Shown piece after piece: positions 1 to 64,000 of a stretch of DNA of 64,000 nucleotides. Origin of the DNA: Anaerolineaceae bacterium (GTDB taxonomy: Bacteria; Chloroflexota; Anaerolineae; Anaerolineales; UBA11657). The notes under the pieces are model-generated. The model saw only the letters and a program-made list of their open reading frames with translations. It made no database searches and had not been told where the DNA came from. The position numbers were made by a program, and so were the translations under genes. The stretch is from NCBI GenBank assembly GCA_003569365.1, contig BGOS01000027.1, positions 124,001-188,000 on the forward strand. The letters are read 5' to 3'. Numbering within the stretch: the first letter of the stretch is position 1; every line of letters starts with the position of its first letter.

Positions 1-498
1 CATCTCGACAATTGCAGGCACACCCTTGGCCAGCGCCGCTTTCAAGGCGTCAGTGGTGGCAGCATCGGACAGCAGGCTCAACTCCGCCAGCAGTGCAAAA
101 AATTTCGCCTCGCCTTCCCGCAGCTGGTCCGCGTCATGCAACCGGGCCTCCAGGTTTTCAGACATGCGCTCCGCGAGCATCCGGCCCCAGCGCTTGTTGG
201 CGAGAATAGATTCGATGTTGGCTTTTGGAAAAGCGTAAAGAACGGCCTTGTCTGACTTGACCGTCACCGTTGCAGTGCGCGGTTTGCCCGTCAGCGCTGC
301 CATCTCCCCAACAAACTCCAGCGCGCTTATATCGCCCAAGGAGCGGCCACCGCGCTCTATATGCACTTCGCCCTGCCGCAGAAGGTAGATGCAGCCATCT
401 GGCGCATCATTTTCTTTGAAAACCACATCACCGCGCTTTAGCTCACGCACATAGTTTTTGAACTGCGTGAGTTCTGCAGTTGGAATAGCTAAGAACAT
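1..498 (-). CDS. Cyclic nucleotide-binding (Crp/cAMP-binding) domain protein, truncated by window edge
   Basis: Reverse complement from 498 reads MFLAIPTAELTQFKNYVRELKRGDVVFKENDAPDGCIYLLRQGEVHIERGGRSLGDISALEFVGEMAALTGKPRTATVTV, a cNMP-binding beta-roll pattern. Confidence 0.8.
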   Translation of the reverse strand, partial: MFLAIPTAELTQFKNYVRELKRGDVVFKENDAPDGCIYLLRQGEVHIERGGRSLGDISALEFVGEMAALTGKPRTATVTVKSDKAVLYAFPKANIESILANKRWGRMLAERMSENLEARLHDADQLREGEAKFFALLAELSLLSDAATTDALKAALAKGVPAIVEM

Positions 499-548
499 GG
501 CGGGAAACTCCTTGCGATTTACAAAATGCGCAGCAACAGCGCTGCACT

Positions 549-1481
549 TCAGGCTGGCACAGCCACCGGCTGGGCGCTGCCCAGCGACTCGATCAGCGCT
601 TCAAAATCCGCCGTGTGCTCGCACGTAAGCAGCGCCAGGCGCAGGCTTTCTCCACGGGCAGTGTGCTGCAGGTAGTGCGCCACATGTTTGCGGAACAGCA
701 CCAGCCCGGCTGCGGCGCCGTAAAACTGCTGGTTGAGCGCCAGATGGCGGCGCACCAGCGCAATCTTCTCCGCGGTGTTCACAGACTCGGCTGCCTTGTG
801 CTGGAAGATCCACGGGTTGCCAATTGCGCCACGGCCGATCAGCACTGCAGCGCAGCCGGTGTGCTGCTGCATGCGCCGGATGTCTGCGGGCGAGCGCACA
901 TCGCCGTTGCCCAGCACAGGGATGTGCAGTTGCTGCCGGATCTCCGCAATTGCGTCCCAGTCCGCTGCGCCCTTGTAAGCCTGCGCGCGCGTGCGCCCGT
1001 GCACTGCCAGCGCACTTGCGCCGCAGCCCGCCACTATCTGCGCAATCTCAAGATAGTTGCGCTGGTTGTCGTCCCAGCCGATGCGCATCTTGGCGGTCAC
1101 CGGCACTTGCAGCTCGCGCGACAAAGTGCTGAAAAGCTGCGCCACTCGGTCCGGAAAGCGCAGCATGCCCGCCCCGGCGCCGCGTTCTGAAATGTTTTTT
1201 ACGTAGCAGCCCATGTTTATGTCAATGATGTCCGGCTGCATTTCCTGCAGGCGCACCGCCGTGCGCACAATGCGGTCCACATCGTGCCCGTAGATCTGAA
1301 AGGAGATGGGCCGCTCGGCGGGGTCAAACACCAGTTTTTGCTGTGTGCGCCGGCTGCCGCCGTGCCGGCCTTGCAGCTCGTCCACATTCACAAATTCTGT
1401 GTAGCTCATGGCGGAGCCCAAAGCGCGGCACACCGAGCGAAACGGCAAGTCCGAGTAGCCGTCCATTGGCGAAAGAATCAC
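549..1481 (-). CDS. dus: tRNA-dihydrouridine synthase family protein
   Basis: ILSPMDGYSDLPFR, INMGCYVKNISERGAGAGML, VTAKMRIGWDD, VHGRTRAQAYKG, NGDVRSP, IGRGAIGNPWIF motifs. True start probably upstream of the GTG at 1481 (in-frame FHIREIPIYGDVILSPMDG). Confidence 0.9.
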   Translation of the reverse strand: MILSPMDGYSDLPFRSVCRALGSAMSYTEFVNVDELQGRHGGSRRTQQKLVFDPAERPISFQIYGHDVDRIVRTAVRLQEMQPDIIDINMGCYVKNISERGAGAGMLRFPDRVAQLFSTLSRELQVPVTAKMRIGWDDNQRNYLEIAQIVAGCGASALAVHGRTRAQAYKGAADWDAIAEIRQQLHIPVLGNGDVRSPADIRRMQQHTGCAAVLIGRGAIGNPWIFQHKAAESVNTAEKIALVRRHLALNQQFYGAAAGLVLFRKHVAHYLQHTARGESLRLALLTCEHTADFEALIESLGSAQPVAVPA

Positions 1482-1626
1482 ATCGCCATAGATTGGAATT
1501 TCGCGAATGTGGAAGCTTGGCTCAGCATGCAGGCATTATAGCAAGCGCACCCTGCAGATCGCTTTTGCCAGGTGCAGCCAGCCGCGCTGCTATACTCGCG
1601 ATGGTCAAATATGGAGAACAAATCTC

Positions 1627-1854
1627 ATGATTAGTGCTGATCTGCTTGAAATTTTGCGCTGTCCGGCGTGTGTGCAGCAAAGCCCCGGCATGCTCGTGCT
1701 TACCCACGCCACGTGGCTGGTGTGCCAGGAAGCCGGCTGCGGCCGCAAGTACCCGATTGTGGAAGATATTCCAGTGATGCTGGTGGAGGAAGGAGACAAG
1801 TGGGTGGCCACGCTGCCGGACAAGCTGCCCGTTCCCCCGCCGCCGCGGCGCTGA
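1627..1854 (+). CDS. Trm112/UPF0434-like small zinc-ribbon protein
   Basis: MISADLLEILRCPACVQ...LVCQEAGCGRKYPIVEDIPVMLVEE; CPxC and CxxxxC with YPIxxxIPxML. Confidence 0.85.
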   Translation: MISADLLEILRCPACVQQSPGMLVLTHATWLVCQEAGCGRKYPIVEDIPVMLVEEGDKWVATLPDKLPVPPPPRR

Positions 1855-1862
1855 GCTCCCCG

Positions 1863-2441
1863 TTGCGCGCTGCGCAGCTGCTGACACAGCTGGCGGCAGC
1901 GGCGCAGGATGCCGCAGCTGCGGAGGCAGCTTTGGCTGCGCTGCCGGCGCTGGGTGCGGCTGTGCTGCCCGGCTTGCAGCAGCTTTGCCAGAACCCCGAT
2001 CCTAATTTGCGCTGGTGGGCTGTGCGCGGTCTCAGTGCGCTGCAACTGGCGGATGCCGTCCCAATATTAATTAATTGTTTGCAAGACGCGGCCGAGATGG
2101 TGCAGGCGGCAGCGCTGCTGGCGCTTGCAAGCTATGCAGAGGCGCGTGCGGCAGCTGCTGTGGGCGGCGTGCTGGCCGGCGGCAGCAGTTATCTGGTGCG
2201 CCAGGCCGGCGATGCCTTGCGCCAAATGGGGGCGGCGGGCGAGGCGGAGCTGATTGCGGCGCTGCGCCATCCGCACGAAGCCACGCGCGCGAACGCCGCG
2301 CGCGCGCTTGCATTTACTGATGGCCAGCAGGCAATCGCAGCATTGTTTGCTGCGCTGGACGATGAATCCGCGGCTGTGTGTTACTGGGTGGAGCAGGCGC
2401 TGGAGCGGCGCGGCACCGGCATGGTGTATTTTCAGCCGTGA
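1863..2441 (+). CDS. HEAT-repeat protein
   Basis: Repeated alpha-helical pattern (NLRWWAVRGLSALQLADAVPILINCLQD..., LVRQAGDALRQMG, ATRANAARALAF). Start uncertain (TTG 1863 or GTG 1800). Confidence 0.7.
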   Translation: MRAAQLLTQLAAAAQDAAAAEAALAALPALGAAVLPGLQQLCQNPDPNLRWWAVRGLSALQLADAVPILINCLQDAAEMVQAAALLALASYAEARAAAAVGGVLAGGSSYLVRQAGDALRQMGAAGEAELIAALRHPHEATRANAARALAFTDGQQAIAALFAALDDESAAVCYWVEQALERRGTGMVYFQP

Positions 2442-2444
2442 GGC

Positions 2445-3278
2445 TTAGAGCTGTGCAAAGGTGATCAGCTCAACCCGGTTGGCCGCAAGCGCGCCGCGCG
2501 CGCGCGCATGCGTCAGATACTCCAGCTCCAGCCCGCGCTCTGCGCAATAGCTGCTGCTGTGCTGCAGCTGCGCATCCACCACGCCCGGGTGGCACATTAG
2601 CTCGCTGCTGCCCGGCGGCAGCTCCGCCACAATTTGCTCCAGGTTGTTCAGCGTGACGCCCGCCCCAAAAAAAGTAACAATCAAGCGCTCCGGATGCGGC
2701 ACGCGATATTGCGCCAGCAGCGCCTGCGCAGCGGCCGGCATCTGCGGCGGCACGCCGGCATCCAGCGGATGGCGCATGGGCAACTGATATTCCTGCGCCA
2801 GCTGCAGCATCGTCTCCAGCAGCAGCGGGTGCTGGTAAGAGGCGTGATGATGGCTGTCCAGATGGTCGGCAGCGCAGCCGCTGGCAAGGAAAGCCTCAAT
2901 TTGTGCGCGCCATTCAGCGCGCAGCTCGGCAGCCACAATCTGCTGGCAGTGTTGCTGCAGCACAGCCAGCTTGGGGAAGTTGCCGGCGCGGCCCAGCAGG
3001 CTGGGTACTTGCGCGGCAGGCAGCAGCGGTGCGCCCATCGTCAGCACCAGGTGCACGCCCAAACCCAGCTTTGGGCACTCTGCGCGCGCACGCTGCAGCT
3101 CGCCTTCAGCGCCCGGCTGGTTCATCATCGCCGTGGTGCTGGTGACAATGCCGTTCAAGTGTGCAGCGCGAATGCCGGCCGACACGCCGGCGCCATGCCC
3201 GTAGTCGTCTGCATTCACAATCAGGCGGCAACTCGAGCGCACAGCTGTGCCGCTGCGCGCTGATGGATCTGTTTTCAA
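2445..3278 (-). CDS. ChbG/HpnK (YdjC-like) carbohydrate deacetylase
   Basis: LIVNADDYGHGAGVSAGIRAAHLNGIVTSTTAMMN; LGVHLVLTMG; DHLDSHHH. Confidence 0.85.
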   Translation of the reverse strand: MKTDPSARSGTAVRSSCRLIVNADDYGHGAGVSAGIRAAHLNGIVTSTTAMMNQPGAEGELQRARAECPKLGLGVHLVLTMGAPLLPAAQVPSLLGRAGNFPKLAVLQQHCQQIVAAELRAEWRAQIEAFLASGCAADHLDSHHHASYQHPLLLETMLQLAQEYQLPMRHPLDAGVPPQMPAAAQALLAQYRVPHPERLIVTFFGAGVTLNNLEQIVAELPPGSSELMCHPGVVDAQLQHSSSYCAERGLELEYLTHARARGALAANRVELITFAQL

Positions 3279-3280
3279 AA

Positions 3281-4636
3281 CTAGAGCAGCAGTGGCAGGA
3301 AGGCGGTGGCCAGCCCCAGGAAAAGCGCAAAGCCAACCGCGTCCGTCACAGTGGTGACAAACACTGCCGAAGCCAGGGCCGGGTCCAGGCGCAGTGCACG
3401 CAGCGTTAGCGGCACCAGCGCGCCGGCCACGCCCGCAATCAGCATATTGCCAAACAGCGCAATGCCAATCAGCACGCCGAGGTACGGCTGCCCTTTCCAG
3501 AGATAGGTGATGAAGCCGGCGGCCACACCCACCGCCACACCGTTGATCATGCCCACGGCCACCTCGCGGGCCACTGCCCGAATGGCGCTGCGCGGCTGCA
3601 CCTGGCCCAGCGCCAGGCCGCGCACAAAAATTACCAGCGCCTGCGTGCCGGCATTGCCGCCCATGCCCGCCACCACAGACTGGAACACCGCCAGCAGCGC
3701 CAGCTTTTGCAGCGTGCCCTCAAAGATGCTGATCACCCACGCCGCAAAAATGGCAGTGCCGAGGTTGATCAGCAGCCACGGCAGGCGCCGCTTCACCATC
3801 ACGCGCAGCGGGCTGTCCACATCCAGGTCGCTGTCGGCAGACATGCTTGCCAGCGCGTACAGGTCGCTGGTGGCCTCATCTTCCATCACCTCCAGCAGGT
3901 CATCGTGCGTGATGACGCCTACCAGCCGGCCGGCCGCATCCACCACGGGCAGCGAGCTCAGGCCGTGGCGCGAGATCAGCTGCGCCAGCTCTGCCTGCTC
4001 CGCATCCACCGGTGCACTGATGATGTGCGGGTTCATAATCTGCTCGATGGTGGTCTCTGGCATGGCCACAATCAAGTCGCGCAGGCCCACAACGCCCAGC
4101 AGGCGGCGGTCGCGGTCCACGGCGTACAGGTAGTGCTGGCTCTCGCTTTCCGGGTGCAGGCCGCGCAGATAGCTGATGGCTTGCGCCGCCGTCATCCAGC
4201 GCCGCAGCACGGGCACATCGGAGGTCATGCGGCCGCCGGCAGTTTCGTCGTCGTACGCCAGCAGCGGCTGCACTTGCGCTGCGGTGTGCATCAGCGCCAG
4301 CGCCTGCGTGCGCTGCGCGGGCTTCAAGTCCAGCAGGATGTCAGCGGCGTCGTCGGGATACATCTCGTCCAGCAGCTGCGCCAGCACTTGTGCCGGCAGG
4401 CTGGCTGCCAGCTGGGCGGCTTCATCTTCATCGAGGTACTCAAGCACATCCGCTGCGTCTTCTGCCGGCAGGGTGGGCAGCACGCGCGTTTGCTCGTCCA
4501 AATTCAAGTCGCCGATTGTTTCCGCCAGGTCGGCCAGCTGCAGCTGCTCCAGCAGCTGGCGCGCGCGCTGCACGTCATCCTGCTCAAGCGCCTCGCGCAC
4601 ATCGCGCAGCACAGTTTCAAATTGAATTGTGTTCAT
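3281..4636 (-). CDS. mgtE: Magnesium transporter MgtE
   Basis: MgtE N domain, CBS pair (VVGLRDLI; VGVITHDDLLEVMEDEATSD), C-terminal TM segment with GMGGNAGTQALVIFVRGLALGQ. Confidence 0.95.
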   Translation of the reverse strand: MNTIQFETVLRDVREALEQDDVQRARQLLEQLQLADLAETIGDLNLDEQTRVLPTLPAEDAADVLEYLDEDEAAQLAASLPAQVLAQLLDEMYPDDAADILLDLKPAQRTQALALMHTAAQVQPLLAYDDETAGGRMTSDVPVLRRWMTAAQAISYLRGLHPESESQHYLYAVDRDRRLLGVVGLRDLIVAMPETTIEQIMNPHIISAPVDAEQAELAQLISRHGLSSLPVVDAAGRLVGVITHDDLLEVMEDEATSDLYALASMSADSDLDVDSPLRVMVKRRLPWLLINLGTAIFAAWVISIFEGTLQKLALLAVFQSVVAGMGGNAGTQALVIFVRGLALGQVQPRSAIRAVAREVAVGMINGVAVGVAAGFITYLWKGQPYLGVLIGIALFGNMLIAGVAGALVPLTLRALRLDPALASAVFVTTVTDAVGFALFLGLATAFLPLLL

Positions 4637-4639
4637 GTG

Positions 4640-4770
4640 TTCACCCTTCGACCAAAACAAAAACACGCCGGTTGCAGACGGCGTGTTGGATAAGGTCGAT
4701 TAGGGCAACCTCAGCCCGGCGCGCGTCTGGGGCCCGGCGAAAGACTGGGAGGCTGCGGGTTATCGCTGTT
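4640..4770 (-). promoter_or_regulatory. Structured 5' leader of mgtE with attenuator-like hairpins
   Basis: On the minus strand: GATAA/TTATC, GCAGCCTC/GAGGTTGC, then terminator ACACGCCG-loop-CGGCGTGT-TTTTGTTTT, enclosed by TCGACC/GGTCGA next to the RBS. Confidence 0.5.
4653..4686 (-). terminator. Intrinsic terminator inside the mgtE leader
   Basis: 8-bp perfect stem ACACGCCG/CGGCGTGT followed by TTTTGTTTT, ending 17 nt before the mgtE ATG. Confidence 0.7.
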
Positions 4771-4867
4771 TGGCATTTATTCCGCTAAGCCCGAATTGTA
4801 ACACCTGCGGTCTGCAGTGGAGCGCGCCTCCGGTTACTCTAGTAAGATTCTCCGGCCGAACCTGTAG

Positions 4868-6442
4868 ATGAAAACTTCCTGGCGCACTTACTTTGTGGTG
4901 TTGCTGGCTGCGCTGCTGTTGTGCCAGCCGCAGGCAGTGCTGGCTGCTGGCGTGCCCCCGCCGGAGCCAACGCCAGATGTGCGCTTTGGCGCGCTGGAGG
5001 CGTGGATGGAGCCCGCGGCAGCGGCTGCAGTGCGCGTGGGCTGGGACCGCCTGTTGATCGACTGGTACAAATATCAACCCGATGCGCCGGAAGAGTGGGT
5101 GCCGTCTGCGGATGATGATGCGCGCGTGAACACGGCGCTTGCCGCCGGGCGCGAGATGGTGCTGCTGCTGCGCGGCACGCCGGCGTGGGCCACCGATGGA
5201 CCGGAACGCGCCAGTCCGCCGCGCGGCCTGCACTTTCCGGTCGCCGCAAACAGCAACTTGTGGGCGAACTTTGTGCGCCGGGTGTTGAAGCATTACAAAG
5301 GGCGCGTCAGCCGCTACATCATTTGGAACGAGCCGGATATTGCCGTCGGCGACGGCGGCGCCCAATTTAACGGCAGCATTGAGCAGTACTACCGCATGGT
5401 GAAGATTGCCTGGCTGGTGGCGCGCGCGGAGGATCCGCAGGCCCAGATCCATCTGGCCGGCCTCACCTACTGGCATGACGCTGTAAATGGCCGCAGCCCG
5501 TATTTGCAGCGCTACCTGGCCGTGGCTGCGGCGGACGCCAGCGCGCGCGCCAACAACTTTTATTTTGACGCGGCCACGCTGCACATCTACTTTCGCCCGC
5601 AGTCGGTGTTCGACATTATTACAATGCACCGTGAGTTTCTGGCCGGGTATGGCCTGACGCAGCCCATTTGGCTGAATGAGACGAATGCGGCCCCGTTCGA
5701 TGACCCGCTGCTGCCCTGGCCCAATCCGTTTGTATATGTAACCATGCAGCAGCAGGGCGCGTTTGTCATTCAGGCTTTTGCGCTGGCGCTGGCAGCGGGC
5801 GCGGAGCGCGCTGCGGTTTATAAATTTGCGGAGGTAAGCGGCAGCCTGCCGGGCTTTGATTACTACGGGCTGTACCGCACCGACATGACTGCGCGGCCGG
5901 CGGTGGAATCCTTGCGCGCAGTTACCACGCACTTTGCAGGCGTGCGCACCACCAGCTTTGTGGCGTGGCCAACGCATTACATTGTGCGCCTGGACCGTGG
6001 CACACTGGTAACGCGCGTGCTGTGGGCGCGCGGACCGCAGCCCGTAAGCCTGCGCTTGCTGCCCACCGCCGGTGCCGGCAAAGCTGTGCTCTACGATCAA
6101 TTTGGCGTGCGCCGCATGCAGCTGCTGGCGGACCGCGAGGGTACTTACAAGCTGGCGCTGCCGGGCGCTGATTGCAGCCGCCCGCGCACAGATTGCGTGG
6201 TGGGCGGCGCACCATTTTTGCTGGTGGAGGAAATGCGGCGGACGCCTGCAGCCGCCGGCAAGCCCGGCGCTTCATTAACTCCCGCAAACGGGCAGCTGCT
6301 GTCAAGCGTGAAACGAGCCGCGCACGCTGCGCCCCCGCCGCTGCGCACGCCGCAGCGCGCGGCGCACAAGCGCCCGCTTGCGCGCCATCCATTACACTTA
6401 ACGGCCGGCGCTCAAAGCGGACGCTTGGCAAGGAGCAGATAA
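4868..6442 (+). CDS. Secreted (beta/alpha)8 glycoside hydrolase-like protein (GH39/GH5-like)
   Basis: Signal peptide MKTSWRTYFVVLLAALLLCQPQAVLA; catalytic-type YIIWNEPDI and PIWLNETNA. Confidence 0.7.
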   Translation: MKTSWRTYFVVLLAALLLCQPQAVLAAGVPPPEPTPDVRFGALEAWMEPAAAAAVRVGWDRLLIDWYKYQPDAPEEWVPSADDDARVNTALAAGREMVLLLRGTPAWATDGPERASPPRGLHFPVAANSNLWANFVRRVLKHYKGRVSRYIIWNEPDIAVGDGGAQFNGSIEQYYRMVKIAWLVARAEDPQAQIHLAGLTYWHDAVNGRSPYLQRYLAVAAADASARANNFYFDAATLHIYFRPQSVFDIITMHREFLAGYGLTQPIWLNETNAAPFDDPLLPWPNPFVYVTMQQQGAFVIQAFALALAAGAERAAVYKFAEVSGSLPGFDYYGLYRTDMTARPAVESLRAVTTHFAGVRTTSFVAWPTHYIVRLDRGTLVTRVLWARGPQPVSLRLLPTAGAGKAVLYDQFGVRRMQLLADREGTYKLALPGADCSRPRTDCVVGGAPFLLVEEMRRTPAAAGKPGASLTPANGQLLSSVKRAAHAAPPPLRTPQRAAHKRPLARHPLHLTAGAQSGRLARSR

Positions 6443-6443
6443 C

Positions 6444-7862
6444 ATGAATGCAGTTGAAACCGTGCGGCACGCCATCAATGACCAGAATGAAAGGCTGGCG
6501 TTTATTGCGCAAGAGATTTGGAGCCACCCGCAGATTGGCTTGCAGGAAACATTTGCCAGTGCGCTGCTGGCCAAAGAGCTGGCGGAGGCCGGCTTCAAAA
6601 TAGAGTGGGGGGTGGGGCAGATGCCCACCGCATTTGTGGCCACGTGGGGTACGGGGCGGCCGGTGCTTGGTTTTCTGGGCGAATACGATGCGCTGCCGGG
6701 CTTGTCGCAAACTGTGTCGGCCGCCAAACAGGCGGTGGAAGTGCTGGGCCCCGGGCATGGCTGCGGCCACAATTTATACGGCACCGCCTGCATGGCAAGC
6801 GTGATGGCGCTCAAGACTGCGATGGAGCAGGACAACATCGCCGGCACAATCCGCTTTTACGGCTGCCCGGCGGAGGAGACGCTGGTTGGCAAAGTTTTTA
6901 TGGCGCGGGACGGCGCATTTGATGACCTTGATGCGGCCCTCAGCTGGCACCCGGGCAGCACCAACCTGGTGTGGAACGGATCCTCGCTGGCGCTCAACTC
7001 TTTCAAGGTGAACTTTCATGGCGTGGCTGCGCATGCGGGCGCGGAGCCGGAGATGGGGCGCAGTGCGCTGGATGGCGTGATGCTGATGGATGTGGGCATG
7101 AACTACCTGCGCGAGCACGTGCTGGACAAGGCGCGCATTCACAGCGTGGTTACCAGCGGCGGGCAGGCGCCGAATGTGGTGCCGGCGTTTGCGCAGGTTT
7201 GGTATTTTGTGCGCGCGCCGCACCGGCGCCAAGTGGATGAGATTTATGCGCGCGTGCTGGAGATTGCGCAGGGCGCCGCTTTGATGAGCGGCACACGGCA
7301 CGAGATTGAATTAATCACCGGCGGCTATGAACTGCTGCCCAACAACACACTCTCCAGCGTGCTGTTGCAGTCAATGCAGGCCGCGGACGCCATGCGCTTC
7401 ACAGACCAGGAACGCAGCTTCGCAAAAAATCTGCAGGCTACCTTTCCGGCTGGCTCAGTCCAGCGCGACTTTGAGTGGATGCAGAAGTCCGCGCGCAGTG
7501 CGATTGCGGCCGCAGAGGTTGACAACCCATTGTGGGAGCAGGTGCTGCCGCACTCGGATGCGCCGCCCTTGATGGGCGGCTCCACCGATGTGGGTGATGT
7601 GAGCTGGATTACACCGACCGCGCAGCTGACTACATGCTGCTGGCCGCTGGGCACGCCCGGCCACAGCTGGCAAACCGTGGCATCCTCCGGGTCCAGTATT
7701 GGCGTCAAGGGCATGTTGTTTGCGGCGCAGGGCATGGCGCTGGCGGGCTTGGAGCTGCTCGCAAAGCCGGCGCTGCTGCAGGCTGCGCGCGCAGAATTTA
7801 CGAAAGCGAAAAACGGCAAGCAGTATGTTTCGGCGCTGGCAAAGAATTCTGTGCCGCAATAA
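6444..7862 (+). CDS. M20 family amidohydrolase (AbgB-like)
   Basis: GFLGEYDALPGLSQ, GPGHGCGHNLYGTA, GCPAEE, FHGVAAHAGAEPEMGRSALDGVMLM. Confidence 0.9.
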   Translation: MNAVETVRHAINDQNERLAFIAQEIWSHPQIGLQETFASALLAKELAEAGFKIEWGVGQMPTAFVATWGTGRPVLGFLGEYDALPGLSQTVSAAKQAVEVLGPGHGCGHNLYGTACMASVMALKTAMEQDNIAGTIRFYGCPAEETLVGKVFMARDGAFDDLDAALSWHPGSTNLVWNGSSLALNSFKVNFHGVAAHAGAEPEMGRSALDGVMLMDVGMNYLREHVLDKARIHSVVTSGGQAPNVVPAFAQVWYFVRAPHRRQVDEIYARVLEIAQGAALMSGTRHEIELITGGYELLPNNTLSSVLLQSMQAADAMRFTDQERSFAKNLQATFPAGSVQRDFEWMQKSARSAIAAAEVDNPLWEQVLPHSDAPPLMGGSTDVGDVSWITPTAQLTTCCWPLGTPGHSWQTVASSGSSIGVKGMLFAAQGMALAGLELLAKPALLQAARAEFTKAKNGKQYVSALAKNSVPQ

Positions 7863-7972
7863 TAAATTGATGCTGCAATATCTTGGGCGCGGTTGAGACT
7901 CAACTGGATCGGGCAGGCGCAGCTCCCAAGTAAAATAGAGTTTGGGCCCGTAACATTGAGAAAAAACAAAGC

Positions 7973-9274
7973 ATGAAAATCGCAGTCATCGGCAGCGGCA
8001 TTGCCGGCCTAATGGCAGCCCGGCAACTGCATGAGCGCCGGCATGCGGTTACAGTTTTTGAGGCGCAAGACCAGATCGGCGGCCATGTGAAGACGCTGCG
8101 GGTTGCTGCGGGTGCCGGCGGCACCGCCACCATTCCCGCTGAGCTGGGCGTCTTCATGCATGACCCGCGCTATATCCACCCGGAGATGAACGCCTTTGTG
8201 CGCCAGCTGGGCGTCAATAGCCAGCCGATTAAGCTTTGCTTCTCCTACGCCAGCGCCGGCTACAAGCTGGCCTGGTCCACCAGATCACAATATTCCGGGA
8301 CACTGCGGGAGTGGCAGTTGCTGCTATCCGTGGCTTGGGACGGCATGCGGCACGGGCGGGGCGTTCGCAATTGGGCGTTCATGTTTGAGCTGCATCGTTT
8401 TCTGCGCAGCCTGCCCGAAGTTTGCGCCGGTGCGGTGTATGCGGGAATGCGCCTCGAAGATTTTCTGCAGAAGGAAGAATACTCCGACTGCTTTGCGCAG
8501 ACCTGGCTGCTGCCGCAAATCTTGTGCTGGTGGGGCGTTACAAAAGCGCACGCGCTGGATACGGATATCCAGGTGATTGCCGACTCCATGCATGACGTGG
8601 TGCGGACACCGCAGTACTTTTTTCCTGATGGCTGGGACGCATTTTTGAAAAGCATTTACAGCCCGTTTCAGGAGCGCATCCAGACCAGCCAGCGCGTCTT
8701 AAAAATAAACCGATGCGCCAATCAGGTACAGGTGGTGCTGGATGGACACGCAGAGGACTTTGACCAGGCCGTCATTGCCGTGCCGCCCAGTGTTGCGCTT
8801 GATTTGCTGGCGGATGCCAGCGCTGCAGAAGCGGCCCTGTTGCGCAAGTTTGAAACCATCAGCACCACAGTGTTTATGCATTCGGATAGCAGCTGGCTGC
8901 CCGCAAACATGCCGTGGGCAACGATCAACCTCATGCAGGATGAGCGCGGATCCTTCTGCACATTTTGGAACGGGGAGCTGCACCCGGGCAAGCCCCCCGT
9001 GTTTCTTACCTGGGGCGATGGCCTCACGGCCGTGCCGGATCCCGCGCGCACCCAGACGACCGCCCACTGGTTGCGCACGCTGCCCACCGTGGGCTACGCC
9101 AAAGCCAGCCGCGAGATGGAAGCGATCCAGGGCAACGGCGGCGTGTGGCACTGCGGTGCGCATGTGCATGCGCTGGATGCGGCCAGCATTCCGTCGCTGT
9201 GGCATGAGAATGCGTTTCGCAGCGGAGTGCGCATTGCAGAAAGGATTGCAGCGCAGCCGGGCGGGGCGGCATGA
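7973..9274 (+). CDS. FAD/NAD(P)-binding amine oxidase-like oxidoreductase
   Basis: MKIAVIGSGIAGLMAARQLHERRHAVTVFEAQDQIGGHVKT Rossmann motif. Confidence 0.85.
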   Translation: MKIAVIGSGIAGLMAARQLHERRHAVTVFEAQDQIGGHVKTLRVAAGAGGTATIPAELGVFMHDPRYIHPEMNAFVRQLGVNSQPIKLCFSYASAGYKLAWSTRSQYSGTLREWQLLLSVAWDGMRHGRGVRNWAFMFELHRFLRSLPEVCAGAVYAGMRLEDFLQKEEYSDCFAQTWLLPQILCWWGVTKAHALDTDIQVIADSMHDVVRTPQYFFPDGWDAFLKSIYSPFQERIQTSQRVLKINRCANQVQVVLDGHAEDFDQAVIAVPPSVALDLLADASAAEAALLRKFETISTTVFMHSDSSWLPANMPWATINLMQDERGSFCTFWNGELHPGKPPVFLTWGDGLTAVPDPARTQTTAHWLRTLPTVGYAKASREMEAIQGNGGVWHCGAHVHALDAASIPSLWHENAFRSGVRIAERIAAQPGGAA

Positions 9275-10827
9275 GCGAACCAGTCGACTATCTTGTGCTG
9301 GGCAGTGGCCTGTCGGCGCTTTCCTTCTCCGCCCTGATGGCAAAGCAAGGCAAGTCCGTGAAAATTCTTGAGGCGCATGAGTTCTTTGGCGGATACGGGC
9401 ACACATTTTCCGCCGGCGACTATCAGTTCAACGCGCAGCTGCATTACGTCATCAGCTGCGGCGCGGGCGACATCGTGCACACCTTTCTCAAGAAACTGGG
9501 GCTTGCAGAGCAGGTGACCTTCAACCGGCTGAACGCGGATGGCTACGACCGGGTTTTTTGCGGCGATCAAAAGCTGTTCATCCCCTACGGCTATGACAAT
9601 TTGCGCCGCAATATGGAGGCAGTCTGCCCCGCAGCCAAGCCGCAGGTGCAGGCCTTCATCGACATTCTGGTGGACTTCAACAAGGCATCACAGGCGTTCC
9701 CGCGCCATTGGTCGCAGGCGCATGAAATTTTTGCGGAGCTCCCGAGCTATTTGCGCCTGTTCAAGTTCAGGTCGGCAACTTTGCAGCAGGTGTTTGATGC
9801 CTGCCAGCTGCCAAAACTTTTGCAAACGCTGGTTGCCGGGCAGCTGATTGACTACATGCTGCCGCCCAAAGACCTTTCATTTTTGGCGTGGGCTGCGCTC
9901 TTTAACGCTTACGGCAAGGGCGCCTATTACCCCACAAAACACTTTGGCTATGTGGTGGAGTCAATTGTCGATTCGATCCGCGCCAACAGCGGCGAGCTGG
10001 TTCCCAATCAGCGCGTGGTTGGCTTCATCACCGAACACTCCAGAGTGCTGGGTGTGCACACGCAAAGCGTGGACCCGGCCACCGGGATTTGCAGCGGCTC
10101 GCAGCAGGCGCATTACGGGCGCCAGGTCATTTGTAACTTTGATCCTAAAGCAGCGGCGCAGATGATCGGCATGCACAGGTTTTCGCCCCGGCTGCAGCGC
10201 CAGCTTGACTATGACTACTCGTATTCCAGTTTTGTGCTGTACGGGATTGTGAAGGACATTGACCTGGCGCAGTACGGTTTCGGCGACTGGAACATCTGGC
10301 ACTGCCAGCCGGACCACAACCAGGCATTTGCCGACATGCACGACAACGCTGACTATTCCAAGCCATACTTTGCCATGAACTGCCGATCGCTGCACACCAG
10401 CGACCGGAGCAATTGCCCGACCGATGGCGAGCAGGGCTTTCAGATTTGCACGGTCGCTAACTTTGGCTACTGGAGCGCGCTAAAGCTGCGCAGCATCAAG
10501 GCTTACAACCGCAAGAAGCTGGAGGTGTTGAATCATTTGCTGGACACTGTGGAGCAGCACTATGTGCCCGGCATTCGCAAGCACCTGGTGCTGAAGATGA
10601 CGGGCAGCCCGACCACCAACGAACGCTACGTGAACTCGCCCGCCGGCGGATCCTATGGCGTGAACCTTACGCCGCGCAACTTCTCTATCTTCCGCAAATT
10701 GACGGCGGACACTTCATTGCAGAATTTTCACTTTTGTTCGGCTGCGTCCGGCGTGGGCGGCTTTGGCGGCACAATCATGACCGGCGTGCAGTTGTACGAA
10801 TCGTTCACGAAAGACTACCTCGATTAA
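9271..10827 (+). CDS. Phytoene desaturase/carotenoid isomerase/retinol saturase-like FAD oxidoreductase
   Basis: YLVLGSGLSALSFSALMAKQGKSVKILEAHEFFGGYGHTF; overlaps the previous CDS by ATGA. Confidence 0.8.
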   Translation: MSEPVDYLVLGSGLSALSFSALMAKQGKSVKILEAHEFFGGYGHTFSAGDYQFNAQLHYVISCGAGDIVHTFLKKLGLAEQVTFNRLNADGYDRVFCGDQKLFIPYGYDNLRRNMEAVCPAAKPQVQAFIDILVDFNKASQAFPRHWSQAHEIFAELPSYLRLFKFRSATLQQVFDACQLPKLLQTLVAGQLIDYMLPPKDLSFLAWAALFNAYGKGAYYPTKHFGYVVESIVDSIRANSGELVPNQRVVGFITEHSRVLGVHTQSVDPATGICSGSQQAHYGRQVICNFDPKAAAQMIGMHRFSPRLQRQLDYDYSYSSFVLYGIVKDIDLAQYGFGDWNIWHCQPDHNQAFADMHDNADYSKPYFAMNCRSLHTSDRSNCPTDGEQGFQICTVANFGYWSALKLRSIKAYNRKKLEVLNHLLDTVEQHYVPGIRKHLVLKMTGSPTTNERYVNSPAGGSYGVNLTPRNFSIFRKLTADTSLQNFHFCSAASGVGGFGGTIMTGVQLYESFTKDYLD

Positions 10828-10952
10828 ATTGTGCGCCGCCATGGGCGCGGCTGCGGGCCGGTCAGAAAGGCGCCGGGCATTGCGCTGGCAAGCGCTTGAG
10901 TTATGTGCGGCGCAAAATATAAGCAGCGCTGGCGGCGCCGAAGTTCAGCAGC

Positions 10953-12050
10953 CTACGCCAGCATCAAACCGGACTTTTGGGAAAATGACCGGACGCAGGC
11001 AGCGCGCTGCGGCGCGGTCAGGTGCGCGGACGCCAGCGCGTGCTTTGTAAACTGCACAAGTTCCTGCTCGCCCCAGTCGTACAAATCGAACACGGCCTTG
11101 AAGTTATCGGCCAGGTCTTTGCGGAAGAGGGCCGGGTCGTCGGAGTTGATCGACACGCAAACTCCGGCGCGCAGCAGCTCATCCAGGCGCAGATCTTCCA
11201 GCGCGCTGATAAACCCCGCCTGCAGATTGGAGAGTGGATTTGACTCAAGCGCCACGCCATGCTGCTTGAGCAGCGCTATCAATTGCGGGTCTGCACCCAC
11301 CGGAATGCCATGCCCGATGCGGGTTGCGCCCAAAACGGTCACCGCTGTGCGCACGTTTTGTGCGCGCTGGGCGCCCATCTCCCCGGCATGTGGCAAGCGC
11401 CCCAGCGCTGAGCCAAGCGTCAGCGCAAACGCCGCCGCGTAGAGTTCGGGCGCAAATGCAAACTCGTCGCATGCCAGCCCAAGCCCGGCAATGCGGCTGC
11501 TGGAGTGCTGCAGCGCTGCGCCGGCAAGCGCAAGGCCGGCCGGGTCGCGCGCATCCTCGGGTTTTTGGCCGGCCGCTGCTTCGCGCTGAATGGCAAGGAT
11601 GAGTTTGCTCTCCACACCGCAGGCCTGCCAGCCGGAACGCATGCCGCGCAGCGCGCTGTCGATTACCGTGTTGTAGTCAAGCCCGGCGCGCGTGTGGTAC
11701 GCCGGCGCCATGGTCCACTCCACGTACCAGATGTTTTGGGCAGCGCAGTCTTGCGTGCAGGCATGGAATACTTCCGCTATGCCGTCCGGAGTTTGCATGA
11801 GCGAGAGCACAAAATCAAAGCGCGCGAGCAAGTCCGGGATGGAATCTGTGGCGCGGATCTGGTAGAAGGCATCGAAGGCCGCGGCGTCTGCAATGGAAAT
11901 GCTGCGGCCATCGCGCAGTGTGACGGCCGTAACGCCGTGCTGCAGCGCCAGGCGCTGCACAACCGCCAGCGGCACCGAGCCATCAATGTGGCGGTGCAGC
12001 TCCGCTTTGGGAAAGGATTGAAAATCTGACAGGCTGAGCGGCATGCCCAC
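10953..12050 (-). CDS. add: Adenosine deaminase family protein
   Basis: FPKAELHRHIDGSV; HAGE; RIGHGIPV; LESNPLSNLQ; SINSDDPALF. Confidence 0.93.
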   Translation of the reverse strand: MGMPLSLSDFQSFPKAELHRHIDGSVPLAVVQRLALQHGVTAVTLRDGRSISIADAAAFDAFYQIRATDSIPDLLARFDFVLSLMQTPDGIAEVFHACTQDCAAQNIWYVEWTMAPAYHTRAGLDYNTVIDSALRGMRSGWQACGVESKLILAIQREAAAGQKPEDARDPAGLALAGAALQHSSSRIAGLGLACDEFAFAPELYAAAFALTLGSALGRLPHAGEMGAQRAQNVRTAVTVLGATRIGHGIPVGADPQLIALLKQHGVALESNPLSNLQAGFISALEDLRLDELLRAGVCVSINSDDPALFRKDLADNFKAVFDLYDWGEQELVQFTKHALASAHLTAPQRAACVRSFSQKSGLMLA

Positions 12051-12237
12051 GCTTCTCCGGCGCGAGTGATACTAGAATATAACAATAAATGCGCAGCCCG
12101 GATTTGATTCAAGTGGTGCGCCGGCTGCAGAAAGCTTTCTGCCGGCTAAACCTGGCTGCGGGTAACTTGCTGCTGCGGCTGGGTGGCTGCTGTGGCTGGT
12201 GTCATGCCCGGGCCCTCGGGCCGGTAGCAGCCTTGCA

Positions 12238-12615
12238 ATGGGGATGATCTATCACATCCTGGCGCGCAGTGCGGTGCAAGCGGCCCGCGAGTGCGGCGAG
12301 TACCGCGCCGCGAGCCTTGCCACTGAAGGCTTCATGCACTGTTCGCAACTGCAGCAGGTGCTGCCGGTGGCAAATGCGTTTTACGCCGGCCAGAGCGGGC
12401 TGGCGCTGCTGGTGATTGACCCGGCGCGGCTGCACGCAGAACTGCGCTACGAGGCGCCGGTGCATCCGCATGCAGCCGATGCTGCGCCTGCAGACCATGA
12501 GCTGTTTCCACATCTTTACGGCGCACTGAACTTTGACGCGGTGGTGGGCGTGCTGGATCTGAACGCAGCTGCGAATGGAAAGTTTGCGCTGCCGCTTGAG
12601 CTTGCAAACAAGTAA
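12238..12615 (+). CDS. DUF952-like protein
   Basis: IYHILARSAVQAA...ATEGFMHCSQLQQVLPVANAFYAG...FPHLYGALNFDAVVGV. Confidence 0.8.
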   Translation: MGMIYHILARSAVQAARECGEYRAASLATEGFMHCSQLQQVLPVANAFYAGQSGLALLVIDPARLHAELRYEAPVHPHAADAAPADHELFPHLYGALNFDAVVGVLDLNAAANGKFALPLELANK

Positions 12616-12761
12616 GCCAACCGCTGCCCGCATCTCTGGCAGATGCTAGCGGCCGCTGCTTGCGCCGCCAGGGCGGAATGCGCCCGTGAAATACTGAAAC
12701 TGAATTGAAAGCTGCAAAGCCAGCGCTTGCACTTTCTGGGCGCTAGGGGTTGGGTTTGGGG

Positions 12762-13769
12762 TCAGGCTGCGGCCGGCATGCCGGCAAAAATTTCGGCAGT
12801 GATCTCGTAGGAGCGCAGGCGCTCGGAATGCGCAAATATTTGCGAGGCAATCATCAGTTCATCGGCGCCGGTGTGCGCAATGAATGCCTGCAGGCTGGCG
12901 CGCACTGTGTCCGCGGATCCGATGGCGGTGCAAGAAAGCACGCTGTCCAGCATGGCGCGCTCTGGTGCGCCCAGCTGCTGCGCGTAGCCGGGCAGTGGCG
13001 CGGGCAGCTGCGCCGGGCGGCCGCTGCGGTAGTTTACAAACGCCTGCTGCATGCTGGTGGCGCACAGCGCTGCGGCCGCATCGGTTTCGGCGGCAAACAC
13101 ATTGAAGCCCAGCATTACATGCGGCTTGGCCAGGTACTGCGAGGGCTGGAAGCCGGCGCGATAGATGGCGATTGCCTGCAGCATGTGCTGCGGTGCAAAG
13201 TGGGATGCGAAGGCGTACGGCAGGCCCAGCGCGGCCGCCAGCTGCGCGCCAAACAAGCTTGAGCCCAGAATCCAAACCGGCACTTGCAGGCCCTGGCCGG
13301 GAACCGCATGCACCGGGTTTTCGGATGCGGGTGAAAAGTAGTCCAGCAATTCCAGTACATCATCCGGGAATGCGTCCGCGTCTGAGGCCAGGTTGCGGCG
13401 CAGGGCGCGCGCTGTGGCGTAGTCCGAGCCGGGCGCGCGCCCCAGGCCGAGGTCGATGCGGTTGGGATAGAGCGATGCGAGCGTGCCGAACTGCTCGGCA
13501 ATCACCAGCGGCGAATGGTTGGGCAGCATGATGCCGCCGGCGCCCACGCGGATGGTGCTGGTGCCGCCCGCCACATGCCCGATGAGTATGGATGTGGCGG
13601 CACTTGCGATGCCGGGCATGCCGTGATGTTCGGCCAGCCAGTAGCGCTGGTAGCCCCAGCGCTCGGCGTGGCGCGCCAGATCAAGCGTGTTGCAGTAGGA
13701 TTGCGCAGCGCTGCCGCCCTGCACAATGGGGGCCAGATCAAGAACCGAGTATGGAAACAGGCTGCGCAT
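12762..13769 (-). CDS. LLM-class (luciferase-like) flavin-dependent oxidoreductase
   Basis: [61 protein letters not shown]. Confidence 0.92.
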
Positions 13770-14094
13770 CGTTACCTAGTATAGGCGCCGGATGGTGATC
13801 AGGGTGCAGTTGGTGCGCGCGCGGCGCTTTGCCGCACAGCGCTGGCGCAAAACCTGAGGCGCAAAGCCCGCCAGCCAGCGGGCTGGCAGCCGCGTTTGCG
13901 GGCCGCAGAGCCGCGCGGTTTGCGCATGGGCGCAAGCATCAGTATCCGCGCTGCACTGAATGGTAAAGCTGGCGCGGCCTCTGCTGCGGGGTGGCGCTGT
14001 GGGCGGCAGCGCCAGCCGTTACACTTGGCGTATGGCTACGCTGGCACCCTTTCCAAGCAGCGCAGAAATTCGGTGTGCAGCCAAGGGCGGCTCA

Positions 14095-14180
14095 TATCTA
14101 CCTGTCTATAGGAGCTCCCCTATACCTATACCTATATCTATTTATATCTATAGGTAGATAGATCTCTAGGGATTGACCAA
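14095..14180. repeat. AT-rich nested inverted/direct repeat block (CCTATA/TATAGG, TCTA)
   Basis: ctataggagctcccctatacctatacctatatctatttatatctataggtagatagatctctaggg; sharp compositional break in a GC-rich region. Confidence 0.6.
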
Positions 14181-14205
14181 ACTGTAAAAAGTTTTTCAAA
14201 AACGC

Positions 14206-14235
14206 TTGACAATCGGCATCGCGAACGGCTATATT
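14206..14235 (+). promoter_or_regulatory. Sigma70-type promoter with AT-rich upstream element
   Basis: TTGACA (14206-14211), 18-bp spacer, TATATT (14230-14235); preceded by gtaaaaagtttttcaaaaa. Confidence 0.7.
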
Positions 14236-14241
14236 CTCATG

Positions 14242-14356
14242 GTCTATCTGCGTTGGAATTTTGGTCATGCCATAGCAACGGTCACAAGCGTACCAGTGGC
14301 CACTTGCGCAACGCCGTGCTTAGGAAATTGAAACTGGGCACGGCGTTTTGGTTTAA
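14242..14356 (+). ncRNA. Candidate ~115-nt small RNA (or leaderless 30-aa ORF transcript)
   Basis: Bounded by the promoter at 14206-14235 and the terminator at 14310-14354; no ORF of normal size between them. Confidence 0.5.
14310..14354 (+). terminator. Intrinsic terminator
   Basis: 10-bp stem AACGCCGTGC/GCACGGCGTT followed by TTTGGTTT. Confidence 0.7.
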
Positions 14357-14546
14357 GGCTGCGTAACAATCCGCTGGCGCAGAATTTCCCTGCTTGAACT
14401 GCGGCTGCGCTGGTTTGACCAGCGGCGCCGGGGCTGCTACAGTGCCGCAGCCATGTGCGCACAAACCAACTGGCGCCGCAGTGCCAGCTTGTAAACCTCT
14501 GGCCGCCAACTAATCAACCAGCATGCACCCAGCCATCTCCGCCACA

Positions 14547-14627
14547 ATGCGAAACGGATTTCTTGCTGTGGTTGCGCTGGTGCTGCTGGCCGGCTCTTTG
14601 GCGCGCAGCTTCTTGCGCCGGCGCTGA
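14547..14627 (+). CDS. Possible 26-aa single-TM/signal-like microprotein
   Basis: ATG at 14547 reads MRNGFLAVVALVLLAGSLARSFLRRR*; too short for the ORF track. Confidence 0.2.
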   Translation: MRNGFLAVVALVLLAGSLARSFLRRR

Positions 14628-14958
14628 GGCTCACGCTGTGGCTGCGGGCAGCTTGTGCTGCTCTGGCGCAGCCCGCAAGCCGGCTGCTGCCGGCGCCCGC
14701 AACCGGCACATTCCGCAACTACCCGGTGCCCAGCCCGGCGCCGCTGCGCTGAATGGCAATCCCTGCATAAATATTTTCGTGATACCTGATCTAGATCAAT
14801 CCGTACTTGCACGCACCCAAACGATAGACAGCGGTTTATAGTGGACCGCAACGGCTGAGCCGAAAGATGATTAGTACGGCGCTTGACAGTTTGCGGTCTG
14901 CCGTGGAGTACAATTTATGATGTCCAGCAGTCTCCATTCTTTCTTGCAAGGGCGAACA

Positions 14959-16014
14959 ATGAATAAAAACTTGGTGAGTTCTGGATTGTGCTGCGCGTTG
15001 TTGCTGGCTGGCTGTGCAGCGCCGGCGGCTTCGGTGCCATTGGCTGCGCCCACTCAAGTGGCAGTTGTGGAGCCATCGCCCACCGCGCAGCCCACGGCTG
15101 TGATTGTGCCAGCCACGCCTACCGCTGTGGTTGTGCCGGCCACGCCAACCACGCTGCCGCCAACTGATGTGCCCACGGCCGTTGTAGAGCCAACTGCCAC
15201 CACCGCCGCTGCGAATTGCCCGCCGCCGCCGGGACCCGGCAAGAAGCCACCGCCAGGCGGCAAGCCGCCGGCCGGGTGCCCAGCGCCCCCGGACGCAGCT
15301 GCAGCCGGTGCTGGCACTTCCTCCTCTAGCTCCGGGTCCGGCACTTCCAGTAGTGGCGCGGCTGCCACCACCACCACGGGTACTACAGCGCCCGCCGTGG
15401 CAACATCCGCTACCACCACCACCACCACCACCACCACGGCTGCTAAATCCTATGGCACGGTGACCGGCGACTGGCGCTACATTTCGGGCAGCGGAATTCC
15501 CGCGCATACCTATGCGGATCCCAGAGGCGAGGTGCAGGGCCAGAGCTTCACCTTCAGCCTGCCCGCAAATCCGGTGAAGGGCGGGAGTGCAATCAGCCTG
15601 CCCACACGCAATCCGAACCTGATCGGGACGAGCATCTACGGCATCCCGATTTTCAGCAGTGTGAACGCTGAAGGGGCCGACATCTATACTGCGGGCGAGA
15701 AGTTTGACCGCTGCTACGGCCACCCGAACAATAATGGCTGGTACCACTATCATGTTTTTGGCAGCTGCGTCACCAACAGCAACTCCGCGCTGTGGGCCTA
15801 TGCGCTGGACGGGTTCCCGATTTACGGACCAACCGACAGCGGCAGTTCGTCAGAGCCGGCGGACCTCGATGCGTGTCGCGGTCACGAGCACGGCGGCCTG
15901 GGCTACCACTATCACACCAAGAATCCCAGCCGCACGGACGGCAACTATGTAATTGCGTGTTTCATGGGATCGCAGCTGGGTTCGTGGGTGAATGGAACCA
16001 CATCCGGCCCGTAA
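14959..16014 (+). CDS. YHYH-domain lipoprotein with Pro/Thr/Ser-rich linker
   Basis: Lipobox LLLAGCAAP; NGWYHYHVFGSC and LGYHYHTKNP motifs; T9 run encoded by an ACC microsatellite. Confidence 0.85.
   Translation: MNKNLVSSGLCCALLLAGCAAPAASVPLAAPTQVAVVEPSPTAQPTAVIVPATPTAVVVPATPTTLPPTDVPTAVVEPTATTAAANCPPPPGPGKKPPPGGKPPAGCPAPPDAAAAGAGTSSSSSGSGTSSSGAAATTTTGTTAPAVATSATTTTTTTTTAAKSYGTVTGDWRYISGSGIPAHTYADPRGEVQGQSFTFSLPANPVKGGSAISLPTRNPNLIGTSIYGIPIFSSVNAEGADIYTAGEKFDRCYGHPNNNGWYHYHVFGSCVTNSNSALWAYALDGFPIYGPTDSGSSSEPADLDACRGHEHGGLGYHYHTKNPSRTDGNYVIACFMGSQLGSWVNGTTSGP
15412..15438 (+). repeat. (ACC)8-ACG trinucleotide microsatellite within the YHYH lipoprotein CDS
   Basis: accaccaccaccaccaccaccaccacg, encodes Thr9. 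Confidence 0.9.
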
Positions 16015-16187
16015 GCAGCGCGGCGCCTTAGCTGCGGCTGCGGTGCGGGCAGCTGCCCGGATGGCAACTGCGCCAGCTTCCAAGCCAGCAGCTGCCATCC
16101 TGCCAGCCGCTCGCAGTCGGCGCGGTGCCGGCAATGCCGGGCAGTGCCATCACAGCCACAGCCCGCAAAATATTCAGTGAGGACCTG

Positions 16188-16655
16188 ATGAAACCAGACC
16201 CTTCAGTTTTGCCCGGTCTTGTGGAAGCGCTGGAAGGCATCAAAGTGCTGCGTGCCGGCGCTTCAGATCACCAGCGCGGCTGGAACGGCATCCAATACCA
16301 GCAGGGCCTCTCCGGCCGCAACTGCGGCGCACAAAGCCTGTCGGTAAATATGGCCACCGTGCCGCCCGGCGCCATTGCATACGCGCACATCCATGCCGGC
16401 TTTGAGGTGATGCTGTTCATCGTTGCGGGCCGGGTGCGCCATGACTTTGGCCCGGACCTGATGCACTCCGTCATTAACGAGGCCGGCGACTTTATCTACA
16501 TCGAGCCGGGCGTGCCGCACGAGGTGATCAACATTGGAGATGGGCCGCTGACCGCGTTTGTGGCGCGCTCCACAGCAGATGAGTGGGACAAGATCGCGGA
16601 CTATCCGTCCAAGCACCGCCCGGCTGCGCCGACGCCGGCAGCGCGCCTGCAGTAA
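16188..16655 (+). CDS. Cupin-domain protein
   Basis: VPPGAIAYAHIHAGFEVMLFIVAGRVRHDFG...NEAGDFIYIEPGVPHEVINIGDGPLTAFVAR. Confidence 0.9.
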   Translation: MKPDPSVLPGLVEALEGIKVLRAGASDHQRGWNGIQYQQGLSGRNCGAQSLSVNMATVPPGAIAYAHIHAGFEVMLFIVAGRVRHDFGPDLMHSVINEAGDFIYIEPGVPHEVINIGDGPLTAFVARSTADEWDKIADYPSKHRPAAPTPAARLQ

Positions 16656-16725
16656 CAAGGCATTGCGGCCGGCTGCGGGCCGCAGCCTGGTTGGCAGCGC
16701 TAGCGGCCGCTGCGCAGCTTGCCAC

Positions 16726-16763
16726 TGCGCAAATACATGCCAAAAATGGCGGGTATTTGCGCA
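16726..16763. repeat. Perfect-armed inverted repeat with nested inner hairpin
   Basis: TGCGCAAATAC-at-GCCA-aaaa-TGGC-gg-GTATTTGCGCA: 11-bp perfect outer arms, 4-bp inner arms. Confidence 0.85.
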
Positions 16764-16767
16764 ATGC

Positions 16768-16796
16768 TTGACCACGCGCGCGCGCGCTGGTATCAT
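16768..16796 (+). promoter_or_regulatory. Promoter with (CG)n spacer
   Basis: TTGACC (16768-16773), 17-bp spacer acgcgcgcgcgcgctgg, TATCAT (16791-16796). Confidence 0.6.
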
Positions 16797-16805
16797 CCAA
16801 AAATC

Positions 16806-17057
16806 ATGGCGTCAAAAGATCAACTTATCAGGCAGCGCCGTGAACTTGAACAGCAGGTGCGCCAAATTGCGCGCTTGCAGCAGCTGCTGCGCGAAGAACT
16901 TTGGCAACTAGCTGGCCAGCGCAGTGTGCTGGCGGCCGAACACCCGCGCCATATCGGCCAGCTGGCCCAGAACAACCTGGACATCGACCATCTGTTGTCG
17001 CAAATTCAACAGCTAAAGGTCGTAGACGCCAAGTGCGCGGCGCAGCTCGCGCGCTAG
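16806..17057 (+). CDS. Small Gln/Leu/Arg-rich coiled-coil protein (83 aa)
   Basis: MASKDQLIRQRRELEQQVRQIARLQQLLREELWQLAGQRSVLAAEH...; heptad-like spacing; promoter just upstream. Confidence 0.6.
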   Translation: MASKDQLIRQRRELEQQVRQIARLQQLLREELWQLAGQRSVLAAEHPRHIGQLAQNNLDIDHLLSQIQQLKVVDAKCAAQLAR

Positions 17058-17169
17058 CATTCCGCCGCCCCAACCCGCCCCAACCCGCGCTAAGTTTCGC
17101 GCGGTTGTTTCGCCTGCACTGCATCACTGTGCTGAATGTTTTGTAATTTACCCCAAGGAGATTTATACA

Positions 17170-17958
17170 ATGCTTGACGGACTGCTCAACCTGCCGCCGT
17201 GGGCCATTTTCACGGTCAGTACGCTGCCATTCATACTTTTGTGCATGCTGATTGTGCCGCTGGTGGTGCGCAAGCGCATTGATGTGGGTGCCGGCGGCCT
17301 GGAAATGCTCAACCCGCTGCTCAACTTTCTATGCTATGCCTTCACGCTGCTGCTGGCTTTTGTGATGATCAACGTGTGGTCGGAGCAGGTTGCCAAGATG
17401 GAGACATTTGGCAATGAAATTTTATTTATTGAAGAATCGGTTATAGCAGTCAAGATTATGGATGCTGAGGCGCTGGGTGCTTATAAGCAGCATGTGGTGG
17501 AATATTTGGACATGGTGGAGCTGTATGAACTGGAGCAAAAACCGCCGGTGGGTGGCGCGCCGCAGGTGAATGAGAAGTTTGACGAGCTGGAAGCGATGGT
17601 GAATGCGGAAGAAGCCAAGATGGCGGAGCGGCCGGAAGAGGCTGGCGAGGCGGCAGTATTTTTTGATGAGACCGAGGCTTTCTTCAATGCGCGCGAAGAG
17701 CGCGTGAACCACGCACCACTGGAGCTGGATGGAATATTTGCGGGCATCCTGCTTGTGCTGGGGCTGCTAACCGTGCTGTGTGTGCTGCTAATGCCGGCTA
17801 CTTCTGCGCCGTGGTTAAAGTACGCACAATCGCTGAGTGTGGCCGTGCCGGTGGGCCTGATGCTGGGCCTGATACTGTATGTGGCCTCCAATAGTTTTAC
17901 GGCGCTGCCGGAAGAGCACCAGCTGGCGCGCATAGAGGCAGTGATTGCGGCTGAATAG
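17170..17958 (+). CDS. Predicted 4-TM membrane protein, DUF4239/bestrophin-like topology (copy A)
   Basis: Two N-terminal TM segments, acidic soluble insert, two C-terminal TM segments; strong RBS aaggag. Family name tentative. Confidence 0.65.
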   Translation: MLDGLLNLPPWAIFTVSTLPFILLCMLIVPLVVRKRIDVGAGGLEMLNPLLNFLCYAFTLLLAFVMINVWSEQVAKMETFGNEILFIEESVIAVKIMDAEALGAYKQHVVEYLDMVELYELEQKPPVGGAPQVNEKFDELEAMVNAEEAKMAERPEEAGEAAVFFDETEAFFNAREERVNHAPLELDGIFAGILLVLGLLTVLCVLLMPATSAPWLKYAQSLSVAVPVGLMLGLILYVASNSFTALPEEHQLARIEAVIAAE

Positions 17959-18212
17959 GCGCATTCCCGTCATACGGGGTGGCGGACAGCAGCGTTTTCT
18001 GCACCGGCACCCCTGCAGCTCTTGGCTGCGGAATAAGTCCGGCCACACGGTGCTGGTCTAATACACTGACACCTTGTACAAAAACCCCGGGCTTATAAAA
18101 AACAAATAGAGTCTGCAAGTCATGTGGGTAATATCTTTGAAGTGCCCGGCCATTGGAATGCCGGATAGACACTGCTGAAAACTAAATCGGACACTCAGGG
18201 AGGCTTTCTAAA

Positions 18213-19001
18213 ATGCTAAATTTACTACTGGATCTGCCGCCGTGGGCTATCTTCACGGTCAGCACCGTGCCATTCATAGTGTTGTGCCTGGTAATTGTGC
18301 CGCTGGTGGTGCGCAAGCGCATTGATGTGGGCGCAAGCGGCCTGGAAATGCTCAACCCGCTGCTCAACTTTCTATGCTATGCCTTCACGCTGCTGCTGGC
18401 TTTTGTGATGATCAACGTGTGGTCGGAGCAGGTTGCCAAGATGGAGACATTTGGCAATGAAATTTTATTTATTGAAGAATCGGTTATAGCAGTCAAGATT
18501 ATGGATGCTGAGGCGCTGGGTGCTTATAAGCAGCATGTGGTGGAATATTTGGACATGGTGGAGCTGTATGAACTGGAGCAAAAACCGCCGGTGGGTGGCG
18601 CGCCGCAGGTGAATGAGAAGTTTGACGAGCTAATAGCGATGGTGAATGCGGAAGAAGCCAAGATGGCGGAGCGGCCGGAAGAGGCTGGCGAGGCGGCAGT
18701 ATTTTTTGATGAGACCGAGGCTTTCTTCAATGCGCGCGAAGAGCGCGTGAACCACGCACCACTGGAGCTGGATGGAATATTTGCGGGCATCCTGCTTGTG
18801 CTGGGGCTGCTAACCGTGCTGTGTGTGCTGCTAATGCCGGCTACTTCTGCGCCGTGGTTAAAGTACGCACAATCGCTGAGTGTGGCCGTGCCGGTGGGCC
18901 TGATGCTGGGCCTGATACTGTATGTGGCCTCCAATAGTTTTACGGCGCTGCCGGAAGAGCACCAGCTGGCGCGCATAGAGGCAGTGATTAAGGCTGAATA
19001 G
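18213..19001 (+). CDS. Predicted 4-TM membrane protein, DUF4239/bestrophin-like topology (copy B)
   Basis: Near-identical paralog of 17170-17958 at constant offset 1043 bp; RBS gggagg. Confidence 0.65.
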   Translation: MLNLLLDLPPWAIFTVSTVPFIVLCLVIVPLVVRKRIDVGASGLEMLNPLLNFLCYAFTLLLAFVMINVWSEQVAKMETFGNEILFIEESVIAVKIMDAEALGAYKQHVVEYLDMVELYELEQKPPVGGAPQVNEKFDELIAMVNAEEAKMAERPEEAGEAAVFFDETEAFFNAREERVNHAPLELDGIFAGILLVLGLLTVLCVLLMPATSAPWLKYAQSLSVAVPVGLMLGLILYVASNSFTALPEEHQLARIEAVIKAE

Positions 19002-19277
19002 GCGCATTCCCGTCATACGGGGTGGCGGACAGCAGCGTTTTCTGCACCGGCACCCCCACAGCTCTAGGCTACGGAATAAGTCCGGCCACAAGGTGAGGGT
19101 CTGATACACTGACACCTTATACAATAACTGCCGGTTTTTTTAACACCAATAGACTTGCGCAGTTGTGTGTGCAATATCTTTGGAGTGGACGGCAATTGGA
19201 AACAGCCTCTATGAGGCTCTGTGCCTGTGCGCGTGGGCATGTGAAAACTGTGGCGCGGTGCGTCCGGTGGCAGCCTA

Positions 19278-19652
19278 ATGGCAGCCGGCGAAGTCTCCCC
19301 GCCAACCGTAGACAAGGCGAAGTTGGGGCGATTGCAGCGCGCCGATATGCTGAAACTGATGGAGGAGCGGCGCGCTGAGCTTCAAGCACAGAAGCAGCGG
19401 GCGCCCGAACATTTTGGGGTACTTGCGCGGCTCCTGCAGCAGGTTGACGCAGAGCTGCTCCAGATTTTCAAAAACCAGCAGAGCCCGGTGCACTCTGTTC
19501 AGCTTCAACAAGCCCAGTATAGAGATTCGCTGCTAAGATCCCGCGCGGAACTCTTAATGCATCTCACCCGGCAGGGCTTGTGTCCCAAGGAAGCCGACCG
19601 CAGCGCGCGGCAGATTGAAATAGAAGTGCAGAAACAGAAGTATCCCCGCTAA
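19278..19652 (+). CDS. Small coiled-coil protein (124 aa), paralogous to 19924-20388
   Basis: LARLLQQVDAELLQI ... YRDSLLRSRAELLMHLTRQG aligns by eye with LAELLRQIDAQLQLL ... QKDLLDKYREMLVQRLHAMG. Confidence 0.55.
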   Translation: MAAGEVSPPTVDKAKLGRLQRADMLKLMEERRAELQAQKQRAPEHFGVLARLLQQVDAELLQIFKNQQSPVHSVQLQQAQYRDSLLRSRAELLMHLTRQGLCPKEADRSARQIEIEVQKQKYPR

Positions 19653-19923
19653 GCCCGCGGTTGTTGCAGCAGCTTGCTAGCCCCACAAGGCTGCGGAAAA
19701 AGCTGCCCAAGCTCACAGCATTAGTTTAGGCAGCAGAAGCTGCGCGAACCTTCACATACGCGGGCACGCCCGCGGCTCTTGACTGTGGGCAACTGTTTGG
19801 CTACACTTTCGGTGCAATGGCAGTTGAAGGCTGGGTACCGGAAACGGTGTGCCCGCGCACAGGCGCCGCAAAAGTGTGCGGCGCGTGGCTGGCGGTGGTG
19901 TTCTAAGGGCGGGTGAGAACGCC

Positions 19924-20388
19924 ATGCAGCCCGAGCAAGACCATGCGGAGGAGCAGTGCTTGGAGCGCGCCCTCGAAGTTGCCCGGCTGGAGCAGCGGCG
20001 GACCGAGTTTGAAGAATTTCGGCAGGGGCAGCGTGAATTCATTGTCCGGCTGGCGGAATTGCTGCGCCAGATTGACGCGCAGTTGCAGCTGCTGTGGAGC
20101 TTAAAAAGCGAGGATATCGCGGGCATCACTCCGCAGATGCGGCGGCAGATTGCCGTGCAAAAGGATTTGCTGGATAAATATCGCGAGATGCTCGTCCAAA
20201 GACTCCACGCGATGGGCTGGGAAGGCTTGGAAGCCACGCGCACCTTTCGGCGCACCACGCAGCTAATTCAGGAAGCAAAATTTGCTGCGGCACACCCGCA
20301 GTTTTCTGGATATTTTTCCAGGCAGGCAAAACTGCGTGCCAAGTTGCCCACACTAAAGGCAGCAGCAATGGCTGCACGCGAACTCTGA
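19924..20388 (+). CDS. Coiled-coil protein (154 aa)
   Basis: MQPEQDHAEEQCLERALEVARLEQRRTEFEEFRQGQREFIVRLAELLRQIDAQLQLL...; internal ATG of ORF 19849-20388. Confidence 0.6.
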   Translation: MQPEQDHAEEQCLERALEVARLEQRRTEFEEFRQGQREFIVRLAELLRQIDAQLQLLWSLKSEDIAGITPQMRRQIAVQKDLLDKYREMLVQRLHAMGWEGLEATRTFRRTTQLIQEAKFAAAHPQFSGYFSRQAKLRAKLPTLKAAAMAAREL

Positions 20389-20818
20389 CATACGCGCGGG
20401 CGCGCCAGCTGTGCGCTGCGCAACCTCCAACATTCAACCTTAGCGGCGCTGGTCGAACTGCATACTTGCAGATCAGCGTGGCGCCGTGCCGGGTTGCCAC
20501 CCGCTGCAGGGGGGCAGCCGCGGGCAAGCCGCTTTGTGGCGCCCAAGGCCGGCAGCCGGGCACGCGGCACTGCGCAAGCGGGGTGCGGTCCGCGCAGGTT
20601 TTCCCCGTTAGCTCCCGGCTTTTCATCCCCCAGTGCCATTTGGCGCATTGCGCCACACCCTTGGCGCACCCGCTGGCTGGCCATTGCAAGCAGCCGGCAG
20701 CCGCAGCCCGCAAAGCGGGCGTAAAAATGCGCCATCCGCATGCGCCGCATCGCCTGCGGGCTAATGCCGCCCTGCCTGTTGCCGATACCCTCCATGCCAG
20801 CAACAAGGGCTGCGACAC

Positions 20819-21058
20819 ATGCAAAACTTCTACGAACTACAACGCCAAATTCTTGAAATCACCGAGCAGCAGTATGAGCTTTCTGTGCAATGGCGCCGGC
20901 TTTCTACGGAGCTAAACCAGCTGGAAGAGCATCAGCGCCAGCTGACCGCCGACCGCAATCGCTTTGATGCGCATCAGCGCCAGCTGGCGGCGCAGTGGCA
21001 ACAGCTTGCTGCGCAGCGCGTGCAGGCGGCAGCGCTTACAACTTCCGCCCCGCGCTGA
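20819..21058 (+). CDS. Small Gln/Leu/Arg-rich coiled-coil protein (79 aa)
   Basis: MQNFYELQRQILEITEQQYELSVQWRRLSTELNQLEEHQRQLTADRNRFDAHQRQLAAQWQQLAAQRVQ. Confidence 0.55.
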   Translation: MQNFYELQRQILEITEQQYELSVQWRRLSTELNQLEEHQRQLTADRNRFDAHQRQLAAQWQQLAAQRVQAAALTTSAPR

Positions 21059-21190
21059 GCGTGCCCGGCTTTTGCACTCGGCCCGGCCACATGCACCGCA
21101 CAGTGTTTGCGGCCCGGCAGTGCTGGGGCCGCCCGCAGCTAAACCCATGAAACAAAGCCAGCTTTCAAGCGCCGCAAGGCGAAGCGCCTG

Positions 21191-21358
21191 ATGCCAACCA
21201 AAGCCGACAAACTGCGCGAGTTTGATGCCCAGCAGCGCGCGATTAATGAACAGCGCGCGCAGCTTTCAGAGCACGAGCGCCAGCTATCCGAACTGCGCGT
21301 AGTGCTGGACGAGCAACTGCGCCAGCTGGAGCGGCAGCTCCGCCAGCTCGAAACCTGA
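21191..21358 (+). CDS. Small Gln/Leu/Arg-rich coiled-coil protein (55 aa), missing from the ORF track
   Basis: Direct translation: MPTKADKLREFDAQQRAINEQRAQLSEHERQLSELRVVLDEQLRQLERQLRQLET*. Confidence 0.5.
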   Translation: MPTKADKLREFDAQQRAINEQRAQLSEHERQLSELRVVLDEQLRQLERQLRQLET

Positions 21359-21650
21359 TGGCTGCAGCCGGGCCGGCTGCGAAGCCGGCAGCGGCGGCCG
21401 CCAACCCGCGCGCAAAGCGCAGGTATCTCCGCCGGGCCAGCATGCCGGCCCCCGCCAATTCTCAGCGCCCGCAATAGCGCAGTTTGACTACTCCGGCTGC
21501 GGACATTAATATTAAGCTTCAAACGATGCCAGAGATCAAATTGGAAAGCGCGGGTGAGGGCGCGGGCCGGGCGTGTAACTTGCTGCCCCTTGCGCGCTGC
21601 AGCCCAGCGGCAGGCCTTGTGCACTTACCGGCAAGTGCCGGGCCGGCATA

Positions 21651-22037
21651 ATGCCCAACAAAGAAGAATTGCTTGCCCACCAGGCCCGGCTGCTGGTGCG
21701 CCAGCAGCAGCTGGATGAGCTGCAGCAGCGCCAGTTGGCCGTGCAGCGCTACCCAACCGGCACGGACGGCTTGCTGGATGCGCAGCAGCAGCGCGAGGTT
21801 GAAGCGCAGCGCTACCAGCTTACCAAGCTGCAGCAGGCGGTTGAGGAGCAGCTTGGCCAGCTTACCCAGCACACCGGCGTCATCGACAATGAGCTGCGCC
21901 AGCTTGTGCAGCAGCAGCGCCAGCTGGATCTGCGCCGCGACCGGCTGGCCAGTGAGATAACCATGGTGGAAGCGCAGCGCGAACAACTTGAACAGCAGCG
22001 CGTGAAACTCAGCAAGGAGCGCGACCAGCTTACATAA
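21651..22037 (+). CDS. Gln/Leu/Arg-rich coiled-coil protein (128 aa)
   Basis: MPNKEELLAHQARLLVRQQQLDELQQRQLAVQ...LRQLVQQQRQLDLRRDRLASEITMVEAQREQLEQQRVKLSKERDQLT. Confidence 0.6.
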   Translation: MPNKEELLAHQARLLVRQQQLDELQQRQLAVQRYPTGTDGLLDAQQQREVEAQRYQLTKLQQAVEEQLGQLTQHTGVIDNELRQLVQQQRQLDLRRDRLASEITMVEAQREQLEQQRVKLSKERDQLT

Positions 22038-22304
22038 GCAGCGCAAGCTGTGATTGCAGTCAGTGTGGCCGCGCCGGCTGCAGTTGGGCGCGCCGGGCGC
22101 CCCCGCCAATGACCACAGCCTGCGGCACCGCCGGAATCCATTTTGGGCAGCCGCTGCCTTCACTGCAAAAATCAGCCACCCGTTGTAACGCTGCCCCGCA
22201 CAAAGCTGCGCGGCGTGTGGCTTCCACAACAGCAAATGTGTTAATTGTGTGTGATCTTTGCCGGCCGGTGCCAGATTGGCGGAGTTGTATGCTAACCTGC
22301 CAAA

Positions 22305-23027
22305 ATGGATATCAAATTTTCCCCGCTTGTGTACCGGATGCAGCCGTTATTGATGTTTGCCTGCGTGTCACTCTTGGTTATCGGCGTTGGCCGCACACCG
22401 CCGGGGGCCGGTGCCAGCGGCGGCCAGCCTTCCAATAACGGGCAAGGGCAGCGGCCGCCCGCGCCGGGAACCGTAGCCGGTGCGGATCGGCGGGCGCAGC
22501 CGCCACAGCCTGCCAACCGTCCCGCCCGCGGCGGAGATCAACAGCAACCGCCGCCCGCCGATGGCGCTGCCCAGGGTCCGGCAATTAGTTATCCGTTTGG
22601 ATACGCCGGGGCTTTTGCGCAGTATGCGGTGGTGGATCGGCCGGACAATGTGGCGCGCCTGATCTACATTCAGCGTGAAGCCGTGGCTGGCCTGCAGTCC
22701 GGCCGCCCGCTGCCAGAGGGCACAACGCTGGTGATTGAAGCGTACAACAGCAGCCCCGGCCCGGATGGCCGGCTGGTGCTTGGCGATCTGATCCCGTTCA
22801 TTCATGTGTCCCAGAAGATCGGCGGCAGGTGGCGCTTCGCATCATTTACGCCGGCGGGCACGCGTGCCCCGCGCGACCTGCCGGATGAGAATCCGCGCGC
22901 GTGCGCGGACTGCCACTCCGGCACGCGCGATTTTGTTTTTTCGCGCGCGCAGCTGGATGCCTTTGCAACGGCGCAAGTGCCGCAATATGTGGTGTGCGGC
23001 AAGCCGGGGCGCGATCCCTGCAACTAG
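22305..23027 (+). CDS. Cytochrome P460-like secreted/anchored c-type heme protein
   Basis: N-terminal TM; Pro/Gln-rich linker; WRFASFTPAGTRAP...NPRACADCHSGTRDFVFSR (CxxCH). Confidence 0.8.
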   Translation: MDIKFSPLVYRMQPLLMFACVSLLVIGVGRTPPGAGASGGQPSNNGQGQRPPAPGTVAGADRRAQPPQPANRPARGGDQQQPPPADGAAQGPAISYPFGYAGAFAQYAVVDRPDNVARLIYIQREAVAGLQSGRPLPEGTTLVIEAYNSSPGPDGRLVLGDLIPFIHVSQKIGGRWRFASFTPAGTRAPRDLPDENPRACADCHSGTRDFVFSRAQLDAFATAQVPQYVVCGKPGRDPCN

Positions 23028-23217
23028 CGCTGCCTAATTGATGCGGGTGCGCCGGGCGCGCAGCAGCAGGCCGACTGCGCCGCGCTAACTCCGGGCTGCG
23101 CTTTTGCGTTAGAGCGGGCAGCGCGTTGCATGCCGCCCCCGGCACTGCAATGCAATGCAGCTGTGCTAACCTATCCTGTATCCGCTTATTGCTGCATCCG
23201 TGCCGCGCCAAGTCATC

Positions 23218-23667
23218 ATGCCTAACAGGACCGCCTTCATGTTTTATTTTTCTGCCGGCCTCGCCATCATTGGCGCCGTTTTATATCAATACTTTGTGAA
23301 GCTGGTGCCGGGTTCCATCAACCCGGTTGTTTCGGTGATTGGCCAGTATGTGGCTGCGCTTGTGCTGGGCGTGTGCATCCTGCCGCTGTTTCCCGCGCCG
23401 GGCGGGCTATGGCAGCAGGTGCGCCAGCTAAGCTGGATTCAACTGGCCTTGGCGTTTGCTGTGGTGCTGATCGAGCTGGGCTTTTTGCTTATGTACCGCG
23501 CTGGCTGGGATCTCAGCACGGGCAATCTGGTTACTGGCGTGGTAATCAATCTGCTGCTGGCGGGGTTGGGTGTGTGGCTGTTGGGCGAGCGCATGCAGTT
23601 CATCAATGCGGCGGGGGTTGCGCTGTGCGTCGCGGGTGTGGCGCTCATCAGCTACCGCCCGGCGTGA
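23218..23667 (+). CDS. EamA/DMT-like half-size transporter
   Basis: Four TM helices; VVINLLLAGLGVWLLGERMQFINAAGVALCVAGVALIS. Confidence 0.75.
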   Translation: MPNRTAFMFYFSAGLAIIGAVLYQYFVKLVPGSINPVVSVIGQYVAALVLGVCILPLFPAPGGLWQQVRQLSWIQLALAFAVVLIELGFLLMYRAGWDLSTGNLVTGVVINLLLAGLGVWLLGERMQFINAAGVALCVAGVALISYRPA

Positions 23668-23715
23668 TGCTGCTGCAATAGTTTTATTTAGTTGGGCAGC
23701 CACCCTATAAGCAAA

Positions 23716-23745
23716 AGGGCCGCCTTGCGGCGGCCCTTGGTTTAG
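23716..23745. terminator. Bidirectional terminator hairpin
   Basis: AAGGGCCGCC-ttgc-GGCGGCCCTT followed by ggtttagtttt, between convergent genes. Confidence 0.7.
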
Positions 23746-23747
23746 TT

Positions 23748-24746
23748 TTAGTGCACTACATTCTTCCAACTGCGGCGCTGGCGCCGTTTGTTTCCATTGG
23801 CAGAAGTCACAAGGTTGTACTTCGGGCCATTGCGGTAGCCCCACTCGATTAGCGCATACGTGCCGCGGCCCACAAGCGCAAAGCGGTCGTCAGTAACCAG
23901 GCAGTTGTGCACGGTCGTCACCCGCGGCGTGCGTCCCCTAGATGAAACAATGCTGCCGGCAACCTCGGTAAAGTGCATGGGCCGGCCAGCTTTCGCGATC
24001 GTAATGTAGGCTTCGTCCCGCATGCCCCATGGCCGCGCCAAACGGGAGCTGTGGTGCCCAAACTCACCGTACGCATTCTCCACTAGTTCCAGCGAGCACT
24101 TATAGTAGCCAAGCAGTGCGGGCTTTGAAATTGCGCCAACGGGCTTGATGAATTTTGCCATGGCGCTAAAAAACTCGCGCTCCGGGTAGGCGCGCAGGGT
24201 AGCCTTGACGGTCTTTGCAAATGCGCCCAGCGCTTTTTCAACCGCTGTGTTATCTGTTCCCTTGTGATACCAACGCTCCGTGAACTTCCGATTTCTGGAG
24301 TAATGCCGGGCAAATGGCGCCAAGCGCAGCAAGAAAGTGCCGGCTTGCTTGCCGGCAACGCTGCCAAAAACCTCGGGGCTCTCCATGACTGAACCGCTGA
24401 GCACGCCGCCGTAGCGCAGCATCAGTTTTTCCAGCGCCGCAAATTGCGGCTTCAGCGCTTGATACTCCTCTGATTTGAGCATGGTCAGCACGCTCATATC
24501 CTCAATCTGGCGAATGCGCTCGCGCGTAAGACCCTCTTGCTGCCCGATGGCGTGCAGGGTGTGCGGCTCCGCGCCGAACAGGCCAAAGCGCCGCGCCATC
24601 ACCGAGCGCGAGCGCGGCTTAAGCGCGCGCATCAGCTTGTGGATTGTGTGGTCAAACTGCGTGGCGGTGACCACCCGCACAGCTTTTTTTGGTTTCGAAG
24701 CTGCTTGACTTTTCGGCTTGCTCACTTTCTTTTGTTTTGTAAACAT
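23748..24746 (-). CDS. Sigma-70 region 4-like HTH fused to HARE-HTH domain protein
   Basis: ARRFGLFGAEPHTLHAIGQQEGLTRERIRQIEDMSVL (R4-like); MRDEAYITIAKAGRPMHFTEVAGSIVSSRGRTPRVTTVHNCLVTDDRFALVGRGTYALIEWGY (HARE-HTH); RBS aaaaaggag. Confidence 0.85.
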   Translation of the reverse strand: MFTKQKKVSKPKSQAASKPKKAVRVVTATQFDHTIHKLMRALKPRSRSVMARRFGLFGAEPHTLHAIGQQEGLTRERIRQIEDMSVLTMLKSEEYQALKPQFAALEKLMLRYGGVLSGSVMESPEVFGSVAGKQAGTFLLRLAPFARHYSRNRKFTERWYHKGTDNTAVEKALGAFAKTVKATLRAYPEREFFSAMAKFIKPVGAISKPALLGYYKCSLELVENAYGEFGHHSSRLARPWGMRDEAYITIAKAGRPMHFTEVAGSIVSSRGRTPRVTTVHNCLVTDDRFALVGRGTYALIEWGYRNGPKYNLVTSANGNKRRQRRSWKNVVH

Positions 24747-24784
24747 GGTGGAAACTCCTTTTTCCAAAGTTGAATTATCAAGGC

Positions 24785-24813
24785 AGTGTATCAAAGACTT
24801 TTGGATTTGTCAG
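24785..24813 (-). promoter_or_regulatory. Promoter of the R4/HARE gene
   Basis: Minus strand CTGACA-17 bp-TACACT, 39 nt upstream of the ATG. Confidence 0.5.
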
Positions 24814-25148
24814 TAGCTTGCATAAGGTTCTGGCGGCAGATTGCGGCTTGCTGAGTTTCTATAACTAGCATACAAAGAATTGCAACCAAGGTGAATTTTT
24901 GTGTAACGCAACAATTCAAATAGTCATTTTTGTCAAAAACCGATCGTGGCAGATGGGTTTGCTGTTTCAGGATGGCGGGCGCTGGTGCATGGGCAGGCGG
25001 CGGGTGGCAAGTTAGACCGATTGGCACGCTATTCTTTGTTTGCGGGCGGGCACTGGTTACCGGGCACGCCTGCCAGTTCGGGCGATAATTTGCCTTAGGC
25101 AGCCAGCTGCGCATGCTGTTGCAATCCCCATAACCCAGAGGTAGCCGA

Positions 25149-25534
25149 ATGCCCAAAACCACGCTTGAACAGGTGCGCGAATTTCATGAAACCTACGGCC
25201 TGCCCGTGAAGGCGGCGCCGGATCTTTCAGATGCGCGCATCAACGGCCTGCGCGTGAGCTTGCTGACGGAGGAGCTGGAGGAGTTTAAGCCGCGGTGGCT
25301 GCTGCCAATCCGCTGGCGGCGCTGGATGCACTTGTGGATTTGCAATATGTGTTGGACGGCGCGTTTCTTTCACTGGGCCTGCATGCAGTGAAGGCCGCTG
25401 CCTTCAACGAAGTGCACCGCTCGAACATGAGCAAGCTGGGCGCAGATGGCAAGCCGCTGCGGCGCGAAAGCGACGGCAAAGTGCTTAAGGGCCCCAACTT
25501 TTTTCAACCAAACCTGCAGCAGTTTATTGAGTGA
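25149..25534 (+). pseudogene. MazG-like nucleotide pyrophosphohydrolase, split by a single-base frameshift
   Basis: Frame 1 ...INGLRVSLLTEELEEFK joins frame 2 AAVAAANPLAALDALVDLQYVLDGAFLSLGL...MSKLGADGKPLRRESDGKVLKGPNFFQPNL if one G is restored near 25289. Confidence 0.75.
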
Positions 25535-25760
25535 GCGGGCGGGCGGCGCAGCCGGCTGAGAGCGGCTGAGGTTTACGCGAAGTGCGGCGCTGCCCGTGCG
25601 GCGCGGTTAGTGGCGCAAGTACTTTTGCCACAGCAGCCGGTCTGCTTCGCAAGCGATTATGCCAAAGCTCCGGCGTGGAACGGCGGCGTTCTATTGCCGG
25701 CTGAAGCGCCGGGCGCCCGGCGGTCGAGATTAGTGCGTGCGGTGCGGTTGCTGCAAAAGC

Positions 25761-28361
25761 TTAGGGTGCCCGAACGCGAACCGTACCAAGCTGCAGCAAG
25801 CCAGCCGTACCCTGCGCGGTATCAAGCCGGGCGCCAGTTTGGGCGGCATACACGCCCAACACCAGCGGGTAGTTGCCGGCTGGCAGGCCTGCGGGCAGGG
25901 GCACAGTTAGATGGAAACTGAGCTGTTCATCGGCGTTCCAGTGCAGCGTGGAGAAATTATTGGCCAGCGCTTGGCCGTCGTGCTGGGCCACAAGGTTGCC
26001 GGCCGCATCTTTCATGTGGATAAAAAATGTGTAGTCGGCACCCGGCTTTTGCAGCGCTTGCCACGCCAGCAGCACTGGTAGATCCGCACCGGCAGCAACC
26101 TCTGTTGGCCAGTCAGCGTGCAACAGTTGCAGCTCCGCACCAAACTGTGCCAGCGGCGCTGGCGCCGCACCGGGCACAAAGTCCACGGTTTGCAGTGCAA
26201 CGCTAACGGCGCGATCGCCTTTGAGGTGCGGGTTGCAAACTACTGTTTGCGAAAATCTGCCGGCCAGCGGTGTGCCGCCCAGGCAGCGCAGGTCGCCCCA
26301 CAAATGCTCGGCTCCCGAACGGTCCACAAACTCAATCACATTTGCGCCAGCAGGCAGGTCCAGCGTTGGCGAAGCGTATGGCGCCCAATCGCCGATGGCA
26401 TAGGTGCCGGCAACTCTGCCGTTGACGAGCAGGTCCATGTGGTGCAGTTGCAAGCCGGGAATGGCGGTGAACACCAAGTGGCCGCGTTGCGGCTGGTGCA
26501 GGAATATGAAGAGGCGGGCGCTGCCGTTGACCCAGCGCGCTGGCGCGCTACCCCACTGTTCCACATCCGTCCATTGCCAAGGCGCCAGTGCCCACACTGG
26601 CCGTGTGCCATTCGGCGCAGCGGGCGCCACGATAAACAAGTCCTCGACATCGCCCGCTGCTGCCGGTTCCGGAAAGACGCTGCGCAGCCAGTTGCGCTGC
26701 GCTTCACTGTATCCCTCGGCCAGGTGATGCAGGTGAATGTAGCCGACTGCATAGTGCGCCAGCGCGGCGTTCACTTCTTCAAGCGCGGGCCGGCTCACAA
26801 TGTCTTGCGCTGGCCCGGGCCGAAGCAGGGCATCCACAAATTGCAAACTTGTTTCGCCGTTGGGAACACCGCGGAAAACACGCCCGCCCAGCAGCGGGCA
26901 ATGATGCACGGTTTGCCCATACAGCCCCAGATAGTTTGCCGTGTATTCGGCCGGGATGTTCACCACCGTGCGGCTGCTGGTGGCGCACATGCCGGCCAAA
27001 GTATTAAGCACTGGCGTGGCCAATTGTGGCGCAAGCGGGAAGGGCAAAGCCACCAGCCGTTCGCCGATGCTGAAGGCGGCCAACGCGCCGACAACCAGCC
27101 ACGCGGGCATGGCTGGGCGCAGGCGCGGCAGCAGCTGCGCCACGCCATACGCGCCCAGCACCGCCAAAGCAAAATGAAATGTCAGCGCAAAGCGGGCGGG
27201 CGCGCGGCTCCATTGGAACAGCGGCAGCTGCGCCAGCGCCTGATAGGGCAGCAGAATTGATTGCGCGCGCCCTTCCACCACCAAAGTTAGCACCTGCCCG
27301 CTCACTTTTAGCAGCGGCCCCAGCATCAACACACCGGCTCCCAGCAGCAGCCCCAGCCATGGGCGCAGTGTGGGCCGGCCGCGCAGGGCCCACAGCCCAA
27401 AGGCGGCGCTTAGCAGCGCTGCGTACCCGGCGTAGCCGATTGCCTCGTAGGGTGTGTTGACCGCACTCTGGGCAAGCGCAGCCAGCGCGCTGCGGCGCAG
27501 CAGCGGATGCTCAGGCGGCGGCATAAAGACGGACAGCACATCCACCGATTGGGTGACCACGCCGCCGACTTGCGCGTTGGTTGCACTAACGCTGGCGTTG
27601 GCAGCCAGCATGGGCCAGTACAGCGGCAGAATTAGCGCAAGCGCCAGGGCCGTTGCAGCCAGCAGGGCTGCCCGGATGTTGCCGTGGCGCAGCTGGCCGG
27701 CGTGCGCCCACACCAGCACCAGTGATGTGGGCAGCAAAAAGTACGCCGGCAGGTTGGGGTGCCCGCAAGCAAGCAAGGCTCCGAGGGCTGTGCCAGCTGC
27801 ATTGCGCCACCCCGCCGCCAGCAACAAGCGCCGCAGGAAAAATGCGAATACGGGAAAGCCAACCAGCCACACAAGATTGAGGTGCCCGCCGGACATGTGG
27901 CCCCAGATGGCCGGGCTGAACCCGAACAGCAGGCCGCCCCAAAAAGCCGCGAGCCTGCGCCCGGTCACGTCAAATGTAAAAACGAACATGGCGGCAGCGT
28001 TGAGCGCCGGCGCCAGCAGCATGGCCAGGTTGTATGCCAGCGCCGGCGAAACCCACAGTGACAGAATTGCCGGCAGCATAAATGCCGGCAGCTGCGTCAG
28101 CGCCAGCGGCACATACTGGCCGGCAGGGTGATTCAGAATGCCAATCAGAGCCGGGCTGGCGGCGTTGCGCAGCAAGGACTCGCGTACCCACCAGATGAAC
28201 CAGACATTCTCATGCGCATCGCTGCCCAGCTGGCCGACGAGCACAGTGGACAGGTGGGCCACAGCCGGCAAGGTAAGCAGGATTGCCAGCAACTGGTACA
28301 ACCCAAATGCTGCCAGCACGGACCGCCAGCCCGCCGGGCGCTGTGGGATCCGGTCAAACAT
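25761..28361 (-). CDS. Large polytopic membrane protein, glycosyltransferase/YfhO-like
   Basis: About 10 TM segments then a C-terminal beta-rich domain; GSDAHENVWFIWW; GGHLNLVWLVGFPVFAFF. Confidence 0.65.
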   Translation of the reverse strand: MFDRIPQRPAGWRSVLAAFGLYQLLAILLTLPAVAHLSTVLVGQLGSDAHENVWFIWWVRESLLRNAASPALIGILNHPAGQYVPLALTQLPAFMLPAILSLWVSPALAYNLAMLLAPALNAAAMFVFTFDVTGRRLAAFWGGLLFGFSPAIWGHMSGGHLNLVWLVGFPVFAFFLRRLLLAAGWRNAAGTALGALLACGHPNLPAYFLLPTSLVLVWAHAGQLRHGNIRAALLAATALALALILPLYWPMLAANASVSATNAQVGGVVTQSVDVLSVFMPPPEHPLLRRSALAALAQSAVNTPYEAIGYAGYAALLSAAFGLWALRGRPTLRPWLGLLLGAGVLMLGPLLKVSGQVLTLVVEGRAQSILLPYQALAQLPLFQWSRAPARFALTFHFALAVLGAYGVAQLLPRLRPAMPAWLVVGALAAFSIGERLVALPFPLAPQLATPVLNTLAGMCATSSRTVVNIPAEYTANYLGLYGQTVHHCPLLGGRVFRGVPNGETSLQFVDALLRPGPAQDIVSRPALEEVNAALAHYAVGYIHLHHLAEGYSEAQRNWLRSVFPEPAAAGDVEDLFIVAPAAPNGTRPVWALAPWQWTDVEQWGSAPARWVNGSARLFIFLHQPQRGHLVFTAIPGLQLHHMDLLVNGRVAGTYAIGDWAPYASPTLDLPAGANVIEFVDRSGAEHLWGDLRCLGGTPLAGRFSQTVVCNPHLKGDRAVSVALQTVDFVPGAAPAPLAQFGAELQLLHADWPTEVAAGADLPVLLAWQALQKPGADYTFFIHMKDAAGNLVAQHDGQALANNFSTLHWNADEQLSFHLTVPLPAGLPAGNYPLVLGVYAAQTGARLDTAQGTAGLLQLGTVRVRAP

Positions 28362-28598
28362 TTCTACTTAGTCTGCCTGCGAGTGGGCGCGTTGCTCTCG
28401 AATGTAAACCCGTTTGAGCATTGCAACGTGGCAGAAGCGCGCCGGGATTGGCGGGGCAGTGCAGGGCGCTTGGGCATTGCAGTGCGCCGCAGCACTTTTA
28501 GCGCTGCAAAAATCCTGCAGGCTTTGCCGGGCGGCAAAGCTGCGGAGCTGGCGGCCGCAGCAATGCACGCGCGCAGCGGCTGCGTTGCGGGGCAGCAA

Positions 28599-29288
28599 TC
28601 ACGCTGCCGGCAACGGTGTTTCGCCGGGGCGCGCAAACAACGCTGCCAAATGCAGCGCGCCGGCCGGGTCCACCAGCGACACAACTTCATCGCCGGCCAG
28701 TAGTTGCGTGGCGCCATGCGGCACCACCACCTCCGCGCCCCGCAGGATAGCGCACACAATGCTGTTGGCCGGCAGCTGCAGGTCGCGCAGGTGCATGCCC
28801 ACGGCTTTGGCGCCGGGCGGAATTTTTTCTTCCACCATCGAGTACGCACCTTTGCGCAGCTTGAAGAGCGTCATCATGTCGCCCATGGACATTTCTTCTG
28901 TGACCATCTTGGCAAGCAGGTCGGCCTGGTTCAGTGCCACATCAACACCCATTTGCGGCGTGAACAGCCAGGCATTGACGGGGTTGTTGATGCGCGCGAT
29001 GGTGCGCGCCACGCGAAATTCAAAGCGCGCCAGTGTGCACACCACCAGATTGGATTCATCCAGCCCGGCAACGGCTGCCAGCACCTTGGCTTCCCGGATG
29101 CCGGCGCGCTCCAGCACCTCCGGTGAACTGCCATCGCCGGTCACAATCACCTCGGCGGGCAGCACGCGCTGCAGCTCCAGCAGGTCTTTGCCGCGCCGCT
29201 CCACAATGCGCACGCTGTGCCGGCCCTCCAGCAGCAGGCCCGCCAAGTGCAGGCCCGTGCGTCCGCCGCCCACAATCACTACATGCAT
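28599..29288 (-). CDS. TrkA-family K+ regulatory (RCK) protein
   Basis: MHVVIVGGGRTGLHLAGLLLEGRHSVRIVERRG...; TrkA-C PANSIVCAILRGAEVVVPHGATQLLAGDEVVSLV. Confidence 0.88.
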   Translation of the reverse strand: MHVVIVGGGRTGLHLAGLLLEGRHSVRIVERRGKDLLELQRVLPAEVIVTGDGSSPEVLERAGIREAKVLAAVAGLDESNLVVCTLARFEFRVARTIARINNPVNAWLFTPQMGVDVALNQADLLAKMVTEEMSMGDMMTLFKLRKGAYSMVEEKIPPGAKAVGMHLRDLQLPANSIVCAILRGAEVVVPHGATQLLAGDEVVSLVDPAGALHLAALFARPGETPLPAA

Positions 29289-29292
29289 AGTG

Positions 29293-29946
29293 TCACTCCT
29301 TGAGCGCCAGCAGCGCCACCAGCCGCTCCAGCGCCGCAGCCAAAACTGAAACGTGCAGAACATCGCCGGCGCGCAGCAGGGTGCCGCTTACCGGCACAAA
29401 GGCCTGGTTGTCGCGCGTGATGGAGGCCACTGTGATCTCGCCCGCCACTTGCAGCTGGCTGACGGGCTGGCCGTCCAGCGCGCGCGGCACCTCCGCGCGC
29501 ACCAGCTCCACCTCGCCCTGCCCAAAGCTGTGCTGCGAGTCCACATCCGCATGCGCCAGCAGCTGCAGCGCGCGCGCAGCGCCCCAGGTGGTGGGGCAGA
29601 TGGTTTGCAAGCCGAGGCGGTTGTAGATGTCTGCGTTGCGGCTGTCATACACGCGCGCCAGTACGCGCGGCACGCGGAAAATGTTGCGTGCAATGCGCGC
29701 GGTGAGCACGTTGGCATTGTCTGACGAGCTTGTGGCCACAAAGGCCTCGGCTGTTTCAATGCCCGCCCGCAGCAGCGTGGCGTGGTCGTAGCCATAGCCG
29801 CAAACTGTGCGCTGGGCAAAGTCCGGCCCGAGGCGCGCCAGTGCCTCGGCATCGCGGTCCACCACGGTGACGGCGTGGCCTTCACTGTGCAGCAGGCGCG
29901 CCACGGCTTCGCCCAGGCGGCCACACCCCATGATGATCACTTGCAT
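29293..29946 (-). CDS. TrkA-family K+ regulatory (RCK) protein
   Basis: MQVIIMGCGRLGEAVARLLHSEGHAVTVVDRD...ATSSSDNANVLTARIARNIF...; TrkA-C domain. Confidence 0.88.
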   Translation of the reverse strand: MQVIIMGCGRLGEAVARLLHSEGHAVTVVDRDAEALARLGPDFAQRTVCGYGYDHATLLRAGIETAEAFVATSSSDNANVLTARIARNIFRVPRVLARVYDSRNADIYNRLGLQTICPTTWGAARALQLLAHADVDSQHSFGQGEVELVRAEVPRALDGQPVSQLQVAGEITVASITRDNQAFVPVSGTLLRAGDVLHVSVLAAALERLVALLALKE

Positions 29947-29980
29947 GACTGCCCTCCGTGGCGCACGCGCTTGTGTTGTT

Positions 29981-32761
29981 TCATACGGCCGCACTGCGCG
30001 CAGCGCGCGTGCGCACGCTTAGTTTGCGCAGCCACTCCATGCCGTACAAAACCACTGCATAGGCTGCAAACAACGGCAACATCCAAAGCGGCACGGGCGC
30101 GTGGTCAAACAGGCGCGCCAGCACCGGCACATAAACCAGCAACCCGATGAACACAATCTCCAACCCCACCCCCAGCAACAACCAGTTGTTGGTAAACCAG
30201 GCCCCCCGGGTCACCCGCTCGCTCTCTGTGCGGCAGGCAAAGGCATTGCCCACCTGGGCCGCCACCACGCCCGCATGAAACACAGTTGTAGCCAGCAGGT
30301 ACAGCGTGGCGCCGCCAAGGTTGATGGCCGGCAGCCAGTCCGGGCGCTGCAGCCCGGCCGGTACCGGCAATGCACCCGCCAGCCAATACACCGCGCCAAA
30401 GCCGGCAAAGCACAGCGCCGCTTCAATCATACCCAGCCAGCCAAAGGCGCGCAATAGCAGCTTGCGATTGATTAATGGTTCGTTGCGCGGGCGCGGTGCA
30501 TGCTGCATGGCGCCGCGGTCCGGCCGCTCGTTGCCGAGGGCCAGCGCCGGCAGCACATCGGTGCCCAGGTCAATTGCCAAAATTTGCGGCACCGTCAGCG
30601 CCAGTGGAATGCCAAACAATGCCGTGGCCAGAAACGGCAGCACCTCGGGTACGTTGCTGGCCAGAATGTAAGTGATGAAGCTGCGCAGATTGGCGTACAC
30701 AGCGCGCCCCTCCTCGATGCTGGCCACAATCGAGCCGAAGTTGTCATCGGTAAGCACGATGTCGGCGGCCTGGATTGCCACGTCTGTGCCGGTGATGCCC
30801 ATGGCCACGCCAATGTCAGCTTTGCGCAGGGCGGGCGCGTCGTTCACGCCGTCGCCGCTCACTACCACCACATCGCCGCGCGCCTGAAACGCCGCCACCA
30901 TGCGCAGCTTGTGCTCGGGCGCCATGCGCGCAAACAGCACTTCGCCTGCCAGCGCCGCCTGTAGTTCGCCATCGCTTAGCTGCTCCACCTCTGCGCCGGT
31001 GATGATGCGCGCATCTGTGCGCGTGAGGATGCCCACGCGCAGCGCCAGCGTTGCGGCCGTCAGGCCGTAGTCGCCGGTGATCATCACAATGCGGATGCCG
31101 GCTGCGCGGCAGGTGGCGACGGCAGCGGCAACCTCCGGCCGGGCGGGATCCATCATGCCGGCCAGCCCCAAAAATGTGAGCTGCTGCTCGACCCCGGCTT
31201 CAGTGTAGCCACCGTGCCCGCTAAGCTGGCGCTGCGCCAGCCCCAGCACGCGCAGCGTGTTGGCCGCGTAGTCTTCGTTGGCCGCCAGAATTTCTGCGCG
31301 CATTTCATCCGTCAGCAGTTGCTCGCGCCCGCCCAGGAAGATGCTGGTGCAAAGCTGCAGCACTTCGCGCGGCGCGCCCTTTACAAAAGCCAGCTCGCCG
31401 TCCGGGCATTGATGCACGGTGCTCATGCGTTTGCGGCGCGCATCAAAGGGCAGCTCATGCAGGCGCGGGAACTGCGTGTACGTGTCGGCCGTGAGCAGGC
31501 CGCCCTTCATTGCCACCGCCAGCAGCGCAGCTTCGGTCTGGTCGCCTAGGCAGTGCCATCTGGGTTTGTCGGCGCTGGGGGCATTCAGGCGGGCGTTGTT
31601 GCAAAGCGTGCCGGCGCAAAGCAGGCGCTCCAAGTCTGCGCGCAGTGCGGAGTCGGCGGGGGCCGGCAGTATTGCACCCTCGGGGGCGTAGCCCACACCC
31701 GTCACCTCCAAGCGCTGCCCGCCCACCCAAAGTGTGCGCACGGTCATTTGGTTTTGGGTCAGCGTGCCACTTTTGTCTGTGCAGATTACAGACACAGAGC
31801 CCAGCGTCTCCAGCACGGAGAGCTGCTTTACGAGCACGCCGCGCTTGATCAGGCGCTGCGCAGCGCTTGCCAGCGTCAGCGTGACGATTGGCGTGAGCCC
31901 GACCGGTACAGTGGCCACCAGCAGCCCAATCGTTAACAGGCCGGCATCCAGCCAGCTCATTGCGAGGCGCGTTTCGCTCACGGCAAAAACAACTAGGGCC
32001 AGAGCGCATGCAACCAGCGTGCTGCGGCGGGTAATGCGCTCAATCTGCTTTTGCAAGGGGCTGCTTTCGCTCACCACTGCCTGCGTGAGCGTGGCAATGC
32101 GCCCGAATTGTGTGAGCGCGCCAACACTAAAAACCACGGCGCGCGCAGTTCCGGAAACAACTGAGGTGCCGGCAAAAATAAGATTGGGGCGCTCAATCTC
32201 CGTCAGGCCTGCACGCCGCGACGCGGCAGCTGTCTTGCGGGCGGGCACGGCTTCGCCGGTAAGCGTGCTGTTATTTACGCGCAGCCCGAACTCTTCCACC
32301 ACGCGCGCATCCGCCGGAATGTTGTCGCCCTCGGCCAGCACAATCACATCGCCGGGGCACAGGTCGACGGCAGAAATTTGCTGCTGCGCGCCGCCACGCT
32401 CCACCCGCGCAAATGCGGGCAGCAATTGGCGCAGCGAGTCGATGGCGCGTTCGGCGCGGTAGCCCTGCCAGAAGGCAAAGGCCTCGTTCACCACTACAAC
32501 GGCCCACACAATTGCAGCACTGCCGGGCTTGCCGCCCAACATTGCGACCAGGCCGGCAGCCAGCAGCAGAATTGGCATGGGGTGGCGCAGCTGCAGCAAC
32601 AGGCGCCGGCCAAGCGGCGCGGCGCTCACCACGCGCAGTTCGTTGCGGCCGTAAAGTTCGCGGCGCGCAGCTGCCTCAGTTGGCAGCAGGCCAAATGGTG
32701 CGCTATCCAGCGCGGCGAAAACTTCCGCCACCTCCAACTCGTAAACCGGTGCGGTGGACAT
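29981..32761 (-). CDS. P-type cation-transporting ATPase
   Basis: NNSTLTGEAVP, ICTDKSGTLTQNQMTV, VVVSGDGVNDAPALRKADIGVAMG. Confidence 0.92.
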   Translation of the reverse strand: MSTAPVYELEVAEVFAALDSAPFGLLPTEAAARRELYGRNELRVVSAAPLGRRLLLQLRHPMPILLLAAGLVAMLGGKPGSAAIVWAVVVVNEAFAFWQGYRAERAIDSLRQLLPAFARVERGGAQQQISAVDLCPGDVIVLAEGDNIPADARVVEEFGLRVNNSTLTGEAVPARKTAAASRRAGLTEIERPNLIFAGTSVVSGTARAVVFSVGALTQFGRIATLTQAVVSESSPLQKQIERITRRSTLVACALALVVFAVSETRLAMSWLDAGLLTIGLLVATVPVGLTPIVTLTLASAAQRLIKRGVLVKQLSVLETLGSVSVICTDKSGTLTQNQMTVRTLWVGGQRLEVTGVGYAPEGAILPAPADSALRADLERLLCAGTLCNNARLNAPSADKPRWHCLGDQTEAALLAVAMKGGLLTADTYTQFPRLHELPFDARRKRMSTVHQCPDGELAFVKGAPREVLQLCTSIFLGGREQLLTDEMRAEILAANEDYAANTLRVLGLAQRQLSGHGGYTEAGVEQQLTFLGLAGMMDPARPEVAAAVATCRAAGIRIVMITGDYGLTAATLALRVGILTRTDARIITGAEVEQLSDGELQAALAGEVLFARMAPEHKLRMVAAFQARGDVVVVSGDGVNDAPALRKADIGVAMGITGTDVAIQAADIVLTDDNFGSIVASIEEGRAVYANLRSFITYILASNVPEVLPFLATALFGIPLALTVPQILAIDLGTDVLPALALGNERPDRGAMQHAPRPRNEPLINRKLLLRAFGWLGMIEAALCFAGFGAVYWLAGALPVPAGLQRPDWLPAINLGGATLYLLATTVFHAGVVAAQVGNAFACRTESERVTRGAWFTNNWLLLGVGLEIVFIGLLVYVPVLARLFDHAPVPLWMLPLFAAYAVVLYGMEWLRKLSVRTRAARSAAV

Positions 32762-32832
32762 GATTGCGCATTTTATGCCGGCGCGGGGCGCTGGCGCATG
32801 CGGCCGGGGATTGGCGGAATTGTGGTTCTGGC

Positions 32833-34632
32833 CTAATGTTTCTTGCTAGAGGCAGCGCCTGCCTCGGGCAGATCATTCGCGAGCATGTTAAGGGCGTCGG
32901 CTGTGTTGTCAAAAACCCAAGCGTCAAATGAGCCGGCTGCGGGCGGCTTTTCCGGCTGCATGGGGCGGAAGACACCAACGGCTGCAAATGCGGAAGATAC
33001 GGTCAGCAAAATACTGTAGCGGTACTCCTGCATGCGCATAGCCTGCCACGTGACCAGCGAGCCCACATGCCCCTCAATGCGTGATTTTTCCCGGATGATA
33101 GTGCGAATTTGCTCCGGGTCGCGATAGCCAACTGGCGCGATCAACAGCAGGTTGGCCAGCACAATCACCACGGCGATTGAAATCGCCGCGCCCCAGCCGC
33201 CTTCATGCCATTTGCCAATAATCTGACCGAAGAAGATAGTGATGGCCAGCATGGCGGCGGTTGTGGCGCCAAACATTCCAGCCAAGCGCGCTGCTCCCGT
33301 TGAATTCTTCGCGATGTGGGCGCGGATGGAAAAACCCATCGCGGTGATCGGCAGAAAAACCCCCACGCCGTAAAACGGAACCGCCACCGTGGTTTTGCCG
33401 CGCACTGCCAGCGTTACCAGCAAAGCCAGCAGCAGGCCGGCAGTCACCGGGCGCGTGAATGTGCCTGCCGTATTTCGAAACGCAATATATTCCGGAAGAT
33501 TGCCGGCTGCTACGTTGCGCCAGCCCACGGCTTGCAAATCCTGAAAAGCCGTTAGGGATGCGCCCGCCAGCAGCACTACCGCTAAAAGTTGATAAGCCCA
33601 ATACAGCACCCAACCGCCTTCCATCTGGTTGAATCCAATGCTTGCCAGGTTGCCAACCAGGGTCATGCCGCCTGTGCCGTCAAACACATTGAAATGGATT
33701 GAATAGTATGTGAGCAGGGTGGTTGTGATGGCGCCGTACAAAATAAATGCAGTTTGCACCAGCCGGCCAATGCCGGCCGCTCCGGAATACAGCTGCCAAA
33801 CGCTGCGCAGCCGTGGCAGGTGCTTGCGCCCCCAGGTAACGATCGGCGCATCTTCATCCACCACAAATTGAATGCCGTTAGACATGGCTTCGAGGCCGGT
33901 CAGAGCCACCATGCCTTTCATGGACGCTGTGAGCAAATGGAACAAAGCCTGCGTTACGGAAGGGGCGGCCCCCAGCAATTCTTCCGCGGGTGCCGGCTGT
34001 ACGCCGCGCTGCACTGCAACCACAAGCCCGATGAACATTGCTAGAGTCAGGATTACAAACAACGTCAGCAACCCCACCACAATCGAAACAGATTCTGCGC
34101 GCCCGCGAATGGTCAGATACCATGTTGCCGCGCACAAAGAGCCGCCCAGTGCCACATGGTAATACCACGCAATGCCCACTTGCTGAAAGATAGACAGCAG
34201 TTGGTCCACGCCGGAAAGTGATGAAACCACGATTGTCATTACGTAGTCTTGAATGAGCACCACCGCCACCACCAGCCCGGCGCCGGCACCGAGGTAGCGC
34301 AGTGCAGCCGAGTACGCGCCACCGCCATCACGGAACACTCCCAGTGCATAGATGTACAACCCGCCAAAAACCAGGTTGGCACCGGAAATAACTGCGACTG
34401 CAATGAATGCATACTCTTGCAGGCCATGCGGATGCAGCGCGCTCATCATTTCGCCGGCGGCATAGAAATACGAGGTGAAGTAATCCACGCCAAACAGAGC
34501 GAGTGCGCCCAGCAGGCCCACCTGTCCGGCGCCATGCACAAACGCATCTTCTGCGCTCTCGCGCGGCGCCGCCCGCCATGCCACGAAACATGCCGCAGCT
34601 AAAAATAGAATTGCAATAATTGGAATGTTCAT
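32833..34632 (-). CDS. APC-superfamily permease (KimA/Rv2690c-like candidate)
   Basis: 599 aa, ~12 TM; ALFGVDYFTSYFYAAGEMMSALHPHGLQEYAFIAVAVISGANLVF; context with two trkA genes. Confidence 0.75.
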   Translation of the reverse strand: MNIPIIAILFLAAACFVAWRAAPRESAEDAFVHGAGQVGLLGALALFGVDYFTSYFYAAGEMMSALHPHGLQEYAFIAVAVISGANLVFGGLYIYALGVFRDGGGAYSAALRYLGAGAGLVVAVVLIQDYVMTIVVSSLSGVDQLLSIFQQVGIAWYYHVALGGSLCAATWYLTIRGRAESVSIVVGLLTLFVILTLAMFIGLVVAVQRGVQPAPAEELLGAAPSVTQALFHLLTASMKGMVALTGLEAMSNGIQFVVDEDAPIVTWGRKHLPRLRSVWQLYSGAAGIGRLVQTAFILYGAITTTLLTYYSIHFNVFDGTGGMTLVGNLASIGFNQMEGGWVLYWAYQLLAVVLLAGASLTAFQDLQAVGWRNVAAGNLPEYIAFRNTAGTFTRPVTAGLLLALLVTLAVRGKTTVAVPFYGVGVFLPITAMGFSIRAHIAKNSTGAARLAGMFGATTAAMLAITIFFGQIIGKWHEGGWGAAISIAVVIVLANLLLIAPVGYRDPEQIRTIIREKSRIEGHVGSLVTWQAMRMQEYRYSILLTVSSAFAAVGVFRPMQPEKPPAAGSFDAWVFDNTADALNMLANDLPEAGAASSKKH

Positions 34633-34693
34633 AAAGAGTTGTTTTTAAATCTCGCTGCCGGATGGCGCGCCAGGCAACTGCCGGCGCACTGTG

Positions 34694-35782
34694 CTAACCG
34701 ATAAAGGCTCCCGCCAGCTGCTCCAGCAGCGCCAGCAAGTGGCGGCGGGTGGCCGGGCTGAGGCGCGTGTCCTGGCTTACATTTGCTTCTTCCAGGCGCA
34801 CGGCCCGCACCATAAATGACTGCGCAAATTGAATGCGGCCGGGCGGGATCACTTCCACCTCATGCAGCTCCATCAACAGGCTGCGGTCGTCAAAATATGG
34901 CAGGCTCAGGTGCAGCCCGCGGTTAAGTGTGCTGGCAGCCGCGCGCTGCCGCACCGTGCCAATGATTTGGCCGGCGCGAAAGACTGCCAGCGCCCGCCCT
35001 TGGTTTACCAGCTGGCCCAGCATGCCGCCGCGCTTTTGCTGGTACACCGCATCTGCAATGATGTACGGCGCCAGCCCACTGGCTTGATGAATGGTGTAAA
35101 CGAAGTTCTGCATGGAGGCGATTATGCTTTCTGCTTCGTCGTCCCCGCCCACCAGCAGGCGCGCCGCGTCATCCAGTGCCACCCATTGCGGCAGATAAAA
35201 GCGCCGTGCGTATGGCGTAAACGGAACCTGCAGCGTGCCGCGCCCGGCATCCGCAGCGCCTTCCTCTGAAATTGCATCCGAGTCCTGGGTGATGGCGGAC
35301 TCAGGATCCAGCCCGCTATCCGCGGGCAGCGCCGGAATATCGCCGCTCTCTTCGGCTGTGTAAGTTACCGAGCGGCCGGCCGGCAGCAAGTCATGCACAA
35401 TGAAGTGGGCGCAGGCATGCATCAGCAAATCTGCAGCCACTTGCAGCGCCTCACTGCCGGCTGAGCGCAGTTCGTCCAGGCGCTGGCGCAAGCCGTCTCC
35501 CACATCATGCGCAGTGCGCCGGCGCAGGCTGAGGCCACCGCCCACGGATTGCTCGCGCTGGCCGGCATCAATGGTGAGCTGCACAGCTTCGGCGTTGATA
35601 ATTCGGTCGGGCAGCGTAAAGCGCACCTGCCCGGTTTTGTGCTGCATCGCTTCTGCAATGCGCTGCGCCTGCAGGCGCAGAAACTGGCGCGTGGTGTTGG
35701 ACTGCGCGTCCAGCAGCGCTTCCATTTGCAGCAGTTCCGGGCGCAGGCTGGCAATCGCCAAGGCAGCAGTTTGGTCGGGCAT
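34694..35782 (-). CDS. Protein of unknown function (362 aa)
   Basis: Long ORF with balanced composition; no family recognised. Confidence 0.6.
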   Translation of the reverse strand: MPDQTAALAIASLRPELLQMEALLDAQSNTTRQFLRLQAQRIAEAMQHKTGQVRFTLPDRIINAEAVQLTIDAGQREQSVGGGLSLRRRTAHDVGDGLRQRLDELRSAGSEALQVAADLLMHACAHFIVHDLLPAGRSVTYTAEESGDIPALPADSGLDPESAITQDSDAISEEGAADAGRGTLQVPFTPYARRFYLPQWVALDDAARLLVGGDDEAESIIASMQNFVYTIHQASGLAPYIIADAVYQQKRGGMLGQLVNQGRALAVFRAGQIIGTVRQRAAASTLNRGLHLSLPYFDDRSLLMELHEVEVIPPGRIQFAQSFMVRAVRLEEANVSQDTRLSPATRRHLLALLEQLAGAFIG

Positions 35783-36052
35783 CAGTCTGTGCTCCTATAT
35801 GGATTTTTTAGCGGGAAACAGGGAGTGTTTGCGGCCGGAGCCGCAATCGCTGCGGTCAAAATTGTACCATCGGCGGGCGGGCTTATGCCGGCGTGCGGGC
35901 CGGCAGGCTGCTTGCGGCATGGGCTGCGAGACATAGTCCTTGCAGGGCGCCGGTCAATTGAAAGCGCTGCATCCCAAGCTTAGCGAGACCGAGCCGCAGC
36001 GTTTCGCAATGCTTCCCTTGTAGAATGCATGCGACGAGCCTGCAGTTGAGCC

Positions 36053-37678
<1,626 letters not shown>

Positions 37679-37711
37679 GCCCGTGCGCAGCAAGCTGCCT
37701 GCGCAGAGCTT

Positions 37712-38119
37712 ATGAAACCGCAAGTTCATCACATTGCCATTGTGGTGCCGGAGATTGAAGCTGCGCTGGGCCTGTGGCGTGACCTGCTGGGCCTGCCGCT
37801 GACGGGGCAGGAGCACGTGCCGGGCCAGCAATCCACAGTCGCCTTTCTGGAAGCTGGCGAGTGCCAGATTGAACTCGTGCGCCCGGATGCTGCCGACACG
37901 GGCATTGCGCGCTTTCTAGCTGCGCGCGGGCCAGGGTTGCACCACATTGCGCTGCAGGTGACCGGCCTGGATGCGCTGCTGGCGCGCCTGCAGGCGGCGG
38001 GCGTGCGGCTGGTGGATCAGGTTCCAATTGTGGCCGCGGGCGGCCGGCGCGCTGCGTTTATTCATCCCCATAGCGCCAATGGTGTGCTGGTGGAGTTGTA
38101 CGAGCTGCCACCAGACTGA
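37712..38119 (+). CDS. mce: Methylmalonyl-CoA epimerase (VOC family)
   Basis: HHIAIVVPEIEAALGLWRDLLGLPLT; GPGLHHIALQVTGLDALLARL; next to the mutase. Confidence 0.9.
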   Translation: MKPQVHHIAIVVPEIEAALGLWRDLLGLPLTGQEHVPGQQSTVAFLEAGECQIELVRPDAADTGIARFLAARGPGLHHIALQVTGLDALLARLQAAGVRLVDQVPIVAAGGRRAAFIHPHSANGVLVELYELPPD

Positions 38120-38210
38120 GCGCGCGGGCCATTTGACAGGGGCGCGCAGCGCTGGCTGCATTACAAGACTGGTCTGGCATCCATGCGAGCCACTTGGTAA
38201 ACTCGCCCGC

Positions 38211-38594
38211 ATGTTTGTGCAACTAGTGCACGCCGGCCTGACCAACACACTGCTGTTGTATACGCTGGCGCTGGCTGGCTGGAGCTTCGTTATTTTTTTT
38301 CGCCGCTCTGAAATCACACCCGCCTATTGGGGTGCGTTTGCAATTTGCTGCGGAATGTTCGGGTTGCAGTTTGTGCTGGGCTTGCTGCTGGCGCTGGGCA
38401 GTGGCACAGATGTGCGCTGGGTGCACTACCTGTACGGCACGCTGGGTGTCATTACGCTGCCGGCAGCATTCGGCTTTACGCGCGGCCGCGGCACTTTTCA
38501 AGAGGCATTAGTTTATGCCGTGGTGCTGCTCTTCATTGCGGGAGTGGTGGCGCGCGCGCGCGTAACTGCAGTGCTGGCGCTGCCGGGCCTATGA
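38211..38594 (+). CDS. Small 4-TM membrane protein
   Basis: MFVQLVHAGLTNTLLLYTLALAGWSFVIFF...; hydrophobic pattern. Confidence 0.6.
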   Translation: MFVQLVHAGLTNTLLLYTLALAGWSFVIFFRRSEITPAYWGAFAICCGMFGLQFVLGLLLALGSGTDVRWVHYLYGTLGVITLPAAFGFTRGRGTFQEALVYAVVLLFIAGVVARARVTAVLALPGL

Positions 38595-39322
38595 AGTCCG
38601 GGGCGGTGGTGTTCGTGCTGGCGTTGTGGTTGGCGCTGGCGCCTGTGGCACAGGCAGGCGCGCCGGATTACGGCGCATACGTGGTGCAGGTTGGCGACAC
38701 CGTGCTCAAGATTGCCCGGCGCTTCAGGGTGCCGGCGAGCACGCTGATCACACTCAACCGGCTGGCCAATCCCAACCGCATCCGCGTGGGCCAGGTGCTG
38801 CGCATTCCAGCAGGGCTGCTGGATGTGCTGTCCCCGGAGTTGCTTGCGGCCTCGCAAGCGCGCGCCAAAGCAGATTTGCTGGCACCACCGGTCAGCGTAA
38901 TAACTGTTGCCGGGCCGGGCGGCATTCCAATGTCCGGCTCGGCCGCATTCATTGCCAACATGCAGGCTGTGATGCAATGGCTTGCCAGCAACGATCCGGC
39001 GGCACTGGAGCGCGTGCAGTCTTACATCACCACCATTACCCCCAGCATCACGCCGCAGCTAGCATGGGCGCGCCTGAACAATGGCAGCTGCAATGTGGAG
39101 ATGCTGGCGGGTGATGTGCCGATGATTGCATCGGTGATGTACCATGAGGCCAGCCACTGCCAGCAATGGGCGGAGCTAGGCATGCAGCCAATGGCGGCGG
39201 CAGAATGGTACGCATACTCTGAGCAGCTGGACTTTATGCGCCGCCATAACTTTGAGCCCTTCCTCATCACGGTGTACGAGCTGGTGCGCAGCGCATACGG
39301 CAGCGCGCCGCCCCCCAACTAA
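38591..39322 (+). CDS. Secreted LysM protein with C-terminal HExxH motif (putative metallopeptidase)
   Basis: Signal peptide; YVVQVGDTVLKIARRFRVPASTLITLNRLANPNRIRVGQVLRIP (LysM); MYHEASHCQQWAEL...EWYAYSEQLDFMRRH. Confidence 0.75.
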   Translation: MKSGAVVFVLALWLALAPVAQAGAPDYGAYVVQVGDTVLKIARRFRVPASTLITLNRLANPNRIRVGQVLRIPAGLLDVLSPELLAASQARAKADLLAPPVSVITVAGPGGIPMSGSAAFIANMQAVMQWLASNDPAALERVQSYITTITPSITPQLAWARLNNGSCNVEMLAGDVPMIASVMYHEASHCQQWAELGMQPMAAAEWYAYSEQLDFMRRHNFEPFLITVYELVRSAYGSAPPPN

Positions 39323-39372
39323 GCCCGCAGCGCTGGGGCACAGTGCCGGCTGTGTCCGGCATACAATTGGGC

Positions 39373-40596
39373 ATGAACAGCAGCCGCGCTGCGGCCGACA
39401 GCTACCTGCGCAGCATCGATACAGAGGTGCAGGCGCAGCTCCAAGTTGACGGCTGCCCGGCAGTGGTGCTGCAGCAAACCTGCTTTTATCCGGAAGGTGG
39501 CGGCCAGCCATTTGACACTGGCACAATTGCAGGCGTGCCTGTGCTGGCTGTGCAGGCGCATGCTACGGGCGAGATAGTGCACACGCTGGCTCAATCCCTG
39601 CCGGCTGGCACCCTGCGTGTTACCGCCAGCATCGACTGGGTGCGGCGCTTTGATCATATGCAGCAGCACAGCGGCCAGCACATCCTCTCGCAGTCTTTTC
39701 TGCAAGTTGCCGGCGCCGCCACGGCCGGCTTTCACCTCAGCGCCCAGCGCGTAACAATCGATTTGGCGCATGCGGCGTTTAGCCCGGAGCAGCTGGCGCA
39801 GGTGGAGCAGCTTGCCAACCACATTGTGCAATCCAACCTGCCGGTGCACGTGTCATTTCCGGGGCCGGCGGAGCTCGCAGCGCTGCAGCTGCGCAAAGTG
39901 CCGGAGGTGGATGCGCCGCTGCGGGTTGTGTCCATCGGCAAATTTGACCGCACCGCCTGCGCCGGTACGCATGTGGCGTACAGCGCTGAAGTTGCCCTGA
40001 TCAAAATTATAAAAGTTGAGCGCAGCAAAAGCGGGCAGCGCGTGGAGTTTTGCTGCGGGCAGCGCGCGCTTGAGGATTACCAGCGCAAGCACGCCACGCT
40101 CAGCCGCGCAGCAGCAGCGCTCAGCTGCGCGCCCGGGGATGTGGATGGGCTGCTGGCGCAGCAGCTGGCGGCGCAGCAGCAGCTGGCCAAACAGCTGCGC
40201 GCGGCGCGTGATGAGCTGCTGCAACATGAGTGTGCGCTGCTGCTTTCGCAGGCGGATTCCTCCAGTGGCCGGCGCGTGGTGTGCCGGGCTTGGAACGCGC
40301 GCGCGCCGGAAGAGCTGCGGGAGCTGGCGCGCCTGCTGGCAGTGCAGCCGGGTGTTGTTGCGCTGCTGGGCTGCGCCGGGGAGCAGGCGCGCGTGGTGCT
40401 GGCGTGCGCTGCAGACCTGGCGTTGGACATGCGCCCGCTGCTAACCGGCCTGCTGCAGCAGCTGGGCGGTGAACGCGGCGGTGGACAGCAGCGCCTGGCG
40501 CAGGGCGGCGGGTTCAAAGCTGCCGAGAGCGCGCTGCAGGCAGCGCTTGATGCTGTGGCGGCGGCACTGCCGCCAGCAGTGGGCGCCGGCAGCTGA
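39373..40596 (+). CDS. AlaX-L-type alanyl-tRNA editing protein with DHHA1 domain
   Basis: FDHMQQHSGQHILSQ; FYPEGGGQPFDTG; RTACAGTHVAYSAEV; C-terminal DHHA1-like region. Confidence 0.85.
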   Translation: MNSSRAAADSYLRSIDTEVQAQLQVDGCPAVVLQQTCFYPEGGGQPFDTGTIAGVPVLAVQAHATGEIVHTLAQSLPAGTLRVTASIDWVRRFDHMQQHSGQHILSQSFLQVAGAATAGFHLSAQRVTIDLAHAAFSPEQLAQVEQLANHIVQSNLPVHVSFPGPAELAALQLRKVPEVDAPLRVVSIGKFDRTACAGTHVAYSAEVALIKIIKVERSKSGQRVEFCCGQRALEDYQRKHATLSRAAAALSCAPGDVDGLLAQQLAAQQQLAKQLRAARDELLQHECALLLSQADSSSGRRVVCRAWNARAPEELRELARLLAVQPGVVALLGCAGEQARVVLACAADLALDMRPLLTGLLQQLGGERGGGQQRLAQGGGFKAAESALQAALDAVAAALPPAVGAGS

Positions 40597-40644
40597 CCCA
40601 ATTGCGCTGCGCATTATTGCAACCAACAAAACTGGAGCCAAAAC

Positions 40645-41751
40645 ATGACCGACCCCCGCACCGACCGTCTTGCGCAGCTGCTGGTGGACTACTCCACCAA
40701 TGTTCAACCGGGGCAGCAGGTGCTGATCCGCGGCACGCTGGCCGCTGCGCCGCTGCTGCAGGCGGTATACGAGCGCGTGCTGGAGCGCGGCGCACACGCC
40801 TTTGTGATGGCAGCGCTGCCCGGCCAGCAAGAGGCCTTCTTGCGGCTGGCTCAGGCGCAGCAGCTGGATTATGTTTCGCCGCTGGAAAAGCTGGCCATCG
40901 AAAGCTTCGATGCCGTGATCAGCACGCTGGCGGATGAAAACACACGCGCGCTTTCCGGCGTGCCACCGGAGCGCCAGGTGCGCGTGAGCAAAGCGCGCGC
41001 GCCGCTGATGGCCGCCTACATGGACCGCGCCGCAAGCGGTGCGCTGCAGTGGGTGGTAACGCAGTACCCCACCAACGCCGCGGCGCAAGACGCGGAAATC
41101 AGCCTGCGCGATTATGAGCAGTTTGTGTATGGCGCCTGCCATGTGGCGGAGGCCGGCGATGCGGTGCAGTACTGGCGCGCACAGTATGCCGAGCACGAGC
41201 GCCTGATTGCCTGGCTCAAGCCGCGCGCGCACGTGCATGCCCGCGGCCCCAATATTGATCTGCAGCTCTCCATCAAAGGCCGCAGCTTTATCAACGCTGG
41301 CGGCGTGCACAATATGCCCGATGGCGAAATCTTCACCGGCCCGGTGGAGGACTCGGTGAACGGCTGGGTGAAGTTCAGTTTTCCGGTTGTGGCTTACGGG
41401 CGTGAAATCGAGGGCATCGAGCTGGAGTTTGCTGCCGGGCGCGTGGTGCAGGCGCGCGCCGCCAAGAACGAGGACTTCCTGATCCAGACGCTTGATACTG
41501 ATGCGGGCGCGCGCTTTCTGGGTGAATGGGCCATTGGCACCAACTTTGGCATACAGCGCTTTACCAAGAGCATTTTGTTTGACGAGAAAATTGGCGGCAC
41601 GCTGCATATGGCGGTGGGGCGCGGCTATCCGGAGAGCGGCAGCCGCAACCAGAGTGCCGTGCACTGGGACATGATTTGCGACTTGCGCGCCGACAGTGAA
41701 ATTCTGGTGGACGGCGAATTGTTTTTCCGCAACGGCAGATTCCAGATTTAG
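40645..41751 (+). CDS. M29-family aminopeptidase (AmpS-like)
   Basis: TDRLAQLLVDYSTNVQPGQQVLIRG; GGVHNMPDGEIFTGPVEDSVNGWVKFSFP; GGTLHMAVGRGYPESGSRNQSAVHWDMICDLR. Confidence 0.93.
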   Translation: MTDPRTDRLAQLLVDYSTNVQPGQQVLIRGTLAAAPLLQAVYERVLERGAHAFVMAALPGQQEAFLRLAQAQQLDYVSPLEKLAIESFDAVISTLADENTRALSGVPPERQVRVSKARAPLMAAYMDRAASGALQWVVTQYPTNAAAQDAEISLRDYEQFVYGACHVAEAGDAVQYWRAQYAEHERLIAWLKPRAHVHARGPNIDLQLSIKGRSFINAGGVHNMPDGEIFTGPVEDSVNGWVKFSFPVVAYGREIEGIELEFAAGRVVQARAAKNEDFLIQTLDTDAGARFLGEWAIGTNFGIQRFTKSILFDEKIGGTLHMAVGRGYPESGSRNQSAVHWDMICDLRADSEILVDGELFFRNGRFQI

Positions 41752-41889
41752 CAAAAAAATGAAGCGCTTTGGTGCGGGCCACTGGCTTCCGCCGCACAGG
41801 CCGCCGAAGAAATGCAGCGTCAGTCGAGCAGGTTGGCTGCGACCTTAGATTTTTTTGACCCTAAACTATAATGACAATTGCGGCAGCGT

Positions 41890-42666
41890 ATGGCGAAAGT
41901 TAAAATTCTCGGGTCCGCTTATGCAACCCCGAACCCCAAACACGAGAACACGCACTTTGCGCTGCAGGGGAGCCATGGCACCATCCTTGTGGATTGCGGC
42001 GCAAACCCCACCGTGCGCTTGGAAAGGGCCGGAATTCCTTTTGACTCCATCGACCATGTGATTTTTACGCACTTTCACCCGGACCACGTGGGCGGGGCAC
42101 CGCTAATGCTGATGAACATGTGGCTGATGGGGCGCACCAAGCCGCTCAATATATACGGATTGGGGCATTGCCTGCGCAACTTGCAGCTTCTGATGGAAAT
42201 GTATGACTGGAAGATGTGGCCGAATTTTTATCCCGTCAGCTGGCATGCGGTGGCTGATGGTGAAGACCAGCTGCTTTATGACGGCGAAGACTTCCACATC
42301 ACAAGCTGGCCTGCGACGCACTTTGTGCCGACGCTGGCGCTGCGCATCCGGGATAAACCTGCGGGGCGCGTGCTGGCCTACACCTGCGACGGCTCGCCGT
42401 GCGACAGCATCAACCGCATGGCTGTTGGCGCAAACACGTTGTTGCATGAAGCAGCGGGTGAAGGCTTTGGCCACTCCAGCGCACTGCAGGCGGGCCAGCT
42501 GGCGGGGCGGGTGGGCGTGGAAGTGCTGTACCTTGTTCACTACGACGTGCATTTGGGCGACCAGCGCAACAGCGGGCAAAGTGAAACGGAAATGATAGCA
42601 AGCGCGCGCATAAATTTTGGCGGGCGCGTGGAAATTGCCGAAGACTTCACGGAGTTTGAGATTTAA
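41890..42666 (+). CDS. MBL-fold metallo-hydrolase
   Basis: GTILVDCGAN; IFTHFHPDHVGG; LAYTCDGSPCDSI; LLHEAAGEGFGHSSALQAGQLA. Confidence 0.9.
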   Translation: MAKVKILGSAYATPNPKHENTHFALQGSHGTILVDCGANPTVRLERAGIPFDSIDHVIFTHFHPDHVGGAPLMLMNMWLMGRTKPLNIYGLGHCLRNLQLLMEMYDWKMWPNFYPVSWHAVADGEDQLLYDGEDFHITSWPATHFVPTLALRIRDKPAGRVLAYTCDGSPCDSINRMAVGANTLLHEAAGEGFGHSSALQAGQLAGRVGVEVLYLVHYDVHLGDQRNSGQSETEMIASARINFGGRVEIAEDFTEFEI

Positions 42667-42676
42667 CCTTGGGCAC

Positions 42677-42706
42677 GGGCAGCTGCCTGCATGCAGGCAG
42701 CTGCCC
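42677..42706. repeat. Perfect 30-bp palindrome
   Basis: GGGCAGCTGCCTGCATGCAGGCAGCTGCCC equals its own reverse complement. Confidence 0.95.
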
Positions 42707-42743
42707 ATGCTTGGGCTTGCCTAGCTTTCGCGGCCACAAAACT

Positions 42744-43208
42744 TTGATCGACAACACTTGGTACCAGCGCCCGCCGGGCGTGCCGCAGCACATAGCTGCC
42801 GGCGGGGTGGTGGCGCGCCGCGCTGGTGCGCAGGTGCTGATTGCGCTTGCGCGTGAAAAGCACGGCGCTGATTATGTGCTGCCCAAAGGGCACGTGGAGG
42901 ACGGCGAGCAGCTGGAAGCTGCCGCGCGGCGCGAGATTATGGAGGAAACCGGCTTGCAGGATTTGCAGCTGCTCGAATCATTGGGCAGTGCCGAACGCCT
43001 GGACTTCTCGCGGAAAGCCTGGAAAATCACGCACTACTTTTTGTATCTTACGGCCGAGACGGACGGCGTGCCAACGGATGCCGCGCACCATAGCGGCGTA
43101 TGGTGGTTTGCGCTGCACGCGCTGCCGCAGCTGTTTTGGCCGGAGCAGCAAGCGCTGCTGGCAGACAACATTGCGCGCATTGAAGCTGCGGTGCTGCGCG
43201 CCGCCTAA
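42744..43208 (+). CDS. NUDIX hydrolase
   Basis: LPKGHVEDGEQLEAAARREIMEETGLQDL Nudix box. Start uncertain; TTG 42744 chosen because the annotated ORF start lies upstream of the palindrome. Confidence 0.88.
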   Translation: MIDNTWYQRPPGVPQHIAAGGVVARRAGAQVLIALAREKHGADYVLPKGHVEDGEQLEAAARREIMEETGLQDLQLLESLGSAERLDFSRKAWKITHYFLYLTAETDGVPTDAAHHSGVWWFALHALPQLFWPEQQALLADNIARIEAAVLRAA

Positions 43209-44173
43209 ACTTTTTCCTCTGCGCCTATATCCAGCAGCACCTTTAGCGTGCCGGGCTGCGCTGCGTGCGCAAACGCTGCCAACCCGTCTGCCAGTGCGTA
43301 ACGCGCATGTATCAGTGGCTCCACCTGCACGCGGCCGGTGGCCAGCAGCTGCAGCGCCGGCGCAAACGGGCCGCAGCGCGAACCTACCACCGTCAGCTCG
43401 TTCACCACAATTGGCGCGGCATCCAGCGTGAGGCTGCCGGCATAGGTGCTCTTTAGCACCAGCGTGCCGCGCGGCCGCAGCGCCTGCAGCGCCAGCGCAA
43501 ACCCCTGCGCGTTGCCGGTGCATTCCACCGCCATGTCAAATGAGTGCGGCTGCGCATCTGCTGCCGCGCAAACTTGCAGCCCGCGCGCTGCCAGCCACGC
43601 CAGCTGCACCGGCGCGCGGCCGCCCACCCACAGATCGCAGCCCGTGAGCGCCAGAGTTTGCGCAATCAAATGCCCGAGGCGCCCGGCACCCACCACCAGT
43701 ACGCGCTGGCGCAAATGGCGCGGCACCTGCGCTTCAATCTCCAAGGCAGCTGCCAGCGGCTCCGTGAATGTGGCTGCCGCGCTGGACACTTCGTCTGGCA
43801 CAACGTGCAGATTTGCGGCGGGCAGCGTCAGGTACTGCGCAAAGCAGCCATCACGCTGCACAATGCCCAGCACGGTGCGCTGCACACAGTGCGTGGGCTG
43901 GCTGCGCGTGCACTGCTCGCATGCGCCGCAGCTGGCATTGATCTCGCCGACCACGCGCCGGCCGCGCAGCTGCGCTGGCCCGCTTTCCACAATGCCAACA
44001 AACTCATGCCCAAGCACGCCGCAGTATGGGTAGTAGCCGCGCACCAGCTCCAGATCGGTGCTGCAGATGCCGGCGCACAATACGCGCACCAGTGCCTCGC
44101 CGGCTGGCGGCTCCGGTACTGGCACGTCAGTGCGCAGGCGCAGTTGCCGGTCTTGCAGCCAGAGAGCGCGCAT
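43205..44173 (-). CDS. Zinc-dependent medium-chain alcohol dehydrogenase
   Basis: GICSTDLELVRGYYPYCGVLGHEFVGIVE; CGACEQCTRSQPTHC; VVGAGRLGHLIAQTLAL. Confidence 0.9.
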   Translation of the reverse strand: MRALWLQDRQLRLRTDVPVPEPPAGEALVRVLCAGICSTDLELVRGYYPYCGVLGHEFVGIVESGPAQLRGRRVVGEINASCGACEQCTRSQPTHCVQRTVLGIVQRDGCFAQYLTLPAANLHVVPDEVSSAAATFTEPLAAALEIEAQVPRHLRQRVLVVGAGRLGHLIAQTLALTGCDLWVGGRAPVQLAWLAARGLQVCAAADAQPHSFDMAVECTGNAQGFALALQALRPRGTLVLKSTYAGSLTLDAAPIVVNELTVVGSRCGPFAPALQLLATGRVQVEPLIHARYALADGLAAFAHAAQPGTLKVLLDIGAEEKV

Positions 44174-44192
44174 GCTTGCGGGCTGGCGGTTT

Positions 44193-45941
44193 TTACTTGC
44201 GCCCGAACTGGCGCTCCAGCACAGACACGCTTAAGTGAATCATGGTGGGGCGGCCGTGCGGGCAGGTGCGTGGCGCGCTGCAGGCCTCCAGCCCGCGCAC
44301 CAGCTGCTGCTGCTCGGCCGGCGATAGCGCCTGCCCCGCCTTCACGGAAGCGCGCTTGCATACGCGCGCAATAATGCGCCGCTCGCCAGCTTGCGCCAGC
44401 AGGCTTTCGTCCTCTTCCAGTTCATCGATGACGCTGCTCACGGCGCGCGTGGCATCCACCGGCCCCAGCACAGTGGGGATGGCGCGCACCAGAAAGGCGC
44501 TGGCACCGAACTCGCTGATATCAAACCCGAGCGCATTCAGCGTGCTGAGTTGCTGCCGCAGCAGGCTGGCAGCTGCCGGCGGGACTTCTACTGTGGCGGG
44601 CTGCAGCAGCGCTTGCGCGCTCACCTGTGCGTCCGCAGCTTGCGCCACGAACGCCTCGTACAACACGCGTTCGTGCGCAGCGTGCTGGTCAATCAGGTAC
44701 AGGCCGTCCGGGCCCTCTGCCACCACATACGCCAAGCCCACTTGGCCCAGCACGCGCAGCAACGGAATGCGCTCGAGGGCGGACAGCGCGCTTGTTTGTT
44801 CCGGCTGCGCAGCCGGCAGCGAGACCGGGTTTGTGGCTGCGCCGGCGTTTGGTTGCTGCGCACCGGCGCCGCTCCACACTTTCCAAGACCAGTCGCCCAG
44901 CCCGGGCTGCGGGCCGTTGCTCCACTCGCGCGGCGTGCCCGCAGCAACCGGCGCCTGCTGCAGCAGCGCGCTGCGCACAGCGCGCCCCACGGCGCGGAAG
45001 ATCGCATCCGGCGCGCGAAAGCGCACCTCGGCCTTGGCAGGGTGCACGTTCACGTCCACTTCCGCGGGCGGTACCTGCAGCTGCAGCATGACGGTGGGGT
45101 AGCGGCCGCCGGGCAGCAGTGTGTGATACGCCTGCAGCACGGCACTGGATAGCTGCTGGTCTTGCACCCAGCGTCCGTTCACAAAAAATGTGAGTTCGCG
45201 CCGGTTGGCGCGATGCTGCTCCGGCGGGCTCACAAAGCCGCGCACCTCAATGCCGTCTGCGGTTTGCGGCGCAATCTCCAGCAGCGCGCGCGCCAGCTCG
45301 GCGCCGTACGCTGCCAGCAGCGCCTCGCGCGCTGCGCCGCCGCCGGTTGCCTGAAAAACCTCGCGCCCGTCAAACTGCAGCGTGAAGCGCACCAGCGGGT
45401 AAGCCAGTGCGTAGCGCGCCAGCAAGCGCGCCATGTGCGTGCGCTCGGAGGTTTCAGACTTGAGGAACTTAAGGCGCGCCGGCATGTTGAAGAATAAATT
45501 CTCGACGGCGATTACGGTGCCGGGTGGCGCGCCGATGCCTTCGCGCGCCAGCAGCTGGCCGGCATCCATGCGCAGCTGCGTGCCGGTCGCCTCTGTGCGC
45601 GCGCGTGTTATCGCGCGCACGCGGCTGACGGCGGCAATTGCGGCCAGCGCTTCGCCGCGAAAGCCCAGCGACATGATTTGCGAGAGGTCAGCAGCGTTGC
45701 GCAGCTTGGAGGTGGCGTGGCGCGCAAACGCCAGCTCCACCTCGGCCGCGCAAATGCCCGCGCCATCATCGGACACGCGGATCAGGCTGCGGCCGCCGCC
45801 TTCCACCTCCACGCGAATGCTGTGCGCGCCGGCATCGAGCGCGTTCTCCAGCAGCTCTTTCACCACGGACGTGGGGCGTTCCACCACCTCGCCCGCTGCA
45901 ATTTGCGAGATCACTGCTTCTGCCAAAACTGCAATTGCCAT
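44193..45941 (-). CDS. mutL: DNA mismatch repair protein MutL
   Basis: IAAGEVVERPTSVVKELLENALDAG; DDGAGI; GFRGEALAAIAAVS; C-terminal dimerisation domain DQHAAHERVLYE. Confidence 0.97.
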   Translation of the reverse strand: MAIAVLAEAVISQIAAGEVVERPTSVVKELLENALDAGAHSIRVEVEGGGRSLIRVSDDGAGICAAEVELAFARHATSKLRNAADLSQIMSLGFRGEALAAIAAVSRVRAITRARTEATGTQLRMDAGQLLAREGIGAPPGTVIAVENLFFNMPARLKFLKSETSERTHMARLLARYALAYPLVRFTLQFDGREVFQATGGGAAREALLAAYGAELARALLEIAPQTADGIEVRGFVSPPEQHRANRRELTFFVNGRWVQDQQLSSAVLQAYHTLLPGGRYPTVMLQLQVPPAEVDVNVHPAKAEVRFRAPDAIFRAVGRAVRSALLQQAPVAAGTPREWSNGPQPGLGDWSWKVWSGAGAQQPNAGAATNPVSLPAAQPEQTSALSALERIPLLRVLGQVGLAYVVAEGPDGLYLIDQHAAHERVLYEAFVAQAADAQVSAQALLQPATVEVPPAAASLLRQQLSTLNALGFDISEFGASAFLVRAIPTVLGPVDATRAVSSVIDELEEDESLLAQAGERRIIARVCKRASVKAGQALSPAEQQQLVRGLEACSAPRTCPHGRPTMIHLSVSVLERQFGRK

Positions 45942-46055
45942 GCGCCGATTCTACATCCCGGCGCCCTCTGCTAGGCGCTCGGAATGCGGGCGGTATACTC
46001 GCAACGCGATTGCGCAACCCAGCCGTTTGCGCGCTTCAAAAGTTAATTACAAACG

Positions 46056-46367
46056 ATGCCTGATTTCCTGCTCCCGCTGCTGGCGCGCAATTGGAACCTG
46101 GTTCTTTTGCTCGCGATCTCGCATGTGGTGATTCTGTATGCCTGGCTGCGTGCCGAGCGCAAAGGCCGCTGGCTTTCAGTGTTCTTTTTGGTACTGCCCA
46201 TGTGGTATCTAATGTACCGGCTGGCGCGCTGGCGCCTGCAACTGCCGGAGCTTGCAATTTCCTTTGGCCTCGGCGGCAGCGTGTACCTGCTCTGGCATTT
46301 GCTGTACCTGCGCAAAATTCCGCTGCCCAACAGCGACAATATCCAAGTTTGGGGACAGGAGAGTTGA
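46056..46367 (+). CDS. Small membrane protein
   Basis: MPDFLLPLLARNWNLVLLLAISHVVILYAWL... hydrophobic segments. Confidence 0.6.
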   Translation: MPDFLLPLLARNWNLVLLLAISHVVILYAWLRAERKGRWLSVFFLVLPMWYLMYRLARWRLQLPELAISFGLGGSVYLLWHLLYLRKIPLPNSDNIQVWGQES

Positions 46368-49033
46368 CGGCGCGCCCGGCGGGCGGCGGGCAGCGCGCCG
46401 GATGGCTGCCCGTGCTGTTGGCGCTTCTGCTGGCGAGCTGTGGCGGTTATGGCGGCCCGGCCCTATTTGTCCCGCCGTCAGATGCACAGTTGCAAGCAAC
46501 CAGTGCGGCAGCAGCTCCAGACGGGCAGCTGCCCGGCGTGGCTGCCACTCCAAACCGCAACGAGCCGGTCAAGATTACCGGCATTGCCGAAATCACATTC
46601 CCGCTTTTTGAAAGCTATATCGTTGAGCCGTTTGTGCTCCTAGAGGACGAAGCCGGCTTTGTTAGCCGTAATTATGAGTTTGAGCTGGCGCCGGAAAAGC
46701 AGGTGATGGGCCCGCTTCGCAAAGGTCGTGACGGCCAATATCACTACACCCTGCATCTGCCGGCGCAGCCGGTGGGGACGCTGGTGGATGTGAGCCGCAG
46801 TGGCCGGGCGCAAGTGATGGTGTTTGCAGTTGCGGTGCAGGCCAATTTGATCGGCGATCCGTTTTTGGACCGCTCTGAGTATCGCGGCTGGTCCACCACC
46901 TGGAGCTCCGCCCGCATTGACAGCGAGAACCAGGACGAAATCAAGGGTGGTGCGCTGCTTGTTTGGGCGCCAGACAGCGCACAGGAATTCCCGGCCGGGT
47001 TTGGCAGCGACGGATTGCTGTTCACAAGTGATGACCCGCTGGCACCCGTCCCGGCAGGTTACACGATCATCGACATGGAACAGCAGCCCTTCCGCTTTTA
47101 CAAGGAAGCCAATCCGCAGCTAACACTTTATGAAGGCGATGTGGCGGTAAAAGACTACAGCAGCATGACTTATACGGAAGCGTTTGATGCGCTGATTAAA
47201 AAAGCGCGCGTCGAATATCCGTTCACCGAAGCGAAGGCGGTCGATTGGGATGCGATCTACGCCGGCCTCGCGCCGCGCGTTGCGGCTGCCGAACTGAAAG
47301 CGGACCCGCTCGGGTTTTACCTTGCAATCCGGGACTTCACTTGGGCGATACCGGACGGGCACATTGGAGCGAGCGGCGATGACGGTGGGCGGTTTATGGC
47401 GGAGGTGGGCGGCGGCGTGGGCCTCGGGCTGACGCAGCTGGACAACGGCAGCGTGATCGCGGGCTATGTCACGGACGTAAGCGCTGCTGCGCGGGCTGGT
47501 ATTTTGCGCGGCGCGGAAATTTTTGAGTACGGTGACAAGCCGGTTGCCGTCGCTGCTGCCGCAGTCATTCCGTGGTCGAGCCCGTTTTCCACAGCGCACA
47601 CGCGCAGTTTGCAGCAGTTCCGCTATCTCACGCGTGGTGCATTGGGTTCCAACGTGGCTGTTGTTTGGCGCAACCCGGGCGCCGACGAGAAGCAGGCTGC
47701 GGTTCTGGTGTACGGCGACGAGCGCGATTCATTCTATGCGTTGTCCTTTAATAATGGTGTTGAACGCGGGGCGCCGCCAGTTACCTACCGCGTGATCCCC
47801 GGAGCAGATCTGCCGGCCGGCGGCGTGCCGTTTGCTTCGACAAAGTCCGGGGTGCAAATAGATGCGCGCCAGACCGGCATTGGCTACATTAAGATCTCTG
47901 ACCTTGCGGATGACCTGAACCTGACGGTGCGTTTATTTGCGCGGGCAGTGAGCTTTTTCAGGGATGAAGAAGTGCCTGCGATCATCGTGGATTTGCGCCA
48001 AAACAGCGGGGGCAGCCCGATGGGTGCCGGTTTGGCATCGTACTTCACCAAGGACGAGGTTGAGCTGTCACGCAGCTATTACTATAGTGAGCGCACTGGC
48101 AAGTTTGAAACTTACGGCCCGCCGGCCACAATTGAGCCGGACGCAGCATTGTTTTACCCCGGCAGATTGGTGGTGCTGGTGGGGCCAGCCTGTGCCAGTG
48201 CCTGCGAGGATGTGGCGTGGGTGCTGCGCCAGCTCCCGCAAACCATTGTGCTGGGGCAGTATCCCAGTGCCGGAATGATGGGCGAGGTGGGCCGCGGCCA
48301 ATACCAGCTGCCGGCAGACATCCAGTTTCAGATTCCCACCGGCATGGACCGGGACATGCAAGGGGAAATTCTGATTGAGGGCGTCGGCGTTGTGCCGGAC
48401 TTTAGAGTGCCGGTAGACATGGCAAGTGCGCTTTCCGGAAGGGATGCGGTGCTGGATGGCGCGCTGGAAGCGCTGACACTGCGGCCGCGCCTTAGGCGGG
48501 CGCTGGATGTCAGAGACAAGCTGCAAGCGCAAACTAAATCCAGCGGTTCAGAAGCGGGTGGCACACAAATGTTGCTGCCGGGTGCTGCGCCAATCGAAAT
48601 CTATTCCGCTAAGCCGGACAGCGCGTGGTGGCAGGCGCTGGCAGATGCGCAGGCAAACGCCGTGCTCCGCGCGGGTGAATCGCAGAGCGTGGCGGTGCGG
48701 CTGCAGGACAAAGATGATGAAGTGCTGTGGGCGTATGGCTGGTGCGCTGCGGATGATGCAACCCTGGCCGCCAACTGGGGGCAAATTAGTGCGCGTTTTG
48801 TTGTCGAAGGGTTGGAAGTATCCGCGGCCAATTTGTTCACAGCGGAGCATGCGGTGAATGGCGGAGTCTGCCGCGCCGCTTTTGCTGCGCTGGGCAACTT
48901 TCCCGGTGGTACCCACGACCTGTCCGTAGAAGTTAATTTTGCCGCGCCGGTGCGGGCCGGGCAGCGCATTTATGCAGCTGGCTTGCGCACCTACACCCAC
49001 ATTGTGACCGCCCCGCAGATTTCTAACAACTAG
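46364..49033 (+). CDS. S41-family peptidase-like lipoprotein (PDZ + S41)
   Basis: TTG start overlapping the previous stop; lipobox LLASCGG; PDZ-like region; VPAIIVDLRQNSGGSP; VGPACASACEDVAWVL. Confidence 0.8.
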   Translation: MTARPAGGGQRAGWLPVLLALLLASCGGYGGPALFVPPSDAQLQATSAAAAPDGQLPGVAATPNRNEPVKITGIAEITFPLFESYIVEPFVLLEDEAGFVSRNYEFELAPEKQVMGPLRKGRDGQYHYTLHLPAQPVGTLVDVSRSGRAQVMVFAVAVQANLIGDPFLDRSEYRGWSTTWSSARIDSENQDEIKGGALLVWAPDSAQEFPAGFGSDGLLFTSDDPLAPVPAGYTIIDMEQQPFRFYKEANPQLTLYEGDVAVKDYSSMTYTEAFDALIKKARVEYPFTEAKAVDWDAIYAGLAPRVAAAELKADPLGFYLAIRDFTWAIPDGHIGASGDDGGRFMAEVGGGVGLGLTQLDNGSVIAGYVTDVSAAARAGILRGAEIFEYGDKPVAVAAAAVIPWSSPFSTAHTRSLQQFRYLTRGALGSNVAVVWRNPGADEKQAAVLVYGDERDSFYALSFNNGVERGAPPVTYRVIPGADLPAGGVPFASTKSGVQIDARQTGIGYIKISDLADDLNLTVRLFARAVSFFRDEEVPAIIVDLRQNSGGSPMGAGLASYFTKDEVELSRSYYYSERTGKFETYGPPATIEPDAALFYPGRLVVLVGPACASACEDVAWVLRQLPQTIVLGQYPSAGMMGEVGRGQYQLPADIQFQIPTGMDRDMQGEILIEGVGVVPDFRVPVDMASALSGRDAVLDGALEALTLRPRLRRALDVRDKLQAQTKSSGSEAGGTQMLLPGAAPIEIYSAKPDSAWWQALADAQANAVLRAGESQSVAVRLQDKDDEVLWAYGWCAADDATLAANWGQISARFVVEGLEVSAANLFTAEHAVNGGVCRAAFAALGNFPGGTHDLSVEVNFAAPVRAGQRIYAAGLRTYTHIVTAPQISNN

Positions 49034-49066
49034 TGCGCAGCGCGCACCCGGAGACTAATCGCAGCC

Positions 49067-50332
49067 ATGTTTGACAAAATTTCGCGCGCAACGCTGGCAC
49101 TGCTCGGCGCCCTGTTTGTGGGCGCCGGCGTCTTCAGCGTTGGGTTTGTAACCGGCAGCCGCTACAACACGCTGCTGCCGGCTGTGCTGCAGCCTGCTGC
49201 GCCCGCCGCAGACGCAGTTGTGCCGGTGGACAAAATTACGGTGACGCCCGCGCAGGGCGCCACGCCCGAAGAATTGCAAACCGCCTTCAAGCCGTTTTGG
49301 GAAACTTGGGAACTGCTGCAAAAGAACTTTGTAGACCGGCCGCTGGACACCACCCAGCTTGTGAACGGCGCCATTCAAGGCATGATGCGCGCCACCGGCG
49401 ACCGCAACACCAGCTACATGACGCCGGCTGAGCAGTCGGTGATGCAGGGCGACATGTCCGGCGAACTGGAAGGCATTGGCGCGGAGGTGGATGGCAGCGG
49501 CGACCTCATGCGCATTGTGGCGCCGATGAAGGGATCACCGGCCGAGGCTGCCGGCGTGCGCGCCGGTGACTTGATTTTGGAAGTTGATGGCGTAGACATG
49601 GCCGGGCTGGACAGCAGCACTGTCATCAGCAAAGTGCGCGGCAAGGCTGGCACCAAGGTAAAACTGCTGCTGAAGCGCGAGGGTGCCTCTGCGCCTGTGG
49701 AAGTTGAAATCACGCGCTACAAAATCACCATTCCAATGGTGGAGGGCAAGCTGCTCACCAGTGGCGTGGCCTACGTGGAGATTAATCAGTTTGGCAGCGC
49801 TGTGGAAGTTGCGCTGCGCGAAAAACTTAAGCAGCTGCTGGCTCAGAACCCGCCCGGCCTGATTATCGATTTGCGCAATAATCCGGGCGGCTATTTGGAT
49901 GCGGGTGTGGCAGTGGCGTCGGAGCTGGTGGCTGACAGCCCGGTGATGGTTGAGCGCATCGGCGACGGCAGCGAAATAGAGTATCCCGCACTGCCCGGCG
50001 GGCTGGCCACCAAAATCAAACTGGTGGTGCTGATCAACGCCGGCAGTGCCAGCGCGTCGGAAATTGTTGCGGGCGCAGTGCAAGACTACAAACGCGGCCT
50101 GCTGGTGGGCGAAAAATCTTATGGCAAGGGCACCGTGCAAACGTGGCTGGATCTTTCCGACGGCGGCGGCGCGGTGCGCATCACGTTTGCGCGCTGGCTG
50201 ACGCCCAAGAAGCGCTCAGTGGACCACAAGGGCTTGCTGCCGGATGTTTTGGTGCCGCTGACCGAGGCGGACCAGTCCGCCGGCCTCGACCCGCAGCTGG
50301 CGGCTGCCGAAGCCGTGCTGCTGCAGCCGTAA
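49067..50332 (+). CDS. Carboxy-terminal processing protease, S41A family
   Basis: GDLILEVDGVDMAGL (PDZ); LIIDLRNNPGGYLDAGVAVASEL; NAGSASASEIVAGAVQDYKRGLLVGEKSYGKGTVQ. Confidence 0.95.
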   Translation: MFDKISRATLALLGALFVGAGVFSVGFVTGSRYNTLLPAVLQPAAPAADAVVPVDKITVTPAQGATPEELQTAFKPFWETWELLQKNFVDRPLDTTQLVNGAIQGMMRATGDRNTSYMTPAEQSVMQGDMSGELEGIGAEVDGSGDLMRIVAPMKGSPAEAAGVRAGDLILEVDGVDMAGLDSSTVISKVRGKAGTKVKLLLKREGASAPVEVEITRYKITIPMVEGKLLTSGVAYVEINQFGSAVEVALREKLKQLLAQNPPGLIIDLRNNPGGYLDAGVAVASELVADSPVMVERIGDGSEIEYPALPGGLATKIKLVVLINAGSASASEIVAGAVQDYKRGLLVGEKSYGKGTVQTWLDLSDGGGAVRITFARWLTPKKRSVDHKGLLPDVLVPLTEADQSAGLDPQLAAAEAVLLQP

Positions 50333-50429
50333 GGCGGTCTTACGCAACGCAAATATTCCGGCGTGATACTCCGGCGCATGGGCGGTAAATTTCACAGCCG
50401 CGCAACTTTAGGACCACAGGACACAGCGC

Positions 50430-51143
50430 ATGTTTTTTGACCCCTTGTATTTTATTTTTGTGGGGCCGGCAATGTTGCTGGCAATGTATGCTAACAGCCG
50501 CGTGAAAGCAGCGTTTGCACGCTGGCACCAGGTGGGCAACGTGCGCCGGCTGACCGGCGAGCAGGTGGCGCTGGCGCTGATAAAAAGCAGCGGGCTGCGG
50601 GAAGTGCGCCTTACGAGCGCAGCGCCGGACAACGACCATTACGATCCGCGCGACCGTTCGCTGGCGCTCTCGCCGGCGGTTGGCAATGCATCCTCCGTGG
50701 CGGCGATGGCAGTGGCGGCGCATGAGATTGGCCATGCACTGCAGGACAGCGAAGCCTATGCCCCGCTGCGCATGCGCAGTGCATTGGTTCCGGTTTCCAA
50801 CTACGGCAGCCAGCTTGGCACCTATATGATTTTTGGCGGCATGCTGCTGGCGGGATTTGGGGGCGGCAGCCTGGGGTTGCCAGTAGCCTGGCTGGGCTTG
50901 GCTTTGTTTGCAGTGGGCAGCGTGGTCTCGCTGGTGACACTGCCGGTGGAGTTTGATGCCAGCCGGCGGGCGCTGGTGGTGCTTGCCAACAGCGGGCTGA
51001 TTGCAAACGATGAGGAACAAGCGGGAGTGAAGGCGGTGCTGAATGCGGCTGCGCTCACTTATGTGGCAGCCGCGGGAGCTGCAATTGCCACAGTCGCATA
51101 TTATGGATTCCGGTTGATGCGCCTGTACGGCCGGCGCGAGTAG
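50430..51143 (+). CDS. YugP-like zinc metallopeptidase
   Basis: AMYANSRVKAAFARWHQV; HYDPRDRSLALSPAV; AVAAHEIGHALQD (HExxH). Confidence 0.9.
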   Translation: MFFDPLYFIFVGPAMLLAMYANSRVKAAFARWHQVGNVRRLTGEQVALALIKSSGLREVRLTSAAPDNDHYDPRDRSLALSPAVGNASSVAAMAVAAHEIGHALQDSEAYAPLRMRSALVPVSNYGSQLGTYMIFGGMLLAGFGGGSLGLPVAWLGLALFAVGSVVSLVTLPVEFDASRRALVVLANSGLIANDEEQAGVKAVLNAAALTYVAAAGAAIATVAYYGFRLMRLYGRRE

Positions 51144-51172
51144 CCCGCACCGGCGCGTTGATTAAACAGATT

Positions 51173-51202
51173 GCGCCCGCAACTTGCGGGCGCTTTTATT
51201 TT
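51173..51202 (+). terminator. Intrinsic terminator
   Basis: GCGCCCGC-aactt-GCGGGCGC-TTTTATTTT. Confidence 0.9.
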
Positions 51203-51263
51203 GCCGCTGCGCTCCGGTGTGGCAGCCGGGCGGGCAGGCTGTGGATGGGGCGGTTACCCGGCA

Positions 51264-51764
51264 TCAGACGATTACCAGCAGCAGTGTGTTTTGCTCTACG
51301 CTTTGGCCGGCCTGCGCCCGCACGCGTTGCACTGTGCCAGCACGCGGCGCGCGCAACTCATTCTGCATCTTCATAGATTCGAGCACAAGCAGCAAGTCGC
51401 CTTTTTCCACCAGCTGTTCGTTAGCCACTGGCACGCTTACCACCAGCCCCGGCATCGGTGCCTTTAGAAAAAACTCGCGGCCGCCGGCTGCCACTTGCAT
51501 CCCGCCCAGCTGCGCGAGGCGCTGTGTGCGTTCATCTGCCACGGTCACTGTGTAGCGGTCGCCGTGGTGCAGCACCTGCCAGCCATCTTCATCGACCTCA
51601 ATGTGGGCCTCGTGCGATCCGCCATCCAGCAGCAGCGAGTACAACGGCTGGTGGCTCACGGATTCGAAGTCCACCGAAAAGACCTCGCCATCCACCGTGA
51701 TCTGATGCGCGCTGTTAATCTCGATCTGGTAGGTGATGCCGTTGACGGAGGTGGTGTATTTCAT
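51264..51764 (-). CDS. Biotin/lipoyl-attachment (BCCP-type) subunit of acyl-CoA carboxylase
   Basis: KAPMPGLVVSVPVANEQLVEKGDLLLVLESMKMQNELRAPRAGTV (biotinyl EAMKM-like ESMKM). Confidence 0.92.
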   Translation of the reverse strand: MKYTTSVNGITYQIEINSAHQITVDGEVFSVDFESVSHQPLYSLLLDGGSHEAHIEVDEDGWQVLHHGDRYTVTVADERTQRLAQLGGMQVAAGGREFFLKAPMPGLVVSVPVANEQLVEKGDLLLVLESMKMQNELRAPRAGTVQRVRAQAGQSVEQNTLLLVIV

Positions 51765-53265
51765 CGATGCATGCGCTCCCAGCGCCCCACCCATTTCCAG
51801 TTGCTTGTGTCGCGCACATTGCGCTGCTTAATGTGCGCGGTCTGCTGGCCCTGCTGGTGCGCCACCAGCGTGGCCAGAATGGCCGCAATGCGCGGGTTGG
51901 CGGGCGGCTTGTCCGCCACGTGGAAGTCCTCATCCAGAAAGCGCGTTGTGAACTTGCCTGCCATAAACCGGTGGCTGTCGAGCAGCTTTTGATGGAACGG
52001 GATCGTCGTCTTGACACCGATCAGGCGGTAGTCCTCCAGTGCGCGGCGCATGCGCAGCAGTGCTTCGCCGCGCGATTCGCCATAACAAATTAATTTTGTG
52101 AGCAGCGAATCATAGTAGGGCGAGACGGTGTAGCCGGCGTACACGCCGGTATCGACGCGCACACCCGGGCCGGTGGGCAGGATGCTGGTGGTGATGGTGC
52201 CGATGGACGGCAGAAAGCCGTTGTAAGGATCCTCGGAATTGATGCGGCATTCTATGGCATGGCCGGCCAGGCGCACTTCTGATTGTTTGCGGCTGAGTTT
52301 GCGGCCGCGGGCAATGCGAATTTGTTCCTTGACAATGTCGATGCCGGTTACCAGCTCCGTCACCGGATGTTCCACTTGCAGGCGCGTGTTCATTTCCAGA
52401 AAAAATATGTTGCGGTCTTCGTCCAGCAGAAACTCGACCGTGCCGGCATTGGCGTAGCCACGGCGCTGGCCACTTTGCAAGCCAGTGTGCCCAGGCGCTG
52501 GCGCAGTTCTTCGTCATCGCCCACAAAAGGCGAGGGCGCTTCCTCCAGCAGCTTTTGGTGGCGGCGCTGAATGGAGCACTCGCGCTCGCCGAGGTGGATG
52601 ATGTTGCCTTCCATGTCGGCCAGAATTTGCACTTCAATGTGGCGCGCGTTTGGCAGCAGGCGCTCCAGATAAAGTGTGCCGTCGCCGAATGCGGCCAGGG
52701 CCTCGGAGTGCGCTGCGGCAAGCGCGGCCGGGAGTTCGGCTGCGCTTGCAGCGCTGCGCATGCCTTTGCCGCCGCCGCCGGCCGCTGCCTTCACAAGCAG
52801 TGGAAAGCCAACATCGCCCGCCGCCGCAATTAGTTCCGCATCGCTCAGGTGCGCACGCGCGTCAGTGCCCGGCACAATCGGCACGCCGGCGGCAAGCGCA
52901 GCTGTGCGCGCGCGCGCCTTGTCGCCCATCACGGAGATGGCTTCAGGCGGCGGGCCAATGAATGCCAGCCCGGCTGCCGCGCAGGCTGCTGCAAAATCCG
53001 CGCGCTCGGAAAGAAAACCATAGCCGGGGTGAATGGCATCGGCGCCGGACTTGCGCGCGGCGTCCAGGATTTTGTCGGCGCGCAGATATGATTCGCGCGC
53101 GGCCGATGGCCCGATGTAGTACGCTTCAGCCGCTTGATGCACATGCATTGCATTGCGGTCGGCGTCAGAGTAAACCGCAACCGTGGCAACGCCAAGCTCA
53201 TGGCACGCGCGCAGAATGCGCACGGCAATCTCGCCGCGGTTGGCAATCAGGATTTTGTTAATCAT
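51761..53265 (-). pseudogene. accC: Biotin carboxylase subunit of acyl-CoA carboxylase, interrupted by a single-base frameshift
   Basis: N-part MINKILIANRGEIAVRILRA...LGTLACKVASAV; C-part in another frame GYANAGTVEFLLDEDRNIFFLEMNTRLQVEHPVTE; one G missing near 52458-52460. Confidence 0.88.
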
Positions 53266-53314
53266 GGGTGGGTTGGTAGTTTCCGGGTGCGCCACACGGC
53301 GGCTATCGTTTGAA

Positions 53315-54685
53315 TCATGGCGCAGTCAAATCCGGCGCCAGTTCCCGCGCAAGTGTTGCTGCGTACAGCGAGTACCCGTAAGAGTTGAAGTGCAATCCCT
53401 GATGATAGAGCATCTCCGTCAGGGCGTGTTGGCGCAGTTCGGCGGTTGGGTCAATAAATTTGATTTTCAGTTCGGCGGCAAGTTTTGAGAGCACGGCAGC
53501 ATTTGCCTGCTGCGCCTGCACTTCGCGTTCGTGGTCGGCCGCATCGTCTGCGCGCGCCGCCCAGATCGCCCGGTCAGCCGCAATGTAGGCAATTGCGATT
53601 TGCGTGTCTGCCCGCCCAGCCCGCACAGTTGTGGCAAAGTCACGAATGGTTTGCAGCGCGCAAGCCGCAGCCGTAATATCTACCGGCAGCTCGCGCTGCT
53701 TGTGGAGCAGATTGGGCGTATCTACGCGCAGGCCTTCGAGCACAAACAAGCCCAGCCGGCCGAAAGTTTTTGCATAAACGGGGCTTTGCCATTTGGCAGC
53801 AGCTGAAGCCGCCAGCGTGGCAGCGTTGCGCAAGCCGCGCTGGGCAATATGCTTCAGCTCGCTGCCCGCTGCGGAAGCAACGGCCGGGGCATTGGGGTCA
53901 AACCTGTGCGTTTCGGCCGGCAGGCTTTCCGGTCCGAAGTTGCAGCTGCCGGCGTCATTGGCGGCGTAGTAATTGGCGATGACCATGCGCGGAGCCCTGC
54001 CACCGGCAACTGTTTCCACAAAGCGTTTGTATTGCAGCGCCCAGTGGTTGGTGCTTTGGCCGTGCATGCCCGCCGAGTAAATACGCGTGGCGGGCAGCAG
54101 GTCACGCATCACATCGGCAATCGTGATTTGCGACTCCTGCCCCTCGGTGAACGAGTCGCCGATCAGCAGAATATCCACCACCGGATTTTGCGCAAGGTAG
54201 CCGACCGGATTGCGGTAGCCATGCTCATCATAGAAACCGTCCACAGTTGGAGTGAGCGGGTTGCCCCAATAATTTCCGTCTGCGCCGAACACAACTTCGT
54301 TTTGCTTGTTGGCGGTCTTCCAGCGGCCGTAGCGTGCCTGGGCTTCAAGCGACATGGCAGAAACCAGCTGCACCGGCATTGCCGGCGCAAATTGAAAAAG
54401 CAGGCGGTCAACCACAAGCAGTACCGGAATCAGGATTAAGGCGTTCATGCCGAGCAGGGCTGCCGCGCGCGGCATTCGGATGCTAACCGCTAGCAGCACC
54501 AAGCCGGCGCCGAGCAGCAGCAGTTGCTGTACGCCAAGCCCGCTGCCGTCGCCAACGCTGACAAAATCTGCAAACGCGCCAACAGCAATCAGCAGCGCGG
54601 AAAAACCCAGTGCGATGTAACGGAAAAACGCCGCGAAGGCGGGAGCGGGTGCGCGCATGCGTTTGTCTGGCGCGGCAGCGGGCAT
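53315..54685 (-). CDS. Membrane-anchored SGNH/GDSL-like hydrolase
   Basis: N-terminal TM segments; VVDILLIGDSFTEGQESQ; LHFNSYGYSLYA. Confidence 0.7.
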   Translation of the reverse strand: MPAAAPDKRMRAPAPAFAAFFRYIALGFSALLIAVGAFADFVSVGDGSGLGVQQLLLLGAGLVLLAVSIRMPRAAALLGMNALILIPVLLVVDRLLFQFAPAMPVQLVSAMSLEAQARYGRWKTANKQNEVVFGADGNYWGNPLTPTVDGFYDEHGYRNPVGYLAQNPVVDILLIGDSFTEGQESQITIADVMRDLLPATRIYSAGMHGQSTNHWALQYKRFVETVAGGRAPRMVIANYYAANDAGSCNFGPESLPAETHRFDPNAPAVASAAGSELKHIAQRGLRNAATLAASAAAKWQSPVYAKTFGRLGLFVLEGLRVDTPNLLHKQRELPVDITAAACALQTIRDFATTVRAGRADTQIAIAYIAADRAIWAARADDAADHEREVQAQQANAAVLSKLAAELKIKFIDPTAELRQHALTEMLYHQGLHFNSYGYSLYAATLARELAPDLTAP

Positions 54686-54695
54686 GGCGCCGTGC

Positions 54696-56246
54696 CTAAA
54701 GGGGAATGTTGCCGTGTTTCTTGGCCGGGTTGGCGTCGCGTTTGTTGCCGAGCGCTTCAAGCGCGTTGATCAAGCGCGGGCGGGTTTCACGCGGCTCAAT
54801 CACATCATCAAGATAGCCCCATGATGCGGCCACGTATGGGTTGGCGAATGCACTGCGGTACTCGTCCACCAGTTCGCGCTTGCGCGCCTCCGGGTCGGCT
54901 GCATCTGCAAGCTCCTGCCGGAAGATAACATTGACTGCGCCCTCCGGTCCCATCACTGCAATCTCTGCCGAAGGCCAGGCAAAGTTCACATCACCGCGAA
55001 TGTGCTTGCTGCTCATCACGTCATAAGCGCCGCCGTAAGCCTTGCGCGTGATTACCGTTAACTTGGGAACGGTGGCCTCGCAATATGCGTACAGCAGCTT
55101 GGCGCCATGGCGGATGATGCCGGCATGTTCCTGCGCCGTGCCCGGCAAAAATCCGGGCACATCCACAAAGGTAATCAGGGGCAGGTTGAAGCAGTCGCAG
55201 AAGCGCACAAAGCGCGCTGCCTTCTCGGATGCATTGATGTTGAGCACGCCCGCCAGATGCGCCGGCTGGTTGGCAACGATGCCCACACTGTGGCCGCCCA
55301 GCCGCGCAAAGCCCACCACAATATTGGGCGCAAATAATTCATGCATCTCAAAAAAATCGCCGTCGTCCATCACCAGCTTGATCACATCACGAATCTCATA
55401 CGGCTTGCTGGCGTTGGCGGGAATGATATCGTCGAGCGCAGCTTCCATGCGCAGCGGATCATCGCTCGAAGGCTTTGCGGGCGGATCTTCCATGTTGTTC
55501 TGCGGCAGATAGCTGAGCAGCATGCGCAGCATATAGAGGCAGTCCGCCTCGGTCTCGGCTACGCGATGGCACACACCGGAAATTTGCGCATGCGTCATGG
55601 CGCCGCCAAGTTCTTCGAAGGTAACATCCTCTTGCGTGACGGCCTTCACCACATCCGGTCCGGTGACAAACATATAGGATGAGTTCTGAACCATGAAGAT
55701 GAAGTCCGTGAGGGCGGGCGAGTAAACCGCGCCGCCGGCACACGGGCCCATGATGGCGCTCAACTGCGGGATGACGCCGCTGGCGAGCGTATTGCGCAGG
55801 AAGATGTCTGCGAAGCCGCCCAGCGACACCACGCCTTCTTGAATGCGTGCACCGCCGGAGTCGTTCAGGCCGATCATTGGCGCACCGGTCTTGCGCGCCA
55901 TGTCCAGTACTTTGCAAATCTTGTCGGCGTGCACGCGCGAGAGCGAGCCGCCCAGCACCGTAAAGTCCTGTGAGTAAACGTACACCAGCCGGCCGTCAAT
56001 TGTGCCCCACCCAGTGACGACACTGTCGCCCAGAGTTTTGCGCTGGTCGAGGCCGAACTCGCGCTCGCGGTGCGTGACAAACATGTCCAGCTCGCGAAAT
56101 GAACCCTTGTCCAGCAGCAGATCGAGCCGTTCGCGCGCGGTCAGGCGGCCGCGTTTGTGCTGCTGCGCAATTTTGTCGGCGCCGCCGCCCTGCATGGCCG
56201 CGGCCCGCATCGCGCGGAGCTCCGCAATTTTTGGATCTTCAGTCAT
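54696..56246 (-). CDS. Acyl-CoA (propionyl-CoA) carboxylase carboxyltransferase subunit
   Basis: [117 protein letters not shown]. Confidence 0.96.
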
Positions 56247-56429
56247 TTTGGGAAGTAAGTTGGTTGGTTGCAGTTGCTGAGAAAACTGTGCTGCTGCTGA
56301 AAAATACGTGATGTGGCGGGCGCGGGGCGAGTATAACATCGCGCGTGGGCGGGTGGCCGTGCGCGCGCACCGGCGTAAAACAAGTTGTATTCAGAGTGGC
56401 GATGTTGCCACCCGGAATGGGCGCGCGGC

Positions 56430-57599
56430 CTAGCGGGTGACGATGCTTTGCGCTGTGGCTGCAAGCACGGCGCCAAAAAACTCCTCGGTGCGCCGGGCGA
56501 TCGAAGCCCAATCAAAGTTGGCGGCCAGCGCGCTGGCACCGTGCGCAATTCTTTCTCGCAAGGCCGCATCGGCCTGCAATGTGCGGACTGCGGCTGCGAT
56601 TGCAGCCGGGTCATTTGGCGGCACAAGATGCACGTTGACATTGTGTTGCAGCTCGGCAATCGGCGTGGCCGGGTGGGTTGTTACGGTGGGGCAGCCGCTG
56701 GCGAGGCATGCGAGCAAGGTGCCGCGCCGGAGCGAAGCACCATCAGCGTAAGGTTGAACCATCATGGTGCAGCTTTGCAAAGCAGCCACAGTGTCGGCCT
56801 CGCTGAGGAAACCCGTGCGCAGCACCTGTCCGCTGACGCCGAGGGTTTGTGCCAGCTCCAGCAGCTGCCGGGTGTGGGCTGCATCAGTTTTGTCACTTGC
56901 GCCGGCGCTGCCGCCAATCAGCACCACGCGGGCTTGCATGCCTGATTGGCACAACGCTGCCAGCGCGCGCAGCAGAGTCTCGCCGCCCTTGCTGGTGTTG
57001 AGGAACCCGAAGTAGCCGAGCAGAATCTCATCCGCAGCCACGCCGTGGGCAGCGCGCCACTGCGCTGGAGCACAGGCTGCCGGCTGTTGCAAATTGCTTC
57101 CAATTGGAATTGTTGCGCTGCGCTGCAGCTGGCTTGTAGCTGCAAGTTCGGCAGCGTCGGCAACATTGGTGGTGATCACGCCGGCAGCGTTGGCAGCAAA
57201 ACGCCGCAATGCTTGCGCGCGCAGCCCGCCCGCTTTTGGAAACAAATACGGCGCGCGCAAATCATGAAAGGTGATTACCAGCGGCGGGCGCAGCCAGCTG
57301 GGTGCCAGATGAATGGGCAGGCGCATTGCTCCGAATGCAGCGGCCTGATATTGCAGATTGACGATGTCGAGGTCGGCGGTGCATTGGCGCATCCGCCACA
57401 AGTCCAGCCAGCCCCACTGCCGGGCAATCGGGTGAACTGTGTACTGCGCGGAAAAGTGCTGTGCGGCCTGCGCGCTTTGCGTTGTGATGACGCGCACGGC
57501 ATGACCGCGGCCGGCCAGCTGCGTGGCCAGAATGCGGGTGAAGTCTGCGATGCCGCCAAGCTGCGGCGGAAATTCGCCCGAGAGCAGGCCAATCTTCAT
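56430..57599 (-). CDS. Glycosyltransferase, GT4/GT1 type
   Basis: MKIGLLSGEFPPQLGGIADFTRILATQLAGRGHAVRVIT; LGYFGFLNTSKGGETLLRAL; PYADGASLRRGTLLACLASGCPTVTT. Confidence 0.9.
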   Translation of the reverse strand: MKIGLLSGEFPPQLGGIADFTRILATQLAGRGHAVRVITTQSAQAAQHFSAQYTVHPIARQWGWLDLWRMRQCTADLDIVNLQYQAAAFGAMRLPIHLAPSWLRPPLVITFHDLRAPYLFPKAGGLRAQALRRFAANAAGVITTNVADAAELAATSQLQRSATIPIGSNLQQPAACAPAQWRAAHGVAADEILLGYFGFLNTSKGGETLLRALAALCQSGMQARVVLIGGSAGASDKTDAAHTRQLLELAQTLGVSGQVLRTGFLSEADTVAALQSCTMMVQPYADGASLRRGTLLACLASGCPTVTTHPATPIAELQHNVNVHLVPPNDPAAIAAAVRTLQADAALRERIAHGASALAANFDWASIARRTEEFFGAVLAATAQSIVTR

Positions 57600-57608
57600 G
57601 GCCGCGTT

Positions 57609-58607
57609 TTACAAATCGCGATCGACAATAAACTCCGCAATCGCCAGCAGCGAACCAGCAGCGCTGCAGTCGGGCAGGTTTTGCAGCGCAGCCTGGCCGC
57701 GGCGCGCAAATTCCCGCGCTTCGTTGAGCGAACTGCGAATAGCCGCCGAGTTGCACACCGCCGATACCAGCCGGTCACTCAGCACACGGTCAACTGTTTC
57801 GCCGCGCAACACGGCCTGCGCATCTGCATCCTGCGGCCGGAGCCTGGAGTAGTGCAGCAAGGGCAGGGTAATCAGACCTTGGCGCAGATCGCTGCCGGCG
57901 GTCTTGCCGGTGCGGTCAGCGCTGCCGGAAAAGTCCAGCACGTCATCCACAATCTGAAACGCCGTGCCCACTTCACGCCCGTAGGTGCGCAGCGCATCTA
58001 AATGTGCTGGCGCTGCGCCACCGAGTTCGCCGCCGGCCTCTGCCGCAAGCACAAACAGCGACGCGGTCTTGGCGTAAATGCGCTTGTAATAGTCCGCGCC
58101 GGGTGCGGCCTTGCCGGTTGGATATTTCTGCTGAATTTCCCCGTTCACAATTACCATGAGCGTGTTTGCAAAAAGCTCCATCACGCGCACGCTGCCGGTC
58201 TGCGCCGCAAAGCTGGCAGCTCTGGCAAAAAGATAGTCACCGGTGAGCACCGTGGCATCCGGCGACCAGTTTGAATTCAGGGTGGCAATGCCGCGCCGCA
58301 AAAGTGAGCCGTCAATCAGGTCGTCATGCACAAGGGTTGCGGTATGCAGCATCTCAACTGCAGCAGCCAGCGCTACGGCGAGGTCGCTGTCGGCATCAAA
58401 AATTTGGCAGGAAAGCAGCGCCAGCGCCGGGCGCAGGCGCTTGCCGCCAGCTGTCAGCAGCTGCCCAGTGGCAGCGGTCAAGGCCGGGTGCTGGTCGGGC
58501 GCAATTTCGGAAAGGCGCACACTAACTGCGTCGAGTCCACCTTGCGCCGGGGACAGAATGTCCGCCAGCGAAACAGTACTTATGGGCACTACGCTTGATG
58601 CAGCCAT
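57609..58607 (-). CDS. Polyprenyl diphosphate synthase
   Basis: GGKRLRPALALL; LVHDDLIDGSLLRRG (DDxxD); FQIVDDVLDFSG. Confidence 0.95.
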   Translation of the reverse strand: MAASSVVPISTVSLADILSPAQGGLDAVSVRLSEIAPDQHPALTAATGQLLTAGGKRLRPALALLSCQIFDADSDLAVALAAAVEMLHTATLVHDDLIDGSLLRRGIATLNSNWSPDATVLTGDYLFARAASFAAQTGSVRVMELFANTLMVIVNGEIQQKYPTGKAAPGADYYKRIYAKTASLFVLAAEAGGELGGAAPAHLDALRTYGREVGTAFQIVDDVLDFSGSADRTGKTAGSDLRQGLITLPLLHYSRLRPQDADAQAVLRGETVDRVLSDRLVSAVCNSAAIRSSLNEAREFARRGQAALQNLPDCSAAGSLLAIAEFIVDRDL

Positions 58608-58610
58608 GCG

Positions 58611-59375
58611 TTACCAGCCGAACATGGCTGCAGCGTTGGCGGATGTTGCCGCAGCCACCTGTGAAATTTCCAGTCTACGTTCGGCCGCAATTGCGGCGGC
58701 TACTTCAACCACCAGCGCCGGCTCGTTGCGCTGGCCGCGGCGCGACTGCGGCGCGAGGAAAGGCGCATCTGTTTCAGTCAAGATGCGGTCCAGCGGAGCT
58801 GCGCCCACCAGCTGCCGCAATGCGTGTGATTTGGGGTAGGTCACAGGTGCGGTTATCCCGATGCTGAACCCAAGTTCAAGCAGTGCGTCCAGATCTTCCG
58901 GGCTGCCGCTGAAGGAATGGAAGACGCCGGCGCGGTGGGCTGCGGGCCACGCCGCCACGATTGCGCGGGCGTCGGCGTAGGCCGCGCGGCAATGGATGAT
59001 GACAGGCAGGGAGTGGGCAGCAGCCAAACCAAGCTGTGCCTCAAATTTTTCACACTGCGCTGCGCGGTCCACCGCATCGCGATAGTAATCGAGGCCAATT
59101 TCTCCAATTGCCACAACCCGCGGTTGACCGGCAAGTAGATCAAGCTCGTGCAAAAATTCACCAACGTATTTTACCTTTTCGTTGGGATGGATGCCAACCG
59201 CGGCATACAAAGCGGAATGCCGGCCGGCAAGCTGAACGGCAGCGCGGCTGCTTTCGAGGCTGGTGCCGGGGTTGAGCAGGCGCCCGACGCCGGCAGCGCC
59301 GGCACGCTCGATGACCGCCGCGCGGTCGGCGTCGAATGCCTCAAAATCCAAGTGGCAATGCGTGTCGCAAAGCAC
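58611..59375 (-). CDS. tatD: TatD-family DNase
   Basis: MLCDTHCHLDFEAFDADR; IGEIGLDYYRD; VIIHCRAA; ILTETDAPFLAPQSRRGQRNEPALV. Confidence 0.95.
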   Translation of the reverse strand: MLCDTHCHLDFEAFDADRAAVIERAGAAGVGRLLNPGTSLESSRAAVQLAGRHSALYAAVGIHPNEKVKYVGEFLHELDLLAGQPRVVAIGEIGLDYYRDAVDRAAQCEKFEAQLGLAAAHSLPVIIHCRAAYADARAIVAAWPAAHRAGVFHSFSGSPEDLDALLELGFSIGITAPVTYPKSHALRQLVGAAPLDRILTETDAPFLAPQSRRGQRNEPALVVEVAAAIAAERRLEISQVAAATSANAAAMFGW

Positions 59376-59383
59376 GGCCGCCG

Positions 59384-60796
59384 TCAGGCAAGGCCGGCAA
59401 TCTGCAGCCCGGCCTGCAGCATGGGCTGCACATTAAGTGCGGTGGTGGTCTCGCAGTAGACGCGAATGATTGGCTCGGTCCCTGAAAAGCGAATGAGCAG
59501 CCAGCTGCCATCCTGCAGGCAATATTTGTAGCCGTCGGTTTTGTCGATGCGGGCTACAGGCAGGCCGGCAATCTGGGCGGGCAGGGCGGCTGCCACGCGC
59601 GCGCGGGTTTCGGCGCGGTGTGCCAGCGGAAAATCGCTGTCGATGCGGTCGTAAAAGTAGCGCGCACCAAGGCGTGTAAAAAGCGTCTCCAGCAGCTCAG
59701 AGGGCTTTTGGCGCAGCCGGCACATCAGTTCCAGAATAAACAGGCCGGCCAGAATGCCATCGCGTTCCGGCACATGATTGCGAAATGCAAAGCCGCCGGA
59801 CTCTTCGCCGCCCATGAGCGCATTGGTGGCGGTCATTTTTGGTGCAACATACTTGAAGCCGACGCCGGTCTCATGCACTGGCACGCCGTACAGTTCGCCC
59901 AGGCGGTCCAGCATGGTGGTGGTGGAGAGCGTGCGCACGATGGGTCCGCGTTCCCCGCGCACCTCCAGCATGTGGTACGCCAGCAGTGCGTACACGCGCA
60001 GCTGATTGATGAAGACGCCGTGCTCGTCGCCCACGCCAACGCGGTCGGCATCGCCATCGGTGATCAGGCACACATCCGCGCCTTGCGCCACGGCCGCGCG
60101 CAAGCCCGCATCAATGTTAGGCGGTATCGGTTCCGGGCGCAACATTTCCGGGAACACAGGGTTGCGTTGGTTATGCACTTCCAGCACGGTGGTGGTGCCG
60201 CCCGCCAGCAAACGCGCAAACCAGCCGGCGCCATTGCCCCACATTGAATCCACCATGACGCGCAAGCCGGCGCGCTTGATGGGTTCAAGATCGATTACAT
60301 CGCGCAGATGGTGAATGTAGGCGGGGGCCGCGTCAAATTTTTGCACGCGGCCGGCGGCTGCCTGCGCGGGCTCGGCTGCTGCCGGAATGTTGGCTTCAAT
60401 GCGCGCGAGTCCGGCCGGCGGCACTGCGCCGCCGGTGTGGTCGCGCACTTTGAAGCCGTTGTCTTGCGGCGGGTTGTGCGAGGCGGTGATGTTGATGGCG
60501 CCGACCGCCTGCTTCTCCAGCACGGCGTAAGCAATCACCGGCGTGGGTGTTGCGCCGTCCGTTAGCCACGCATTGAGGCCGTGCTCTGCCAGCACCTGCG
60601 CAGCCGTTGCAGCAAAATGTTCGGAGCCAAAACGCTGATCGTATCCCACCACTACGCTTTTGCCGGCGTGGCCGCATTCCAGCAGGTAGCGCGCAAAGCC
60701 CTGCGTGCAGCGGCGCACATTTGCAAATGTGTAGTCGTCGCCGATGCGTCCGCGCCAGCCGTCGGTGCCAAAGCGGATGGAGTCTTCGGGTTGCAT
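59384..60796 (-). CDS. Phosphoglucomutase/phosphomannomutase
   Basis: [71 protein letters not shown]. Confidence 0.95.
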
Positions 60797-60840
60797 AGGT
60801 TGCGGGCGGCGGTTTGTGTTGCGCGGCTGCGGTTGCAGGC

Positions 60841-61845
60841 TTAGAAGCGGACGGTCGTAAACTCCTGCAGGTCCGGCAGGCGCACACCAGACTGCAGTTT
60901 GGCGAGATCAGAGTCCACCATGGAATGCATCAGCTCTTTGAATCCAAGCTCTGGTTCCCAGCCCAGCAGGCGCCCGGCTTTGGCGGGATCACCCACCAGC
61001 AGGTCCACTTCCGCCGGGCGGTAGAAGCGCTGGTCTTGCACCACATACTTGTTGTAATCAAGCCCGGCGTGTTCAAACGCAACTGCGCACATCTCGCGCA
61101 CGCTGTGTGTGCTGCCGGTGGCAATCACAAAATCCTGCGGGTCGCTTTGCTGCAGCATCAGCCACATGGCTTGCACGTAATCACCGGCAAAGCCAAGGTC
61201 GCGCTGCGCATCCATGTTGCCAAGGCGCAGCTTGTCCAGCTGGCCCAGCTTAATTGCGGCGACGCCGAGGCTGATCTTGCGCTCCACAAACTCTAATCCG
61301 CGGCGCGGCGAGCCGTGATTAAATAAAATGCCGGATGTGGCGTGCATGCCGTAGCTCTCGCGATAGTTGACTGTGATCCAGTGGCCGTACAACTTGGCGA
61401 CGCCGTAGGGGCTGCGCGGATAGAACGGCGTGCTTTCGCGCTGTGGCACTTCCTGCACTTTGCCAAACATCTCGCTTGACGAGGCCTGATAAAAGCGCAT
61501 GCCCTTGTTGACGAGCCGGATGGCATCCAGCATGCGCGTGACGCCGAGCGCAGTTGCCTCGCCCGTCAGCACCGGCTGCTGCCAAGAGGTGGGCACAAAT
61601 GACATGGCTGCCAGGTTGTACACCTCGTCCGGCGCAAATTCGCGCAGCACACCAATCAGCGAACCTTCATCCAGCAAGTCGCCTTGCACCAGCGAGATGC
61701 GATCTTGAATTGGCTCCAGCCGTTCCAGATTGATGATGCTTGTGCGCCGCACCATGCCCACAACCGTGTAATTCTTTTGGAGCAAAAACTCCGCGAGGTA
61801 GGAGCCGTCTTGTCCGGTGATGCCGGTGATTAAAGCAGTGGGCAT
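60841..61845 (-). CDS. gmd: GDP-mannose 4,6-dehydratase
   Basis: [81 protein letters not shown]. Confidence 0.95.
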
Positions 61846-61865
61846 AGTTGGCCTCTTGGGATGAT

Positions 61866-62837
61866 CTACTTTGGCGCGCTCAATGCGACGGACTGCAGCA
61901 GGCTGCGCTCGTGCTGCAGCAAGGAGTCCAGGGTTTGCGTGAGGTTGTAGGCTGGCTGCCAGCCCGTGAGCTTGGTAAATTTGCGCGTGTCGGGGAGCAG
62001 CCCGGCGCCGGTAGTGGGCCGGTACAGGGCCGGGTCAACCGTTACTTCCACCTGCAGCCCGGTTAGGCGCAGCAACTCATCCAGCAGCTGTTGCACCGGG
62101 TACCGGCTGCCGCTGGCAATATTGTATGCCTCGCCCGCTGCGCAGTGCTGCCACGCCAGATGATAGGCACGCGCCATATCGCGCACATCCGTGAAGTCCT
62201 GCTGCATCGCCAGGTTGCCAACGAGCACACGCGCCGGCTGCTGGCCGGCCGCAATGCGTACCAATTGGCGCGCAAAGGAAGTGGCTACGAAGTCGCCAGT
62301 TTGGCGCGGCCCAATGTGGTTGAATGGGCGCAAGCGAATAATGGGCAGCCCGTAATGCACGAAGGCCTGCTGCGCCAGCCAGTCCTGCGCGGCTTTGCTT
62401 GTGCCATAGGGCGTGTCCGGCCGCAATTCGCGGTCTTCGTCCGTTAGCGGCTTGCCGGATGCCACCGAACCATAAACCTGCCCGGAGGTGACAACAACGA
62501 TGCGCGGGTGCGGCTGCAGCTGGCGCGCTGCTTCCAGCATATTTACCTGCGATTGCACGTTGCCCTGAAACCAGGCCCACGGGTCGCCCCAGCTGGCATG
62601 CACAGCAGCCTGCCCGGCAAGGTGGTAAATTGCCGTGGGCCGGATGCGGGCGATGTACGCGCCCACCGCACCGGCATCACATAAATCAATGCACTCGTAG
62701 TTGATCGCCGCGCTGAGGTCGGCGGGCATTTGCCCGGCCAAGCCGCAGCCGTACAGTTCATCATGCGTGTTGGCGGCAAGATGCTCTGCAAGGTGGCTGC
62801 CGGAAAAACCGCTGGCACCGGTGATTAATGTGCGCAT
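61866..62837 (-). CDS. rmd: GDP-6-deoxy-D-mannose reductase-like NAD-dependent epimerase/dehydratase
   Basis: [68 protein letters not shown]; next to gmd. Confidence 0.88.
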
Positions 62838-63007
62838 TTCGGGGGGCTGCAACTCACATGGCACACGGGCGGAGCCATGCGCGCGCATTATACCGTGCAC
62901 CGGCCGATTGACAGCGATTTTGTCCGCCAATATAATCTTGCAGTAGCGGGCAAAACTCACGCCAGTGCTGGACTGCGTTAGAGCGAGTCTCACACCCAAA
63001 GGAACAG

Positions 63008-63736
63008 TTGCAATTGAAATCACCATCACGCCAATCTTCTGATAACAATCCACCTGCAACGGCGCAGACGCCGGAGCCAAAGGTGGAGCTGCAAGGCCGG
63101 ATTAAAAAGCTTGAGTTGTTTGGCGCGCTGGTGGAGCTGGCCGATGGCCGCGAAGGCTTGCTGCACCTTTCACAGCTGGAACGGTCTGCGCCCGGGCGTT
63201 CGGGCCCGCCGCCCAAGATCGGCGATGCAGTGACTGTATGGGTGAGCAAAGTGAATGCTGCAGGCGGCGCAATATTTCTCACGCTGGACAAGCCCGTGGA
63301 GGTAGAGTGGCGTGATCTGGCGGAGGGCCAAGTGTGGCGCGGCAAGGTGGTGCGCGTGGAACAGTTTGGAGTGTTCTTGGATATTGGCGCCGAGAAACCC
63401 GGTTTGATTCACGTGCGCGAACTTACGGCCGACCGGGTGGAACATGCGAATGAAGTGGTGAAGGAAGGCGCGGAGCTGGAGGCAAAGGTGATTGGCGTGG
63501 ACCGCCGGCGCCGGCGCCTGGACCTGAGCGTGCGTGCACTGGAAGCTGAAATGATTCAGGCGGTGGCCACCGATGAGTTGCCAGCGGTCACAGCCATGGG
63601 CATGCTGCTAGGCGCGGCGATGGCAAACGCAGAGGCGGGAGCACGTGGGGGAAAGCGCGAGCGGCGCGCGAAAAAGGGCGTGGACGCCGCCAGAGAAGAC
63701 CTGCTGCAGCGCACGCTGGCCAAGCACCGCACGTAG
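63008..63736 (+). CDS. S1 RNA-binding domain protein (two S1 repeats)
   Basis: GRIKKLELFGALVELADGREGLLHLSQLE; GKVVRVEQFGVFLDIGAEKPGLIHVREL. TTG start at 63008 uncertain. Confidence 0.85.
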   Translation: MQLKSPSRQSSDNNPPATAQTPEPKVELQGRIKKLELFGALVELADGREGLLHLSQLERSAPGRSGPPPKIGDAVTVWVSKVNAAGGAIFLTLDKPVEVEWRDLAEGQVWRGKVVRVEQFGVFLDIGAEKPGLIHVRELTADRVEHANEVVKEGAELEAKVIGVDRRRRRLDLSVRALEAEMIQAVATDELPAVTAMGMLLGAAMANAEAGARGGKRERRAKKGVDAAREDLLQRTLAKHRT

Positions 63737-63756
63737 CAGCCAAATTAATTTAGATA

Positions 63757-63786
63757 AAAAAGAGGGGCGCTGTTGGCGCCCCTCTT
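63757..63786. terminator. Bidirectional intrinsic terminator
   Basis: GAGGGGCGC-tgttg-GCGCCCCTC with T-rich flanks on both strands, between convergent genes. Confidence 0.85.
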
Positions 63787-63813
63787 TGCATTTGTAATCC
63801 CGGTTAGCCCTCG

Positions 63814-64000
63814 CTAATCATCGTCATCATCATCATCCTCGTCATCATCGTCATCGCCATACAAATCTTCAATCTCTTCGTCATCTTCGTCCAGATCTTC
63901 GACTGTCAGCTCCTCGTCGCCAGCGGCATCAGCTTCGGGCTTTTCGGGCTCTTCCTCTTCTGCCTCTGAGTCGTCCAGGTCGTCCGCTTCATCTGCATCT
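63814..64000 (-). CDS. C-terminal acidic tail of a protein resembling RNAP delta/HARE-type proteins, truncated by window edge
   Basis: Minus strand reads DADEADDLDDSEAEEEEPEKPEADAAGDEELTVEDLDEDDEEIEDLYGDDDDDEDDDDDDD*. Confidence 0.6.
   Translation of the reverse strand, partial: DADEADDLDDSEAEEEEPEKPEADAAGDEELTVEDLDEDDEEIEDLYGDDDDDEDDDDDDD

Follow-up and report, generated by a model that had tools for sequence, protein, structure and literature searches.

Coiled-coil rich proteins that are restricted to single bacterial taxa have been described, e.g. the Ccrp proteins of Helicobacter pylori, while SlyX, ZapB, ZapG and YabA represent small coiled-coil regulators. Conserved orphan small proteins are likewise an already known kind. 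We analysed a 64-kb stretch of DNA, in the following called the window, which lies on contig C27 in a 2.63 Mb genome (G000, 95.5% complete). Within 5.2 kb it contains six small open reading frames (ORFs), starting at positions 16806, 19278, 19924, 20819, 21191 and 21651, as well as two ORFs of 262 aa. A first-pass annotation had listed these eight ORFs as an array on one strand, and all of them were found on the + strand at the given starts.

Four of the small proteins (16806, 20819, 21191 and 21651, the coil proteins) resemble the Ccrp type in that they are soluble, consist almost entirely of heptad repeats and are restricted to one lineage. They are, however, far shorter (55–128 aa), their genes form a row of four, and no sequence match was obtained. 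With SlyX, ZapB, ZapG and YabA they share size and coiled-coil character, and ZapG-like and YabA families appeared among the weak Pfam matches. Yet none of the small ORFs matched a profile of these regulators above the curated cut-off in NCBIfam or in Pfam (the latter scanned without 21191), and no division or replication gene was recognised nearby. The 262-aa proteins match the Bestrophin-like domain family PF14023 (formerly DUF4239): they score above its curated cut-off and have four predicted membrane segments with a soluble insert. They differ from the members of this family in the order by their divergence (about 25% identity over short stretches) and by their tandem arrangement with a homogenised core. 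What the first-pass annotation had taken for a single system is two parts lying side by side, an array restricted to one genus and an unrelated block in one species. The analysis thereby sets the coil genes apart from the adjoining block that made the whole resemble one system. It leaves a set of very short genes that are under selection and described by no protein family library, in a lineage whose members are known mainly through metagenomes.

Conservation of the four coiled-coil genes

Orthologues were compared among three genomes in all, the genome of the window and two members of the same genus, G001 and G002, which are 68% and 75% complete. Seven further genomes belong to the same family. 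The one named public entry found to contain the 128-aa protein is an Anaerolineales (Chloroflexota) metagenome-assembled genome, isolate ZE-17mar17-73; its sample label also appears in a study of freshwater Planctomycetes (PMC6461901), which makes a lake origin likely. In G001 the orthologues of 16806, 20819, 21191 and 21651 follow each other in the same order within 1.9 kb and have identical lengths of 83, 79, 55 and 128 aa. G002 holds the orthologues of 21191 and 21651, again with identical lengths. Its contig stops just upstream, and the region preceding the array was not found in this incomplete genome.

The first gene (16806–17057, + strand, 83 aa, beginning MASKDQLI) shares 84% amino acid identity with its orthologue at L010:1722–1973 with a dN/dS of 0.17, and 26 of the 39 differences fall on third codon positions. 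For the second gene (20819–21058, + strand, 79 aa; orthologue L010:2357–2596) the identity is 95% and dN/dS 0.09. The third (21191–21358, + strand, 55 aa, MPTKADKL) is 96% identical in G001 and 84% in G002, with a dN/dS of 0.12, and the fourth (21651–22037, + strand, 128 aa, MPNKEELL) 86% and 63%, with a dN/dS of 0.38. All coding alignments are free of gaps; the three spacers contain between 4 and 34 gap columns at 69–81% identity. For the four genes combined, 62 of 104 differences are at third codon positions (p = 3.6e-8). This excess, together with dN/dS values of 0.09–0.38, indicates purifying selection. Most of the alternative frames of the four genes contain stops. For 21651 taken alone the codon-position signal is weaker (p = 0.066) and the antisense frame is open too; its sense frame is consistent with a length that is unchanged across all three genomes and with a dN/dS of 0.41 against G002 over residues 1–110. 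These data show that the four coil genes are truly protein-coding and are under purifying selection. The first-pass annotation had named loss of the ORFs or of their clustering in relatives, and a dN/dS near 1, as findings that would speak against it; the four coil genes are kept and ordered in G001, the last two also in G002, and their values lie below 0.4.

A sigma-70-like promoter with an extended -10 element is predicted by consensus match upstream of 16806 (TTGACC-17-TATCAT, 16768–16796, + strand; TTGACT-17-TATGCT in G001). It terminates 9 bases 5' of the ATG, which suggests that the message may be leaderless. Another predicted sigma-70-like promoter, also a consensus match, lies upstream of 21651 (TTGACT-17-TAATAT, 21484–21512, + strand; TTGACT-17-TAATGT in G001). 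At both sites the 17-base spacing is unchanged in G001. Directly 5' of the 16806 promoter a near-perfect inverted repeat is found (16723–16766, TGCGCAAATAC...GTATTTGCGCA), which is not conserved in G001. For three small ORFs the start codon is embedded in TAATG or TGATG (19276–19280, 21189–21193 and 21649–21653), and a clear Shine-Dalgarno sequence is missing; no conserved frame was seen upstream that could account for these starts.

Heptad repeats, relationships and distribution of the small proteins

Nine ORFs in the 64 kb contain 40 consecutive residues that lack proline and consist to at least 60% of Q, L, R and E. Five of these belong to the array; the remaining four are dispersed, with an overall content of only 0.32–0.40. 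The same-strand clustering of such ORFs that had been noted before is therefore not due to chance. The common N-terminus described for 16806, 21191 and 21651 was also recovered: the pattern [PA][TNSD]K[AED] follows the ATG in 3 of 1946 cases on both strands of the window, which are precisely these three ORFs. Since the pattern was composed after viewing them, this count is descriptive.

Heptad patterns had been attributed to all six small ORFs. Compared to shuffled sequences, the periodicity of hydrophobic residues is significant for 16806 (p = 0.014) and for 20819, 21191 and 21651 (p = 0.002 each), such that the attribution holds for these four but not for 19278 (p = 0.53) and 19924 (p = 0.076). 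In the coil proteins one heptad position is mostly hydrophobic (8/11, 9/11 and 7/8, with 12/12 for the long helix of 21651); the second core position is mixed. Conservation was no higher at core positions than elsewhere (36 of 46 against 225 of 286 invariant, p = 0.61), a comparison in which the orthologues may be too close to provide power. None of the four coil proteins has a membrane-like segment. An AlphaFold model of the 21651 monomer, built on three sequences, consists of a short helix (residues 4–33) and a long helix (44–127) with a pLDDT of 85 and a pTM of 0.47. The small proteins had also been described as mostly basic. This does not apply to the conserved four, whose net charges are +3, 0, -1 and -2; 19278 (+6) and 19924 (+3) are basic.

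The similarity between 16806 and 21651 exceeds that of shuffles that keep the heptad phase (p = 0.002), and the two are detectably related. For 20819 and 21191, compared to the other coil proteins and to each other, the similarity was no better than in such shuffles (p = 0.055–0.84), and 19278 and 19924 had no detectable relationship to the four coil genes. Common descent of all four coil genes is plausible. The idea of a lineage-specific family thus stands in part: the four genes are conserved in the genus, under purifying selection and absent elsewhere as far as searched, but a single family of six members was not found.

Similarity searches for further coil genes covered the genome of the window itself. 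Among 200 genomes of the order, the profiles of 21191 and 21651 matched convincingly in the three members of the genus alone, and among 61 genomes the 20819 profile did so in G000 and G001 only; for 16806 the search was confined to the genus. Weak matches of the 20819 profile in G002, G017, G031 and G056 (E 0.003–0.01), of 21651 in G052 and of 16806 in G002 were set aside as coiled-coil noise. Since coiled coils diverge fast, distant relatives of the four proteins could have been missed. No common neighbourhood was obtained when the array was sought at family level via the adjoining transporter gene.

In the protein family libraries no small ORF exceeded any cut-off of NCBIfam or, with 21191 left out of the scan, of Pfam. 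PADLOC gave no convincing match to an anti-phage defence model but weak coiled-coil matches to portions of long ATPases, which we dismissed as noise like those in PHROGs and NCBIfam. Sequence searches of the PDB returned no matches, and no RNA family was found in Rfam. The earlier statement that no described system with this architecture was recognised is supported.

The block with the bestrophin-like pair

In G001 the first base past the stop of the 16806 orthologue aligns to window position 20414, and the window sequence after 17058 is unaligned. The coil genes lie directly together there, and the ends of the block are clean. This junction (17058/20414) defines the 262-aa pair, 19278 and 19924 as one block of about 3.36 kb (17059–20413, + strand) that is present in the window and absent in G001. 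The two membrane proteins (17170–17958 and 18213–19001, both + strand) are 96% identical; copy 1 is preceded by the Shine-Dalgarno sequence AAGGAG. The first-pass annotation had regarded them as part of something undescribed. They belong to a known Pfam family, with a score of 42.1 bits against the PF14023 cut-off of 32 and residues 43–236 on profile positions 26–215.

Membrane segments are predicted near residues 15–39, 49–67, 189–207 and 221–246, which leaves an insert at 68–188 that is strongly acidic (29 D+E against 9 K+R). The basic residues of the protein are located in the TM1-TM2 and TM3-TM4 loops, such that an insert outside the cell would follow from the positive-inside rule. A weak point of this assignment is that the bestrophin homology could argue for another topology. 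An outside location speaks against an assembly of the insert with cytoplasmic coils.

Across the order, proteins of the PF14023 type are patchily distributed and occur in 19 of the 200 genomes (E <= 0.001). Within the taxonomic family the bestrophin-like protein is found in 1 of 10 genomes and is missing from the other nine. The patchiness and the lack in the rest of the family favour a gain of the block, which was thus probably acquired in this lineage; as the genomes of the relatives are incomplete, a loss is possible instead. A phage or plasmid origin is without support, as searches for plasmids, phages and viral contigs with the block and the coil proteins found nothing. The two gene copies are near-identical over about 700 bases (17306–18013 and 18349–19056), but their first 110 bases and their downstream flanks have clearly diverged. 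The simplest reading of this pattern would be an older tandem duplication, the core of which has been homogenised by gene conversion.

The remaining two genes of the block encode helical ORFan proteins, 19278 (19278–19652, + strand, 124 aa) and 19924 (19924–20388, + strand, 154 aa, with GTG at 19849 as a possible alternative start). At 30% identity (E 5.6e-5; shuffle p = 0.002) their sequences identify them as paralogues of each other, and both have a coding-like codon-position composition. No relatives were found in 299 genomes of the class. The monomer model of 19924 is a helical hairpin (helices 3–62, 70–123 and 125–153; pLDDT 79). A fold comparison gave 648 matches, of which none reached E <= 0.001; the top ones were generic hairpins, among them the inter-SH2 domain of PI3K p85. 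A promoter-like site belonging to 19924 is located at 19779–19807.

One system or two neighbouring parts

The data are best explained, as we hold with moderate confidence, by four genes for soluble, extended coiled-coil proteins that occur in one Anaerolineales genus as far as searched, and by an independently gained block. Judged from the gene order in G001, the comparison shows that the coil genes are independent of the bestrophin-like block. The coil set may have arisen through local duplication followed by divergence. The 3.36-kb block would then probably have been gained inside the array in this species, and the coil genes would have no need of it. Most probably the coil proteins form oligomers, each with itself or with the others, and would do so via the single heptad position that is rich in Leu/Ile/Val. 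Such cytoplasmic rods may have a structural or an adaptor role. We regard it as improbable that these four proteins of the genus jointly build a dedicated heteromeric scaffold or filament of coiled coils that differs from all those described in bacteria; if they do co-assemble, they would exemplify in compact form a coiled-coil scaffold restricted to one taxon.

The original proposal was a six-member system around the membrane pair, in which all small proteins assemble with the acidic domain to an envelope or stress complex. The location of all eight ORFs on one strand within 5.2 kb, the strongly acidic insert (29 D+E, 9 K+R) and the basic character of 19278 (+6) and 19924 (+3) are in line with it. 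In G001, however, the four coil genes persist without the block, and hence an assembly of coils and acidic domain is not supported. The search found the membrane protein in none of the family's other genomes, the charge of the conserved coils is close to neutral, and the basic loops would by the positive-inside rule place the insert outside the cell. With nothing linking the insert to the coils, we consider such a complex very unlikely. A unit could alternatively comprise only the block, with 19278 and 19924 partnering and travelling with the bestrophin-like pair and the coil genes as bystanders. All four genes lie within the same block, and the ORFans are paralogous to each other as are the two membrane proteins. 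Still, the combination was found in no second genome, such that the co-occurrence is one case, and 19924 has its own promoter-like site. We consider this reading possible but doubtful.

Rather than scaffolds, the coil proteins could be short adaptors or inhibitors, with a coiled coil in some larger protein as their partner, e.g. of SMC-like, divisome or motility type. Short coils such as the 55-aa 21191 would suit this role, and the weak profile matches were to SMC and other long coiled-coil proteins. Any coiled coil would give such matches, though, all of which were far under the curated cut-offs, and the neighbourhood is without a partner gene; we rate such a pairing as rather unlikely. It is extremely improbable that the small ORFs are open by chance, as frames within intergenic DNA that is GC-rich and CAG/CTG-rich. 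While the open antisense frame of 21651 and its weak individual codon-position bias would fit, the four coils have the third-position excess, sense dN/dS below 0.4, preserved lengths and gap-free alignments against it; for 19278 and 19924 it is paralogy and codon composition alone that speak against chance.

Upstream of the array a gene for a YHYH-domain protein (PF14240, 14917–16014) with a long Pro/Thr/Ala/Gly/Ser-rich linker is conserved in G001. Just 3' of the array follows a cytochrome P460 domain gene (22305–23027), which is present in G002 and missing at the same place in G001. Further downstream a 348-aa protein is encoded on the - strand (23748–24794). Its residues 34–109 match the C-terminal part of sigma-70 alone (best E 9e-15), such that it is not a full sigma factor.
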